Source: Calocera cornea HHB12733 (lineage: Eukaryota; Basidiomycota; Dacrymycetes; Dacrymycetales; Dacrymycetaceae). From it: a stretch of DNA of 64,000 nt. The notes under the pieces are model-generated. The model was given only the letters and a program-made list of their open reading frames with translations, made no database searches and was not told the origin of the DNA. The stretch is taken from contig KV423952.1 in assembly GCA_001632435.1 (NCBI GenBank), positions 151,334 through 215,333 on the forward strand. The letters are read 5' to 3'. This document shows, piece by piece, positions 1-64,000 of the stretch (position 1 is its first letter; each line of letters opens with the position of its first letter). The translations under genes were made by a program, and so were the position numbers.

Positions 1-148
1 ACGAGGGCGCATTCTTGATCGCACCCTCAACGAGCGAGACGACCTTGTCGTCGGAGACCGGGATCTTGTCGCTGAGTGTGTACACGGAGCGGCGGGCCTC
101 AATGGCCTTCATGAAGGCGGCGGATCCGGGAGCGGAGGTGGAGGACAT
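1..148 (-). CDS. nitroreductase-family protein, N-terminal fragment cut by window edge
   Basis: Reading the minus strand from the ATG at 148 gives about 49 residues beginning MSSTSAPGSAAF, followed by ARRSVYTLSDKIPV. This aligns almost residue for residue with the start of the complete nitroreductase at 8022-9191 (MSTTSAPGSAAF, LRRTVYTINDKIPV), so the two are paralogues on the same strand about 9 kb apart. The family (fungal Frm2/Hbn1-type nitroreductases) uses FMN and NAD(P)H and is linked to lipid signalling and oxidative stress. Only the N-terminal helix and the first FMN-contact segment are inside the window, so completeness cannot be judged. The start is supported by paralogue alignment. 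Confidence 0.85.
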   Translation of the reverse strand, partial: MSSTSAPGSAAFMKAIEARRSVYTLSDKIPVSDDKVVSLVEGAIKNAPS

Positions 149-308
149 TCTTGCGGGTCTGATGTCGGGGTGGGAGAACAGCTGGTACTTGCGAGTGATG
201 CGAGGTGCGGCTGTCAGAGGCCGGGGAAATGTGCGGAGGAGAATTCGTGCAGCAGCGTCCATATTTGTAGAGTGTACTCGGTGAAGTCGCGTACCCAGCT
301 GGTATGAT

Positions 309-450
309 CACGTCGACTAGTCCGCGGTGTAAGAAAAGATCTCACGTCGAGGCGCCCAGCGTGTGGAGAGATCTCACGTCGAGCAACCCACTGCCGTAGG
401 AAGATACCTCACGTCGAGCAGTCCAGCGTGTAGGAAGAGATCTCAGGCCT
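309..450. repeat. degenerate tandem repeat, four to five units of about 34 bp
   Basis: The core CACGTCGA recurs at 309, 343, 375 and 410. Each core is followed by a spacer resembling AGTCCAGCGTGTAGGAAGAG and then ATCT. A fifth decayed unit (AGAGATCTCAGG) ends near 450. Spacing is 34, 32 and 35 bp. The array lies 160-300 bp upstream of the nitroreductase start at 148, so it could be a promoter array, but no function is shown by sequence alone. Confidence 0.75.
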
Positions 451-2111
451 GCAAACGTAGTTTCTAGCGAAGAGCAGGCTAAGGCTTAGGCCAGGGGCGC
501 GGGAGACGTGCTCACACGCTGCCATATCGGGCCAGGCCTACTTATGTGTGCGAGGAAGTATACGTCAGCAATAGCAGCCGGTATGAGCTCTCGCATATTT
601 CCATCGCTGCCGGCTTGTTGACGAAAATGCTGCTGACCCGAGCTTCCGAACGCGCCGGTAACGGCAGAGCTTGGTAAGCAGTCTAGCGTCGCGTAATGCC
701 CCCTACGTCACGAGGCGCGGGAGGGTCGTTCCCACGCGAGTTTTTCTGGGACAAAGTTCGCGAACGATTTGCGGCTCTTGCGCTCATCCATTCATATCCC
801 ACCACTTTTCCCGACGGCCGTGCGGGAGGAAAGCGCGGTCAGCAGGCGCTGAGTCATCTTGCCGACTCGCCCGCCGGAAACGCGTGCGGCGACGGGGTCG
901 AGGCAGGACAGTGACTCGTAGCAGTACGCGCTACCGAGTGCCAGTGTGACACTACTAACGATTAAGTGCCGACCTTCCTGAAACGCACGCAACTACGAAG
1001 GAACCGAGGACCGCACACGGCAGCGCTATCAAGTACTGAGTGTCCCGAAACGCGTGCCGCGACGGGACCGAGGATACAGTACATCACAACACTACTACAG
1101 GAGGACCCGGGCTGGGGAGGTAACCCATGCATGGCGGAGGTCTAACCGAGTTACTCAGGCGATAGGCTGGGAGCCGAATAAAGTATCATCGCCAATCCGC
1201 GCCGAGCTCCTTCCACTCCCCTGAAGCTCCTGGTGACTACTCGACGCACCAGTTGACGTCTTTCGGTTCAAAAGCATGCATTGTCATTGCGATAGGATGC
1301 ACGGGTGTGTCTGAGAGCTTTGACTGTGGTAAGAAGGGTGCCAAAGACGTCTGACAAAAGTGTCCAAACGTCTGCTCACCTTAAGGGAACGGGTTGGTTA
1401 GTGACGCATGTGAAAGTGATGCTCTGACACTATGCTTGACCACATTGTGAGATCGTCAACTATGTACCACCTCCGTCCCCGGGTCAGCTCATGCCGAACA
1501 AGGGGGGATGCGTGACCGTGCCACTGCTACGCACTACGGAGTGTCGTTCCTGAGCGTCAACAGCTCCCCATCCGTCGGTTCGCCTCGTCTTAAATCTTAA
1601 TAAAAGTACGGTAGGGTACATTGTCGGACGCTTTTCGTATGGCGGTTAGGTGGGTGGGTGTGGGGACGCGCAGAGGTGGAGGGATACCACAGGCGCGAGG
1701 GGCGTGTCATGACGTTGTTCTTGATGTTGATGGTGATGGTGATGATATTGAGATGTGCTCTGCTGGTGCGTGCCGTGCCGTGCCGCTCCCTACAACCTAT
1801 GTATCAAGGTGGACGAAGCGGACGTAGGGTTGTCCGGATCGTACCGAGGGGTGCGAGGCGCGAGGGTACAGTAAGTCCAGTACTGTATTCAGCAGACTGA
1901 GGAGCGGGAAGGTCGCAGCTCGCCGCCGACGGGCACTACACGTGAAAGTTGATGATCTTCCTTGATGGATAGACCATATAGTACAGAATTGAGGTTGATG
2001 TTATGTACTGGTACAGTTCAGCACGCCGTCGTGGATTCGAGCCGCCTTGTTTCCCCCCTCCCTCTCCTCCCGCCCACCCGGGCACACGGCTCCTTGCTCC
2101 TCGCTCACGCC
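451..2111. other. intergenic stretch without a recognisable gene
   Basis: Both strands carry only short, compositionally driven open frames with no recognisable domain. A roughly 28-bp segment containing AAACGCGTGC and GCGACGGG occurs at 876-903 and again, slightly diverged, at 1046-1073. A short GATGGT-type simple repeat lies near 1725-1745. Nothing else stands out. Confidence 0.5.
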
Positions 2112-2570
2112 TCAAGCCATAAACGCCTTCCCAGCAGGCTGGCCGATCCTCCCGCCCCCGCCCACCTCCTTGCGTACCTTCCTCGCCCCCTCCTTCCCCT
2201 CCCGCTCGCGCTCGCGGTCCCGCCCGCGCAGGTCATGCTCCGAGAAGGAGTGGGAGCGCCTGCGCTCCCGCTGTTTCTCGCGCTCTTTTCTGGGCGGGGG
2301 AGGGGGAGGGGGAGGCGGGTGGTCGTCCGCTGCGGGGCTGGCGTTGGGAGCGGGAGGGGCATGGTCGCTAGGCGCCGGGCGCGGGTAGTCTGGCTTGGGG
2401 CTGTCTGCCGCCTGAGCTGGAGCGGGCCTACTGTCCTCCTGGTCAGTACACAGTACCGTACAGCCCCGAGCATGACAGGGAGGGGGTTCGGGGTTCGGAC
2501 GTACTCCGTATGAACCGGCTTGGGCCTGGGGGCGGAGAGGGAGAGCCTGCGGCCGGCTACTTTGACTGTG
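2112..2570 (-). CDS. possible terminal exon of an unrecognised basic, proline-rich protein
   Basis: One minus-strand frame stays open from about 2570 to a TGA at 2114-2112. Its C-terminal half looks protein-like rather than random: a run of nine prolines, then KEREKQRERRRSHSFSEHDL, a charged Arg/Glu/Lys stretch, and a hydrophobic-capped end GRIGQPAGKAFMA. A possible short intron with a CTGAC branch sequence sits near 2430-2475. No convincing in-frame ATG was found in the frame, so an upstream exon would be needed; an ATG near 2665 (minus) in an ACAATGG context is a candidate. I do not recognise the family. It may also be a chance open frame in GC-rich DNA. Confidence 0.3.
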   Translation of the reverse strand, partial: HSQSSRPQALPLRPQAQAGSYGVRPNPEPPPCHARGCTVLCTDQEDSRPAPAQAADSPKPDYPRPAPSDHAPPAPNASPAADDHPPPPPPPPPRKEREKQRERRRSHSFSEHDLRGRDREREREGKEGARKVRKEVGGGGRIGQPAGKAFMA

Positions 2571-3227
2571 GCCAGGTGAACGTCAGCTATATCTGTACAA
2601 CATCGGTCTGCGGGAAGAGGGGCGGACGTGCGGGTGGATGCGGCATTGCGGTTGCCATTGTTGGTTCGCTGTGAGGAGGTTGGGGAGGCTGCAGGTTCAG
2701 AGCGTTGGGGATGAAGAACGTTGGTCGTGAAGGAGAGCAGGCAGAGCAGTCGAGAGCCCCAGCCAGCTCACCTGGCCCCCCCCGCCCCAACGATCTCTGG
2801 GTCCGTCCCAGCATAGCAACGCCCAACTGAAGCTGCGGGGCACGAGACCTGCCAGTGAGTTCTGCCTGTGGGGCCGGTCTCGTGCCCAATTGCGGGGTAA
2901 GGCGCAGCGCACGTGATTCCCCCCATGTGGGGGGGCACGGGCCCGCAGGTCACGGGCTCAGGCTCGCCCATGGGAAGCTTATTCGTGGGACGTGGTTGAG
3001 AGCGGGAAGCTTATTCGGGTTGGGAGTGGGGGCGGTGACTCGCGTGAGGCGAGGTTGGTCAAGTGTCCTCGGCACTCACACGTACTGTCACTGAGCTTGC
3101 ACCACCCGCGCGTGTAAGAGAACACAGAACTACCGTCTACTTTCGATTCATCCAGCATTGTATGAGATACATTATTGATTGCCCCTTCTCCCCTGCCCCT
3201 CTCCCCCATCTATGTACTGCACCCGCC
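2571..3227. other. intergenic or 5-prime region of the weak ORF, nothing firm
   Basis: GC-rich sequence with several mutually exclusive short open frames. Apart from the possible upstream exon of the 2112-2570 frame, I see no domain, RNA gene or repeat. Confidence 0.4.
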
Positions 3228-4209
3228 CTACTCCTTCTTGGGCATCCTCCCGCCCTCATGCCTCCACCCCAGCACCCTCTCCGCCTTCTCACTAGTATAG
3301 AACGGGCTGTCCCCTCCGACCTGGCCCCTGATCTCCGCCAGCGGGTGGTACGTGCTCGCCAGCACGCGCGCGTCGTGTCCCTCAGCCCTATGGCTGTCCC
3401 CGACGATGTTGACGACCTCGTGCCCTCCGCCCTCGCGCTCGAGCGCAAGCAGGAACGCCCGCGCGGCACTGGCGTCGTTCACCCAGCCCCACAGGTCCCG
3501 CCCGGCCCGCGCAACCCACTCCGCAGGAATCGTCTTCTGCGGCACGACGTGGTGCAGCCGCAGGGTGGTGATCGTCAGCGCCGGGTACGCGCGCGAGACG
3601 GCGTCGCCCTGCAGCTCGACGATGGCCTTGCTCAGCGAGTACGCGTCGGCGGCCTTGATCGGGTGTGTCTCGTCGATCGGGAAGAAGTCGTACTGCGGCT
3701 CGTGCGGAGAGTACACACCGCCGATCGCGTTGATGCTGCCCCCAGCCAATCCCGTCAGCAAGCGCTCAAAGTTCCCAGCTGCCACGCGAGGTGCGAGCAC
3801 AGTAAGTGGTAGGTAGGAACAGCGCGCACCTGCCCGCCATAGCCACGGCCTTGACGCCCGCCTCGGCCGCCGCCTGCAGAGCGTTAAAGCTGAGCTGCAC
3901 ATTGGTGTTATGCACGAGCGCCGCGCTCTCCCCATCGCTCCACTTATCCTTGATCAGCCCGGGGATGCCCGCAAGGTGGATGAGCCCGTCCGCGCCCTGC
4001 AGCGCGGCGGCGTACGCGCGGTAGTCGAGCAGGTCGACGGCGCGGTGCTCGACGCGGTGCGCGTGGAGGTGGGGGTCGACGGCGCGCTCGGGGGAGGAGG
4101 CCGGCAGGGCCTTGTCAAGGCAGAGAAGGGTGTGCGAGGTGTGCTCCAGGGCGTAGGCTAGGATCGCCTGCCCGACACCGCCCGAGGAGCCCGCGAGGAC
4201 GACTTTCAT
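3228..4209 (-). CDS. NAD-dependent epimerase/dehydratase (extended SDR) family protein
   Basis: Exons complement(3228..3735, 3830..4209) give 295 aa. The 94-bp intron (GTGCGC donor, GCTGAC branch, CAG acceptor) is placed where splicing restores the family sequence MAGSINAIGGVYSP. The N-terminus MKVVLAGSSGGVGQ contains the Rossmann glycine motif GxxGxxG. DGLIHLAGIP (about residues 80-89) is the usual HLAG element. The active-site YxxxK is visible as DAYSLSKAIVE, about residue 165. The length fits extended short-chain dehydrogenases acting on nucleotide sugars or related carbonyl substrates; the substrate cannot be read from sequence. It lies head-to-tail with the Rds1-like gene, 563 bp downstream of that gene's stop. 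The ATG at 4209 is chosen because it directly precedes the beta-strand of the Rossmann fold. Confidence 0.9.
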
Positions 4210-4772
4210 CTTGGTTTGGGTGGGGGAATGCGGGGATGAGGTGCGGGAGGAGAGGGGGGATACAGTCCCAGTCCCAGTCCCTGGACGTACTGTGCGTGCA
4301 GAGGAGGAGGATATCGGGTACGTGCGCGCGCTTCTTGGCTGCTCACCGTGCGGCGTGCGGCGTGCGGCGTTCGCTGCCCGCCGCCAAAGATTCGTCAGAG
4401 CCCTGACGGCCCTCGCATTCACACTGGGCACAACGCGCGGAGAATCGCTGCGGATCAATGGATCGGGGAAACCCTCGGGCTCGGGCCGAGTGCCGGTGCA
4501 TTGCCTAGCATTAGCATTCGCATCGATTGCTGGGCAGGGGGACGGCAAGCTTGTTGTCCCCTTTGTTCGGCAGGGCTGGGCAGGGACGCACGCGGAATTG
4601 TCGGGATGCCGTGGGAGATAGATGAGCCTGCATTGCTGTCTTTCTACATATGTCTGTACAGTGTACACTACAGTGGTACATGGCGGCAACACAGCCCAAG
4701 TCCCAGTCCGTGCCACACCCCTTTCTGCAGCCTCCACCCCGCCCGCACCAACCGTCCTCGCGAGCAGCCAGC
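4210..4772. other. intergenic, probable promoter of the epimerase gene
   Basis: 563 bp between the Rds1-like stop and the epimerase start, both on the minus strand. It contains TGTACAGTGTACA-like inverted repeats near 4655-4680 and otherwise only short chance frames. Confidence 0.5.
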
Positions 4773-6067
4773 TCAGCCGCTCTGGAACATCGCCGGCCCC
4801 GCGACGACGTGCGCGTTCAGCAGGGACAGGTTGTACGGCGTCACGTGCAGGTCGCTGTCTGTGATCAGCACGAACATCGTGTCGTTCACGAGGGGGTCGA
4901 AGTACCCCTGGATGTCGAACACGGAGCCGTTGGGCTGGTAGGTGTCTGACACGCATACCGCTATCAGTATGTGCAGCTCGAGCAACGGGAACGGGGGAGG
5001 GAAGGACGCACAGGCACTGTCCTCGGAGATCGCGTGTAGCGGCGTGTACGTCGTGTTGAGCTGCGAGATCCACGCGGCGAACTTGGGCTCGCCCGCGCTG
5101 GACGAGGTCGTGTACGCGTCGTCCGGGCCCACCTTCTTGCCCGGCTTCTCCCACTCGAACGTCACTTTCATACCGGGGTAGGAGAGCGCGGTCCGGTTGT
5201 GTGTTATCGCCGGCGGGTAGGCCGGGTTCGGTCCCGAGGGGTTGTTCTACCCATGCGCGGTTAAGAAAGGCACAAGTTACGGAAGGAGAGGGGAAGCGCA
5301 CGGTGATGTTCAGCGCGGGGAAGTTCTGCCACTCGATCCTGGGATTCTCCTTCGGGCAGCTCGCTAGATACGGCGCCAACAGCGTCCACGCCATGCTCTG
5401 CGTGATGGCGCTCTCGAACCACACGGGCATGGGGAACAGCCCCTCGAACTGGCGGAAGATCATCTGTTGCCGCGCCTCGGTCGTGATACTCTGCAGGAGG
5501 AGCTGGGCGGCGGGGCGCGAGTTGAGGTGCGGAAGGAAGCCGTACACGCCCGACTCGCCGAACCGCGTCAGCTTCTGGCAGAAGTCGACGTACTCCGGGA
5601 CGGTCGTGAACGGGTACGTGTAGTTGCATTCCTTCGCGGCGTGGGCTGCGGATAGGTCAGTATGAGGAGCTCCATGCAGAGGATGTGGCTCACGCCCGAG
5701 CATGTCCGTGATGAGTTGCGCGTGCCCGCGCTCTTGCTCGGCCATGAACTCGATGAGCTCTCGGTCCTCGCTGTTCATCCCAGCATCCAGGAAGTCTTGC
5801 AGTGTGAACATTTCGAGTCCCTTGTAGAACAGATCGAGCTCGATCCATTCCTGGTTCAGCTGGAGCGTGCGTCAGCACGAGTGTGAGAGGTGAGGAAGAA
5901 GAACAGACGGCGAGGTTAAGCGACTGGAAGTCGAACTGCGAGTACGGCTCATACTTGGGAGGCGGAGAGTCGGGAGACACTCCAACTCCGCCTGGAGGCG
6001 TGTAAGGAGGCGTGGGCCACGCACCGGCGAGGAGAGCGGTCCCGATAAGAGTGAGCGCGGCAAGCAT
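4773..6067 (-). CDS. Rds1-like secreted protein with ferritin-like domain
   Basis: Five exons, complement(4773..4945, 5018..5246, 5302..5645, 5694..5859, 5909..6067), encode 356 aa with all phases consistent; introns are 72, 55, 48 and 49 bp. The 48-bp intron 5646-5693 is a multiple of three and reads through, but removing it joins DMLG to PHAAKECNYTYPF as in the family. The N-terminus (MLAALTLIGTALLAGAWP) is a signal peptide. The ferritin-like fold covers about residues 50-230, with FMAEQERGHAQLI and TEARQQMIFRQFEG as helical metal-site-like segments. The C-terminal part is beta-rich with NxT/S sites (NITN, LNTTYT, VNDTM). Homologues include S. pombe Rds1, which is stress- and starvation-induced, and plant desiccation-related proteins. 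A TATA box lies upstream at 6136. Confidence 0.9.
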
Positions 6068-6135
6068 GTTGGGCTGACGGAGTTGTTGAAGGATGGAGGG
6101 GTGAGTTGGAAGACATGAATCAGCCCAACGAGCGG

Positions 6136-6143
6136 TTTATATA
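6136..6143 (-). promoter_or_regulatory. TATA box of the Rds1-like gene
   Basis: TATATAAA on the minus strand, about 70 bp upstream of the start codon at 6067, a normal distance for a fungal gene with a short leader. Recognised by sequence only. Confidence 0.6.
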
Positions 6144-6149
6144 TTCATG

Positions 6150-8021
6150 GTGACTGGGTGCAGTCAACGGCGCTGCTCAGCCAGGGGCGAAATGCGGTTG
6201 AACTGTCGCTCCGAGGAGAGATATATGATCAGTGCGAGCTAAGCAAGTCTGCGCCGGTGGAACAGCAGTCATCCAATGACTGCAGACGTGCTCCGCACCT
6301 CGATAATATGACGACATAGTAGGCCCAGTGCAGCACAAGCCGAAGTTGCCGACCAGTCCAGAGAGGCGAACAGACGCCCGCTGCTCGAGGACACGAGGAT
6401 CCGCAGCATCACCAGTCATTAGCAGCACGCATACTGCTTTCGATGGGATGCCTTTCCGTTCGGGGTTATGGAAACGATCCAAAGCCGACCAGAGAGTTGG
6501 TGCGAGATGCATAGCAGGAAGATGTCCATCATTTCGGAAGAGTGGAACGGCCGATAGCGGAGAGACAGCCACCGCATGTCGGCATCGGCGGAATGCAGAA
6601 GCTACGAAGCTTGATCTTTGATCTTCAGCAATGGTGCAGCTGCGATGATATTGTTGCGCCAGCTTACCGGTGAGAGAAAGCTTGTGTAATGGGTGCAATG
6701 CGACAACTCCGAGCCTTGAGGTGACGATCCGTGCCCGCCATACTGCCTGTTTCGACGAAGAAACATACAGGCATACAGGTCGTCGATCGGGAAGCGTAGT
6801 GGGCTTCGATCGCGTGGCCATCAGTCTTCCCCGTTCTTCGTTCATAACCTTCCGTCTGCCGTCTTCCGATCGATCCGAAGAGGAGTTTTGTTCTTGCGCC
6901 AGCTGCCTCAAATAGCCCGGCGCATCTTCCTCCAATAAGAACATCGCTCCGGGTCTCAGGATGTCGCTGGACCGAGCAATGGGGGTTCTAGAGCATCTCC
7001 GCCGATCTGCAGCCAGCAGATGCGCATATACAAGAAGTGGGCCGGTCGACAAGCGCCAGTAGTAAGCCTGTTGCGTGCTTGATGAAGCCGCCGTTGTGTT
7101 CCTTGAGCGCTTGCTTCATGAGCAGTTTGAGCGCACTTGTCGATCTTTGGGAACATTCGGCCAGCTGGCCATGGCGTTTACTCAGCGTTTGGCCCTCGGG
7201 GGTGCCCGCGAGTGATCACGAGGCGGATCACGGAGCCTCCACCTACGAAAGATTAACGCCGAGCGATGCTGAAGATAGGTTTCGTACCGATACAGTGCAA
7301 GATCGGCTCCTACGGGCTCGGATGCGAGGAAGCGAGAGACGTGGCACAGTCGCATCTCGCTCGCGAGTGCTCGCTTGTTGAGCACCTATCGCACGGCTGC
7401 GATTACGCGTCACAGAGCGGCATACCTTCATATCTTAGACTATGAATGTAAGATGAGGGCACTTTGCTCGTCATCGTCGATCCATGGATTCGCCTGGTCG
7501 AAAAGTACCTTGCTCGGGACCGGCATCCCGTTGGATCGCTGGACTTGCCGTTTCGGGCTTGGATGGAAGTTTGACTGTCGTACGAGGGCTGTTCAGCTCT
7601 GACGAAGCACTAGTGCATCTTTGCGGTACTCGCGGGGCCTAGACTTGGGACTCGGATTGCAATAAATAGATCGGTAAGATGGGTGTAGAATACATGGGCG
7701 GAAGGAGTGTCCATAGCATGCTGAGGTCGTGGTCGCCGGCCGCGGGCCACGACGCGTAGTAGTAGGTCTCTGGCGCGTAGCTGGTGGCGATGCAGCCTGT
7801 TGGGCACGTGCACCGGCAAAGCCCGCTAGGAGCAATCCACCGGCATGTCTGCTTGTGTGCTTGCAATTCTCTTTGGTTCTGCTTCGTGGAGCTAAACGAG
7901 ATCAAGCCCCTAGCTGGGCTTTCACCCATGTAGTATTCCAACACGTTTCCATTTGATACTGTCGGAAGTCTCGTACTGTCTCTAGCTTACCTTGCTACGA
8001 GTCTCTGTTGATGCCCATCAG
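6150..8021. other. 1.9-kb stretch without a recognisable gene
   Basis: Several open frames of 60-290 codons occur on both strands, the longest on minus 6177-7052, but none has domain-like composition or splice-consistent neighbours. A Cys-containing frame on minus 7639-7944 has a protein-like middle (LCRCTCPTGC) but no homology I can recognise. It could be decayed transposon DNA; no terminal repeats or target duplications were seen. Confidence 0.4.
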
Positions 8022-9191
8022 TTACTTCCCGAACACCTTGACGCGCTCCTCGAGGGAGTTGAACGTCTTCTCACCCGCCGGTGCGGTGGCCTCACCGAAG
8101 GGCATCTGCGCAGCCAGAGCCCACGTGATGGGGAGCTTGAACTCATCGCGGACCTTCTCGTCGATGAGAGGGTTGTAGTGCTGTTACTGGGTTACAGTCG
8201 ACTCTGTCTAAGCCGATGACGTCGGGAAGGGGGGGTTGCTATCGACTTAGAGAGAGTATCAGTATGCGGAGCTCGGACTTAATGGCTTGGAGCCTGAAAT
8301 AAGTCACATGATCTCGGACATAAGCCTTTTTAAGTCACATGACAATGACAATAAGCTGCTTAAAGTAAGCATATGCATACTTACTCATGCCTTATGGTGC
8401 CAAATAAGCGCAAAGCCATTTGGATGCAGAGACAGGGTCTGCAATGACGCGTACGGCTCCTTTTCTCTTCTCCAGGAACTTCCAGAAGTCCGGCCTCGGC
8501 TCCGAGATCCCCGGAAGAACTCTCTCTAAGCCAATAATACTAGGACAACACCGCGATCTGGGTATTGCGTATTGGATTATAAGGCGGAAGCAATTCCCCC
8601 CCTTTCCCAAGTCGGGAAGGGCCAAATCGTATCGGCTTAGAGAGGATATCGGCTTAGAGAGTATCGGCTTAGACAGAGTCGACTGTAGCATCTAGTACAT
8701 AGAGCATAAGGATAGAGACGCACCTGGAGGGAAGCGGAGATGCCCTCGTTGGCAAGCGCAGTCCAAACGATGAACTGGGCCATAGCACTCGCGTGCTGGC
8801 TGAACTCAGGGAAGCGGTCCTGGTACAGGGGGGACATTTCCTGCATGGCCTTGACAGAGGCCTGATCCTCGAAGAAGAGAACGGTCCCGTGGCCAGCTTT
8901 GAAGCAGCCGTTGACCTTGCCTTCGCTCTTGGGGTACTCCTCTTCGGGAACAATCGGCTTGAGGATCGCGAGGACTATCTCCCAGAGCTTCTTGTGATCC
9001 TCGCCGAAGAGAACGACAGCGCGGGAAGACTGGGAGTTGAACGACGACGGGCCGTGCTTGATCGCAGCCTCAACGATCTCGACGATCTTCTCATCGGGTA
9101 CGGGGATCTTGTCGTTGATGGTGTATACGGTACGGCGGAGCTGGATGGCTTTCAGGAAGGCAGCAGAGCCGGGAGCGGAGGTGGTCGACAT
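8022..9191 (-). CDS. nitroreductase-family protein (Frm2/Hbn1-like) with MITE-bearing intron
   Basis: Two exons, complement(8022..8180, 8724..9191), encode 208 aa, the usual length for fungal Hbn1/Frm2-type nitroreductases. Visible family features are KAIQLRRTVYTI near the N-terminus (FMN phosphate region), HGPSSFNSQSSRAVVLFG (about residues 47-64), FFEDQASV, and the C-terminal HYNPLIDEKVRDEFKLP with WALAAQMPFGE. Splicing joins ISASLQ to HYNPLI in phase 0. The intron is 543 bp, of which 491 bp plus a TA duplication are a MITE; without it the intron would be exactly 50 bp, so the gene probably remains functional. It is a paralogue of the gene at the left edge. TATAAATA lies about 100 bp upstream. 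Confidence 0.93.
8195..8685. mobile_element. 491-bp MITE of Tc1/mariner-pogo type, TA target duplication
   Basis: Perfect 25-bp inverted ends including the TA: 8193-8217 begins TACAGTCGACTCTGTC, and 8663-8687 is its exact reverse complement. The TA at 8193-8194 and 8686-8687 is the likely target duplication. Subterminal copies of ATCGGCTTAGAGAG follow the right end (about 8631, 8648) and degenerate forms the left end (about 8256). There is no transposase frame, so it is non-autonomous. TA duplication with a CAGT start is typical of Tc1/mariner and pogo-like elements; assignment to pogo is inference. It is inserted in the nitroreductase intron, at the branch-point TA. Confidence 0.92.
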
Positions 9192-9291
9192 TCTGGCAGA
9201 GTGAGAGGTAGAAGAGGATTCAGAATCTGGGGCGAACTGGGCGGGGCTCGTTAAGCGGATGGGGGATACATGTAAGAGTCGTTAAGCCACA

Positions 9292-9299
9292 TATTTATA
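9292..9299 (-). promoter_or_regulatory. TATA box of the complete nitroreductase gene
   Basis: TATAAATA on the minus strand, about 100 bp upstream of the ATG at 9191. Sequence recognition only. Confidence 0.55.
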
Positions 9300-10484
9300 C
9301 ACCCTGCCATCTCCGTGTGAAGCACTCTTCGAAACCTGCTGCGTGGCAAGGCAAGAGATTACTTATCATGTACGTTTAAGGCAGAAAGGAGAGGGTAACG
9401 AACCTGAACAAAACCACGCTCAACATGCTGCTGACAGGTGAGGTGGAGGTAAGCTTGCGTAGACACAATGTTGCCTTAGGTAAGAAACAAGGACGCGTCG
9501 TCCAGGTCCCCGCTACCACCCTTTGCATACGCGTGAAGAGCTTGCCAAGGACGAAATCGGGACCTTGGCACCAGAGAACCACTGGATTCTGACAAAATAT
9601 CCCGAGACTGAAGCGACTGAGGGACCACTATCATAGCAGCACTTTGCGAGCAGCAGTCTTGGATGCACCAATGACAGCTGAGAAAAGCCACAAAGCCAGA
9701 AAACATAGACCCTGTTCGTCGACGCTTACTCACGAAGGATGACGCGACAGGATGGCATAACGAAGCACCTTTGGTAAGCGTTGAGCTTGTGGGCCTATAG
9801 ATCTCAAGCACGTCAGTCGCGCGACAGACTGGAACGCAGCGAGGTACCTACCGGGTCAAGTGGAGGTGCTCATGGGCCGCAGTCTGGAGCTGTGACGGGT
9901 CAACGATGAATGCTTCCTATCAACCGTCCATTTCTGAAGGAATGCTGCGCAACGTTGTGGTAGCCTGGCTATACGCCCTATAACCGTGCACAGCTCGCGC
10001 TGAGCGTCGATATATAAAGATGATCATCCCATGGATCAAATCTGTGATCATCCGTCGACGCTACCGGATCGAAGCCGGTCGTACGGTCGTCCTGCGGACC
10101 GGCAACCGCTTGGACCACTCGGAGCGGCCCACATATATACCGGGCGCGTGGGATTATCATCAAAGGTGTTGCTTTAGCGCGTAGTGTAGTGCTTGTCAGA
10201 TTGGACGCTGCGAGCTCGAGAGACGGGCCCTGGGGACGGGTGGTATTGGAAGGCAAGATTGGTCACCTCAGTGCGCCGTTCCTATTTGTCCGCAGCTCCG
10301 GCGGTGGCGATGCGGGCTTCCAGGGTGCAACTTCCCCAGAAAGGAGCTAGCGTCGACATCGTCCAGGGCATCGAGCTCGCCGTCTCCTCAATCCGACAGC
10401 CTATAATCCGCCTGGGACGTGTGTTGGAGTGATGAGGTTGGTGAGAAGAATTGGCGGCACCCGGTCGACGTCGGCTATACCATC
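9300..10484. other. intergenic between divergent nitroreductase and PXA-RGS-PX genes
   Basis: No protein-like frame on either strand. A tRNA-like segment with pol III A- and B-box-like sequences lies on the minus strand at about 10055-10130 but does not fold as a functional tRNA. TATATA-like stretches occur at 10010-10018 and 10133-10139. Confidence 0.45.
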
Positions 10485-13400
10485 ATGACGCCAATAACGC
10501 TGCCCTTACCCGCCCTCGCCCTCCTGCCGCCGGTCGTCGCCCTGCTCATCCCCCTTCTGTCGCCCCTCCTCCGGTCACCGCTTGCCCTCTTCCTCCTATC
10601 CCCCTTTCTATTCATCACATGTCTTGTATTGGCTCTGGTTGCCGTCATTCTCGTCGCGCAAACACTCGATGCTCGTTCGTCCGCATCGGAACGCACACAA
10701 GCCGCGCTCAAGAGCGCAACTCGAACGCTCTCGTTCGCCACACCAGCAGCATGGAGTGTCGTGCTGACGCGCGCATCATGGCCACCAGCACCCCTCCCAG
10801 CGCTACTTCCCGATCAACTGGCGTTGTCTGTTCGACTGGACAACTTGCTTGACCTGGTGCTGTCCGCCTTCATCTGGCCATGGTACCAGAGCCTGTCCCG
10901 ATCCTCCGCCTTCCCCGCCGCGATCAAGACTGCGCTGCACCATGTGCTTGGAATCATCATCTCTCGGGCCCAAGAGATAGACCCCCTCTCCGTGGCCGCC
11001 CAGCGGGTGTTGCCCAAGCTCACCGCGCATATAGACCGCTTTCGAACGGCTGAAACGCTCCTGCGCGGCGCAGACCTGTCAAGGCACCTCACGCAGTCCA
11101 CCACGCTCGATCTCATGCTCGCTCAAAAGTATGGCGCACTCCACCCAGCAGTGGGTAACCTCAGCAGTGTGGATACGCGGCAGACGGAGGAGGCACATCT
11201 GCGCAATATGATTGGAAGGGTACTTCCTCGTCTGCTGCCGGAGAACGAGGCTGCCAGTGGTGCCGTCAGCATCATCGTGCGGGAGATAGTGGCCTGTGTG
11301 GTGTTTCTACCACTGGTGGATATGTTGAGCGAGCCGGACTTCTGGAACCGCATTGTCGAGGATGTGGTACGTCTGCTCCAATTCCTTGATCCCGTAACCT
11401 CTTCTGATTGTCATTACATAGACTTCGGAAGTCATCCAGCAGCAACACCTCATCTCTCGAGTGCGGCATATTCTCAGCCTTTCCACCTCCGCCCCCGGAA
11501 CTTCAGTCTCACTCAGCTCTCCTACTGCTCAATCGCTGCAACCAGTTCGGCTGCGGATGGAGGACATCTCGCCTCGAACCTCCACCAAGCAGTTCGAGAG
11601 TTTCATTCGGAGTGTCGCTCGCTGTGACAGCTTACTGGATGCAAGGAGGCTGAAAAATGATATTTCCAGCGAGATACGGAAGACAAGGGTACTCCTTGGT
11701 GCGTGCTCGAACAATTCGAATTTGGACATCACTGATCTTAGTTGCATGTAGCTTCAAGCCAGAGCAAGGAAGATCTGCTGGCTGGTTACAAACCCGAGCT
11801 CATCGTCAAGTACCTGGATAGGCTCTACACCGCGAACCGTGCCGTCGAGAAGCGCATAGCCGTACTCTCTGGCGAACCTACACTGCCCACGATTCCGGCT
11901 AGCACCTTGTCGCCGACGTCTCCACCCCTACGAGTCAATGGGCCAATGCCTACGCTGCGTACCATTCTCATGACGCCTGAGAGTCTGAGCTATTTCATGG
12001 AGTTCCTCGATCGACGCGGCAAGAGCCTGTCTGTGCAGTTCTGGCTTACCGTCGAGAGCTTCAAGGACCCACTCGAGACCATCGACGCCGATGCTGACGA
12101 TGATCACGAAGAAGCCGATGACAACATTCCCATACCTAACGGAGGCACCGGTACCTTGAGAGAAGATATCCAGCTCATCTGGGACCTATATTTTTCGGAG
12201 GCGTCTGTCCAGCGACCGAGAATCTCCCAGAAGTATGTCGACGCTGTTCGTGGATTCTTGAACAAAGAAGGACCCCTTACTCGAGGCGATGAGCGCAAGG
12301 TCCGACGTGCTGTGTTGAGGATGCAGATGGAGATGGAACAGGAGATGGAGGGCGCCTTTGAAGAGTTCAAGCGCGGTGAGCTTTGGCTGAAGGCTATAGC
12401 AGCTGGCGGCAATACCCCGACTGCGCCATCGCCTGGTCCAGCCGCAGTCTCCAGCTTTCAAGACATCCACTCGCCCATGGAAGAGAGTAAGCGCAGACGC
12501 CCTCTGCCTCAGTATATCGCTCAATCTCAGCCCATCATCGGCACCGTGAAGAATCCCATCCGTGGCAGACCTGATCCTGAATTGAAACGACCCGCTTCTG
12601 TTCGAACTCCAAGCGCTGACAGTCGCGATTCTTCAATGCAGCGACACGGTGGACATGGCAAACGCCCAAGCCTCGACAGCACCAGATCCAATCTAGATGT
12701 TCTCTTTGGCGTTGCGCCAAAGGACAGAGCACCCCTGTTTGGCGATGAGATCGAGGAGCGCGTGAGTTTGTTTGGCAAAGACAGTGGTCCTGAGGATGAT
12801 GGAAGTCGTGGCCCACCCCCTGGACGGGAGATCTTAACCGAGGGTCGCGCACCTCTTTTCGGAAGCGCACCGGAAGTGGGATGGGAAGGTGAAGGAGAGG
12901 CTGAAGTGCCGGAGGGCGTGGTCGATATTGAAGCCATCCAAGCTGCCTTGACGGACATCATTGCCGACGAGAATGGTACCAGGCAGGAGGCCGAACGCTA
13001 TGACGACGAACGAGTGTCGGGGCTGGGGTTGGACTCAGAACCAGGCTCAGCTCTGCGCGAAAAAGAAGACGAAGAGTGGAAACTTGCTATACCGGGCGAT
13101 CCGCATCTACTCAGTTCCATCGCCAGGCTCGGCGAGAAAATGGCGAGCCTCGAACAGCAGTCTTCCATCCTCGATGCCCTCATCCGCAAGGCTGAGCTGA
13201 CTGGAGATACAAACGAACTGCAACTCTTGGGCAAAAGCAAGGCAGCCATGGACCGGGAGCTCCGAGAAGTGAGCTTCCAGCGAGAGCAGTTCGTCATGCA
13301 AGAGAGGAACGGAGTCCTGACTCCAGAACGCACCAGAGTCAAAATTGTGGGTACTGCCATGGCGGACGAAGAAGGTGCAGTTGGTCGTCAAGTGGTCAAA

Positions 13401-14549
13401 TATGCGATTCAGGTTCAGCAGCTTGAGGAAGACGGCGATGGCGAAGGAAGTAGCAGTGGCTGGGTCACAGCCCGACGGTACAGCGAGTTTTGGGCCTTGC
13501 AACAGCGGTTGCGAGAGAAGTTCCCGGAGGTCAGACACTTGGAGCTGCCTGCGAAAAAGCTCGTCAATACCATCAGCGCAGTCGTCGATGCAAGAAGGGT
13601 TGCTTTGGAAAAGTACTTGCAGACGCTACTGAGCTATCCCACCGTCTGTGCCTCGGAAGATTTACGGGCTTTCTTATCGCGTTCTCCGAAATACACTCCA
13701 ACTTCGTCAAGCTCCCCACACACAGCATCTCGTGCCGCATCATTCTTATCTCAGCCCACCGACTTCATGCGATCTCTAACTCGGTTAACATCATCTATCG
13801 CGGACGACATATTTATGGGCCCTTCTATGCTCGATGTCCTGATTCAACGCCTGACTCAGCAAGCGAAGTCAGAGGAAGAGCTCGGCAAGCTCACCGAAGC
13901 GGAAGGTTTGAGAGGTTTGGAGGGTGAAAGCGGAGGAGCTGGTTTCGCCGGCCCGATCTGCGACCTCATCCTTTCCATCTTCGAACTCAACGATCGGAAC
14001 AATTGGCTGCGACGACAAGCAGTGGTCATTATTCTGCAGCAGGTTCTCGGGAGTACCATTGAACGGTGCGTGTTGCTTCTGCTGGCGGTGAGGTTGATCT
14101 GATGCACAACAGGAAACTCCGGGATACCCTCAATGCGAACCTAGAGGAGCCGAAGCTCGTGGCTTACGTTGAGAAACTGCACGAGATCGCGTTTCCGGGA
14201 GGCAGGTTCAGACAGTCCAATCCGCCTCGCACAGCAGATCAGAAAGCACGAACACGGGATGAAGCGAATAGAAAACTTTCCGCGCTCATGCCGGGTATGC
14301 CGTGTTCTGCGATCGTAGAATCTATGCTCACGCACTCCAGATCTGTTCTCGAACATGATTGGACGATCAAATGCGCGTCGCGGTGCGCGACGGATGTTCG
14401 CTGTCCTACAAAATCAACGACTCAATCGACATATCATTTATACTATAATGGATGAAGTGAGGATTTCTCTCGACTTTATCTGACAGATGCTAACCGTCCT
14501 TCAGGTCTTTTTCGCACTCTTTCCGGATCTGGTTACCGATGAATCATGA
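10485..14549 (+). CDS. PXA-RGS-PX-nexin_C membrane protein (Mdm1/SNX13 family)
   Basis: Six exons, 10485..11366, 11422..11698, 11752..14065, 14113..14294, 14341..14456 and 14505..14549, encode 1271 aa in consistent phase. Two N-terminal hydrophobic segments (about residues 5-60) anchor it in the ER membrane. The PXA domain follows (about 120-320), then an RGS-homology domain (about 455-600, starting LRTILMTPESLSYFMEFLDR), a disordered Ser/Pro linker, a PX domain (about 913-1033, ARRYSEFWALQQRL and LPAKK) and a nexin_C domain (about 1113-1265, IERKLRDTLN, RRMFAVLQNQRLNRHIIYT, ending FFALFPDLVTDES). This order is diagnostic of Mdm1/SNX13/14/25, which tether ER to endosome/vacuole membranes and bind phosphoinositides. 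The ATG at 10485 immediately precedes the membrane segment; no closer in-frame alternative is better. Confidence 0.93.
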
Positions 14550-16632
14550 TACCTCTGCACGTGTTACCCGAATGAGTAGATATCCTAACATTCCAATCCC
14601 CACATCGATTTCTTCAGTATCAATGACTGATCTTGTGACATATGACGGACGTCGCTGCGTCTTAGATAACCACGCGGTGCAGGGGAGGGCGTAACTACGG
14701 TCCGGGGACCGCTTGACGACGCGTGGGGCTTGGGGTCCGGGAACAGTCAGCCAGCCCATGGTCGGCATGGGTCTGGACTCATGCTATCGCTCTTTTGTTC
14801 CATTGCGGGCTAAGAGTTCACCATCGGACGGGCCATCTATTTGTTTACCTCATCCCTGTTAGGCAAAGCAAGCGCTGCAGTATAAGTACTGTCATCAATC
14901 ACTACCGCCTTCATCTTTCGGCGGCCAGTCAATGGTTCTCTCATCAATCGGTCATTCCTATGTTCCACGCAATTCTCTTCTTTTACCATCATACGACTGC
15001 GGCCCTGCGGCCGTATTGTAAACGCTTTCAAGATCTGATGATATTGGACATCTGTCCGAGGGGGTCGGAACATCCCTGCTGGTGGTGAACAACCACTCTG
15101 CTTGGGCCTGCGCGACTCAGCATCACCCTCTTCTCGCCCGTCTCTACTTGCCAGACGGCCGATGACAACAGCTACCCGCCGGTACAACAGCGCTATGATC
15201 TCCATGCCGCCCTCACTACCATCGTTCGCCCTACTCAGGAGTTATTGTATCACGTACAGTGGTATTGCACAACCCCAACGGGCAGAATGCGATCGAGCCT
15301 GACCCCTCGCTTACATACATACACATATATATGCATACGCGCGCATACGTACCCTTTCTTACGGCATACCATTCATCCGCATTTGGGGTTCGCTCCGCCG
15401 ATTTGAATAGCCCAAATACACCCAATACACACACGAAGGTCTGGCAGCGGCAAATGACGCCCTGGGCCACTGAGCGGATCGGCAAAGCCCGTTCCACTCC
15501 GCCGAGAAACACGTATATGTACGAGAACTCTCACACCTACCTGCGTCTGGGGGAGCACGGTTTCCCCCTGGAAAACGCGCGCAAAACCAATCAAGACATG
15601 GGTTTATCCGGTTTTCCGGCTCCCGTGCGGAGCCAATGCTCCCCACGCGCCGCGGTCCTGCTCAGGTACCGACGTCCCCGCCTTGATCAACCGCTATTCT
15701 TAGGGCTCAAGCGCTAAGCTCGAGCCAAAGCAGCACAATGGCCGCATCAACGTCATTTTCGCAAGTCACACCCGCTAAGGGCCGATCCCCTGTCCACAAA
15801 ATTATTTTCTCGCTTGTTAGCCGCGTCTTTTGCACACTTGTTGTGACGCGTCCCTTGGTGCACGCGGGCTGCGGACCCTGAGAGGTTCGTCCAGGCGACG
15901 TGGCCGTAATCTTCGGCGCGGGTTGCGCCCGGCAACTGCGTTGCCGACTTGCGGAAGATGTCGAGGACACCAGGGCCATGCGGGGCCGCGCCAAATTGCT
16001 CTGAACCAGCTCGCTCGCGGTGGCTAGCATTGGATTGTTGCACATGCATCGGTCCTCCTCGTCCCCACCCACAACATCTGCGGTCGTCCGCGCTACTAGG
16101 GTCGTGTCTCTCGCGAACACAACTGCAGATTCCACCATTCCACCGGCGCCGCCCGCCCTGCCCCGGCACGGTCTCGTAACAGCCACTGGAACGTGAATAA
16201 CTGTATTGCATTGTATTGTAATCAGGCCCGCTTCCCGCTTCTGGAGGGTCGATGAGGTTATCTCGCGTACCGCGCGAGGGTGAACACGGATGAAGTCAGC
16301 GGTCAGCGCGGCGCGAAGGCTGTCTCAATTTTTCAATGCAGCCACGAGAAGCGCAGGATACCCTCCCACAAGCCCATGCGCAAACCGCGTCGGCACCCTC
16401 GCACAGGGCCAGCCTCCAGTCTCTCCCGCCCCGCCTGGCCCATCCATCCCATTCCCCCGATCCCTTCTTGCGGTACATTCGATAAAAACTCTTGGGCGCA
16501 CTTTGCACGCCGCCCTTTTCTCGCCCGTGCCGTCGCTCACCAACGTACGCCGTCTCTTGATCCTCCCACCCAAGGCGCGTATGGCTGGTCTCTTCGAGTC
16601 GCCCTCTTCCTAAACCCCACCGAACGAACGCA
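14550..16632. other. 2.1-kb intergenic stretch, no supported gene
   Basis: Only chance-like frames on both strands. A short TATA/CATACA-type simple repeat lies at about 15312-15350 (with CATATATATG and GCGCGC). AT-rich TTGTATTG repeats near 16204-16222 may belong to the promoter of the DUF6533 gene. Confidence 0.5.
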
Positions 16633-18648
16633 ATGAGTGGCATATTCGACCAACTGGTCACGGAGCTCAGGGATGTCGTCCTAGTGCGGTCGTTTCTCAG
16701 TCAGTGCCCTATCCCCGCGCTTCAGGTTCCAGAACTCAAACTGATCCTTACGTGATCCTGTGCGCTGCTTAGTCGCTAGCGCTGCGCTGCTTGTTTATGA
16801 TGTGAGCCCTGCTTACCAAAGCTAGACATTGATCGAGCACTGACACGCATATAGCACAGTATGTTGTCGTTGTTTCGCCCGTTGTTCGCCTCTGACCGCG
16901 TCGTGTTCGCCTCCGCCCAGTCCTCACATTCCCCGCCGAGGTGCGCACCAGGGTCCCTACTCCGCGGCCGGAAAGCTAACGAAAAGCAGGTCAAGTACAT
17001 CTGGCCATCAGAGCGGTCACTCGGAAAGACACTGTTCCTGATAAATCGATATGTTGTCCCGTGTATAGTGGCAGTTGGTGAGTCGAGTCATCGCCGCTTT
17101 TGAACTGGTATTGATCAGGCGTTCATAGATCTGTACGGTATGTTGGTCCTCGAAACGACGCATAGAAAGGTCATTGACAAGGTGCAAAGAATTCGGAGGG
17201 CTAACAACAAATCTATCTCTTGATGTGAGCACATCGCTCTTGACCGACTGCGGGCTGTACCTGACTCCACTTTGCAGTTGTAAGTTCCCACATCGTTTCA
17301 GAGGCGCTTGTCCTCACGCCCCATCAGTTGTAGAATCTGGACGCTTATGAATGGTACCTTCCTTTTCTTCTCAATGCAGCGTCAGTCCTAACCTGGATAC
17401 GTCAGCCGTCCTCATTCTCTCCTCCCTTGCTGTTGTCAATCGTGAGCGCGTCCCTCCTGGCCAGCCCACAACCTAACTGTGTCTAGTCATCGTCGCCATC
17501 CGGGTTCATGCGTATGTGTAAAGTCTGACAGGGATAGGGCATCGCTAACCCAGATGGTGCAGACTATACTACGGCGCCAAATGGGTTGCTTGGGTGCTCG
17601 GCGTAGCATGGATACTATACGTCGCCACAACCCTGGCGATCTGCCTCTACCTCATGATCCACGAGATCCGTGGGTTTGCTTCAGCCGGAGAGCAAGCAGC
17701 TTCTGACCCGCTTCTTCTGCAGTTCCAACCGTAACCCCTATCCCCATTGCTAACATCTGCTTCGGCACCATCCCACGTTCATTCTTCGCAATCTGGGTGC
17801 CTGCGGCTTGCTATGAGATGTGAGTGGCGAAGTTCTTCTACTTGCGGTTCCGTCACTCACCACCTCTGCAGTGTCACAGTCTCACTAACATTGGCAAGAG
17901 CATGGCACCATGTCAAAAAGGAGGACAGCACGCTGATTGCGTATATCCTCTGTAAGGGTTGAGCTGTGTTTTGTCTTCATCTCTCTAAAACATTCGCCTA
18001 GATCGTGATGGCTTTGTTTACAACGCCGTATGCTATCCCCCCCCCCAATCGATTACAGCTACTAACCCACTGTGCAGAGCAAGCTTTCAGTCTTATTGGC
18101 GAACGTCTTCATGTTTGCTTTTGCAGACGTAAGCACGATCTCTCAGCCTGTTTCATAGCCTGACTGGCGTGAACAGATGTACCAAGTCCTCATACTCAGA
18201 GAATGGGTCTTGGTCATTGCCAACATCATTGGCTCGCGAAGTAGGTTTTATCTGCATGTTGCAGCGCGTTCTCTGACATGCTGTAGTGTCGATCAACCTT
18301 AGGCAAGCACCAGAAAAGATGCAGACCAGTGCGTTCTCAGGGGAGAACTTTGAGATGCGAGCACGGGCGAGCTGGTCCGTTCCGCACATCACGCGCTCCC
18401 AGGACCTTCTTGCCAGCACGAACGGCGTGCCGATGGGCAGGGGCCGGTCTATCTTGCGAAATCCGACCAGTGCCACAGCCACCCATGGGAGCGTGCGAGT
18501 GGAGATCGTGAAAGAGGAGGAATGGGAGGGCGACGCTGACCCTCCGGAAGACTGGGAGCAGTTCGATTCTGAGGAGGGAGGAAACGAAAAACGCATATCC
18601 GACCACTCGCAGGCCTCGCTGATTGAGGGCGCGGGTGTTGCAGTCTGA
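16633..18648 (+). CDS. DUF6533-type seven-helix membrane protein, 18 exons with microexons
   Basis: Exons: 16633..16699, 16773..16801, 16855..16858, 16921..16940, 16990..17077, 17129..17137, 17190..17224, 17278..17279, 17328..17353, 17406..17441, 17487..17511, 17563..17669, 17723..17819, 17872..17951, 18002..18027, 18078..18128, 18177..18240 and 18287..18648. They sum to 1128 nt (375 aa) with every phase closing. The N-terminus reads FLIASAALLVYDHILTF then PAEVKYIWPS and SLGKTLFLINRYV, the diagnostic DUF6533 block of Agaricomycete membrane proteins. About seven hydrophobic helices follow, including the typical FFAIWVPAACYE, then YRDGFVYNA. The cytosolic tail (from about residue 255) is Ser-rich and acidic. 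Exons 3, 6 and 8 are 4, 9 and 2 nt. Function is unknown; a receptor role has been suggested only from topology. Confidence 0.85.
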
Positions 18649-19968
18649 GTCTCGTCGTGGCCTTTCGACACCGCTTCGTCATCCTCTACCTTCGTTTCGA
18701 CGCGCGCTCGTTTTGGCCGAAAAGGACTCGTAGGCTATAGCGTTGTATTGATTGGAATTGGTCTGTTGGTGCTGTGGCACTGTCTGTCTGTCATTACTTC
18801 CATACCGAGAACTGTAACTGTAACACTAATTTAATAGAGCAACGAGACGCTCTTGTACTGTTTCGGTCTGGTCTTGGGCTGCGCTGCTGCGACCTAACGG
18901 GCTAGTCATACATTTCGATAGGCTGACACGTGATTTGCGGATCACATGGAGATCCGTTGATAAGACGACGGAGCACATGGGGCGGGAATACAGCGCCAGA
19001 GACATCTGCTGGTCGTGTGCAGCGGAATGGGAGACATTCCGACTGCCAATACTGTAGCGCCTATGTAATAAAGGCGCCGACGCACAAATGCATAGTAGTG
19101 TAAGACGGACGCCCAGTGCTCTATCATGCATTACAGCTGCGAGCAGAATGCATCTGGTTACGATCTCATGCTAAAGCAATCGCTGCGAAATCGGGGAGCG
19201 GTTTCAGTCAGCTGTTCGCATGCCCCAGTGGGACCTCTGATCAGGTACGTATCGACATCATTGGTCTCTGCAGCTGCAGCTGGCCCACTGGGCAAGAAAA
19301 GCGGCGCAGAGCCCGGACGAAAGCAGCTCGCGGCCGAGAGCAGCGAGCTGGGGGGGAGTGTATGGGTTCTTGAGCCGGAAGCGGGGCACGCGGGAGGGCC
19401 CGAAGCTGTATTCAAGTCCTACGGCCGGTGTTGTGCGAGGGAAAGCAGGGGTGCCGGGGCGCATGAGGATCCTGGGCCAAAGGGCCGAACCGTACCGAAT
19501 CGTACCGGCCCCACTTTCTGGAATTTGGGGATAGTTAGAGGTTCAGATATATTGGGTTTGTATGGCCAGCGAGGGTGTGAAATACGGTTCAGTAGACTAC
19601 CATGCAGTACCAAGCTCCCGAAAGCGGAGTACTGGTATGCAGCAGAGAAACCGCTCTCGGGGCCACAGCCCGAGTTTGCACCCGTGTGGGTTAGGGCACT
19701 TGCTGCACGTGACGAGGCGTGATCTAAGCAAATCCGACGCGTCGTCGCTCGTCTCCCGTCCTCGCGGTCAGGTCACGCACCAAACCCTTCGCACGCGCCG
19801 CCACCGTCCCCCCCCACCCATCTGTCGGGCATCACTCCAGCGCCCGCGCCCGCGCCCACCCAGCACCAGCACACGACCCCAACCACACTAAGGCTCGACG
19901 ACCATCCCTTTCCCGGCTACTTGGAACGACAGCAAGCGACACGATACCACACGACGCGGACCGACGAG
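18649..19968. other. 1.3-kb intergenic stretch
   Basis: No protein-like frame. A C-rich pyrimidine stretch with CACGACCCCAACC at about 19800-19890 immediately upstream of the coiled-coil gene looks like its promoter or leader. Confidence 0.5.
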
Positions 19969-22900
19969 ATGAAGGATCCTCTTGCGGATCTGCGGGAGGC
20001 GCTCGAGGAGCTCACCCTTGGGGCTGAGGAGACGTGGCAGGATGCGCTGCAGGCGGTTGTGGACGAGCGGGACGAGCTGCTGAGGCGCGCTAAGGGCGCC
20101 GAGGCGGAGGTCATGCAGCTCAAGCAGTCGCTCGCTGCTGCTCAGGAACACGTCGACCTCCTGCGAGCTGAGCGGCCAACCCCGTCCGAGCTTGACGAGC
20201 AGTACCAGCACCAGCGGGACGCGGTTGAGGCGGATCGCATACGGGTCGCCAAGCAGCTCGCGGAGATCTCAAGTAGTATTAGGGAAAAGGAAGCGTCAGT
20301 GTCTGCGGTCTTTGTCCAAGAGCCGGATATTGACACTTTGCTTAGGGAGGTCCTGCGCGACCTCCAGGGCACCGCGTCCACCTCCGCCTCCGCCTGGACA
20401 GTAACGAACTACGCGCCTTCTCCGGTCATCCCGGAAGCAGAGGACCTCCGCGCCTCCCTCAGCGTCTCCTCAGCGTGGGTCTCTCCCGACCAGTACGCGC
20501 GCACCATCTCCCCTATCTTGGACGCGGTCGACCGCCTGCGCGCGGAGCGCGATGCCCTGCGGCGCTCGCTCGACTTTGCGCGGAACGAGTATAGGTTCAC
20601 GGTCGCTGATTTGGAGGAGAGGTTGGCGCGGAGGGTGGACAAGACGGGGGCGGAGGCCAGCCTGGAAGAGGTTGAGCTGCTCACGAGCGAGCTGGATGAG
20701 GCGAGGACGAAGGTCGGGGATGCGGGAGTGCTGGCGGCAGAGCTCGCAGCGCAGAACGCGCGCTTGGCCGAGGCGGAGGAGACGATCGTGAAGCTGCAGA
20801 ACACCATTGCGGAAGGCCACATCGCCGTCCAGAACATGGACCCGAGCGCCCCAACTGCCGAAGCCGAAGCGACCTCCCTCCGCACCGCACTCTCCCACGC
20901 TGTCGTCTCAGCGCAAGATCTCTCCGACCAGCTCTTCGCCTCCCAATCCGCCCTCTCCATCAAGGAAGATCTTCTCTCCGAGCTCACTGCCCAGCTCATC
21001 GACATCACCTCCCAGCGCGATGCCCTCCAGATCGAGGTGGACGCTCTCCAAGTTAAGATCGCCAACTCCAACCCCGCCTCGGACAAGCTCATGTCCGACC
21101 GCGTGGCGCTAGCGCTCCAAGTCTCTCAGCTGCGCTCCGAGCTCAACCTTACCGGGCAAGCGATGAACGTCGCGCAGACGACGATCGCCAACTTGCGTGA
21201 GGACATCCGGCTCTCCACGTCGGAAGACACGGACGAAACGATCCTCCGCTTGCGCGCGCAGAGGGATACGATGGAGGCGCGTGCGGCTGAGTGTGAGTGT
21301 ATGGTGGAGGAGATGAGGAGGGAGCTTGCGCGCGTGGGCACTGACCTCAAGCTCGCCGAGGAGCGCATCGGGTTCTTCGACAACGAGCTGGATCAGTCGG
21401 AAGCCACCCATCGAGAGCTTGAGGCGAAGGTGTCGGAGCTCGAGCAGGAGCAGGCTGAACGCGTCGCTGCGCTGCAGGTGGTCGAAGACGAGAAGCGCGA
21501 GCTGCAGGCCGCTGTGGAGGCCCTGCAGCGGCAAGAGGAGGAACATGCTGGGCGCATTGGCGTGCTGCTGCAGGAGAAGGAGGCTGCTGAGCAGGCCCAC
21601 ACCGCACTGCAGGCCCATATCGGGGAGCTGCAGTCGACTATCGCCGAGCTACAAGTGTCCAACGCGGCTGTCCGAGCGGAGCAGCAGCTTGCGACCGAGG
21701 AACTTGGATCGCCCGAGTCTGCGCCCGTGGACGGCACCTCCGGCGACGAGCTGGTGCCTACGATCGCCGCATTCTTCGCTGCTGTTCACCAACAGCGCGT
21801 CCTCAAGTCAGACGTGAGCGACCTGAACGTCGAGGTGGCTACGCTTCGGACGGCGCTGGATGCGAAATCCGGCAACCTTGAAGCTTCCATCGCGAGCTAC
21901 GAAGCGGCAATCCTCGAGAATGTCGCCACACAGCACCAGCTCACTTCCCTCAAAGTGCAACAAGCACAGTCGACATCAGCACTCACCGCTGCACAAGGCA
22001 AAATCGCCAAGCTCTCGGACGAACTCTCCACGGCACGCACAGAAGTCGAGATCATGCTTGAGCGCGTTTCGAAGGTCCAATCATCGACGAACATGCGCTC
22101 AGAGGAAGCGCAGACCAAAGTGGAGCAACTGGAGAAGTCCAGCGCGGAGCTGCAGGCCCGTCTTGCCGCTACCGAGGAAGAGCTCCAGGCGGCCGTTCAG
22201 GCACGCGAGCAGGTCGAGCAGGAACGGGAACGCATCCAGTCCGATGTGCGTGAGCTTGAGCGGGCCCTGGCTGCTGCTCAGCAGGAAGCGGCGGAGGGCA
22301 AGGGTCACGAGACGGTTGTTGCCACCTTCAGGATCCAGCTCGAGGAACGGGAGAAGGAGATCGCCGTCGTCCGTGAGAGCTTCCAGCTGGAGCTGCTTTC
22401 TGAGCGGGAGACCGCTGCGGCACAGCGACAAGAGTTCACCGACACTATCTCGGCGCTGGAGTTCACCATCTCCTCTCTCGAGGGCAAGAACACGGAGCTC
22501 GAGGTCTTCCGCGAGAAGGCCACCGAGTTTGACGGGCTGAACCAGCAACTCAAGATGAACGTCCAGGCGCACGCCGAGGAGTCCAAGGGTCTTCGGGAGG
22601 AGCTTTCGGTCACTACGGAGCGCATGACCGCTGAGATGACGAGGGCTGAGCAGCTCGAGCGTCAGCTGGTGAGCGAGGCGCAGGCTGCTAAGGAGCAGCA
22701 GGAGAAGTTGGAGGCTCAGCTAAAGGAACTGGGTGGTCAACTCGGTGCTGAGCGCGCTGCGAATGCGCAGCTGTCTTCTGATCTTGCTGCGGCCAAGGAG
22801 ATTGCGGCCAAGCACGAGCGAGCCGCTGTCTCGCTGCAATTCGACGCTGCCTCCTCTCAGAGCGATCTCAAGAGGGCACAGGCTGCACGCGCGAAGCTGG

Positions 22901-23975
22901 AAGAGCAGCTAGGCGAGAGGTTCGTCAGGTTCACTTGGAGATGGATGACACCTAACACTGCGATAGTACTAAGGAGATCAATCGCCTCCAGGCGGAAGTT
23001 GTCCTCCTACAAGACGGCGTCGCCCATGCTCAAGACGTCGCCGCACAGGCCGAACAAAAGCTTTCGGACGCGATGGCTCAGCCCGACGGACCGGCAGGAC
23101 CACGCCTTGCCGAGCTCAGTGCACGCATCGAGGAGCTCGAGGACCAGCTTCGCAAGAAGTCCACGGAAGTCGAGGAGGCGGACGACAAGATGATCGAGAT
23201 TCTCAAGGAGAAGAAAAAGCTGCAGACAAGGGTGGATGTGCTCAACAAGAAGCTCACAACGCTGCAGACCAAGCTGCAGGCCGCCAAGGAAGCCGGTCCC
23301 GCCGAACTTCCAGCGAGCAAGACACCTACTGGCAAGACGCCTATGGCCAGGACGGTCAAGGCTCCGATTGCACGCACAGTATCGACAGCTTCGGAGCCCT
23401 CCACAAGCAAGTCTCCAGCCAAGTCCACCGCAGCCCTTCCTTCCACAGGCGGAGCACGCTCCTTCAACCGCACCACCTCCGTTCCCGTTAACATCTTCGG
23501 CAACACGAACGACGCCGCGCTCCCACCACCAGTCTTCACCGCCGCCCACCCCACTCCCATCCCGGCCCAGATCTCCCCCATCCGCCCGCTTCGCCTCGCC
23601 TCGAAGGACCAGGCCCCCCCAGAACCCATAATCGGCCAGAAACGCCGCATGCCGAGCGAGTTCCAAGAGCCCTACACAGACACGGCATACGTTCCCGTCG
23701 CAGCGCCGCCCAAGAGCCCCGCAGCCACGCTGCGCAAGATCGTCAAGGGCCGCACTGGCTTCACACCCGTGCGGAGCCCCGTCAAGCGCCCTGTGAGCGA
23801 TATCACCAACCTCGCTTCGAGCCCTGCGCCGCTGGGCATGAAGCCGCGGGTGTTCTCCAAGGCCCTGTCAGAGGCGGACGGACACAAGGCGCCCGCGCTG
23901 TCAAACGGGCGGACGATGAGCGCAGCGACCGAGGGCCTGTTCAACCAGATTTCACACGTACTGAGACAACATTGA
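19969..23975 (+). CDS. large coiled-coil protein, function unassigned
   Basis: Two exons, 19969..22919 and 22967..23975, encode 1319 aa; the 47-bp intron rejoins LGES to TKEINRLQAEV. From about residue 1 to 1100 the protein is almost continuous heptad repeat (Leu/Ala at a/d, Glu/Lys/Arg/Gln elsewhere), for example ELEAKVSELEQEQAERVAAL. A break near residues 130-175 holds a Ser/Pro segment. The C-terminal 220 residues are Pro/Ser/Thr-rich and basic with repeats such as KTPTGKTPMARTVKAP and SPVKRPVSDITNLASSPAP, which resemble Cdk-type phosphorylation clusters; it ends in a short helix GLFNQISHVLRQH. Length and architecture suggest a structural protein of spindle pole, kinetochore, Golgi or septum type, but no diagnostic motif allows a choice. 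The ATG is the first in a long open frame. Confidence 0.88.
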
Positions 23976-24290
23976 GCAAGGGCGTCGAGCATGAGTCAGA
24001 TATTGATTGATTGACCGCTTCCATTTCCACTTAGCATGTCTATTCGCACCGCACATTCCGGCATATCCACGGGCTCGCACATTATCAGACTCTGGCCCGG
24101 CTTGTATATAGCTTTGTAGCAATGTTTGTCGATTTGTAGGATTTGCAACGAAGTAATCGAGCGCGGTCGTTTCATCATAGGGTTTTGGGCCGGGCGCGTG
24201 AAGCGCCCATTGAAGCGCCTGAAATTTGCGCCACTTTGTTGTGGTACGCGTCGACAATGTCTGCTGCATACGCGATATAGCTTCACTGAA
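23976..24290. other. short intergenic spacer
   Basis: 315 bp between the coiled-coil stop and the BCS1-like start. It must contain the terminator of the first gene and the promoter of the second; no distinct element is visible. Confidence 0.5.
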
Positions 24291-25998
24291 ATGCCGCTAT
24301 TCTCTCCTTCACTGGCTGGAGGTGCTGTAGAGTCGAGCAGCAGCGTGGGTACCAGTGGATCCACTTCAAATGAGAATGCCCAACCGATCGGGATTCCGGG
24401 CGTCAGCGACGGGTCGATCGCCCTCCCGCGCACCGCGTCTGGCGCTTCGCTATGGGAGAATGTCCTGTCCAAGTGAGCGGACAATGTTTGCTTGGTGTCA
24501 TATCCTTACCACGGAGCCAGTCCGATATTCTCAGCCGGTCTCGGGCTCATCGTAGGTATCTATCCCGACCACGCTGCAGCGAGGCTGACAGCTATGACAG
24601 GGAGCCGGCGCGGGCCTCGCACTCGTCCGGCGCAGCTTCATCTCCGCCGACACGCTCGTTCGCCGGCGGCTGTTAACGACGCTGGAGATCCCGTCGACGG
24701 ACAAGTCGCACCCCTGGGTGCTCGACTGGATCTCGCGGCAGGCCTCGCCCTTCTCCGTCTCGGGCCGGGGCCGAGCCGGCTTCCGCTCGCACCAGCTCAG
24801 CGTCAACACCAGCGTCGTCAAGCAGGAGAGCGGGGCGACGGCGGTCGAGTTCCGCCAGGTGCCGGGCGAGGGAACCCATTTCATTCGGTATCGAGGTGCG
24901 TGGATGCAGGTGCGCTACTGCGTCTTCCCCTTCCTCCCAGCCCAGCCGACTAACGTGGACAAAGGTTAAGCGCGAGAGGAACTCGAGGATGGTCGACATC
25001 AAGTCCGGCACGCCCTGGGAGAGCGTCAGCATCACCACGCTCTCGCGCGACCGGGGGCTGTTCGACGACCTCCTGAGGGAGGCGTACGAACTCGGCTCGA
25101 TCGGCGTCGAGAATAAGACGGTGATCTGGTCGGCGTGGGGCGCGGAGTGGCGGCAGCTGGGCCCGCCCAGGAGGAAGAGGCAGCTGGACAGTGTCGTGCT
25201 GGCTCAGGGGGTCAAGGAGCGGATAGTGGAGGATATCAAGACGTTTATGGGCAGGGAGAAGTGGTATGCGGATCGAGGTGCGTCGGGCTGGCTCCTTGCC
25301 GACCCTCACACGATATTGACGATCCCTTAGGCATACCATACCGACGAGGCTACCTGCTCTCTGGCCCACCAGGCTCCGGCAAATCCTCCTTCGTCCAAGC
25401 CCTCGCAGGCACACTGTCGATGGACATCTGTATCCTGAACCTGTCCGAGCGCGGGCAGACAGACGACAAGCTGAACCACCTGCTCATTAATGCCCCGGCG
25501 CGGAGCATCATCCTCCTGGAGGATATCGACGCTGCGTTCAACCAGCGGGCGCAGACCTCCTCTGACGGGTATGCTATCTTTTGAGAGCTCGATGGACGTA
25601 AGAAACGGACGCTGAGATTGAGCAGATACCAGTCCGCCGTCACTTTCTCCGGACTGCTCAATGCACTGGACGGCGTCGGCGCCGCCGAATCCCGCATAAT
25701 TTTCATGACGACCAACCACCCAGCGAAGCTCGACCCGGCGCTCATCCGGCCCGGGCGGGTAGACATGCACGAGACGCTGGACGATGCCACGCCTGCGCAG
25801 GCACGGGTGCTGTTCGAGCGGTTCTATGCTGGGCAGGCGGGCGTCGAGCAGGGAGCTGAGAAGCTCGAGGCGATGCTGAAGGGACGGAGTGTGACGATGG
25901 CCGCGCTGCAGGGGCTGTTCATCGTCTCTGCGGAAGGACCGGAGATGGCGCTGCGGACACTAGGGAGGATGCTAGAGCAGGAACGCATTCCAATATAA
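24291..25998 (+). CDS. BCS1-type AAA ATPase, probably mitochondrial
   Basis: Exons 24291..24472, 24521..24551, 24601..24909, 24965..25277, 25331..25568 and 25626..25998 encode 481 aa; introns are 48-57 bp. After a Ser/Gly-rich N-terminus comes a membrane-associated segment ([20 protein letters not shown]). The BCS1_N region follows with [18 protein letters not shown] and SLVKQ-like [14 protein letters not shown]. The AAA domain then shows [19 protein letters not shown] (Walker A, about residue 290), LLEDIDAAF (Walker B) and [20 protein letters not shown] (sensor/Arg finger region). Bcs1 inserts the Rieske protein into respiratory complex III; Agaricomycetes carry many BCS1-like paralogues whose roles are unknown, so orthology to Bcs1 itself is not claimed. 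It converges on the Brc1-like gene with 199 bp between stops. Confidence 0.92.
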
Positions 25999-26197
25999 TA
26001 TCATTGCGGCCTGCAGCTTACGATATGGACTGTTGGTAGAGACGGGGTTGCGACTAGCGGCGTTCCCGGTCAAATTTGGAGTTCGGTTCACCACCTGTGG
26101 ACTGTGCTTTCATTAAGGTGATACGTTCATCCATCGTGAAGTGATCGTGACAAGACAGGTGTTCCTCCGTAGTGAAAAGAGACATTAGATGTGACTC

Positions 26198-29100
26198 TCA
26201 CTCCACAGAGCCTTCGACCAGCATCCCCTCGTCGTCCCATTGCATCTCCTGCCTCAGTGCACCGGTTAAGATCAATTCCTGCGAGTAAACCCGCGTGCCT
26301 TCTTCCGCCAATCCCTTCCAATACTTCTCATCTTCCTTGCATGATACCAGATGCTGGTTGTCTCCTAGCTCGTGAGTCAGAGGCTGCACCACCTTCTGTG
26401 CCTTTCCACCACAGGCTTCGATGATCTTCTTCAGCGACTGGAAGTCAACCTTGACGCTCGGCGTGATATGGAACTTCTCGCCCTTCATTACCGGCTGAGT
26501 GGATGCTCGTTTCAGTGCATCGGCAAGCTTGAATCCGTAATCCTTTTCTTTGGCGGTGTCATGTACGGTAAAACCGTCCTCGGCTGACTCCACATCAGTA
26601 ACATTCTCGTTGACGCTTCTACCGGGACTCACGTAGCAGCTTGCCGGCCGCGATCGACTTTACGACCCACTCTCTGCTAACAATTTTTGGAGCATTTGCC
26701 ATAGCGACCAGGAATTTTTCCGTTCGGGAGATACCTTTGGCGATAACGTGCGTGCATTCTCGAGGATCAGAAACCCACGCCACACCCAATGCTTCAATAC
26801 CCTGCGGAGTATGTCAGCCACAGTACTCTCTCAACCTAAACACACTGACCCGCATCTCTTGTGGCGTAAGAACGACTTGAGTTGTAATTGCTTTGACCTG
26901 CGGCTTGAGCGGAATGGAACTCCCCTTCTTGCTCGCCTTGCCATTGGCTTTCTGCGTGGCAACTTTCTCTGGACGTTTTGTTGCCACTACTTCCTCTCCG
27001 TCGTCGTCACTAACGAGAGCACCCCTCTTTCCAGGGGGACCGAGCTTTCCGCCACTTTTGACATTCGGTCTCTTCTTCTCTGGAACAGGGGTGTCCTCTT
27101 TGGCATCCTTGCTGGGTCGTCCTCGCTTCTGCCCATTCTCTTTCGGCTCCACGTGCCCCTTGGACGACTCTGCTTCAGTATCATCGCTGCTGAGGGTAAC
27201 AATCTCCGTGGCCTCGGGCACCTTGATCCTCCCCAGATCGGTCAAATGATGTCCGCGCCGCATCTCCTTGGAGAACTTGTTTGCATCTTCCATAGCATCG
27301 TGCAATGACTTTTCCGCTGCAACAGCAGCGCTGCGTCGTGGTCGACTTTCAAGTGATGTATTAGCGAAAGCGCTCGAGGACGGTCCGTCAGATGCTGGGA
27401 GGTCGATGCCACTAGCGGGTGAGGAAGGGCGCTTCCCTCTTCGTTTGCTTGCCAGAGCAGCGCGAGCGCTGACCGCCTCAGATATCTCATCATCTTCAGT
27501 AAGTGCGGAGCTTGGGGGTGCGGGCCGAGCAGTTCGAGTGCTCGCTGGACGCGGCTTGGAGGGTGGTCCCTTCTTGGGCTCCGCCTCCATACCGTCCATG
27601 GGGTCATCAGGGAGATCTGAGTCTGAGGGGGAAGGAGCGTGGACCGGGCGCGGAGTTGGTTTTGCCTTTGATTGCAACGGAGACTTGGGCGCACGCTTCT
27701 GCACGGGCATTTCATCCATCGAATCGGAAGATATTTCAACAATGGGATCGATCGTCTTAGACTGGAGCGATCCTCGGGAGCTCGTTCGGGTGCGCTTAGG
27801 CGGCGGCTCGCTCTTGTCAGGACTTAACGTCGCGCGACGCTTTGAGCTCGACGATCCACCTGCGCGAGTCGGACTGCTTGTGGCTGGTACATCGGGACGA
27901 GGGGGCGTCTCCGGACGGAAGAGCGGATCCCTCGCGGTTGAGCGTGACGTTCCAATCGGGGTGTCGAACCTTTCGCTCGTTACCAGTCGGTCAACTTCGT
28001 CTTCATCTTCTGGTTGCTGGGGCTCTGCATCCATGTCCACGTCGACATTCGCCGCTTTCGACTTTCCATTCGCCTTGCGAGTCGGTGTCGACTGGACAGA
28101 TGTCGTTGAAACGGCAGACTTGCCAGACTTGACAGGCGATCCCTCGGCTTCCGTCTCGCTGTCACTGTCTTCCATCTCCTTTGGTACGCGAACCGTCACC
28201 ACCCGCTTATCTCCCAAGACTCCGCTCCACTCGACATTACGCATGGCATACTTCTCCCCGCTGACCGGCATTTCTTTCCATTCCACAAAGCAGTCCTCCA
28301 ACCAGAGATGGTTGACAACAGGGATGTGCCACTCTGTTGCGCGCGCAATCTTGGCGCTTATTTGCTCGTTCGGGGCGCAATAGCCTGCGATCACGAGCGT
28401 TGTTGAACCAGACATGGTCGGAGTGAACTTGCCTCCAAGGGTCTCAATAAGCTGCTTGACGTAGTCCCGAGCCGGGCCGGTATAGTTCGTGACAGTGATT
28501 TCCTGAAATTCAGTCAGATGGTGAACAGCTATAGTATCGTATTGACTCACATGTTTGTCGAAGTTCCCGCAATGGCCTTTTGGATGAGGGAAGTGCATCA
28601 ATTGCTCCTTGGGATTCGAAATCCGGCCATCTCGCAGCACGTACACGAGCCACTCAAGAGTACCGATGACCTTCTTCTTCCTATACGCCTACCGCACAGA
28701 ATCCATATTAGCATCATCGGACTGACAGTAGGTTGTATGTGTACCGAAAAGAACTCGTGGCCCTCCTGATACTGCGTTACTAGTACGTCTGCATGTGCTG
28801 CGTTCTCGACCAGTATCCCTCCAGCATCTTGTATGCGTGCCTCAAAGGCCTCACGCCTCTGTGCCGTCAATTGAAGGGTGTCGGAAAGTCGTACACGTTG
28901 ATTGCCGAATAGATCGTTCTGCTTGGGCTGGATCTGCACAGCTGATGAGCATACATGCTCGCCCTCGGCGGAAGAGACGCACCTTGGACATGTCCTGATC
29001 TTCTTTCGCATAATTGTTGGCCTTGAACAGTTGGGACTGCTTCTCTGTCGCCTTCCATTGTACCGAGCTTTCGCTTCCAGATGCGCCGAGGAGCGGTGGG

Positions 29101-29754
29101 TTGGGGAATTCGTACATGCGGGTAGGGACGAGATGGATGGCTTTGAACGAGTCATCGAACCAGTGAGGAAGCACGATCTTCATCCCTGTTCGTGCCTGAT
29201 GTTTGAGAGCGGTAGTATACTTGTCCTGAGGAGACTGTCAGGCACAGCACATACTGATAGATAGAGTTACTTACGCCTGTTGGCGAGAGAATGAAGAGGT
29301 GCGTAACCTCCTTCGTCAGCGGTCCACGCCACTGTCCACCCAGTCCGACTATGCCAGCTTGTATGACTTCGACGTCCCGTGCTGGCAGCTGATCCAGCAA
29401 AGTCAGCCAAGAGGAACATATGAGTCTACCCGCTGAGCTCACATCTGATGCGCATCCTACGATGCCGGAGAACAGCATCTTCGGATCTGGAGAGTAGAAC
29501 CTCTCCTCCTGCCTGATCCCCAGCGCAACACATCTCTTCACCCATGCCGGCGTGACAAGATGTATCCTCTTCCCCTCCTTCTCCATGTCGATCCCGACAT
29601 CCATGCTGTCTGTGATGATGTGCGTAGCGTCCTTGTCGCTGTTGGCCTCCGTACCGCCGTTCATGGCGAGTGCGTCCGTCAGCTCCTCCACATCCTTCCG
29701 CGCGAGCGACCGGTGGATAAGGTATGTGACGTGCGCGAAGATGCCGGTGGGCAT
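26198..29754 (-). CDS. brc1: multi-BRCT DNA-damage scaffold (Brc1/Rtt107-type)
   Basis: Eight exons, complement(26198..26583, 26633..26801, 26850..28502, 28551..28688, 28745..28933, 28983..29225, 29275..29388, 29443..29754), encode 1067 aa with consistent phases. Four N-terminal BRCT-like units run through about residue 420: ATHIITDSMDVG with HLVTPAWVKRC; then THLFILSPTG with IVLPHWFDDSFKA; then HADVLVTQY with IGTLEWLVYVLRDG; then TTLVIAGYCAP with VVNHLWLEDCF. A long Ser/Pro/Lys-rich acidic linker (about 425-870) follows, and a C-terminal BRCT pair (CTHVIAKGI, IVSREWVVKS; then HITPSVKVDFQSLKKII, HLVSCKEDEKYW) ends the protein. This architecture is that of S. pombe Brc1 and S. cerevisiae Rtt107, scaffolds recruited by phospho-H2A at stalled forks. 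The start MPTGIFAHVTYLIHR at 29754 opens the first BRCT. Orthology is inferred from architecture. Confidence 0.9.
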
Positions 29755-32066
29755 GATGGGCCAGCAAGTCGAGAGGGAAGATGTGGGTGAGGGTGGGACG
29801 ATGCCCCGATGATGGTGGGCGGGATGACGAGGCGGACCAGTCAGGGTCGTGCCTGCCTCGGAGGCGAGCTCGGAGGTGAGGGCGCGTCGCGACGCGTCTT
29901 CTTTCACATTCCGAAAACAATGCAAGTCATCGTCGCGCCGACTGTCAACCCCCCTCGCGATCATCAAATGTGCCGCAAAATGTCAGGAGAGCGATCTCCC
30001 TCGACCTGGATTGGTAGAGAATAGTGCTTGTAGCTTATCTGAGAAGATTCTCTCAACTATTCACAAACTGCCATATGCAGCGCGACGCGCGAGTGGCACG
30101 CGCAGCGAAAACGCCTCCGAGTGTCACATTTACCGGGGCACTCAGCACTGTCGCTGAGTAGGCTTCTTTTTCCTCAGTATTTCGTACCCGAATGGAATAA
30201 TCAAGACAAAGAAAAAGTCGACTTTAGCTGTCGGATATGAAAACTCGGCAGTATGCGGGCGAAGGCAGCGGAAGCCGCGCCCATGAGTCGGTTCGAAACG
30301 TGCCAACAAGTCAACAAGGGACAACGACAAAGGGGCGTAAGCGCGAGCTCCGCTCTAGCTCTATGAGGGACCGGTACACAATCGCGCAAGTCCGCTGTGC
30401 GTTGTACCCAGTTTCAGAGAACTAGCGTGATAGGGCCCGCGCGAGCTGCACTGTATCGCCTGAATGGCCACTTCGCTGCGGTGTCACCAATGTGGAGCAC
30501 ATGTAGCGGTCATCCATAGGAGACCAGAGCTGAAGAGAGCTATATGGGCTAGAGGCGTGCATGCGTGCGAAACAGGGAGAGAAACAATGCACCCAGGCAC
30601 CACCTTCTCGCTCTCTCTCGGGAGGAGCCGGAGAGCGGTGCTGATCGCTAAGATGACGTCGGGGGAGTTGGCACTAGTCGAGCACACGTGCGACTCGGCG
30701 GAGGAAAGCACGCAACAAGTAAGGACATCCCGCGCTGCTCACGGGGGTCGGTAAATGCCTTGTAGCTCTGCTCAGCATAGCGCGTGCTGCTGCCAAGCGC
30801 TGCTTTCCCCTGACCGATCCGCCAGAGAGGAGTAGAATGGCTGAGCACCGACATATAGAAACAGGCAGGGGAGGGTTGATCAGAGGAGCGCACGCGCGGG
30901 TCTTCTGTTTACGTTGCTTAGAAGAGACTCGAGCGGGCAAGGACCAGCCATGCGGGTCGGTATCCCTTGAGGGATGCAGTCAATCCCGCCCAAACGGCAG
31001 TCTATACTCCTCCCCCGCAACACAAGACGTTGTATACGAGAGCACGCAGGCGATGGATGTCGACTATAGGGAGAAGGCAGATAGAGGGTGCGGCAAGGGG
31101 GGCGCACGCACGAGCTGCCTATCAGCCCACAGAGGTCAACCCGCGGACAGAGCACCGTTGCTCACGGGCCTCCGTGAGCGGTGATCGGACAGAGCAGACG
31201 ATAAGCTCGTGCGAGCTGCGGCCTTGTCCTCTCCCGGTCATGGCCGATGCCCGGCACTCCGATAGAGTGAGAGAAGCGGAGAGGGAGCACGCGCCAGACG
31301 AGCACACACGAGACAGTAACGACGATGTTATAAGGCGTCACCCCACGGCCAGTCGGACGTGTAGGACCCGCCTCGAGCTTCTCCGGCCGTTGCGCGCGCT
31401 GCTGTCAGGCGCTGCTTTCCCCCGTCTATCACTAGTGCCTAGCCACAGAGGCAAGACGGGCGAGAATGATAAACGCTAGACTGAGGTTGAAACGAGCGCG
31501 AGAGCAAGAGCGAAGGGAGAAGTGAGAAGGGAGCATGGCCGTGGAGAGCAGAAAGCAACGTGTGACGCGTCCGTTCCCCCTGCAAGAACTTCGCCCAAGT
31601 TCCGTCCTCTTCTCCCTGGCGAGTGCACAAGGCCGTGGCTGTGCCAGCCTTCCTCGGCCTCGCGCGGCGCGTCGCGAACCCAAGGCTGCTGCCACCAGGC
31701 GACGTCATCATACTTGATCTTCCTCGCGCTCGCGACGTCAACATGCTCGTGCTGCGACTCGGTCTGGGCTGGGAGAAGGAGCGGAGCTGGGTAGGGTGAA
31801 CGTACAGCAGCTAACGGCGCCGGGCGTCCTGTTGGACTATGCTAAACCTGGATTCGTTTCCAACGCCGGTTGAGAGGTTGTCCCGCCGCCGCCCCAGCCG
31901 TCCCGGTCGATGATACTGCGAAGGGGAGGAGGGTATGACGCTCTACCTTGAGTGCTCGATATAACCTCTCTCCCCCTCCTTGCGCACGCCCCATTCCATA
32001 CCGTCTCTGCTCCCCCCCGCGCCCCTCAGCCAACCACCCAAGTCCCCGAGCAAGCACGCACGCACA
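29755..32066. other. 2.3-kb intergenic stretch with dispersed short repeats
   Basis: Divergent from both neighbours (Brc1-like on minus, FMN dehydrogenase on plus). No frame resembles a protein. Short diverged repeats recur, for example GCGCTGCTTTCCCC at about 30798 and 31411, and TGCTCACGGG at about 30735 and 31159, suggesting an old degenerate repeat. The last about 90 bp are pyrimidine-rich and look like the promoter/leader of the FMN dehydrogenase gene. Confidence 0.45.
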
Positions 32067-34130
32067 ATGTCCGACCCGACCTCCCGCCCTGCGCGCACAT
32101 CCCCGAACTACGACCTCTACCAGCGGGACATCTTCAAGGCCGGGTCGTACGGCGTCCTCTCCTCCTTCTCCACCGTACGTCCCTCCTTCCCCATCCCATC
32201 CCCATCCCACCCACCCCCTAACCCCCCACAGGACCCCGACAAGCTCGAGTCCCTCGCCAAGGAGAAGCTCTCCGAGCGCGGCTGGCTGTACGCTTCGTCC
32301 AACGCGGGCCTCTCCCTAACGCACCAGTCCAACCGCCGGTCCTTCTCTTCCTACAGCATCCTCCCGCGCATGCTCGTCCCCACCCTCACGCGCGACATCT
32401 CCACGACCCTCTTTGGCCACCGCATCCCTGCGCCCATCTGCTTTGCGCCCATAGGCGTCAACGCGATATACCACCCGGACGGTGAGCTGGCCGTCGCGAA
32501 GGTCGCGGGTGAACTGGGCCTGCCGTACTGCCTGAGCACGGCGAGCAGCAAGGCGGTTGAGGACGTGGCGGCGGCGAATGCTGCGGGTGCTCGAGAGGCG
32601 AGGGCAGAACAAGACCAGGCTGCGGAAGGAGCCAGATCTGGAACGGGGAAGGACGGGGAGAAAGAAGGCGGGCCAAAATTCTTCCAGTTGTACCTCCCGC
32701 ACAACTGGGAGCTCGCCGAGAGCCTGCTCAGGCGGTACGTCCCTCCCCTCCCCGCACCCCCTCTCGCCGTATTTTCCCTCCCCCCCTCCCAGGCGGGCAC
32801 AGCGGATGCTGTATGCGGCTGCTGGGCCGGGGCTGGGCGGCAGTTGCTGATGTATGCTGTATTGTATGCTGTACGCTGATGCCCCTATTTTGATAGTGCC
32901 TGGAACTCTGGGTTTGACGTGTGCATCATGACGGTCGATACGGACCACCTGGCGTGGCGGCATGGGGATCTCGCCCAGGCGAACTATGCGTGCGTACTCC
33001 CTCCCTCTCTTCCTGCCCTCCGTCTCTGGCATAATCTGGTGCTGGTACTAACGAGGGGGATTGAATTCAAAGGTTCTATTATGGCATTGGGAACGAGATG
33101 GGCTGGTCGGATCCCGTGTTCAGGAAGTACCTGGAGGAGAAGGGGATCGATGTGCGTGTTACCTCCCGCTCTCTTCGCCTTACCACTCCCTCCATCCCGC
33201 ACTTCTCTGCCCTGCACGTCTTTCCTTCTACTCCTGCCGCACAACCGTCCCTCCCCTCCCCTCTCCCCATTTCCTCATCGTCTCCCCTTCCAGTGCCCGT
33301 GCTCTCGCTAACCCGCACCCTCCAGCCCAAGACCGACCCCCGCACCGCCGGCCGCGCATGGATAGACACCATCTGGCACGGCAAGGCGCATTCGTGGGAG
33401 GACCTGCCGCGCGTCATCAGGCTGTGGAAGGACATCTCGGGCGGACGGCCGTTTTTGCTCAAGGGTGCGTGCGTGTGCCGTACTGTACTGTAGGGCTTCT
33501 CTGTGCTCGGCCCGCTGCGGGAGAGGCCGGCACTCGTTGTACACCGTACTGTGGGAATGGAATGGGAAGCACAGGCTGACACCAGCGCGCAGGCATCCAG
33601 CACCCCTCCGACGCGCTCCTGGCCCTCGACCACGGCTGCGACGGCATAGTAGTGTCGAACCACGCCGGGCGGCAAGTAGACGGCGCGGTTGGCTCGCTCG
33701 AGGTCCTCCCCGAGATCGTCGATGCCGTCAAGGGCCGGATGACGGTCCTGTTTGACTCGGGGATCAGGACGGGCGCGGACGTGTTCAAGGCGCTGGCGCT
33801 GGGGGCGGATGCGGTGTTGGTTGGCAGGTATGCTCTCTCTCTCTGTCTCTCCGCTCCACACGGATCTACCCCGCACGCCCTCGAACCAACCGCTCTCCCC
33901 CTCCTACATTTTCCCTCCACTGCTACCAAGCAAAGCAGCAGCCGTACTGACCGGCCCACTCCCGCAGGCTCTGGATATACGGCCTCTCGATCCAAGGCGA
34001 GCACGGCGTGCGCCACGTCATCAAGTCCCTCCTCGCAGAGTTCGACATCCTCATGGACGTCGCGGGGTACAAGTCCCTCAAGGACGTCGATAGGAAGGCG
34101 CTGAGGGTCAGTGGACTGACGAAACTGTGA
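32067..34130 (+). CDS. FMN-dependent alpha-hydroxyacid dehydrogenase/oxidase family protein
   Basis: Seven exons, 32067..32174, 32232..32734, 32897..32989, 33073..33151, 33326..33464, 33593..33827 and 33968..34130, encode 439 aa. Motifs of the FMN_dh TIM barrel are present in order: [34 protein letters not shown] (FMN site), [35 protein letters not shown], then [15 protein letters not shown], which holds the catalytic His and the substrate-binding Arg, and finally [24 protein letters not shown] with phosphate-binding Gly/Arg. It resembles fungal lactate 2-monooxygenase-like proteins; cofactor FMN is certain by family, substrate (L-lactate or another 2-hydroxyacid) is not. A charged low-complexity insertion (about residues 161-190, Ala/Glu/Gly/Lys) sits before FFQLYLPHN. 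Introns here are longer (57-174 bp) and pyrimidine-rich. Confidence 0.93.
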
Positions 34131-35155
34131 GCGGCGCAGTGACGGTAGGGACGGTAGTTGGAGAGTGCGGTAAGGGGGAGGAGGAGGGTCTGGAGGGGGG
34201 AGATGCGGAGAGATTAAGAACAGTGTGTAGCCTTAGACTCAAACTACTTTGTTTCTTAGCCGTCATGTTCACATCTTGACCTTGCACATGCCCGGTTCGC
34301 CATCCATCGGCCTACCTTACGCCGCGGTCCTTACAGAAACGTCTCGAAGAACGCAAAGAAGTCCTTCCAAAGAGCATCGGACCTGCCGGCAGTGGCAGCT
34401 CGTCAACACCGCCTCTCACCACGCACCACGCACCACGCACCACGCACCACCAACTGCCAAACCAAGCGGTCGAGTCAGGCACGTGCCTCGCGCACAGACC
34501 ATGTCCAACGGATGCAATTTGTTCGTATATAAGGCCAGGGGGTGGAGGGCGGAGGGAAACTCATGGGTTGGTCGAGGACGGTCATGTCCTCCCTTCCTTT
34601 TGCCCCGCCCTGCCCCCTGCCTGTGGGGTGGCTGGCTCCTCCCCCCCTTCCCCCCTCCCCCCGTCCCAATCCCCATCCTGAGGTCGCTCCCCCCGCCCTC
34701 CCCCTCCTTCTCATTCGTCCCGTCCCCTCCCCCCCTCCTCTTACCCCTGTCTCTCCCGGTGCCGTACCCCCCCAAGCATGGCGCTCTCAGTGCCTTCCCG
34801 TCCCCCGGATGTGGGCGCAACCGTGACCCCTGCATCCCACCCACTTCATGAGCTGCCGCGCGGCTCTTGCACATGAAGTCGGCGTTGGCTTGCATGTGTC
34901 CGGCTTGCGCCCGGCCCCTCTGTGGCAACATCAATTCGCTTGGTACCACGCGTTGGTCCGGCCCCAACGCCCCACCACATGGCATGGCCTAGACCTGATG
35001 GTTCTTGCACCCACTCAGGCGGGTTGCTGCCTGTCCAGCACCATGGTCAGCCGCAGCATGGAGCACGTCATTGGCCACGCTGATTATGCGGAGGAGCTAC
35101 ATAGGCGCGAGAGGGATAATCGAGGGAACACCTCTTGTTTGGGCCAATCCGGGCC

Positions 35156-35440
35156 GCGTGCATGTCCTCTACTCTGGTGAACATTGCGTTATGCGGGTCA
35201 TGCCGCATCAACCGTGCGCACTATGTACTTTGCATAGACCTCGTGGATGTTGTGTCTAGTCGCTCCTCTGAGAATGGTCGTCTCCGCCCTGAACTCGAAG
35301 CATGCAAAGCACTTCCCGCCACAGTCGCGCATGGTCGGAGCTGGGTTGTCTCGCATTCCTGCAGCCTGTCTGCAATTGCGCTGACAAACCTGTAGCTTTC
35401 CATATGGGGCTGTGGCTGGCTGAGTTTTGCTGCTGCGTTG
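35156..35440. repeat. degenerate duplicated unit, copy 1
   Basis: Shares ordered blocks with 35715-35990: CTCTGGTGAAC at the left, GGATGT..GTGTC.AGTC in the middle, CGGTCGGAGCTGGGTTGTC-like (here TGGTCGGAGCTGGGTTGTC), then CTGACAAACCTGTAGCTTTCC and GGGGCTGTG at the right. Visual identity is roughly two thirds. No coding potential and no terminal repeats are visible. Confidence 0.65.
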
Positions 35441-35714
35441 GCTCTTAGAACGATACTGCCTTACGACCGGGGGGCGCCAGCGCAATGATTTCCGTGGGTC
35501 TCTGAAGTCCCGCTGGACAAGGCACCGTCGTTGGGGACAATCTCCGATGCTGCTGCATCCATGGCGAGTGATTAAGACAACCCCATGGATGTCTTTGCGC
35601 TCTGCGCCTCTGCCTGCTTCTCGTTATTATCAATGGATTATGGGATCTCCTCGATGCTCTTTCTTGGACCTTGCCTAGCCAGTAATGGGGATGACTTCCG
35701 TGGGTGCCTCTGCG

Positions 35715-35990
35715 CGGACTCTGGTGAACGCTGTCTGAGGTGGGCACACCGCATCACCAGCGGGCACTATTTGGTTCACGTTTCCAGCCTACCCATGGAT
35801 GTCGTGTCCAGTCACTGCTCCGTGACTGCTCCCTCAAGCTCTTACATGCAACGTGTACGAAATGCGTTTCGCCACAGTAACGGACGGTCGGAGCTGGGTT
35901 GTCCCACGTTGCTGCCTCTATTTTGGGAATCACAGCGGACAAGCCTTAGCTCTCCGTATGCGGCTGTGTCAGGAGGTAGTTTGATGCTAT
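35715..35990. repeat. degenerate duplicated unit, copy 2
   Basis: Second copy of the unit at 35156-35440, offset by about 546 bp, with the same block order (CTCTGGTGAAC, CATGGATGTCGTGTCCAGTC, GGTCGGAGCTGGGTTGTC, CGGACAAGCCTTAGCTCTCC, GCGGCTGTG). A further CCATGGATGTC lies between the copies at about 35584, so a third, more decayed unit is possible. Confidence 0.65.
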
Positions 35991-36580
35991 CTTAGATTCT
36001 TCTAAGGGCGGAAAAATGGGAGCTGCAAGTTCAATCCGGCGGAGGCTGCCTGCTACCGCTTTATGGTGTAGGCTTTGAGAGTTTTGCGAGTGTCACAACC
36101 GGGAGGCTGCTGAGATCCAACTCTTCCGCCCCTCGACGGCGGCAGGAAATGATTTCGCTCGAGAGTCCGAGAATACGGTGCTGTGTTCCGGTTATGAGAG
36201 CCGTGAAATTAGGGGGGACGACAATCATTTCAATTTCAAAATGAGAGCAGGCACAGCTTCCGACACAAAATAGCCACACAAATAGGGCCCATAACTCTTC
36301 CAATAGTCTCTTGAAGAGGCTTAGCTCTACTGTAAAGCCATGTAATCGCTGTAGTACCTGAAAATGATGGAATGATAATTGTGGTGCCTTCGGCACGTGA
36401 CTACTTCACCTCGAGAGGCCTTTTGCCCGTTAACCCTTTTTGGGGGAGAATTGCCTCCGTCCATTCCTCGCCAGATTTGGGCAGGGAAAGGTGCTCGTCC
36501 GCTCCTCATCGCGCGCGACCCTCTGCTCGCCGTCTGCAACGCGCCGCACACCGACCTCCAGCGAGGAGGGGACGTTAAGC

Positions 36581-38252
36581 ATGTTCGGCTCAACACGACT
36601 AGCGCTGTTCAGCAGCGCGCGCGCATCGTCCTCTCGCTCAATATCGACCACCTCCGCCTTGCATGCTGCGACAGCCGCGAAGCAGGTGATGAAGGCGCGG
36701 AAGGCGCCGTTCTACAAAATCGACGGGCCCTTCAAGACGTTCAAGCCTATCACGCCCGGTATCCGCCATCTGAAGCAGCCGTACAACCCGCACCTGTACA
36801 ACGGGCCCCCGATCCGCGTGCTCACGGTCGCGAAGCGCAAAACAGGGGGGAGGAACAAGGCCGGGCGAATAACGGTGCGGTCTGTGGGCGGCGGGCACAA
36901 GCAGCGCATCCGTATCCTCGACTTCCACCGCGCCGAGGCGGGCAAGTGCGACGTCATCCGGATCGAGTTCGACCCGCGACGATCGGCGCACATCGCCCTC
37001 ATCCGGCAGCGGAACCCGGACGCGAAGCAGATCTTCTCGTACATCCTTGCGCCGGAAGGGCTTCGCGCGGGTGACGTCGTGGAGAGCTTTAGGGATGGAA
37101 TTCCTGATGGGCTGGTGGATGGGTTTACCGATGAGCGCAAGAGGGTCAGGGAGCCGGGGGCGGAGAAGAAGCGGAAGATGGAGAAGGTGCAGAGGGTGGA
37201 TCTTTCTCTGAAGGAGGAGCCGGCGGTGACCGCGGAGGTGGTGGAGCCGGTTCTGGCACAGAAGGCAGCCGTGGAGGAGTTTGAGGAGGGCAGCGTGGCC
37301 CAGCTCGAGGCGGAGCTCGCGGCGCTGGAAGCACAGCAGGCGGCGGAGGCGGCGGCGCTGGAAGCACAACAGGCGGCAGAGGCAGTGGCGCTGGAGGCAG
37401 CGGCGGAGCATGCGGCAGAGGAGGTCGAGGTCGGCGAGGAGCTCCCATCGCTGGAAGCCATCGGCGACGATGTTGAACCAGGAGACGGTCTGTCCACCGA
37501 GGGCGAGTTCCTTCCCGACCCCGCGGCGCCCGCCGACCCCGCCCCGGCGGACGCATTCGACCCGTCCGACTTGTCCGACCTCGCCGCTGCCGAGCTTGCT
37601 GCCGAATCCGGGAAGCCCGCCCCCCAGGCCTCGCGCAGCGCCACGTCGACCTCGCAGCTCGCGCTCGGTATCCTGCGCACGATCGTCATGCGGCCCGGGA
37701 ACGTGCTGCCGCTGCGGCTCGTCCCCGCGTACGTGCCGATCCACAACATCTCGCTGCACCCGTTCGGGCCGGCCAAGCTCGTGCGCAGCGCGGGCACGTT
37801 CGGCGAGGTGGTGCTCCATGAGGAGAACGGCAAGTACTCGCATGTGCGCTTGCAGAGCGGCGAGATTCGCAAGATCGGTCAGGACTGCTGTGCCACCATC
37901 GGGAAGGTCAGCAACGAGCACTGGAAGGGGAGGCAGCTGGGCAAGGCGGGCCGGTCGCGGAACCTCGGCATAAGGCCGCACGTACGCGGTATGGCGATGA
38001 ACGCGTGCGTCTCCTCTCACTCCCACATCTTCTGTACTGCACACTGACGAGGTGGCTATCGATCGCAGCGTGGACCACCCGCACGGAGGCGGCCGCGGCA
38101 AGTCCAAAGGGAACAAGCACCCGCGCTCGATCTACGGCTGGCTGGCAAAGGGCAAGCGGACGCGCGTGCCCGGCCCGCGCGGGCACAAGGGCGCGAACAG
38201 GATGGTCGTCAAGCAGAGGCCGAGGGGGAAGGACAAGAAGGGCAAGGTGTAG
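36581..38252 (+). CDS. mitochondrial large-subunit ribosomal protein uL2m with large insertion
   Basis: Two exons, 36581..38004 and 38069..38252, encode 535 aa. The N-terminus ([20 protein letters not shown]) is a mitochondrial targeting sequence. The N-terminal uL2 OB-fold domain (about 60-190) shows [35 protein letters not shown] and [20 protein letters not shown]. The C-terminal domain (about 395-535) shows [40 protein letters not shown] and [20 protein letters not shown], including the His-rich loop near the peptidyl-transferase centre. Between them lies an acidic/alanine-rich insertion of about 180 residues with internal repeats [10 protein letters not shown]. Yeast Rml2 is about 390 aa, so this one is unusually long. 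The insertion is in frame with no splice signals that would remove it. Confidence 0.95.
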
Positions 38253-38412
38253 TGGCAAGTACGGAGGGGATAATGCGATCTGTTCATCTGCTGTGCGTGG
38301 GCCGGTGCTATACTACGGGCATGGCGGTCCTGGACAGAGCACAGTTGCCGTGCAGTTGCGTGCCCGCCCCCCCTGCCCAGTTAGGCGGGGACAAGCATCG
38401 TCCTCACATTCA

Positions 38413-39538
38413 CTACCCCGTCCCACCCGCCGGGCCAGCGCCAAACCTCTCCCTCGCCATCCGCTTAAACATCTCCATCGTCTCGCTCTCCCTCGCGCGC
38501 ATCGCGCTCGTCCGCTCCCTGACCTCCGCCTCCCTCTCCCGCTCCCTGGCCCGCTTCTGCTCCTCGAACCGGCCACGGGCGGCATCTCTTTGTCGGATCC
38601 TACACCCCATCAGCACCCTGCTTCCAGCTGATGTATAGTACAGAGATCCCACCTATCCTGGAACGAGTCCCCGCCCATCAGCCTTCCCTCATCCACCTCC
38701 AGTCCCTCGTCCCCTCCCCCCTTCCCCCCCTCGCGGAACGCGCGATCCCCCTCCCTCCTCTCCCTCTTCTTCTCGAGCATCCTCTCCCGCCCCACTTCCC
38801 GCGGGGCGAGCTCTTCCAGCCGGTCTTTCTGCTGCCGGCGGTCTTGCTTGAGCGAGAGGGACCGGTCGTGGGAGAGGAGTTCCTGGGTGGATTCCTGCGC
38901 CAGGCGTAGGTCGGCCGCGCTCGGCATGCTGGGGCCCGCAACTCGGCCGGGCAAAGAAGGCCCTTGCACACGCTTTTTCTCCAATCCAGATCCAGGTCCA
39001 GATCCAGGTCCCTCCCCCGCCCTACTACTAGCACGCTGTGCCCCGCCCCAGGTGAGCGAGCCCACCTCCCCGCGCGCGCGCTCCAGCGCCTCCCTCTCCG
39101 CGCGGTTCGACTTGTCCGCGAAGCCCCACTTGAACGCCGTCTGCTGGGCTGGGGCGATGCTCGTCGATGCTATCCCTTTGTAGAGGGTGTCTGTGCGGGG
39201 TCAGCGGGAGCACGTGAGGAAGGAGGGAGGGAGGGAGGGAGGCGTACCGGGGAGGTTGCCCCTGTTCCACGCGCGGACGAACTTCCTGAAGTAGCTCCGG
39301 GCCTTTTCCCCCGACAGCTCGTCAAAGTACTGCCCCCCAATCGGAGATGATAAAGCGGACGCACCTTGTGCTTCGACTCGCGCAGCCACACGCGGAACTC
39401 GTCGTTCTTCGCGTAGTAGTCCGACTCTGAGATCTCGTTTGCGCCGTGGGGCAGGTCGGGAGGCGGCGTGCGGGAGCGGGCGGGGGACGGAGAGCGGGAG
39501 ATGCGTCGGCGTTTGGGCGGGCGCGGGGAGGTCGACAT
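38413..39538 (-). CDS. SCI1-like (style cell-cycle inhibitor family) nuclear basic protein
   Basis: Four exons, complement(38413..38599, 38653..39190, 39248..39329, 39365..39538), encode 326 aa in consistent phase. The N-terminus is basic and Ser/Pro-rich (KRRRISRSPSPARSRTP), typical of a nuclear protein. The conserved block is ISESDYYAKNDEFRVWL then YFDELSGEKARSYFRKFVR, AWNRGNLPGD and LYKGI, which matches the family annotated from the plant style cell-cycle inhibitor SCI1. The C-terminal half is strongly charged (KQDRRQQKDRLEELAPREVG, later REREREAEVRERTSAM), predicted helical. The first intron must be only 35 bp, since exon 1 ends ESKHK and the next conserved residue is YFDEL in another frame. 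Function in fungi is unknown. Confidence 0.82.
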
Positions 39539-39870
39539 CTTGCAGCTGCCAGAGAGGGATGGGGAAGGTGAGCGCTTGCTGGAGGGGGATGTGTGACTCT
39601 GTCGGCGATATGGTCCCCTTATCGCCGATCCTGTACCGTGCGCAGCTGGCCTACATAGCGACGTCCCTGCGAGCGAGCCCAGATGTCATGTATAACCGCA
39701 ATCAATACACTAGCTCTATCTTCTACCACTGTGCCCCTTCTACACACTCTCTGCCCACCTATGGTAGGCACCCCTTCCCGTACCGCCGCTGCTCCTCGGC
39801 GATCGCTCCGGGCCTGGGCCCAGAGCCTACACCATCCCCGCACAGCCGGCCAAAGCAAAGGCAGGGCTGA
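39539..39870. other. intergenic spacer
   Basis: 332 bp between the SCI1-like start and the carrier stop, both on minus. Promoter of the SCI1-like gene by position; nothing specific seen. Confidence 0.5.
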
Positions 39871-41532
39871 TTATACGACCTTAAACTCGGGTTTTGGCCG
39901 GTACTTGACGCGCAGGTAGAGCGCCATTATCAGCTCGTTCGCTGTGAGCGTCACGATCGTGTGTGGGGCGATACGCAGGAAGTGGGCGACGGTGCCTGCG
40001 GAAGGGGGTTAGCGTGCTGTCCCGACCAGAATAGTGGATACGGAGCAGATTAAGGAGGGAGCACATGCGAGGGAGAGGCGGGTGGGCAGCACAGGACAAG
40101 TGGGGGCGCAAGAGGAAGAAGCGGGAGGAAGCAACACGCACCCTTGTACCACCCGAACGGCCCCTCCGCCACCAGGGTCTTCCACAAGCAGTCAATCGGG
40201 TTCTTGTACAGCAGGCCGACGGACTTGCCCGTCTTGGGGTCCACCGCCGTTGGTTGGTTGTACATTCGGGTCAGTACCTGGCAGAAGGGGTCAGGACGGG
40301 TTGTCGATGGGAGACATCGGTGACAGAAAGGCAAGCAGGCGGAGAAGGGGGCGGAGCACGATGTGGCCGCCGAGAGGGAAAGGGAAGTGGAGCGCGGGAT
40401 GAAGAATGTGGGACGTGACAAGCGGAACGCACCGTATCCGCGGGCTGCATGACCACACAGACGGTCGCCCCGGAGACGCTGCTGCTGGCCAGGAACGTCC
40501 AGAAGCCGTCGCTCCGCCACCCATTCTGGACGAGCGTGGTCTTGACGAGGTTGTAGCTCGGGAGCTGGACCTGTGCTCAGGGATCAGCGCCTGTTCACTG
40601 ATACGCTGGCAAGACGGGGAGAGCGAGTCGAGAACAGGACGCGGATGGGGAGGAGCGGAAGAGGGGGACGGAGTGGACGGGGAACGAGGAAAGACATACC
40701 GAGCTCCCCATACACGTCCTCAACAGCGCCGCGTCGATCCCCCTCAGCAGTCCCCTGGGTCCCTCAGCCCGCACAACGGTGCTAAGCGCGTCCCAGGAGT
40801 TCTTATAGTACCTCTGCGCGCCGACGGGCAGCGCAGGCGAGTACGCCTGCATGCGCGCTTTGATGAGGAACAGCGGGTTGCCGAGCGCGGCGCCCACCCC
40901 GCCCGAGGCGACGCCCGCGCCGATCGAGGTGGAGGCGAGGACGGTCTTGTCGGGCACGCCGAGCATGCGGTTGAGAGAGAGGCGGAAGGGCTCGTAGAAC
41001 CCTGTGTGGGCGCGTGTGAGCAATACCATCCAGAGGACCATGATGTGTGCTCGGGAAACGCACCTAATCGCGAGCCGTTGAGTAATATCTACTCACCGCA
41101 GCAAGATCCTGTTAGCAGGAGCGAGACGCGATGGCAAAAGGCAGGGAAGGAGGACGAACCTGGTAGACATACGCCGGCCCCAGCCCGCGCTGGATCCCCC
41201 GGATCCCCTCGTTCCTCCACGTCTTCGCAAACACATCCAGCACGTTCCTGTACACGCGCGGCGAGCCCTGCTTGGCCAGCTCTCCATCGAGCTGCAGTCG
41301 TGTCTTCGCTACCTCTGGCCTGCGATCCAGTCAGCTTAACGGTGGGCGGAGGAAGGAGGCGGGAAGGGCGTACGGGTTGGAGATGGTCACCTGCCGAGAT
41401 GTCAGACGGGAGGGAAAGGGGAGAGGGGGACGGGCGCACGGCACAGCATGCGGCCAGGCCACCGCATATGAAGCTCTCGAGCGTGCTCAGCGGGGCCGGA
41501 ATGGGCGCGGGCACAGCGGTCGGGGTCGTCAT
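39871..41532 (-). CDS. mitochondrial carrier, oxaloacetate/sulfate type (Oac1-like)
   Basis: Eight exons, complement(39871..39995, 40142..40277, 40433..40570, 40700..41001, 41064..41088, 41160..41319, 41374..41390, 41440..41532), encode 331 aa; the 17-nt and 25-nt exons are required to restore family sequence. Three carrier repeats of about 100 aa are visible, each with the P-x-[DE]-x-x-[KR]-like signature or its variant: NPPEVAKTRLQ, NPLFLIKARMQ, and QPADTVLTRMYNQ. Other family segments are GIQRGLGPAYVYQILLNGSR, LGFYEPFRLSL, RGIDAALLRTCMGSSVQLPS and HFLRIAPHTIVTLTANE. These match S. cerevisiae Oac1, which moves oxaloacetate and sulfate across the inner mitochondrial membrane; substrate is inferred from this similarity. 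Introns of 49-155 bp are pyrimidine-rich. Confidence 0.92.
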
Positions 41533-41966
41533 CCTTGGGTCCTCGGCCGGTGTCCTTCCTTGTGCTCCGGTCAAAGTCCTCTTATGGGTGCTTCAGTCCT
41601 TCGGTCCTTCACGCTTTCCAGCAATCCAACAAGCGGGCCCGGGGCAGGGTAGAGAGCGAAGGGAGAGAGGGGGAAGGCTGCCTGCGACCCGTTAAGAAGT
41701 AGAGAGAGAAAGGGACGGCGTGGAGGAAGGCTGGAGTGCCGGAGCCGCGCTGAGAACTCGCCGGGCTTGGGAAGGCGGGGGGAAGGGAAGGCTGACGCCC
41801 CGTCCCTGAGGTGAGCCCCCGGCTCGGCTCCGGCGGACTTGGGGACGACGGCGGGGCCGAGCGCCGAGCGGTGGAGAGGGAGAGAGCGCGCCACTTGGCA
41901 TGCAGGCGTCCCCCCTACTGTCTCTGCTCTGTTTTGACTCTGCTCCATCTTGCCCTTCTAGAACAG
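41533..41966. promoter_or_regulatory. divergent promoter region between carrier and Gon7-like gene
   Basis: 434 bp separate the carrier start (minus) and the small gene at 41967 (plus), so both promoters must lie here. GC-rich; no TATA box seen. Confidence 0.45.
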
Positions 41967-42320
41967 ATGACCAACGCGGTCGTCATCGACATCAAGCTCG
42001 ACTTGCCGACGGGCACGATCCCACCCACTCAAGCCGACCAATCCCTCCCAGCCGCCACCTCCTACACTTATCCCATCGCTTCCTCTTCCTCCTCCTCCTC
42101 GTCAAGTACCGCTAAGCCAAGCAACGCCGAGTACTACGGCGCCGTACGGGCGGCTGTGGCGGCTGCGAAAGAGGATATGGGGGCAAAGCTGACCGCTTGG
42201 AGGGACGCGGTTGGGGAGGGGGAGAAGGAGAAGGAGACTCGGGTCGTTGGGGTGAAGAAGGGGAAGAAGGTTGATGAAGACATGGATGATGATGAGGAGA
42301 ACGAAGATGATGATGAATGA
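41967..42320 (+). CDS. small acidic-tailed protein, possible Gon7 subunit of EKC/KEOPS
   Basis: A single exon of 117 aa starting MTNAVVIDIKLDLPTGTIPP. After a Ser-rich stretch comes a helical segment NAEYYGAVRAAVAAAKEDMG then AKLTAWRDAVGEGEK, and a basic then highly acidic tail (GVKKGKKVDEDMDDDEENED). The position and spacing of Y-x-x-x-x-R-x-x-V-x-x-x-[KQ]-x-x-[IM] followed by LT resemble the fungal Gon7 family, the smallest KEOPS subunit needed for tRNA t6A modification. That family is very divergent, so this is a suggestion. An upstream in-frame extension lacks an ATG. Alternative: an orphan acidic protein. Confidence 0.6.
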   Translation: MTNAVVIDIKLDLPTGTIPPTQADQSLPAATSYTYPIASSSSSSSSSTAKPSNAEYYGAVRAAVAAAKEDMGAKLTAWRDAVGEGEKEKETRVVGVKKGKKVDEDMDDDEENEDDDE

Positions 42321-43049
42321 AGGGATGGAAAAGGGGACAGTCGCGTATGTATCACTATAGCCTCTGTCTACTGCCACGATGTTGAATGTATACTCTCCAG
42401 CTTTCCGACACACGCGGCTACCTCCTATGCACAGTCGCCTCCACGCTCTCGAGCAGTACTAGTGCGTTTTGCGACAGCTTCACTGTGATACGCACCCGTC
42501 CCTGCTCAGTCTCGCGACGAGGGTGCCACGTTCCTCTCTCAGACGGACGCTTATGCCCCCTCCGTGATGATGTACCCCGGCCATGGTGATGCAGCCACTG
42601 AGCTTTCTCAGACAGCACCATCCCTCGATGCTCGAAGTCTCACTCTGCCGCACCCTCTATCTTGTATGCCCTCTTCCCGAGGATCGATCATCTCTCTGCT
42701 GTCAAACCAGCCGCAATGGTCTCCTTCTGGCCCGCTTTTCAAGCGGGTCGGCATGAGGGCGATTGTCTCTTGGCCTCCCCGCTCGTTGCATTCCCCCTTG
42801 TCTATCGCAGTGTATCGCTAGTCTACGCTACGGCGATTCGCTGGCACGGACCGCGGATAATTCGTATGATCTTGCACAACAAGGTCTCGTGGCTGTCTTT
42901 GCTCCGGAAAAATGCCTCGTGTAGGCCGCATTTCCAGTCGGGAGCATCATTGAGGAGTGGCGATGCTGCCTGTGAGCCCGTCGGGCACGATCTCTGCCAG
43001 CAGCACGCAGCTCATCTCTTGCCCAATATCCACCTCTGCGACAAACGTC
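42321..43049. other. intergenic and probable leader of the first BTB gene
   Basis: No separate gene seen. The frame of the BTB gene stays open upstream to an earlier ATG at 42963, which would add 29 residues; the shorter start at 43050 is preferred from comparison with the paralogues. Confidence 0.45.
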
Positions 43050-44552
43050 ATGGATCCCGCCAGTCCCGAAGTTGTTGCTGTACAAGATGCCTTTCCAAGC
43101 AACCCTCCTCCCGAGCCGTTCGTCGTTCCCGCGATCTTCCAGAATCCCGATGCGGACATTGTCGTCAAGTCCTCCGATAACGTCGAATTCCGAGTCTGGA
43201 AATGCATCCTTATCGAAGGCTCTGTCGTCTTCAAGGACATGCTCAGCTCGGCAAATTCATCCCAGGATGCTGCCGACCCTGTGCCTTGGCCGGAGCCTGC
43301 AAAGGTCATCGATCGCCTGCTCATGCTCATGTATCCCGTTGTCAAACCTGCTCTCGACTCAATCGAAGAGATCTTCACTCTCATCCATGCTGCCGACAAG
43401 TGGCAGATTGACGTTGCCATCGCTTATCTGAAGGAGAATCTGATGTCACGAAGAGTCACGCGCACCGACACTCAGTACTTCCAAATATATGCGTTTGCGT
43501 GTAGCATGAACTTCCTCGACGTGCAGGAGGATGTGGTCAAAATGGCTAGCAACTTGGACCCTTTGGGGCCTGATGTCCGTCGGTACTTGGCAGACATGAC
43601 AGCGTTGGACCTCCTGCGACTCGTCAAACTTCGAACCTACCCTTTAGCGACCTTCGACAGCCATTTCAGTGACGTCCCTCAACCCGCAGCTCAGGTTGCG
43701 CCAGGCGCGACTGCTGTGCCAGAGGTCTTTCAGGATCCCGATGCGGACATCGCCATTCTTTCTTCGGACGGTATTGAATATCGCGTTTTCAAGTTGTACC
43801 TTTGTCATTCATCGGAGAAGCTCCGCGACATGGTCCATCGGCTTGGCTCCGAGCGGTCGAATCCAGCCGAATCAACCTTGCCTAAGTTGTCCATTCCATT
43901 ACCGGCCGCAACACTGGAGACCTTACTGTGCTACATCTATCCGATGCCGAAGCGAACAAACGGTACAATGCCGTTGGAGCATCTCATGGTGTGCCTTCGA
44001 GCTGCGATCACGTGGGACATTCGAGTTGCGGTCGAAGCCTTGTCTCAAGAGCTGACGATGCCATGGCGCCTCCGATCCCATCCCCTGAGAATATACGGCT
44101 TTGCGGCTTCCACGGGGCTGGCTGAAGAAGCAGCCAAAGCCAAGGGTCGAGCTATGCTGCTCGATCCGCTGAGCCACCCGCTGAAGGTGGATTTCATGGA
44201 AATGACTGCCCGCGATCTTGCCGTGCTGCACGAGTCTCGTACAGTACTTATCTCAAACATCACAACGGCCCTTCGTCAACTCACAATCCCCCCGCTTCCG
44301 CTACAGTGCAAGCATTACCCATACGATTCTGGAAGCAATGGAAGGAAAGCATTTGGAGCGACACTTACATACGCCATGTCACAGGCGATAGGTGACAATA
44401 CCCTTTTCTCGACCAACCTCATGGCCTCATTGTGGGGGGTTGCTGAGTGTACCTATTGCAATTCAGACGCGTTGCGGAATAATGCTTTCGAACCCAGCCA
44501 TCAGCTTATAAGGCAAGTGAAAACGGTGCTAGAAGAACATATTACGCTGTAG
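43050..44552 (+). CDS. double-BTB/POZ protein, copy A
   Basis: Single exon of 500 aa. Two BTB-like units: one from about residue 28 (FQNPDADIVVKSSDNVEFRV, FKDMLSS, IDRLLMLMYPV, AADKWQID) and one from about residue 225 (FQDPDADIAILSSDGIEYRV, LETLLCYIYPM, AAITWDIRVAVEAL). Each is followed by a helical extension with LRIYGFAA and DFMEMTARDL. A C-terminal region carries CKH (about residue 420) and CTYC (about 468), a possible metal site shared with the paralogues. BTB domains dimerise and can bind Cul3; here the role is unknown. The start at 43050 gives a length matching copies B (489 aa) and C (501 aa); an in-frame ATG at 42963 is the alternative. Confidence 0.88.
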   Translation: MDPASPEVVAVQDAFPSNPPPEPFVVPAIFQNPDADIVVKSSDNVEFRVWKCILIEGSVVFKDMLSSANSSQDAADPVPWPEPAKVIDRLLMLMYPVVKPALDSIEEIFTLIHAADKWQIDVAIAYLKENLMSRRVTRTDTQYFQIYAFACSMNFLDVQEDVVKMASNLDPLGPDVRRYLADMTALDLLRLVKLRTYPLATFDSHFSDVPQPAAQVAPGATAVPEVFQDPDADIAILSSDGIEYRVFKLYLCHSSEKLRDMVHRLGSERSNPAESTLPKLSIPLPAATLETLLCYIYPMPKRTNGTMPLEHLMVCLRAAITWDIRVAVEALSQELTMPWRLRSHPLRIYGFAASTGLAEEAAKAKGRAMLLDPLSHPLKVDFMEMTARDLAVLHESRTVLISNITTALRQLTIPPLPLQCKHYPYDSGSNGRKAFGATLTYAMSQAIGDNTLFSTNLMASLWGVAECTYCNSDALRNNAFEPSHQLIRQVKTVLEEHITL

Positions 44553-44788
44553 TAGGACGGGCCGACGACCACGCTCTGCAATCTTGTATTTCGAATGTAG
44601 ACTGAATGACTCAGAGAATACAAAAAAACGTTTTTCAAACGATCTTTTGGCAGTTGGGCAACAGCTCAAACTACTTTTTGCTGAGGATACTGTCAAGCTT
44701 ACATAGGATGTCCACATGCATGCTCGGACAGGTTGCTCTTCGACATACTCTTCTTTCCGCATTCGGGGCATGCGTCTTACACTGTACA

Positions 44789-45262
44789 CTACGCAAGGGG
44801 TACAGACTGAGCTAAGATGTCGAGCGACGTGAAAGGGTCAATACTGAGGTTATCCATCAATGTCATCTTCAAAGAGCTCTTGAGATAGCCTTCGATAGCC
44901 CCCACTTTGTGAACCACCCCAGGCCCAGCTGGTGTCTGGCACTCACAGCGGCGCTGCGGCTGACGTGCGACACCGATCGTATTTGCCATTTCGCTGAGGC
45001 GCGCTTTCCGCAAGACGACCAGGTCTGCCAAATTGACGGCACTCGTATCTTCGAAGTCGCTTCTGGCGGTGTGCTTCAATGGGTCCCTCGGAATTGTATA
45101 CGAGGCCGGAAAGGTTTTCAAGTCACCATCAAAACCAGTTCGGCACAGGAAGCCGTAGACTCTCAGAGGATTGTGAAGTGGCCGATGTTCCACGAGCTCC
45201 TCCCGCAGAGGAGCGATTGTGGCGTCAATCTGATCGACCAGAGATGGCGTGACGCGCTGCAC
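44789..45262 (-). pseudogene. C-terminal relic of a double-BTB gene
   Basis: A minus-strand frame of about 155 codons aligns with the last third of the double-BTB proteins: PLREELVEHRPLHNPLRVYG FLCRTGF, then RDPLKHTARSDFEDTSAVNL and LVVLRKARLSEM, then a Cys pair CEC where the paralogues have CKH. No first BTB unit or start is present upstream, and the terminal CxxC appears only in a different frame just past the stop (about 44770, ACPECGKK), so the copy is truncated and frameshifted. It lies in opposite orientation to copies A and B. Confidence 0.75.
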
Positions 45263-46277
45263 AGATGATGGCCGAGAGCATCAACGACGCGCTGCGCCAA
45301 GAAGGTTATAGGAATAGCTCGGCTCCGAACGCAAGAAGTCTGACTCCTGACTCCTCGCTCGTCCTCCATGGACGCCGGCATCTCGACTGCAAACACAGAT
45401 TGTTACCTCACTAGCTGTACCTCCAGCCGTCGTACGACATTCACGCGGCTGTTGGTACATGTCCTTGGGTTGCTGAGCTGAGCCACACCGTATTCGGCGT
45501 CAGCTGCAAAGGGAGGCAGGTCACTCAGCCAGCGTCATCCAGCCATCCTAGGTGCGTGCTTCATGGCTGTAGCATGCTGCCCTTAGCAGAAATACTTCCA
45601 GGATCAGGTAGATGTGAGCGGATGACTAGTATTGTAAGGACGATATTCCAATATCAGTCTTCAATATTTGCTGTGGACGGTGGCTTGACGCCGGCTGTCG
45701 ACACCTGGGCAAGCGGTTACCTCTAACCATCCAAGCTCTGTCCATGAAGCGTCACCAGTTCGACTGTTTTCCATGTACCACGGTCCTGTGATCCACGTCG
45801 CGACATCAAAGCGACCTATGGACGAACATCTCACGTGCAACGTTCAGTCCGGCGACTCATGACCAGACCGTGTTAGGTTCGGCGTCCGCAGCCGCACAGC
45901 TTGCTCAGCTTCGCATAAGCGCGCAATCGCCCTTGTTGCCCGGGCTTATCACGCCCGTGCTGCAAGAACAAACCCGACTGGTCCATCCCGCGAGGGCGGA
46001 ATTGCAATTTCCGGTTTCTATCCTTCCTTCCAATGTGGGGCGCTTATTACGTGAGGCGCCTGTTCAATGGGCGGCAAGGCTCAGGGTCGGTATCCGCGCA
46101 TTGTGCTTTCCCCGCCTCTTGTCAGCGACGAACTCCCGTACGGAAGGCGCTGCAACCTATGCGCATATATGGCAAATCCGGTGTCGTGGAGGATATGAAG
46201 GCCAGCACATCGTCCAGAGAACATCGGTCCTCGCCTCCAACATCATCCCCCTACCTCGATACAATCAAACACGATCA
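45263..46277. other. intergenic between BTB relic and BTB copy B
   Basis: About 1 kb without independent gene evidence. The frame of copy B is open upstream to about 45870 but without a convincing ATG, so this part is taken as leader/promoter. Up to about 45420 the minus strand may be further decayed BTB sequence. Confidence 0.45.
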
Positions 46278-47747
46278 ATGGCTCTCTACAACTTGAATAC
46301 CACCTCCTCTGGCTCATTTCAAGTCACCGAGCCGTTTCTCGACCCAGCTGCAGACGTTCTTCTCCGCTCTTCCGACGACGCACTCTTCCGAGTCCACAGA
46401 GCGATGTTGACGGTTGGCTCCGGGTTCTTCCGCGACATGCTTGCACTACCCCAGCCGAAGACCGAGGTTGAGGACATCATCATTGCATGGGAGGAGCCTG
46501 CCGCTGTTATCGACTGCCTTCTACGATTCGCCTATCCCATCGAGGAGCCGACTATCGCTGCTGTCGATCAGATCTTCGATGTCATTCGTGCTGCCGACAA
46601 GTGGCAATTCGAAGGACCACGGTTACGCCTGCTTGCAATCCTTCTCCAATCGCGATTGGTGCAAGATCATGGAATGGATATCTATTCGTTCTTCTGCGAG
46701 ATGGGATACGATGAGAAGGATAAGATTGCTCTTGAGGCTAGCAAGCAAGATCCACTGGATCCAACAGTGCGATCACATCTGCGTCACATGTCGGCGGTCG
46801 ATCTTCTCAGGCTCATCAAGACACGCGAGAATCCAGGCAAAATGTTCGACGAATGCTTCACACAGCCGATCGAATGGAAGCGATCACCGAGCATCAGGTC
46901 ACATGCCGATGCTATGGTACTCCACATGTTGAAGTATTGTTCAGACGACGAGGCGGATCTCACCGTCGTTTCGGTCGAGGGCGTCCGGATCCCCGTCATC
47001 AAGGTGTTTCTTGAGCGATCCTCGCCGATATTGCAGATGAATATTCATTCGGAGGTGCTTAAAGCACCCCTGTCCGAGGGTCACCCCATTCTCTATTGGG
47101 ATGAGGAAGCACCTACCATCGCCGCTCTACTTCACTATATCTACCCCATTTCAAAACCGCAACTGCGGTATCGCTGCGTCGATCATATCATCAGGTGGAC
47201 GGAAGCTGCGGCGAAGTGGGACATTCGCGCTCCTTTGGAGGCGTTGGTCGACCATCTGTTACAAGCACCTCGAATCACTGCCAACCCATTACGAATCTAC
47301 AGTCTGCTCTGTCGCTTGAACCTCGAGCCGGAACGACAGAAAGCACTGAGATACGCGATTGTCACGCCGCCACTTTTGCATCCAATCAAAGCCGACTTCA
47401 TGGGTATGACTGCGATGCAGCTGATCGAGCTGATCGAGACCTATAACATGCGACTGGCTAGGGCACGAACACTCGTCGAGTCAATCGGCCTACCATCTAT
47501 TCCCCGTTTCTGCAAACACCAGGACAAGTGGATCAATGGAACGGCGGTGATGAAGAAGGTCTTGTCTGACGCATTAGCTGAAACGCTTTGCCTAGACGCA
47601 CTTGGACCGACGAAGCTCATCGCTAACATGGCCGCCAGACTCTATTGCATTGAATGCCTCCCCGAGACCGGATCCATGCTTGAAGCTGCGTTACTTTGCG
47701 TGAAACTGGATCTGGAGGTTGTGCTGGAAATCTCTGGTCGTTATTGA
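46278..47747 (+). CDS. double-BTB/POZ protein, copy B
   Basis: Single exon of 489 aa starting MALYNLNTTSSGSF. First BTB unit from about residue 20 (FLDPAADVLLRSSDDALFRV, FFRDMLALP, IDCLLRFAYPI, IRAADKWQFEG); second from about 235 (DEADLTVVSVEGVRIPVIKV, IAALLHYIYPIS, AAAKWDIRAPLEAL). Both are followed by the same helical extensions as copy A (MDIYSFFCEMGY, NPLRIYSLLCRLN, ADFMGMTAMQLIELI). The C-terminal cysteines are conserved as RFCKHQDKW and LYCIECL. It converges on copy C with 106 bp between stops, so the pair arose by inverted local duplication. Cellular role unknown. Confidence 0.9.
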   Translation: MALYNLNTTSSGSFQVTEPFLDPAADVLLRSSDDALFRVHRAMLTVGSGFFRDMLALPQPKTEVEDIIIAWEEPAAVIDCLLRFAYPIEEPTIAAVDQIFDVIRAADKWQFEGPRLRLLAILLQSRLVQDHGMDIYSFFCEMGYDEKDKIALEASKQDPLDPTVRSHLRHMSAVDLLRLIKTRENPGKMFDECFTQPIEWKRSPSIRSHADAMVLHMLKYCSDDEADLTVVSVEGVRIPVIKVFLERSSPILQMNIHSEVLKAPLSEGHPILYWDEEAPTIAALLHYIYPISKPQLRYRCVDHIIRWTEAAAKWDIRAPLEALVDHLLQAPRITANPLRIYSLLCRLNLEPERQKALRYAIVTPPLLHPIKADFMGMTAMQLIELIETYNMRLARARTLVESIGLPSIPRFCKHQDKWINGTAVMKKVLSDALAETLCLDALGPTKLIANMAARLYCIECLPETGSMLEAALLCVKLDLEVVLEISGRY

Positions 47748-47853
47748 GTCCATCGTAGATCCAGGTACAGACACTTGTTGGATGCAGAACTACGTTGATT
47801 TGGAAATTTATTCGACATGAAAACATTGCACGTAGAGCAGCCTATACGGTTCG

Positions 47854-49359
47854 TTAAGATACAGCTCTGTTAAGAATGCCATCCAGCTTCGCCTTTAGGT
47901 TAGCGATCTCGTTTTCGCGGTCAGCAGTTGAACGATCACTGCTACGGGAGTACTTCATGCACTCGCTACAAGATAGGCTACCCCACACCGAGTGGAGTAG
48001 AAAAGCTGGAGAGGCGAAGGCTTGTGTGGTCATTTCGGCTGTTATCATGTCGGTAATGTACTCTTTGAAGGGTGGTGGTCTCGGCGGCCTAGGCATAAAA
48101 TGATTGTACTGAGAGGGCTGGGCCACGTTTCCATGGAATTGACAGGTGTAGTTCGAGGATTCTTGTTGTAAAAGGCCTGTGTCTCTGATAGCAGTGCGAA
48201 TATCCAACAGACACCGGTTCCGGTGATCGATAAGAGACATCAGATCTAGAGCTGTCATTTCGCCGAAATCTTCCTTATTCGGGTGGGCCGTAGGATCCTT
48301 CCTGATGGCATATACCGACGCGATTTTCTTTTCATTATCGAAGCCCATCCGACAGCAGAAGCCATATATCCGCAATGCATGAGAGGATAGTCGCCCGGGG
48401 CTGACGAGATCCGCTTTCAAAGGCTGCATGACGCATTCAAGTTGCCACGCGGTCGCTGCGCGCAGGAAAGTGATGACTTGCTCCAATGTGTATGCCGAAA
48501 GTGGGGCCCGATCCATCGGGTATATGTAGGACAGTAAGAGGTCAATGGTTGTTGACGGTGCCATCAACTGGATCGTCACCCTTTGCTGGCCAGCGTTAGA
48601 TCCGCTCGAGATAGCTTCGGCCTGCTTGATAAGTTCGGCCAGGTGTGGCGAGGCTTCTCGCAGGAAGAACTTGAAGACCTGAAACTCAATGCCATCCGAG
48701 GATTTGATGACGAGATCGGTCCCTGTCCTACGGAACGGCATGCTGGGAAGATGACTCGTTTCGACCCGAACGGCGGGCACCGACTGAGCGGTGAAACATT
48801 GCTCGAACATCTTGTCTTTGTGAGTTCGCAGCTTAATGAGTCGCAGGAGATCCAGTGCAGACATTGCCTTCAGATCATTTCGATACCTTGGTTCGCATGG
48901 GTCATTGACAGCAGCTGTCTCGGCGCTCCGAATCTTCTCTGCCTCGTAACCCATCTCGCAGGCAAACGAGTAAATACGGAGAGGCGAGACGAGCAAGAAC
49001 CGAGTGGCGATGAGATCTTGCTTCAGCATCGAAGTCGCGACTTCTATCTGCCATTTTTCGGCAGCTCGAATCAAGCACATCACTTCATCCAAAGAGATTA
49101 GGATGGGCTTGATCACCGGGTAGATATACTGGAGGAGTCGGTCGATGACGGCCGCAGGCTCCGGCCACGGTACAGGCTCCGATGGGTCCGAATTCGACGG
49201 CTGAGGGTGGTCAAACATGTTCGCAAATACGACTGAGCCTTCCGAGAGAAATGTCTTGAAGACACGGAATTCGACCCCATCGGAAGACTTGACAACTAGA
49301 TCAGCCTTGGGATTGCGGAAAGGCGTAGAGACTTGGAAAGGGACCCTGGCGCTTTGCAT
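47854..49359 (-). CDS. double-BTB/POZ protein, copy C
   Basis: Single exon of 501 aa starting MQSARVPFQVSTPF. First BTB unit: FRNPKADLVVKSSDGVEFRV, VVFANMFDHPQPS, IDRLLQYIYPVIKP, IRAAEKWQIEVA. Second: RRTGTDLVIKSSDGIEFQVF, IDLLLSYIYPMDRA, AATAWQLECVMQPL. The C-terminal site is YTCQFHG and LSCSECMKY, followed by a short coiled coil (DRENEIANLKAKLDGIL) that the other copies lack. An upstream in-frame ATG at 49644 would add 95 residues but would run to within 16 bp of the divergent RVB2 start and has no counterpart in the paralogues, so 49359 is preferred. Confidence 0.88.
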   Translation of the reverse strand: MQSARVPFQVSTPFRNPKADLVVKSSDGVEFRVFKTFLSEGSVVFANMFDHPQPSNSDPSEPVPWPEPAAVIDRLLQYIYPVIKPILISLDEVMCLIRAAEKWQIEVATSMLKQDLIATRFLLVSPLRIYSFACEMGYEAEKIRSAETAAVNDPCEPRYRNDLKAMSALDLLRLIKLRTHKDKMFEQCFTAQSVPAVRVETSHLPSMPFRRTGTDLVIKSSDGIEFQVFKFFLREASPHLAELIKQAEAISSGSNAGQQRVTIQLMAPSTTIDLLLSYIYPMDRAPLSAYTLEQVITFLRAATAWQLECVMQPLKADLVSPGRLSSHALRIYGFCCRMGFDNEKKIASVYAIRKDPTAHPNKEDFGEMTALDLMSLIDHRNRCLLDIRTAIRDTGLLQQESSNYTCQFHGNVAQPSQYNHFMPRPPRPPPFKEYITDMITAEMTTQAFASPAFLLHSVWGSLSCSECMKYSRSSDRSTADRENEIANLKAKLDGILNRAVS

Positions 49360-49659
49360 GGCGACAGCGTAGTTTCGGACTGTCGTTGGGGACGGGAGGC
49401 CAAGAGCGGTATACAGATCTCTGTGAGACTGTCGGAAATCGTTTTCAGTGTGCAACAAACTGTTGCAGCCCAAACCCTCAGTAGAGTAGATGTGAGGTCC
49501 GTCCGATCCAGTCATCGCGGCCTGCAGCGAATGACAGGTCCCTCTCGGAGTAACTTCGTCTCCGAGGGAGGCAGGTGAAAACCCCGAGTGGCGAAAATGG
49601 TCGTCTGCACGGTCTTCCCCCCTGCCACTGGACGCGTCTCCCATCGCTCTCGCAACACA
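49360..49659. promoter_or_regulatory. short divergent promoter shared by BTB copy C and RVB2
   Basis: Only 300 bp separate the two divergent start codons if copy C begins at 49359, so transcription of both must start inside this segment. No TATA box is visible, as usual for housekeeping genes such as RVB2. Confidence 0.55.
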
Positions 49660-51321
<1,662 letters not shown>

Positions 51322-52272
51322 GAATGAGCCGAGAGATGTAGTGCCCGATGACGTTGATGTACAGCTGTATTTCTCCACTAATGCATTTCTTGAAGACGAG
51401 TGATGCTATGTCGAACCCTATTGCAGGGTTTGCTCTTCGGCGCGGAGCAGCTATGCTGCAATTTTCATCTCGGAGCATTGGCGGTGGTCGACGAGTTACA
51501 GCAAAGTTCGTCATTTGGTCAGGAGCGACACACCAGCGGCCAGCGTCCGTTCGTGCCCTACTGACCGTCCTCTGCTGAAAATTTACTAAGTTAACAATGA
51601 AATCAAAATGTCTTGGGTTTGCGGGGAAATAGGTCCGCCGACGTCGTCGGACCCTGCCAGTCCGCACCGCATCCAGGGTTTCCTCACACCATGTCTTTGA
51701 TACCTGCTTGGCGATGACGTCGAATTTCATTACTGAAAGTCGCCCTCTGTCCCAACCACGGCACTGCAAGGACTGGATGCACGCGCTCGTTGTCGCATAC
51801 ACACTCCGTGGTGTCTCGTCGGGGTAATGGCGAGCGAACCGCAACCCTTGTTCCGCCCGCTTTCTGCGGCCGGTTCCCCGCCGCCGACGCCGCTCAGCGG
51901 CTGCCGTCTCTGCGCTTCTGTTGGACTGGCAAATCTGCTTTGTCTCTGTTGACATTTGGGTACGCCTCATGACGAGCTCGCCTCCGTTGCTGGCGGGATG
52001 TACTGCTGCTGGTGGAACATCAACATCGTTCGAAAGTCGTTGGTTTGAGACTCGGTTTCCGACTGGCTGGAAGTCTCTTGCGGCCAACAGTGCTCGCGAG
52101 GCAAGCCTCTTGCGTATATAAGGAGAGAGGGAATGCGCACTTTGAAAACAACAACTCAAGCATCACTCGCATTCACATCTTCGCATCTTCGCATCTTCAG
52201 CATCTCCATCACCCATCCAACGCATTTGCATTCCCCGCACATCACTATCATTCCAACACACACATAACCATT
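51322..52272. other. intergenic, with promoter of secreted protein 1
   Basis: No gene-like frame. TATATAAG at 52115-52122 lies about 155 bp upstream of the start at 52273 and is followed by a C/A/T-rich leader with repeated CATCTTCGCATC units at 52171-52200. Confidence 0.55.
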
Positions 52273-52980
52273 ATGCTCGCATTCGCCACCGCCATCACTC
52301 TCGCCGCCTCCGCGCTCGCTCTCCCCACCAGGTCCGCAACCTGCTACATGGGCTACGGCAGCGTCTCCGTCCAGAACGCTTTGTTCAACCAGACGATTGG
52401 CTACCTGTCCAAGGACCTGCTGGGCGGCCACATGCAGGTCACGACCGACGCGTCGAACGCTCTCACCGGCTCGGTCAACTGCCCAGGAGAGCAGAGCATG
52501 ATCATCCAGAACGCTCCGAACGCGTACAACGCGGTGGCCGCGGCTGCGACCTACAACACTACCATGGCTGCTGGCAGCCCTAATTGGGCATTCCTCGTCG
52601 CCGCCGAGACTTGTGCGTTGTCTTTCTTCTCAATTCTGCCCATATATGCTGACTCAGCTATCCTAGCCGGCTCCTACACTGGTGCTGCTAACGTCGCCAA
52701 TGCCTGGTCTGACGCCAATAACGGTGTCCCCGCGCCCTCCAAGTCCAACATCTTCACCTTTGCGGGCACGGCCGACTCCAAGCCAGGCCCGCTCAACCTG
52801 ACCTGGCAGAACACGGATGGCTCGACCGCCGAGCTGACCGCTTTCATCAGCAACGACAACTACCTCGTCGGCGTTACTGCTGATTTCCCGGCGTTCCTTA
52901 CCGTTATGGGATACAAAGATGAGACGCCTTACGCGAGCTTCACCCCGGTGTACTTCCAGATGAACGGCGTTGCTGAGTAA
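52273..52980 (+). CDS. small secreted protein, local family member 1
   Basis: Two exons, 52273..52612 and 52658..52980, encode 220 aa; the 45-bp intron (GTGCGT donor, GCTGAC branch) is a multiple of three and reads through, but its removal aligns the protein with members 2 and 3. A signal peptide (MLAFATAITLAASALALP) is followed by two conserved cysteines (TCYMGYG and NCPGEQ), an N-glycosylation site NQT, then SPNWAFLVA, NVANAWSDA, LNLTWQNTDGSTAELTAFIS and VGVTADFPAFL. I do not recognise a domain. It looks like a compact extracellular beta-rich protein. Confidence 0.88.
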   Translation: MLAFATAITLAASALALPTRSATCYMGYGSVSVQNALFNQTIGYLSKDLLGGHMQVTTDASNALTGSVNCPGEQSMIIQNAPNAYNAVAAAATYNTTMAAGSPNWAFLVAAETCALSFFSILPIYADSAILAGSYTGAANVANAWSDANNGVPAPSKSNIFTFAGTADSKPGPLNLTWQNTDGSTAELTAFISNDNYLVGVTADFPAFLTVMGYKDETPYASFTPVYFQMNGVAE

Positions 52981-53713
52981 ACGCCTCTCCGCACAGATGT
53001 TCTAGCTTGCATGGTCCATTATAGTGACACGCATGTTACAGACTTCTGTCTACTCTAGAATTGATTATGAGAGTATCGGATACCTGCGTGCATACTGTGG
53101 AGGATGCGCAAAGATGGATGCGCAGACTGGAGATTGCAAACCCTTCGACGCCCCCCAGGCTCTCTCGCAAACCACCACATGACGGTGGACCTGGTGATGA
53201 AGGACACTGCGATATCTTCTGAGATCCATGGCACTGATACGGCGTCGATTTCCCCACCGTATCTCTCGCACGTATGCGTGCTAGCATTGTTCTCCAATTG
53301 GAGAGGACCGGACCTAAAATTTGCGCTTGCCGTGCTCATGCGCGACAGAAGCGGGGAACGTCCGGGAAGAAGCTGAAGAAGACTGATCCGCCTCACTGTT
53401 CCGCTCCGCAACTGTACCCGGCCGCTCGAGACTAACAGCTTTGCTTGCCAGCTATATCGTTCCTTGTTTGTCTCTATTTCCATGCTGTACGCTACTAACC
53501 TGTGGATACAGTGCACTTTCTGCGCTCTTGCGCGTGGCGACCGCAGGTTGCGGTTGGGCGCTAAGCTGAACCAAGCCGCTTGAATCGGGCCGCTATCAGC
53601 CCCCAAATATTTAACCCGGGCCCATTGGAGCTACTGTTCGGGCATCAACCAGCCATCCCCGTCCTTTATCAACCATCCACTCAACATCCATCGTTCTGCT
53701 ATTCATTCCAGCC
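52981..53713. other. intergenic between secreted proteins 1 and 2
   Basis: No supported gene. An AT-rich AAATATTTAACC at about 53605-53616 is the likely TATA-like element of the next gene, followed by a CATCAACC/TCAACCATCC-rich leader. Confidence 0.5.
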
Positions 53714-54635
53714 ATGCTCTCTTTGGTATTGGTTGCAGTTCTTACTGCCACGGCCCAAGCACTTGCCGTTCCACCCGCGGAACGCGATACGCTGTTAGTT
53801 CTGCTTTTGAAATGCTTACAATAGCTAATAGTGCCTCAGCTGCTATGATTCCATAGGCAGTCCCATCTACCTCGCTTCGGCTTCCGACTCAACTCATATG
53901 CTTGGGTTCATCCGTGCCGACCTTTCTGAGGGAACTTTTGTCACGACCCCTTCCTTGACAGGGATGATGGACGGTGGGCTTTCTTGTCCCGGACCGAAGC
54001 CGTTCAATGTCAAGGTAAAGAAGCGGGAAATTCAGTGACTTGGCTCTTTAGCTGACTAGCCTAGAATGCAAACCCAGACACGTACCAGTGGCTCGTCGGG
54101 GTCACACAACTGGGGGTCGATATGGGACCGGGAAACCCTAACTATGCTCTCCTGACCAGTATGTGGACGCCATTTAGTTGAAACTCAAAAGGCTCACCGT
54201 TCTCAGCGGGGACCGGCTCCGGTAGGACGAACGCGTGGACGGATGCCACCGGCACCCTTCCGTTCGTGGTAAGTCGTTTTGCAGACGGAAATATAGCATT
54301 TGTCAAACCGATGACCAATTCTCTAGTCACAAGCAATTGGGCTGACAACCATGGGTCCTCGGCTCGGTACCGATACCGGCAACGTAACCCTAACGTGGAC
54401 GAACGCTTCTGGGGCTTACGGAGGCGTGGTTCCGCTTACTGCGTTTATCACACCGGGCGGAAGTGTCGGCGTCACTGGGGACTTTCTCATGTTTCAAATA
54501 GACAGCGGCCTGGATATCCACCCCGAGAATTGCGTTGAGGTGGTAAGTGGTGTCACTGGTGTACCAAGGGGAACTGCAGGTCGCTCATCTCGTCTGCAGA
54601 TCTTCCAGACCATCCAGGAGCGTCCTGTTCCATAA
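53714..54635 (+). CDS. small secreted protein, local family member 2
   Basis: Six exons, about 53714..53793, 53840..54014, 54066..54158, 54207..54268, 54327..54542 and 54600..54635, for about 220 aa. A signal peptide (MLSLVLVAVLTATAQALAVP) leads into the family pattern: LCYDSIG and LSCPGPK (the two conserved Cys), NPNYALLT, RTNAWTDATG, VTLTWTNASGAYGG, VPLTAFITPGGSVGVTGDF and a short last exon IFQTIQERPVP. The third exon needs a length of 3n+1 to keep the protein frame, while strict counting from 54066 to 54158 gives 3n; either one boundary or base is misread by me or the copy carries a one-base frameshift. The other phases close. Confidence 0.75.
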
Positions 54636-54888
54636 GACTACGGCTATGGTGGAGCACCGAATTCCGCATTGCAGGAACTTTGTGTCTAATGCGACTTGAA
54701 TATTATCAGCGGACTCACGGAAGTCAAAGTGCCATGTTTTCAGTCAGTAATTACATGAGCTTCAGACCAGAACATCCATTTGTGGCGCGTCGCGCGACAC
54801 ACCACAAGCGCAGCACCGGATCGCTTCCTTATGACGATCATCATCCCTCCTTCCGTCTCCGCTGCAGCCAATTCCTCTCACCCGGAAC

Positions 54889-55401
54889 CATGGTCCATCA
54901 CAGCAGGGCATCCGAACCATCTCGCGCATTCATACCAAGCCTCCCCAGCGAGGTCCTATCCATGATATCCGAGCTCGTTCACCAGTAGTGTTGTCCAGGC
55001 TCGGGCTCCGAGTCGACTTGAACTCGAGCCAAGCCGGGAGGGAGCCGAACCAAAGCCGCTTGGAGCCGAGCCGAAGCCGTTCTCGGCTCCAGCTCAAGTA
55101 AAATGACGAGAAAAGCCGACTCGAGTCGGCGTAGAGTCAACCTGAGCCGGCTCCGCGAGCCAAGTTGCTCAAATGGCTCGACTCCAGCTCAGGCAAAATA
55201 ACGCTGCTAAACCGAGCCGAGCCGCTGACTAATGAGCCAAAGCCGAGCCGAGCCGAGCTGGACAACACTATTCACCAGGAAGCGGTGCTTGACCATTCCG
55301 ATCATTGGTATTCCGCCGGTAACCAGTTGCATCATCCCTACATTCCACCCACGTTATGGCATCTGCTCTTCATACTCTGGCACGTGGATCGTACGTGGTG
55401 A
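54889..55401 (+). pseudogene. truncated F-box protein relic interrupted by a MITE
   Basis: From the ATG at 54889 the frame reads FIPSLPSEVLSMISELVHQ, an F-box start, then hits a stop created by a 285-bp insertion at 54986. Beyond the insertion and its 8-bp duplication the same frame continues EAVLDHSDHWYSAGNQLH and LWHLLFILWHVDRTW before a TGA at 55401. This parallels the intact neighbour (LPTDILAIIFEFVHEA, VLDMTQTD, LMKLLSTLCSVDRIW), so it is a paralogue broken by the element. The sequence after 55401 is already frameshifted relative to the paralogue and then merges into the leader of the intact gene, so the copy was truncated as well as interrupted. Confidence 0.8.
54986..55270. mobile_element. 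285-bp hAT-type MITE with 8-bp target duplication
   Basis: The left end TAGTGTTGTCCAGGCTCGG and the right end CCGAGCTGGACAACACTA are inverted repeats with one indel. The flanks 54978-54985 and 55271-55278 are both TTCACCAG, a perfect 8-bp target-site duplication. A TAG-G-TTG-type end with 8-bp duplication is characteristic of hAT elements. The interior is rich in GAGCCGAGCC and related palindromic motifs and has no coding capacity. It sits inside the F-box codons of the relic at 54889-55401. Confidence 0.93.
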
Positions 55402-55465
55402 CTTGATCACTCACGCAGCACGTTGCCGGTGCAAACCGACCATTAGCTCCCACGCTTTCCTCGAA

Positions 55466-56452
55466 ATGACCATCGGTAGACTTCCTACCGACATACTGGC
55501 CATCATATTCGAATTTGTTCATGAGGCACTTGTGCTCGACATGACCCAAACCGATTCACGACCTGATTCGTCCGCAGAAGAGGGCGTTATCGACATATTC
55601 ACATCGCCGGCGCTGATGAAGCTCCTCTCCACACTCTGCTCCGTGGATCGTATATGGAAGAACCTCACTCATTCCCTGCCTTACATTTGGGCCGTCATAC
55701 CCATACTCGATCCAACCACGCCTCTCCAATCAATCGAACACTTCGTACAGCGGTCAAGATGCCTCTCGCTCACGCTATTCATCGACATCAACCTGGCCGA
55801 CCTGCTTCATGCGGCTCTGGGTCTTATGGAACGATACGATGCTCTGCCTCGGGTGAAGAGCGTTAATGTTGTACCCCTTGACTATGGCGATCCGACTGCT
55901 CTGGATGAGCAGCATTTCCCTCGTCTAAAGCGTCTCGACCTATACGAGTTTTTCCCTCGACACTTGCCCATCCTCTGGAGCTGGTTGGAGGAACATGCCG
56001 AACGACTAGAATGTCTGGATTTGGCATATGTGTACTTCCCGTTCGACACCTTTCATGTTGCGCACTTGCCCATTCTCTCGTTGCCGCGACTCAACCGACT
56101 AAGGCTGGATCACGCCGACGACTGGCTCTCCGCGAAGCTCCTCGAGGGGAGTCTCCCGTCACTCACCGAGCTACACATCTACGATATCGACTTCCCAATG
56201 GATCAGCTGCCCTCTGAATCTATGCCCTCAATGCGCATACTAGCCTTTCAAGCGTCCCAGGACGGCAAGTGTTGCCTGCTATTCCGCATGGCGGAGCTCT
56301 CCCATGGCTTGGAATCCATTACCTTCACAAATCACAACGCATATTACCACGAACGCTGCTTGGAAAGGTTTCGACCGCAGTATGAGAGACATGTCCCAAC
56401 GCCTGTTCAGTATTTACGCGCCCGCATTGACGCGTTTGATCCTACGGGGTAG
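55466..56452 (+). CDS. F-box-like protein with leucine-rich C-terminal region
   Basis: Single exon of 328 aa. The N-terminus MTIGRLPTDILAIIFEFVHE is an F-box-like helix pair, followed by LMKLLSTLCSVDRIWKNLTH SLPYIW, typical of Agaricomycete F-box proteins. Downstream, irregular leucine-rich segments (FPRLKRLDLYEF, LERLECLDLAYVYF-like ERLECLDLAYVYF, LPRLNRLRLDHADDW, LPSLTELHIYDIDF) suggest an LRR-like fold that would recruit targets to an SCF ubiquitin ligase. The ATG at 55466 is chosen because it begins the F-box; the open frame extends upstream into MITE DNA without meaning. It is the intact relative of the relic just upstream. Confidence 0.85.
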   Translation: MTIGRLPTDILAIIFEFVHEALVLDMTQTDSRPDSSAEEGVIDIFTSPALMKLLSTLCSVDRIWKNLTHSLPYIWAVIPILDPTTPLQSIEHFVQRSRCLSLTLFIDINLADLLHAALGLMERYDALPRVKSVNVVPLDYGDPTALDEQHFPRLKRLDLYEFFPRHLPILWSWLEEHAERLECLDLAYVYFPFDTFHVAHLPILSLPRLNRLRLDHADDWLSAKLLEGSLPSLTELHIYDIDFPMDQLPSESMPSMRILAFQASQDGKCCLLFRMAELSHGLESITFTNHNAYYHERCLERFRPQYERHVPTPVQYLRARIDAFDPTG

Positions 56453-56882
56453 AGAAGTCCGCGAGTTGATTCTTCGAAAGGTTATGTAGACCATCGAGCC
56501 GAGTCTGTAAACCCAGCCCCTCGCACGACTGGGATTGTACTCCATGATGTTGCACTGCTTCCGGACGACAGCATCAGCTGAAGCGCACCTCTGGCGGCCC
56601 ATCCTACGACACGAATACGACCCCCACATTACTTTTCCCACGGGGCCAGATGCGGAGGAGGGTTATTGCAAGTGCATGATTGCTTCGATCACGGGATAGT
56701 AGCTATGTGATTTGACTTCAATCAAGCGTCCTTGTACGGCCCCAGATAGATACTCTTATGCAATACACCACTAGAACGTGTATGAACCTATCCAGATTTG
56801 ATGAATCGGGGGCTCTCGCAACTCAACAAACCCTGGTGTTTCAAACAAAGCTGAACTACCTCCTAATGCGACAATGAGGAGT
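56453..56882. other. intergenic between convergent F-box and secreted protein 3 genes
   Basis: 430 bp containing only the two 3-prime ends; AT-rich around 56690-56830. No feature seen. Confidence 0.5.
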
Positions 56883-57798
56883 CTACGACGAACCCACAAT
56901 CTGGAAGTTCTTAGGGAAGAAGAGATGAGCTACGGCAATGGCTTTCCCAGCAACACAGGCACATACCACAGCAGTGTAGTTCTCACCCTGAGCGGCCATG
57001 GTGGCAAGGAACATGGTGAGATCGCCGGTGATACCAACGAGATTCCCGTCAGATCTCGCAAATCCATACGCCGTAATATGAACAGTATCCCCGGATCCGT
57101 CTTGCCACCCCACGGTCATGTTAGCCAAGCCAACTCCGTAGGCGTTGAAGATGCCCTGCCTCAGCTGGCGGACCGAAAGATGCAGTCAGAATGAATCGCG
57201 AATTTAAACACCACACCACTACGTACAGAAACCGGAGGGACACCGGTAGCATCGGCCCAGGCATTGGCAACATATTTAAGGCCCGCTTGGGCTGAACTTG
57301 GCGTCAGACAATTCGACTGAGATGCGCGGCACTTCGCGTACATGTGGTCAGAACTGCCCAGTTTGGAGTGCCAGTCCCCAGCGTCTCATTGTAGAGAGCC
57401 GCGCCGGCGAAGTATGGGTATGTGTTCGGGATCGGATTCTACCACCCAAGTTGTTTAGCAAATCGTTTCTTTGGACTCGAAACCTCGCACCCCCACGACT
57501 GTTACGGTCGGCGACGATCCACAAGGCAACTTAGCGATCATAGCTGAGTTGACATTCTGGGTAAGAACGACTTGTCCCTTTAAGAGTGTGGCGGAGAGAT
57601 AGCCCAGGAAAGCATTTGTGCTTGCAGAGGCAACTGTGATAGTCCCATATGCAACCGTACAACTGAGGACAAGTTAAGGGACCGTGTTGAAGAGCACACG
57701 AGCGGAGCATACTTAGCTTGGCGCTCATTGATTGCCATAGTGGAGACCAGTGTACCGGCGAAGAGGATCGACAAGGCCGTGCCAATAGAGAGCATCAT
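56883..57798 (-). CDS. small secreted protein, local family member 3
   Basis: Six exons, complement(56883..56909, 56967..57164, 57227..57291, 57342..57438, 57491..57662, 57713..57798), encode 214 aa in consistent phase (the donor at 57490 could instead be at 57496). A signal peptide (MMLSIGTALSILFAGTLVST) is followed by the family pattern: NCTVAYGT and LPCGSS (two conserved Cys), NETLGTGTPNWAVLT, KYVANAWADATGVPP, ANMTVGWQDGSGDTVHITAY, LVGITGDLTMFL and a short last exon NFQIVGSS. Intron positions largely match member 2 (after the Cys-containing exon and before the final 9-12-codon exon), so the two share a gene structure that member 1 has mostly lost. The start may be 57798 or the adjacent ATG at 57795. 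Confidence 0.85.
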
Positions 57799-59483
57799 GC
57801 TTAGGTGCAGAGGTGGGGAAAAGCTTTGGGCGAGGGCGGGCTGTCGGGCTGCTTGAGTATCTGAAGGACCGTAATTCAGAACGACTTTAAGTACCAGAAT
57901 TTAATGGCCATCATCACAGCAGCGTTCATACAAGCCGTTTGTTTACCTTTCACGCTCGGAGAAGCAAGAGATCTTGCGGCCGGCTCACTTTCCTTTGGGC
58001 TGCGCCTCGAAGACGGAAAGCACTCCGGCGGCCGGCTTACAGATAGCAAAGCGCTACGAACAATTGCTATTGGCCGCCAAGCATATTGATGGAGCAACGT
58101 GTGTGCCACAAGCACATAACAGGTGATTGATACAGGGCTCTAGGGCAACAAATCAGAAACTTCAGAGTAGAATCAAGGGAAGAGCGCCACCGCCTGCGGC
58201 CGCTGAAGCACTTCCGACGATACGCCGACCAGGAAACCCCTATCTCTTGCGACACAGACGTAGTGACACTTGCTCTCACCGGAGATGTCGGGATTCCCGC
58301 AACTGCTATCCCAAATGGGGCTGATTACAGGGCCTTAGAAGAAAGTAGGCTCACATTCGCGACACGATAATCAACCCGAACCTTCGCCGGGAGGCACCGG
58401 GGAAGCGTTATGGTCGCGGACTGAGATTCTTCTCCGCGGACATGTATAGTGGCTCTTGCAGTTCCAATACAGATCAGAACCAACTGCAAGCTGAGGCACC
58501 CTGAGCAAGTCACGAGCGATGAACAGGCACAGATGATCATCGCAAAGAACCAGTCACGCAGAAGGTCGGGTTCACTGCAGGAGCTAATATTAGCGAAAGT
58601 TCAGTCATGTGATCAGCGGAAGTAAATAACACAACAAAAGTAAGACGGTGCGCCGCATATGACGCAAAATATGGGACAAAACTGCATCCGCAAGTACGAA
58701 AGTACCGGAATCACGCGATTCCCATTCATTTCACACTCACACATTCAGTTTGCAACCTATCCATCCACGCCACATTCTCTGCACTGATCACCCACTCATC
58801 TTGCACTCCATTCTGCTTCATCACTTGCTTTGCACTATGTCTACACTGGCCTTGCACCGGATGGACATTTGAGTCTGTCACTCAGCTTGCACTACTTCGC
58901 CATTCATACCTTTTCAGATGACGCACTGCCTCAGGGTCCCGAGTGATTTGCATTCAGTCTGCACTGCGATATTGGTCAACCCTCATTCTCCTTGCACTCG
59001 GTAACCATTTGCAGCTCCAAAGGAGCCATCCCTGAAAGTATCGAGAGACCATTCTGTGGTGAAAGACGTTCTGTTCTCATGGCAGGTACTTCAGAGGTCC
59101 GGGCGTCAGTTCCAGTATCTCGTTGCTCCGCGGCCGCGGATTATTTTCCCTGGCTGGCTTCTATGGGGTTCTCCATCAACTCGGCCATGCAACAGATGCG
59201 TGGCACCATCGTAACTGATCAACGGCCGGATCCCCTTCTCGATTGCTGAAAATATGAGCAGTTTGTCCCCGTGACTGTAAACAGCGCGCTTGCTGGCACA
59301 AGCCCAGTGTGTGCACCCGCGATTCGAGCCCGCACCTTCTTTCCGCTCTTATCCATTCTGGGCTTGCCAGCTTTCCGTCTCTCCCTTCTGTCTTCCCCAG
59401 TCCCCGTAGACATCCTTACACCTTCATACCACTGGAGGAACCTTTATTTACATACACCATCAACACCGAGCGGAAACCCTTCC
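57799..59483. other. 1.7-kb intergenic stretch with a short-motif repeat
   Basis: Two weak signal-peptide-like frames exist (plus 57904-58089, minus 58325-58540) but lack splice-consistent continuations and are not called. A TGCACT motif repeat lies at about 58780-59000. The rest shows nothing. Confidence 0.4.
58780..59000. repeat. irregular repeat of TTGCACT motifs
   Basis: TTGCACT or TGCACT recurs at about 58782, 58803, 58830, 58853 (TTGCACC), 58888, 58956 and 58993, with 21-68 bp spacing and CATTC/CACTCA-rich spacers. It lies 500-700 bp upstream of the HECT gene. Could be a decayed minisatellite or clustered binding sites. Confidence 0.5.
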
Positions 59484-62400
59484 ATGTCGACTCTATCCCG
59501 ACCACCCCTGTCGTGCTCAAATTGCAGCCAGTGTCTCAGTTTCATTTCTCACGTGCGCAATAATCTACAATGGTCTCATTCCAGTATACTCACTACCTCA
59601 TAGGATACTCCAGAGCCCCATGCTTTTGATCCCCAGACAAGGTGCTTCTGCGGGTGCCCCCTGGAGCATCATTATCATCCTCGCCCTCTACGCTTCGGAT
59701 GTCCGCGTACAGGATGCAAATATTACTTCTCCGTGCGTTGTTCCATTTTACGTTATTCAACCCCATCTGAGGCGGGAAAATTAGACTTCCGATACCTGGC
59801 TTAACACTACACCGTGTGAAAACCAGCTGATTGGCGGCACTCCTTGCAGTATGCCATATATACTTCACGTACCCCACGTCCCTTCTCTTCCGGCACATAC
59901 ATCTTCTTCGCTCTCTGATCGCCAACCGGATCGACTTACAACACTTCCCTCTTCATCCCCGTCTGGGCCGGAGGCTACTCAATGGGCTACCCGTGGTGGG
60001 TCTAGCACAGCTGCACTCGATCAGGCCACCCCTCTTCGTGTACCCTTGGTGCAGCCCGCTTTTGACCCTGTGCAACTTCTTCAATATTTGCCCGGTATTC
60101 CAATGCGGTCGACAACCTTCCTGGAGCAATTGCGGGGAAATGAGTCGTCCAATGCCAATCTGAACCGTCTCTCAGCATCGGCCCGTCATTCTCCCATGCG
60201 CTCTGGGCCCTCGATCATTAGCACACACGCTCGCCGGGGCCGCGGTCGCGGGTCTCGAGGAGCACGGTTTCAGCATGGCCGTAGCTCTGCCATCCAAGCC
60301 TCAGAGGAAGCTGTGACAAGAGTTGAACCGATCCTTTCTCCTCCCACCGCACTCTCGGCTGCCCCATCTGGAAATCCACCAAGTAGTGGTCGTCGTCAAG
60401 TTGTTGTTACAGTGGTGGTTTTGCCATGTCCGGTCCGTTGCCGACAGTTCTCCTCATACATTTGATTCTGATGCCAACTTGTCGTAGCTTGGAGGTATAC
60501 CGGACGTTTTCCCGCTTTCAGACAACCCTGGTCCCAGGCTTTTTGGTGGGCTGGATAACGATCGCATTCGCATATTATTGGCACGATTTGGGCCTCTTGG
60601 CCTTCTTTATCGTATCGACCCCTCCGTTTCCACCCTAAGTCAACTGGACGAAGGCCTGCGATCGCACCTCGCCCGCCATAGGCTTCAATTTCCTCTCCCG
60701 CCTCTGCCACATACTTAGGAAGGTCGTTCGCGTAGTCCACAGTGATCACTAGCTTCATCATCCCACGGTGAGTATCATTGGCAATTCGTGCGTCCTGGCC
60801 CATCAAGCGGAGACTATCCCGGGCCCTACCAGCCTATTGATATCGATCATGCGAGACCACTTGTCCAGCAGCTCAAGACCAGATACGCCCAATGGCGTAA
60901 TCCCGATCAAACATACGCCCGTGACGTATTGGCCTTTGTCGGTGAGATGATATCGTTACCTATCTGCATATGTCAGAGGCTGACCATATCATGATGCATC
61001 TTTCCAGTGCCCCGGTTTGGCGGCATACCTGGATACCTCCCTCTGGCAGCCAACCGAGCTCCGGGTATGCATCGTTGTTTCGTTCGACACGCGCTATACA
61101 ACATATCCCATAGCGTTCCTGGCTACTCGCATCCTGACGACTCGTGCTTGGGCCCATCGAGTTGTCTTGTGCCTTCCATAAGTGCCCCGCTCGACGCTCG
61201 GACGGATGTCGCTTCTGAAACAACCCCTAGCCAGAGTATGATCCCCACGCGTCGTCCTCATAGTGCGGTAAGCTACCACTCATTTTCCTTCTGAACAGGG
61301 GAGGGTATTCAGCTTCGCATTTCTGTAGAGCCCGCCGTCTTCTGTCCTGCTTCCTCCACGCCCCATTACACGTCCTCGTCTTTCAATATTCAGTACATCG
61401 CCCATATCGCAAGAAGAAGATCCTTTTCACGTCGACCCGCCTTCTTCTCCCACTCCCGGGCACATGAATGCTTCAGCAATTGGTCGACCCTATGAGTCGA
61501 ATACTGAGCAGCGCGCTTCGCTGTCCCCCTTTGCTAGCGATGGTTTTATCCTCCCACACGCGATTCCGACCCAAAATGGGAACCGCTCATCTGCTGAGAG
61601 CCCCGGTGCAGCACTGTCGTTGCATTCTGGGATGCCTGAGTCACCATCCCTAAATGCCACCTTTCGTGCATCGCTTTCTCCTCCGAGCACCATAGAAATC
61701 ATCGACCTCACCCGCGGAAATGATTCTGATTCTTCGGAGTGCATCGTGCTTGGAGGCTTCACCATTGATGCCTGTTCTGATGACGATTCAGATGATGATG
61801 GTCTGGGTACGTGTCATATTCAACATCATCGAGCCAATGTCTTACTCCCGCCCACAGCTTGGCAACCCAAAACCCTTGGTAATCTGGAATACCGCAGTCA
61901 GGTGTCCTGCTGGCAAATGCAGGCTCGCCGAGAACTGCCAGAGCTGCCCAGTGAGATGGATGTCGCATTCACTGCGGAACTATACCCTGGTCAGCCTGAT
62001 ACGCATACCGAATCCGCAATCGATAGTCTCTCCATGGAGATCACTGCTACGTTTTGGAAACTTCTGCGCATTGCCTACCCTCCTAGCCCCACCAACAGGT
62101 GCGATTCTCAGGATGCCATTGTGGCCTTGCGCAACTTTGCGAGACGCCTAGCAGGAGAAGAGTTCCGTGTTCTTATGTAACCGTCTCGTTGTGTCGTTGT
62201 CTACTGTTTCTCATGATAAAACAGTTTCGGTTGGAGGAGAACTGCAGCGAGTATCCAACACATTCTTACTCACGGCAGGGGCCCCTCTGTCGTCACGCTC
62301 TCGCTCGCTCTGCAGAACTATCTCACTTACAAGCCACAAGCATTCTGCACTACTCCGGATGGGTATATTGGCATCAATCCGTCATCAGGTTATCACCCGA

Positions 62401-63627
62401 CGGAGAGGCTATTCTGGCGTGGAGTCGGCATCTTGTGCTCCATCTGGATTTTGCATGCAGCATCACCCCCTTTTTCCATATCGCCTTTTCTTTGTCTTGT
62501 AGCGTTATCCGATGATCCCAATGAGGCGGCTCAGCACTATCAAGCAATGTCTTATGTCCGTACCTTTGCACCCAAGGCTGCCGACCTCATCGTGTCCTGG
62601 GATCGCCTCGCGCCTTTTCATGTTTCGGAGGCCCCGTCAGTGCGGACCAAACACTGGCCTCCTCCAAAGTATAAGATGGCTACCTTTCGTCCTCACCTTG
62701 AAGCCTTAGACATTGTGAGCAACTTACAGCACACGTATCAAGGAGACGCTAATTCTCTTAGGATATCTCGGCATCTACGTCAGAGAATATGGAGGACTTC
62801 AAATTGACACGAAATGAACACTCCCGTATCCGATCTCTCCTGCTTTGTTCCTTCTTGTTTGGACATCCGACATGCATCCAAAGTGAACAATTCTCCGCAT
62901 TTGTCGAAGGGTGGAACTTCTTCGATGATCTCCGCTTCGTAAGCCAATCTTGTCACACTGCCCAACTAATTTATTAATTGCATCACAGTTCTACGCCAAT
63001 TCTGCCTTCCCGGACATTCCAACCCTTGTCTATGTGGTCTGGCGTGATATTACCATCAACCCAACGACATTCCTTCAACAACGAATACAGTGGGCGCCAC
63101 CTGATGAGGGGGCTAACAGCTCGGACTGGCTGAGTGTCAAAAAAGCCTTCTCTCGTTTTCTTGAGCGAGACGGCGCTCCTCGACTCAGTGATTCTGCTGC
63201 ATCCGATGCCCTTCGAGCGCTGTATCCTGTGTTTGATATCGATCCGGATGCGAATCCCACACCCTCCGGGATCAACCAACCGCACATTCGCCGGATTTTG
63301 CTCAATCGGCTTGTCCTTGGGGTGGACCGGCCTCCGGCAGATGCGAAAATCAAGGTTTCAAATTTCAGTCTCGTTAATGGAACAGACGAACTCACCTGAA
63401 TTCAATAGGTCACAATACGGCCCAACTTCAGTCATCGCCCTCGGCAAGCAAGTGGGGATGCCTCTGATCACACTCTACTCACCGCCCGTGTTTGTTTTGG
63501 CACATTAGCCATTGAGTACAGTCCTGTTTTGTTGCGCCTAGCCCTTGCTGATGACGGTGGATGTGAGTTTGACCATGTGATGATGGCCCACCTTCTATCC
63601 TCTGCGCATGATTTCAATATAAACTAA
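59484..63627 (+). CDS. HECT-domain E3 ligase-like protein with N-terminal Cys-rich module
   Basis: Twelve exons, 59484..59552, 59604..59732, 59827..60432, 60488..60638, 60753..60941, 61008..61267, 61329..61806, 61858..62176, 62225..62714, 62762..62938, 62989..63354 and 63409..63627, total 3453 nt (1150 aa) with every phase closing. The N-terminus is Cys-rich (CSNCSQC, then TRCFCGCPLEHHYH and GCPRTGC), a probable zinc module. A disordered Ser/Pro region with RRGRGRGSRGAR follows. About residues 588-632 contain TIEIIDLTRGNDSDSSE, a SUMO-interaction-like motif with acidic flank. The last about 420 residues are HECT-like: ILTHGRGPSVVTLSLALQ, GYHPTERLFWRGVGILCSIW, VEGWNFFDDLRFYA, ILLNRLVLGVDRPPADAKIK, and ARVCFGTLAIEYSP, where Cys of about residue 1107 fits the catalytic position. 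The exon 4/5 junction is the least certain. Confidence 0.82.
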
Positions 63628-64000
63628 GAGCCCTTCTTTACCTTCAACACCTATTTGCTGTTATTTTTACCACCGATTAATAACACATACTGAAAATATA
63701 TTGAACTGTGGTACATATGAGAAGACAAAAGACGGTCAAGAAGGTTTTCTTTCAGATTGATCACCAAGGGACATGTCCAGAATGATATGATCATCTTTGT
63801 GCACGGGCACATGGATCAATCAATTTTTAATCCCCGTCCATCCTGTGCCTTTGCCAGTCGGCCACCGTCCGTCGGCCTCGCCAAATCGTACATTATTCTT
63901 TACGCACAGTGGTCCTTGCTAACCGGCGGTTAACAGCCGTTAACAGCCGTTAATAAGGGGTCAACGGCGGGTAACGAAAGAAGATGTATGGTACAATCAT
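63628..64000. other. intergenic right edge
   Basis: AT-rich sequence without a gene. Near the end, GTTAACAGCC occurs twice head-to-tail at about 63931-63950, flanked by GGCGGTTAACA and GTTAATAAGG variants. Confidence 0.5.

Follow-up and report, generated by a model that had tools for sequence, protein, structure and literature searches.

The DUF6533 gene described here is, with high probability, a normal protein-coding gene whose mRNA carries exons of 4, 9 and 2 nt; the 2-nt exon, TT, would be the gap between two older introns, the 4-nt (CACA) and 9-nt exons would be newer, and the introns are likely recognised across the intron and removed one by one. It lies in the jelly fungus Calocera cornea HHB12733 (Dacrymycetes), within a window of 64,000 nucleotides of contig KV423952.1, the whole stretch of DNA that was analysed. 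Judging from gene structure, no fewer than six other DUF6533 genes in the same genome are predicted to have a 2-nt exon at the homologous place. Transcription of the gene in C. cornea, the order of intron removal and the splicing model are what we infer from that structure. The coordinates are given in Table 1.

Table 1. The DUF6533 gene and its parts, numbered from the first letter of the window
Feature	Position	Strand	Remarks
DUF6533 gene, ATG 16633 to TGA 18648	16633..18648	+	18 exons, 376 codons including the stop; deposited as CALCODRAFT_495109 (P0001)
Exon 2, 29 nt	16773..16801	+	Ends ..VYD, phase 0; missing from deposited P0001
Intron 2, 53 nt	16802..16854	+	Position D/H
Exon 3, CACA, 4 nt	16855..16858	+	Codes H33 and the first base of I34
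Intron 3, 62 nt	16859..16920	+	Position and phase as in the L030, L031 and L072 alignment models
Exon 4, 20 nt	16921..16940	+	Remainder of I34, then LTFPAE
Exon 5, 88 nt	16990..17077	+	With exon 6 = 97 nt, equal to a single exon in six paralogs
Exon 6, ATCTGTACG, 9 nt	17129..17137	+	D-L-Y; frame-neutral
Exon 7, 35 nt	17190..17224	+	Ends in phase 0; 35 nt also in L020, L021, L023, L066; 38 nt in L022, L029
Intron 7, 53 nt	17225..17277	+	Phase 0; counterpart occurs alone in L026
Exon 8, TT, 2 nt	17278..17279	+	First two bases of the F codon directly before Cys 86
Intron 8, 48 nt	17280..17327	+	Phase 2; counterpart occurs alone in L072
Rival coding stretch, 17224 joined to acceptor ending 17301	17302..17327	+	RRLSSRPIS replacing F; unseen in the ten closest short-contig relatives
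Exon 9, 26 nt	17328..17353	+	Begins T + TGT (Cys 86)

The arrangement of 18 exons and the 376-codon frame (the stop being counted) had already been put forward in a preliminary description and hold on rereading. The same is true of the good splice signals said to bound the three tiny exons, the flanks of which read atatag/CACA/gtatgt, ttcatag/ATCTGTACG/gtatgt and tttgcag/TT/gtaagt. The gene's 17 introns, all GT-AG, span 45-73 nt; those next to the tiny exons, six in number, measure 48-62 nt and are ordinary within this set. As internal exons of very few nucleotides with canonical AG and GT on their two sides, the tiny exons are putative microexons. Each of the introns flanking TT possesses a complete donor and acceptor, and neither interrupts the splice signal of the other as in a stwintron. 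Moreover, two exonic bases separate the AG from the GT at TT, so that this is not a zero-length AG/GT recursive site and recursive splicing in the strict sense, which had been suggested for the 2-nt exon, is not needed.

The exon bounds were recovered independently with a purpose-written spliced aligner that compares a protein with genomic DNA by codon, allows introns of any phase and exons down to 1 nt, and has splice-site weights trained on the 11 introns of the gene not touching the tiny exons. Three relatives' proteins used as queries (P0002, P0003 and P0005) each led to the same internal boundaries, 16855-16858, 17129-17137 and 17278-17279 among them. When exons had to be at least 3 nt long, the score fell by 65.1, 69.0 and 58.1 half-bits with these queries, respectively, and a minimum of 5 nt cost a further 41.0, 38.9 and 39.0 half-bits; the minimum-exon option follows the exon age of the best path only, and such penalties are therefore approximate, here and below.

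The preliminary description had pointed to Agaricomycetes as kin; C. cornea is a dacrymycete. Two relatives, P0002 and P0003, each form an unbroken frame of 378 aa, their contigs not exceeding 1482 and 2486 bases, respectively; set against the 17 introns of the C. cornea gene, this fits transcripts, and transcripts they presumably are. Both read DHxLTFPAEV, DLYE and FC, as the tiny exons predict. The more distant P0006 of Rhizoctonia solani 123E, with 38% identity over 68% of the query, has YDHILTFPAEV, VDLY and FC (KFCQVW) at these places. The P0006 record, a single one of 617 residues, joins a DUF6533 protein to a dephospho-CoA kinase and may be a fused gene model. Measured against the tiny-exon model, the C. 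cornea protein as deposited, P0001, is short of 35 residues, namely those encoded by exons 2+3 and 6-9; in P0004 of C. viscosa the residues of exons 3+4 and 6 are missing and the sequence is disrupted at the TT exon. Gaps of this sort would be expected of a gene caller that cannot handle tiny exons but keeps the frame, and the deposited P0001 model is probably wrong.

The residue before the Cys was compared more widely. It is F (P0002, P0003) or Y (P0012, P0013, P0017, P0019, P0020, P0021, P0022, P0024) in all ten of the closest short-contig relatives. Among the 26 relatives found only as jgi/lgn entries on contigs below 3 kb, 16 have F or Y; the other ten, with a different residue or no Cys, all have E values above 1e-23. 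The searches also returned 14 deposited Dacrymycete models, which read Y-C in P0016 only, V-C in four (P0005 from Dacryopinax, P0007, P0010 and P0023) and are broken or carry indels in nine. We take the V before the Cys to be the gene caller's GC donor, a true V being possible as well. Since only one of the 14 deposited models agrees with the closest short-contig relatives in having F or Y before the Cys, several receptor sequences in Dacrymycete genomes are probably wrong. Scans for the DNA of other fungi yielded 14 pattern matches in viral contigs with A4 and 26 in genome contigs with P0003, none of which was confirmed.

Elsewhere in the C. cornea genome there are 57 DUF6533 matches. The recurrence of the 2-nt exon among them was seen by eye and then tested at 12 loci with a four-paralog profile, each seed being omitted when itself tested. 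A 2-nt exon came out at the homologous place in six loci (L020 TT, L021 TT, L022 TA, L023 TC, L029 TA and L066 TT); five of the remaining loci were without one, and L076 had one (TT) with nothing convincing upstream. The shared arrangement consists of a phase-0 intron, two bases, a phase-2 intron and N + TGY, the latter being the invariant Cys codon. Exon lengths in the six paralogs are 97-35-2-65 or 97-38-2-65, and those of the query are 88+9=97, 35, 2 and 26+36=62. When exons below 3 nt were forbidden, the six paralogs lost 2.9-14.2 half-bits with this profile. A first, more distant profile placed a 2-nt exon in 7 of the 57 loci (L019, L020, L021, L022, L030, L066, L076) and missed L023 and L029. 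With single proteins, the best query gave it in L020, L022, L029 and L066; for L021 the best-scoring query, P0021, was without it and P0017 and P0022 chose TT, for L023 one of three queries gave TC, and for L030 and L031 none did.

The length of 97 nt bears on the 9-nt exon, which had been described as required for the reading. It supplies the D-L-Y of the relatives and completes the length match with the paralogs; the frame itself makes no such demand, as skipping exon 6 keeps it.

Among the deposited models, P0016 (CALCODRAFT_504260), which belongs to locus L029 on contig C228, reads NYC. When it is aligned to L029, barring exons below 3 nt costs 45.7 half-bits. The NYC thus seems to need a 2-nt TA exon, and one such exon may already stand in public annotation unremarked.

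In the length test, a locus counted as fitting length k if an exon of k nt with good signals lay between introns of 42-66 nt, with the frame open on its upstream side and a Cys in frame behind the second acceptor. The test was devised once the pattern had already been seen by eye, and other lengths and shuffles served as controls. With the query included, 11 of the 58 loci fitted k=2, as against 0-2 for any other k in the range 1-15, the mean for k=2 in 30 shuffles being 0.30 and the maximum 2. With the query excluded, k=2 fitted 10 of 57 loci and the other lengths in the range 1-12 at most one locus each, with a mean of 0.15 (maximum 1) in 40 shuffles. Restriction to GTRAG donors left 4 of 57 loci for k=2 and none for all other k and all shuffles. 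Admitting any GT donor blunted the test considerably: k=2 then fitted 14 of 57 loci, other k 2-6, and shuffles 2.6 on average with a maximum of 5. With introns of 35-90 nt, k=2 fitted 10 of 57, other k 0-2 and shuffles 0.95 on average, with a maximum of 3. Six further candidates bring the variants GG (L024, L028), TA (L030, L031), TT (L076) and CT (L019); the first three kinds come from the length test, and L019 was added by the first-profile alignment. Spliced alignment leaves L019, L024, L028, L030 and L031 unsettled. L024/L028 and L030/L031 look like recent duplicates, so the loci are not all independent. Overall, the use of all three tiny exons, as claimed at the outset, is well supported by the relatives, by the structure of the paralogous genes and by the length test.

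The origin of the 2-nt exon is directly readable as a gap between intron positions, since each of its flanking introns is found alone in a relative. The alignment model of L026 (contig C223) has the phase-0 intron only (GAG/gtgcgt..aacag/TACTGC), and that of L072 (contig C11) the phase-2 intron only (AACTT/gtgcgt..ctcag/CTGCCA). The TT exon would then be what separates two older intron positions, spaced two bases apart and common to the paralog family. On a tree of 36 of the 58 loci, with hand-trimmed rows and with three candidates counted as carriers, the ten labelled carriers fall into one 19-row clade (100/95) and need three changes; shuffled carriers needed 9.0 on average, and 0 of 500 shuffles came as low as three. 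A minimum of two changes is imposed by the starred branches, and in none of the bootstrap trees do the carriers form a single clade, so that loss (or repeated gain) has to be invoked. In its position, the intron following exon 6 matches the intron after the 97-nt exon of the six paralogs. Intron 2 is absent from the eight paralogs whose exon ends were listed, and intron 5 is likewise absent from the paralogs listed. Because the downstream introns are common to paralogs and introns 2 and 5 are unseen there, the CACA and 9-nt exons look as if more recent introns had been inserted 4 and 9 nt, respectively, ahead of older ones.

A more far-reaching reading makes the 2-nt exon an old, heritable element of the family, kept across duplications and Dacrymycete genera (perhaps other Agaricomycotina) and retained because its skipping shifts the frame before the helix-3 Cys, with inclusion gating receptor output, either as a splicing checkpoint or as a switch. 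In the query, a transcript without TT would read L and then stop immediately. The other 11 genes checked would all be shifted out of frame by the skip, and in 9 of the 11 a stop was met when the shifted frame was read on through 150 bases of unspliced DNA. We regard this extended proposal as rather unlikely. The reading preferred here keeps to a normal gene with a TT exon lying between two older introns.

That the frame itself demands TT, as had been claimed, stands only in part. Direct skipping is indeed ruinous, but joining 17224 to the 17301 acceptor leaves the frame open and stop-free, and so does lengthening exon 7 to either of two weaker GT donors. A gene without any 2-nt exon could be built in these ways, either by the 17301 junction (a 77-nt intron) or by prolonging exon 7 to a later GT donor (gtacct 32 nt downstream, which adds VSTSLLTDCGL). 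The frame alone is thus indecisive for TT, and the relatives and the recurrence carry the case for the 2-nt exon. The acceptor, cgtttcag, is plausible, and since it looks usable a minor isoform employing it is possible. If weak signals are admitted, none of the 12 genes checked lacks another way of keeping the frame: there is an in-frame alternative acceptor in 7 of 12 and an in-frame GT donor of any quality in 10 of 12. These alternatives, however, vary by gene, whereas the 2-nt arrangement is constant, and L021, L023, L024, L066 and L076 have no in-frame alternative acceptor. Moreover, the eight extra residues that the 17301 site would add occur in 0 of the ten closest short-contig relatives, all of which have F or Y directly before the Cys; the KFCQVW of P0006 likewise speaks for a single residue there, and a 77-nt intron would be longer than all 17 introns of the model. 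A gene dispensing with the 2-nt exon is, on this evidence, very improbable.

A GC-AG intron in place of the tiny exons has a slighter chance still. For CACA, exon 2 would run on to 16805 (GATGTGA/GCCCTG), and in some paralogs exon 7 plus GT would be followed by a GC donor. In the case of CACA the numbers add up, with D-V-I-L for D-H-I-L, but P0002, P0003, P0005 and P0006 all have H at this position. The V before the Cys in P0005, P0007, P0010 and P0023 is what a GC donor would give, whereas the ten closest short-contig relatives have F or Y, and a GTGC donor is present at the 2-nt site in only 2 of the 12 genes (L020, L021) and not in the query. A decaying or mis-spliced gene, that is, a pseudogene with its frame restored by chance, might be suggested by the many tiny exons and the 35 residues dropped from the deposited model, but is scarcely credible in view of 375 sense codons without a stop, 77-81% identity of the product to four relatives and exon lengths matching those of the paralogs.

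For a functional gene with the TT exon, the question is how the two introns next to it are removed. An AG and a GT two bases apart are too close for both to be held simultaneously. Each flanking intron, at about 50 nt and with its own donor, acceptor and branch-like motif (a motif such as CTGAC was seen by eye in the flanking introns), would be recognised across the intron. One of the two would leave first, whereby its neighbour would gain an ordinary-sized exon on both sides, and the second would be removed next. With introns of about 50 nt that are complete in themselves, intron-wise recognition and sequential removal would be the simplest route, which agrees with the intron definition put forward in the preliminary description.

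The translated product matches Pfam DUF6533 (PF20151) over residues 21-64 with 58.3 bits, the curated cut-off being 24.1. In a structure model of the relative P0003 (mean pLDDT 73.8), seven long helices fall within residues 2-270, and the tail, 275-378, has a pLDDT below 50. A Foldseek comparison of this model with the PDB had GPCRs in all of the best 50 of 856 matches; these were weak, with a best E value of 1.4e-3 among the matches listed, none at or below 0.001, and TM scores by query length of 0.29-0.45 among the matches listed. Two cysteines do not vary in a 22-row alignment: C86, which directly follows the TT-encoded residue and precedes helix 3, and C162, which lies in the hairpin after that helix; we presume that they form the usual GPCR disulfide. 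The model would fit a seven-helix, GPCR-like membrane protein. In the C. cornea genome, 24 of the 57 further DUF6533 matches are situated on two contigs (18 on C52 and 6 on C167), a clustering that suggests local expansion of this receptor-like family. A known DUF6533 protein, SNB1, is needed for fruiting-body patterning and also has seven predicted helices (PMC10949477); it is the product of another gene, and the available portion of that report does not mention a tiny exon.

Tiny exons have precedents, and the suggestion that 2 nt is near the limit of exon size gives way to 1-nt exons already in print, in Arabidopsis APC11 (PMC4674806) and Fusarium CYP621A (PMC12940212). Exons of 2-5 bases in Arabidopsis, Drosophila and humans are reported in earlier work, as cited by the latter paper (PMC12940212). 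In plant APC11/VPS55 (PMC8831610), too, an ultra-short exon, of 1 nt, lies between two canonical introns, was missed by annotation, and is present in some relatives and absent from others. For Arabidopsis APC11, the authors favour intron definition and sequential removal (PMC4674806). In APC11 the exon is of 1 nt, in a plant, and was followed with constructs and RNA-seq, whereas that of C. cornea is of 2 nt, in a fungus, and predicted from genomic sequence and relatives' proteins in 7 to 13 paralogs of one genome.

The 1-nt exon of the Fusarium CYP621A P450, which its authors call the first of that size in a fungal gene, is similar in kind: a tiny exon in a conserved motif of a filamentous fungus, deduced from phase and relatives, with which automatic models fail (PMC12940212). 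It differs in its length, in being confined to orthologs of one P450 subfamily and in its confirmation by SRA reads; its authors propose frame rescue after base loss, whereas the interval in C. cornea is explained by two separately seen intron positions (PMC12940212). No report of a 2-nt exon in a fungus was found among the open-licence papers listed in the searches. The P450 genes of Phanerochaete chrysosporium, also a basidiomycete, resemble the present gene in their introns of 45-55 bp and many very small exons, but their shortest exon has 6 bp (PMC1184071). The microexon of Trichoderma virens Xlr2 is likewise a small exon of a filamentous fungus that alters the protein; there regulated inclusion was demonstrated, whereas the C. 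cornea exon is predicted from gene structure (PMC11121469). Stwintrons have two introns in immediate neighbourhood as well, but in them one intron interrupts the splice signal of the other, while those of C. cornea are complete, with two exonic bases between them (PMC12403724, PMC5639578).

Tiny exons of this kind are easily missed by automatic annotation. The natural variants TT, TA and TC (with GG and CT as candidates) offer a test bed for how the spliceosome handles adjacent introns. The 1-nt exons found in print belong to single genes or ortholog sets, whereas the 2-nt exon of C. cornea is predicted in at least seven genes of one genome.
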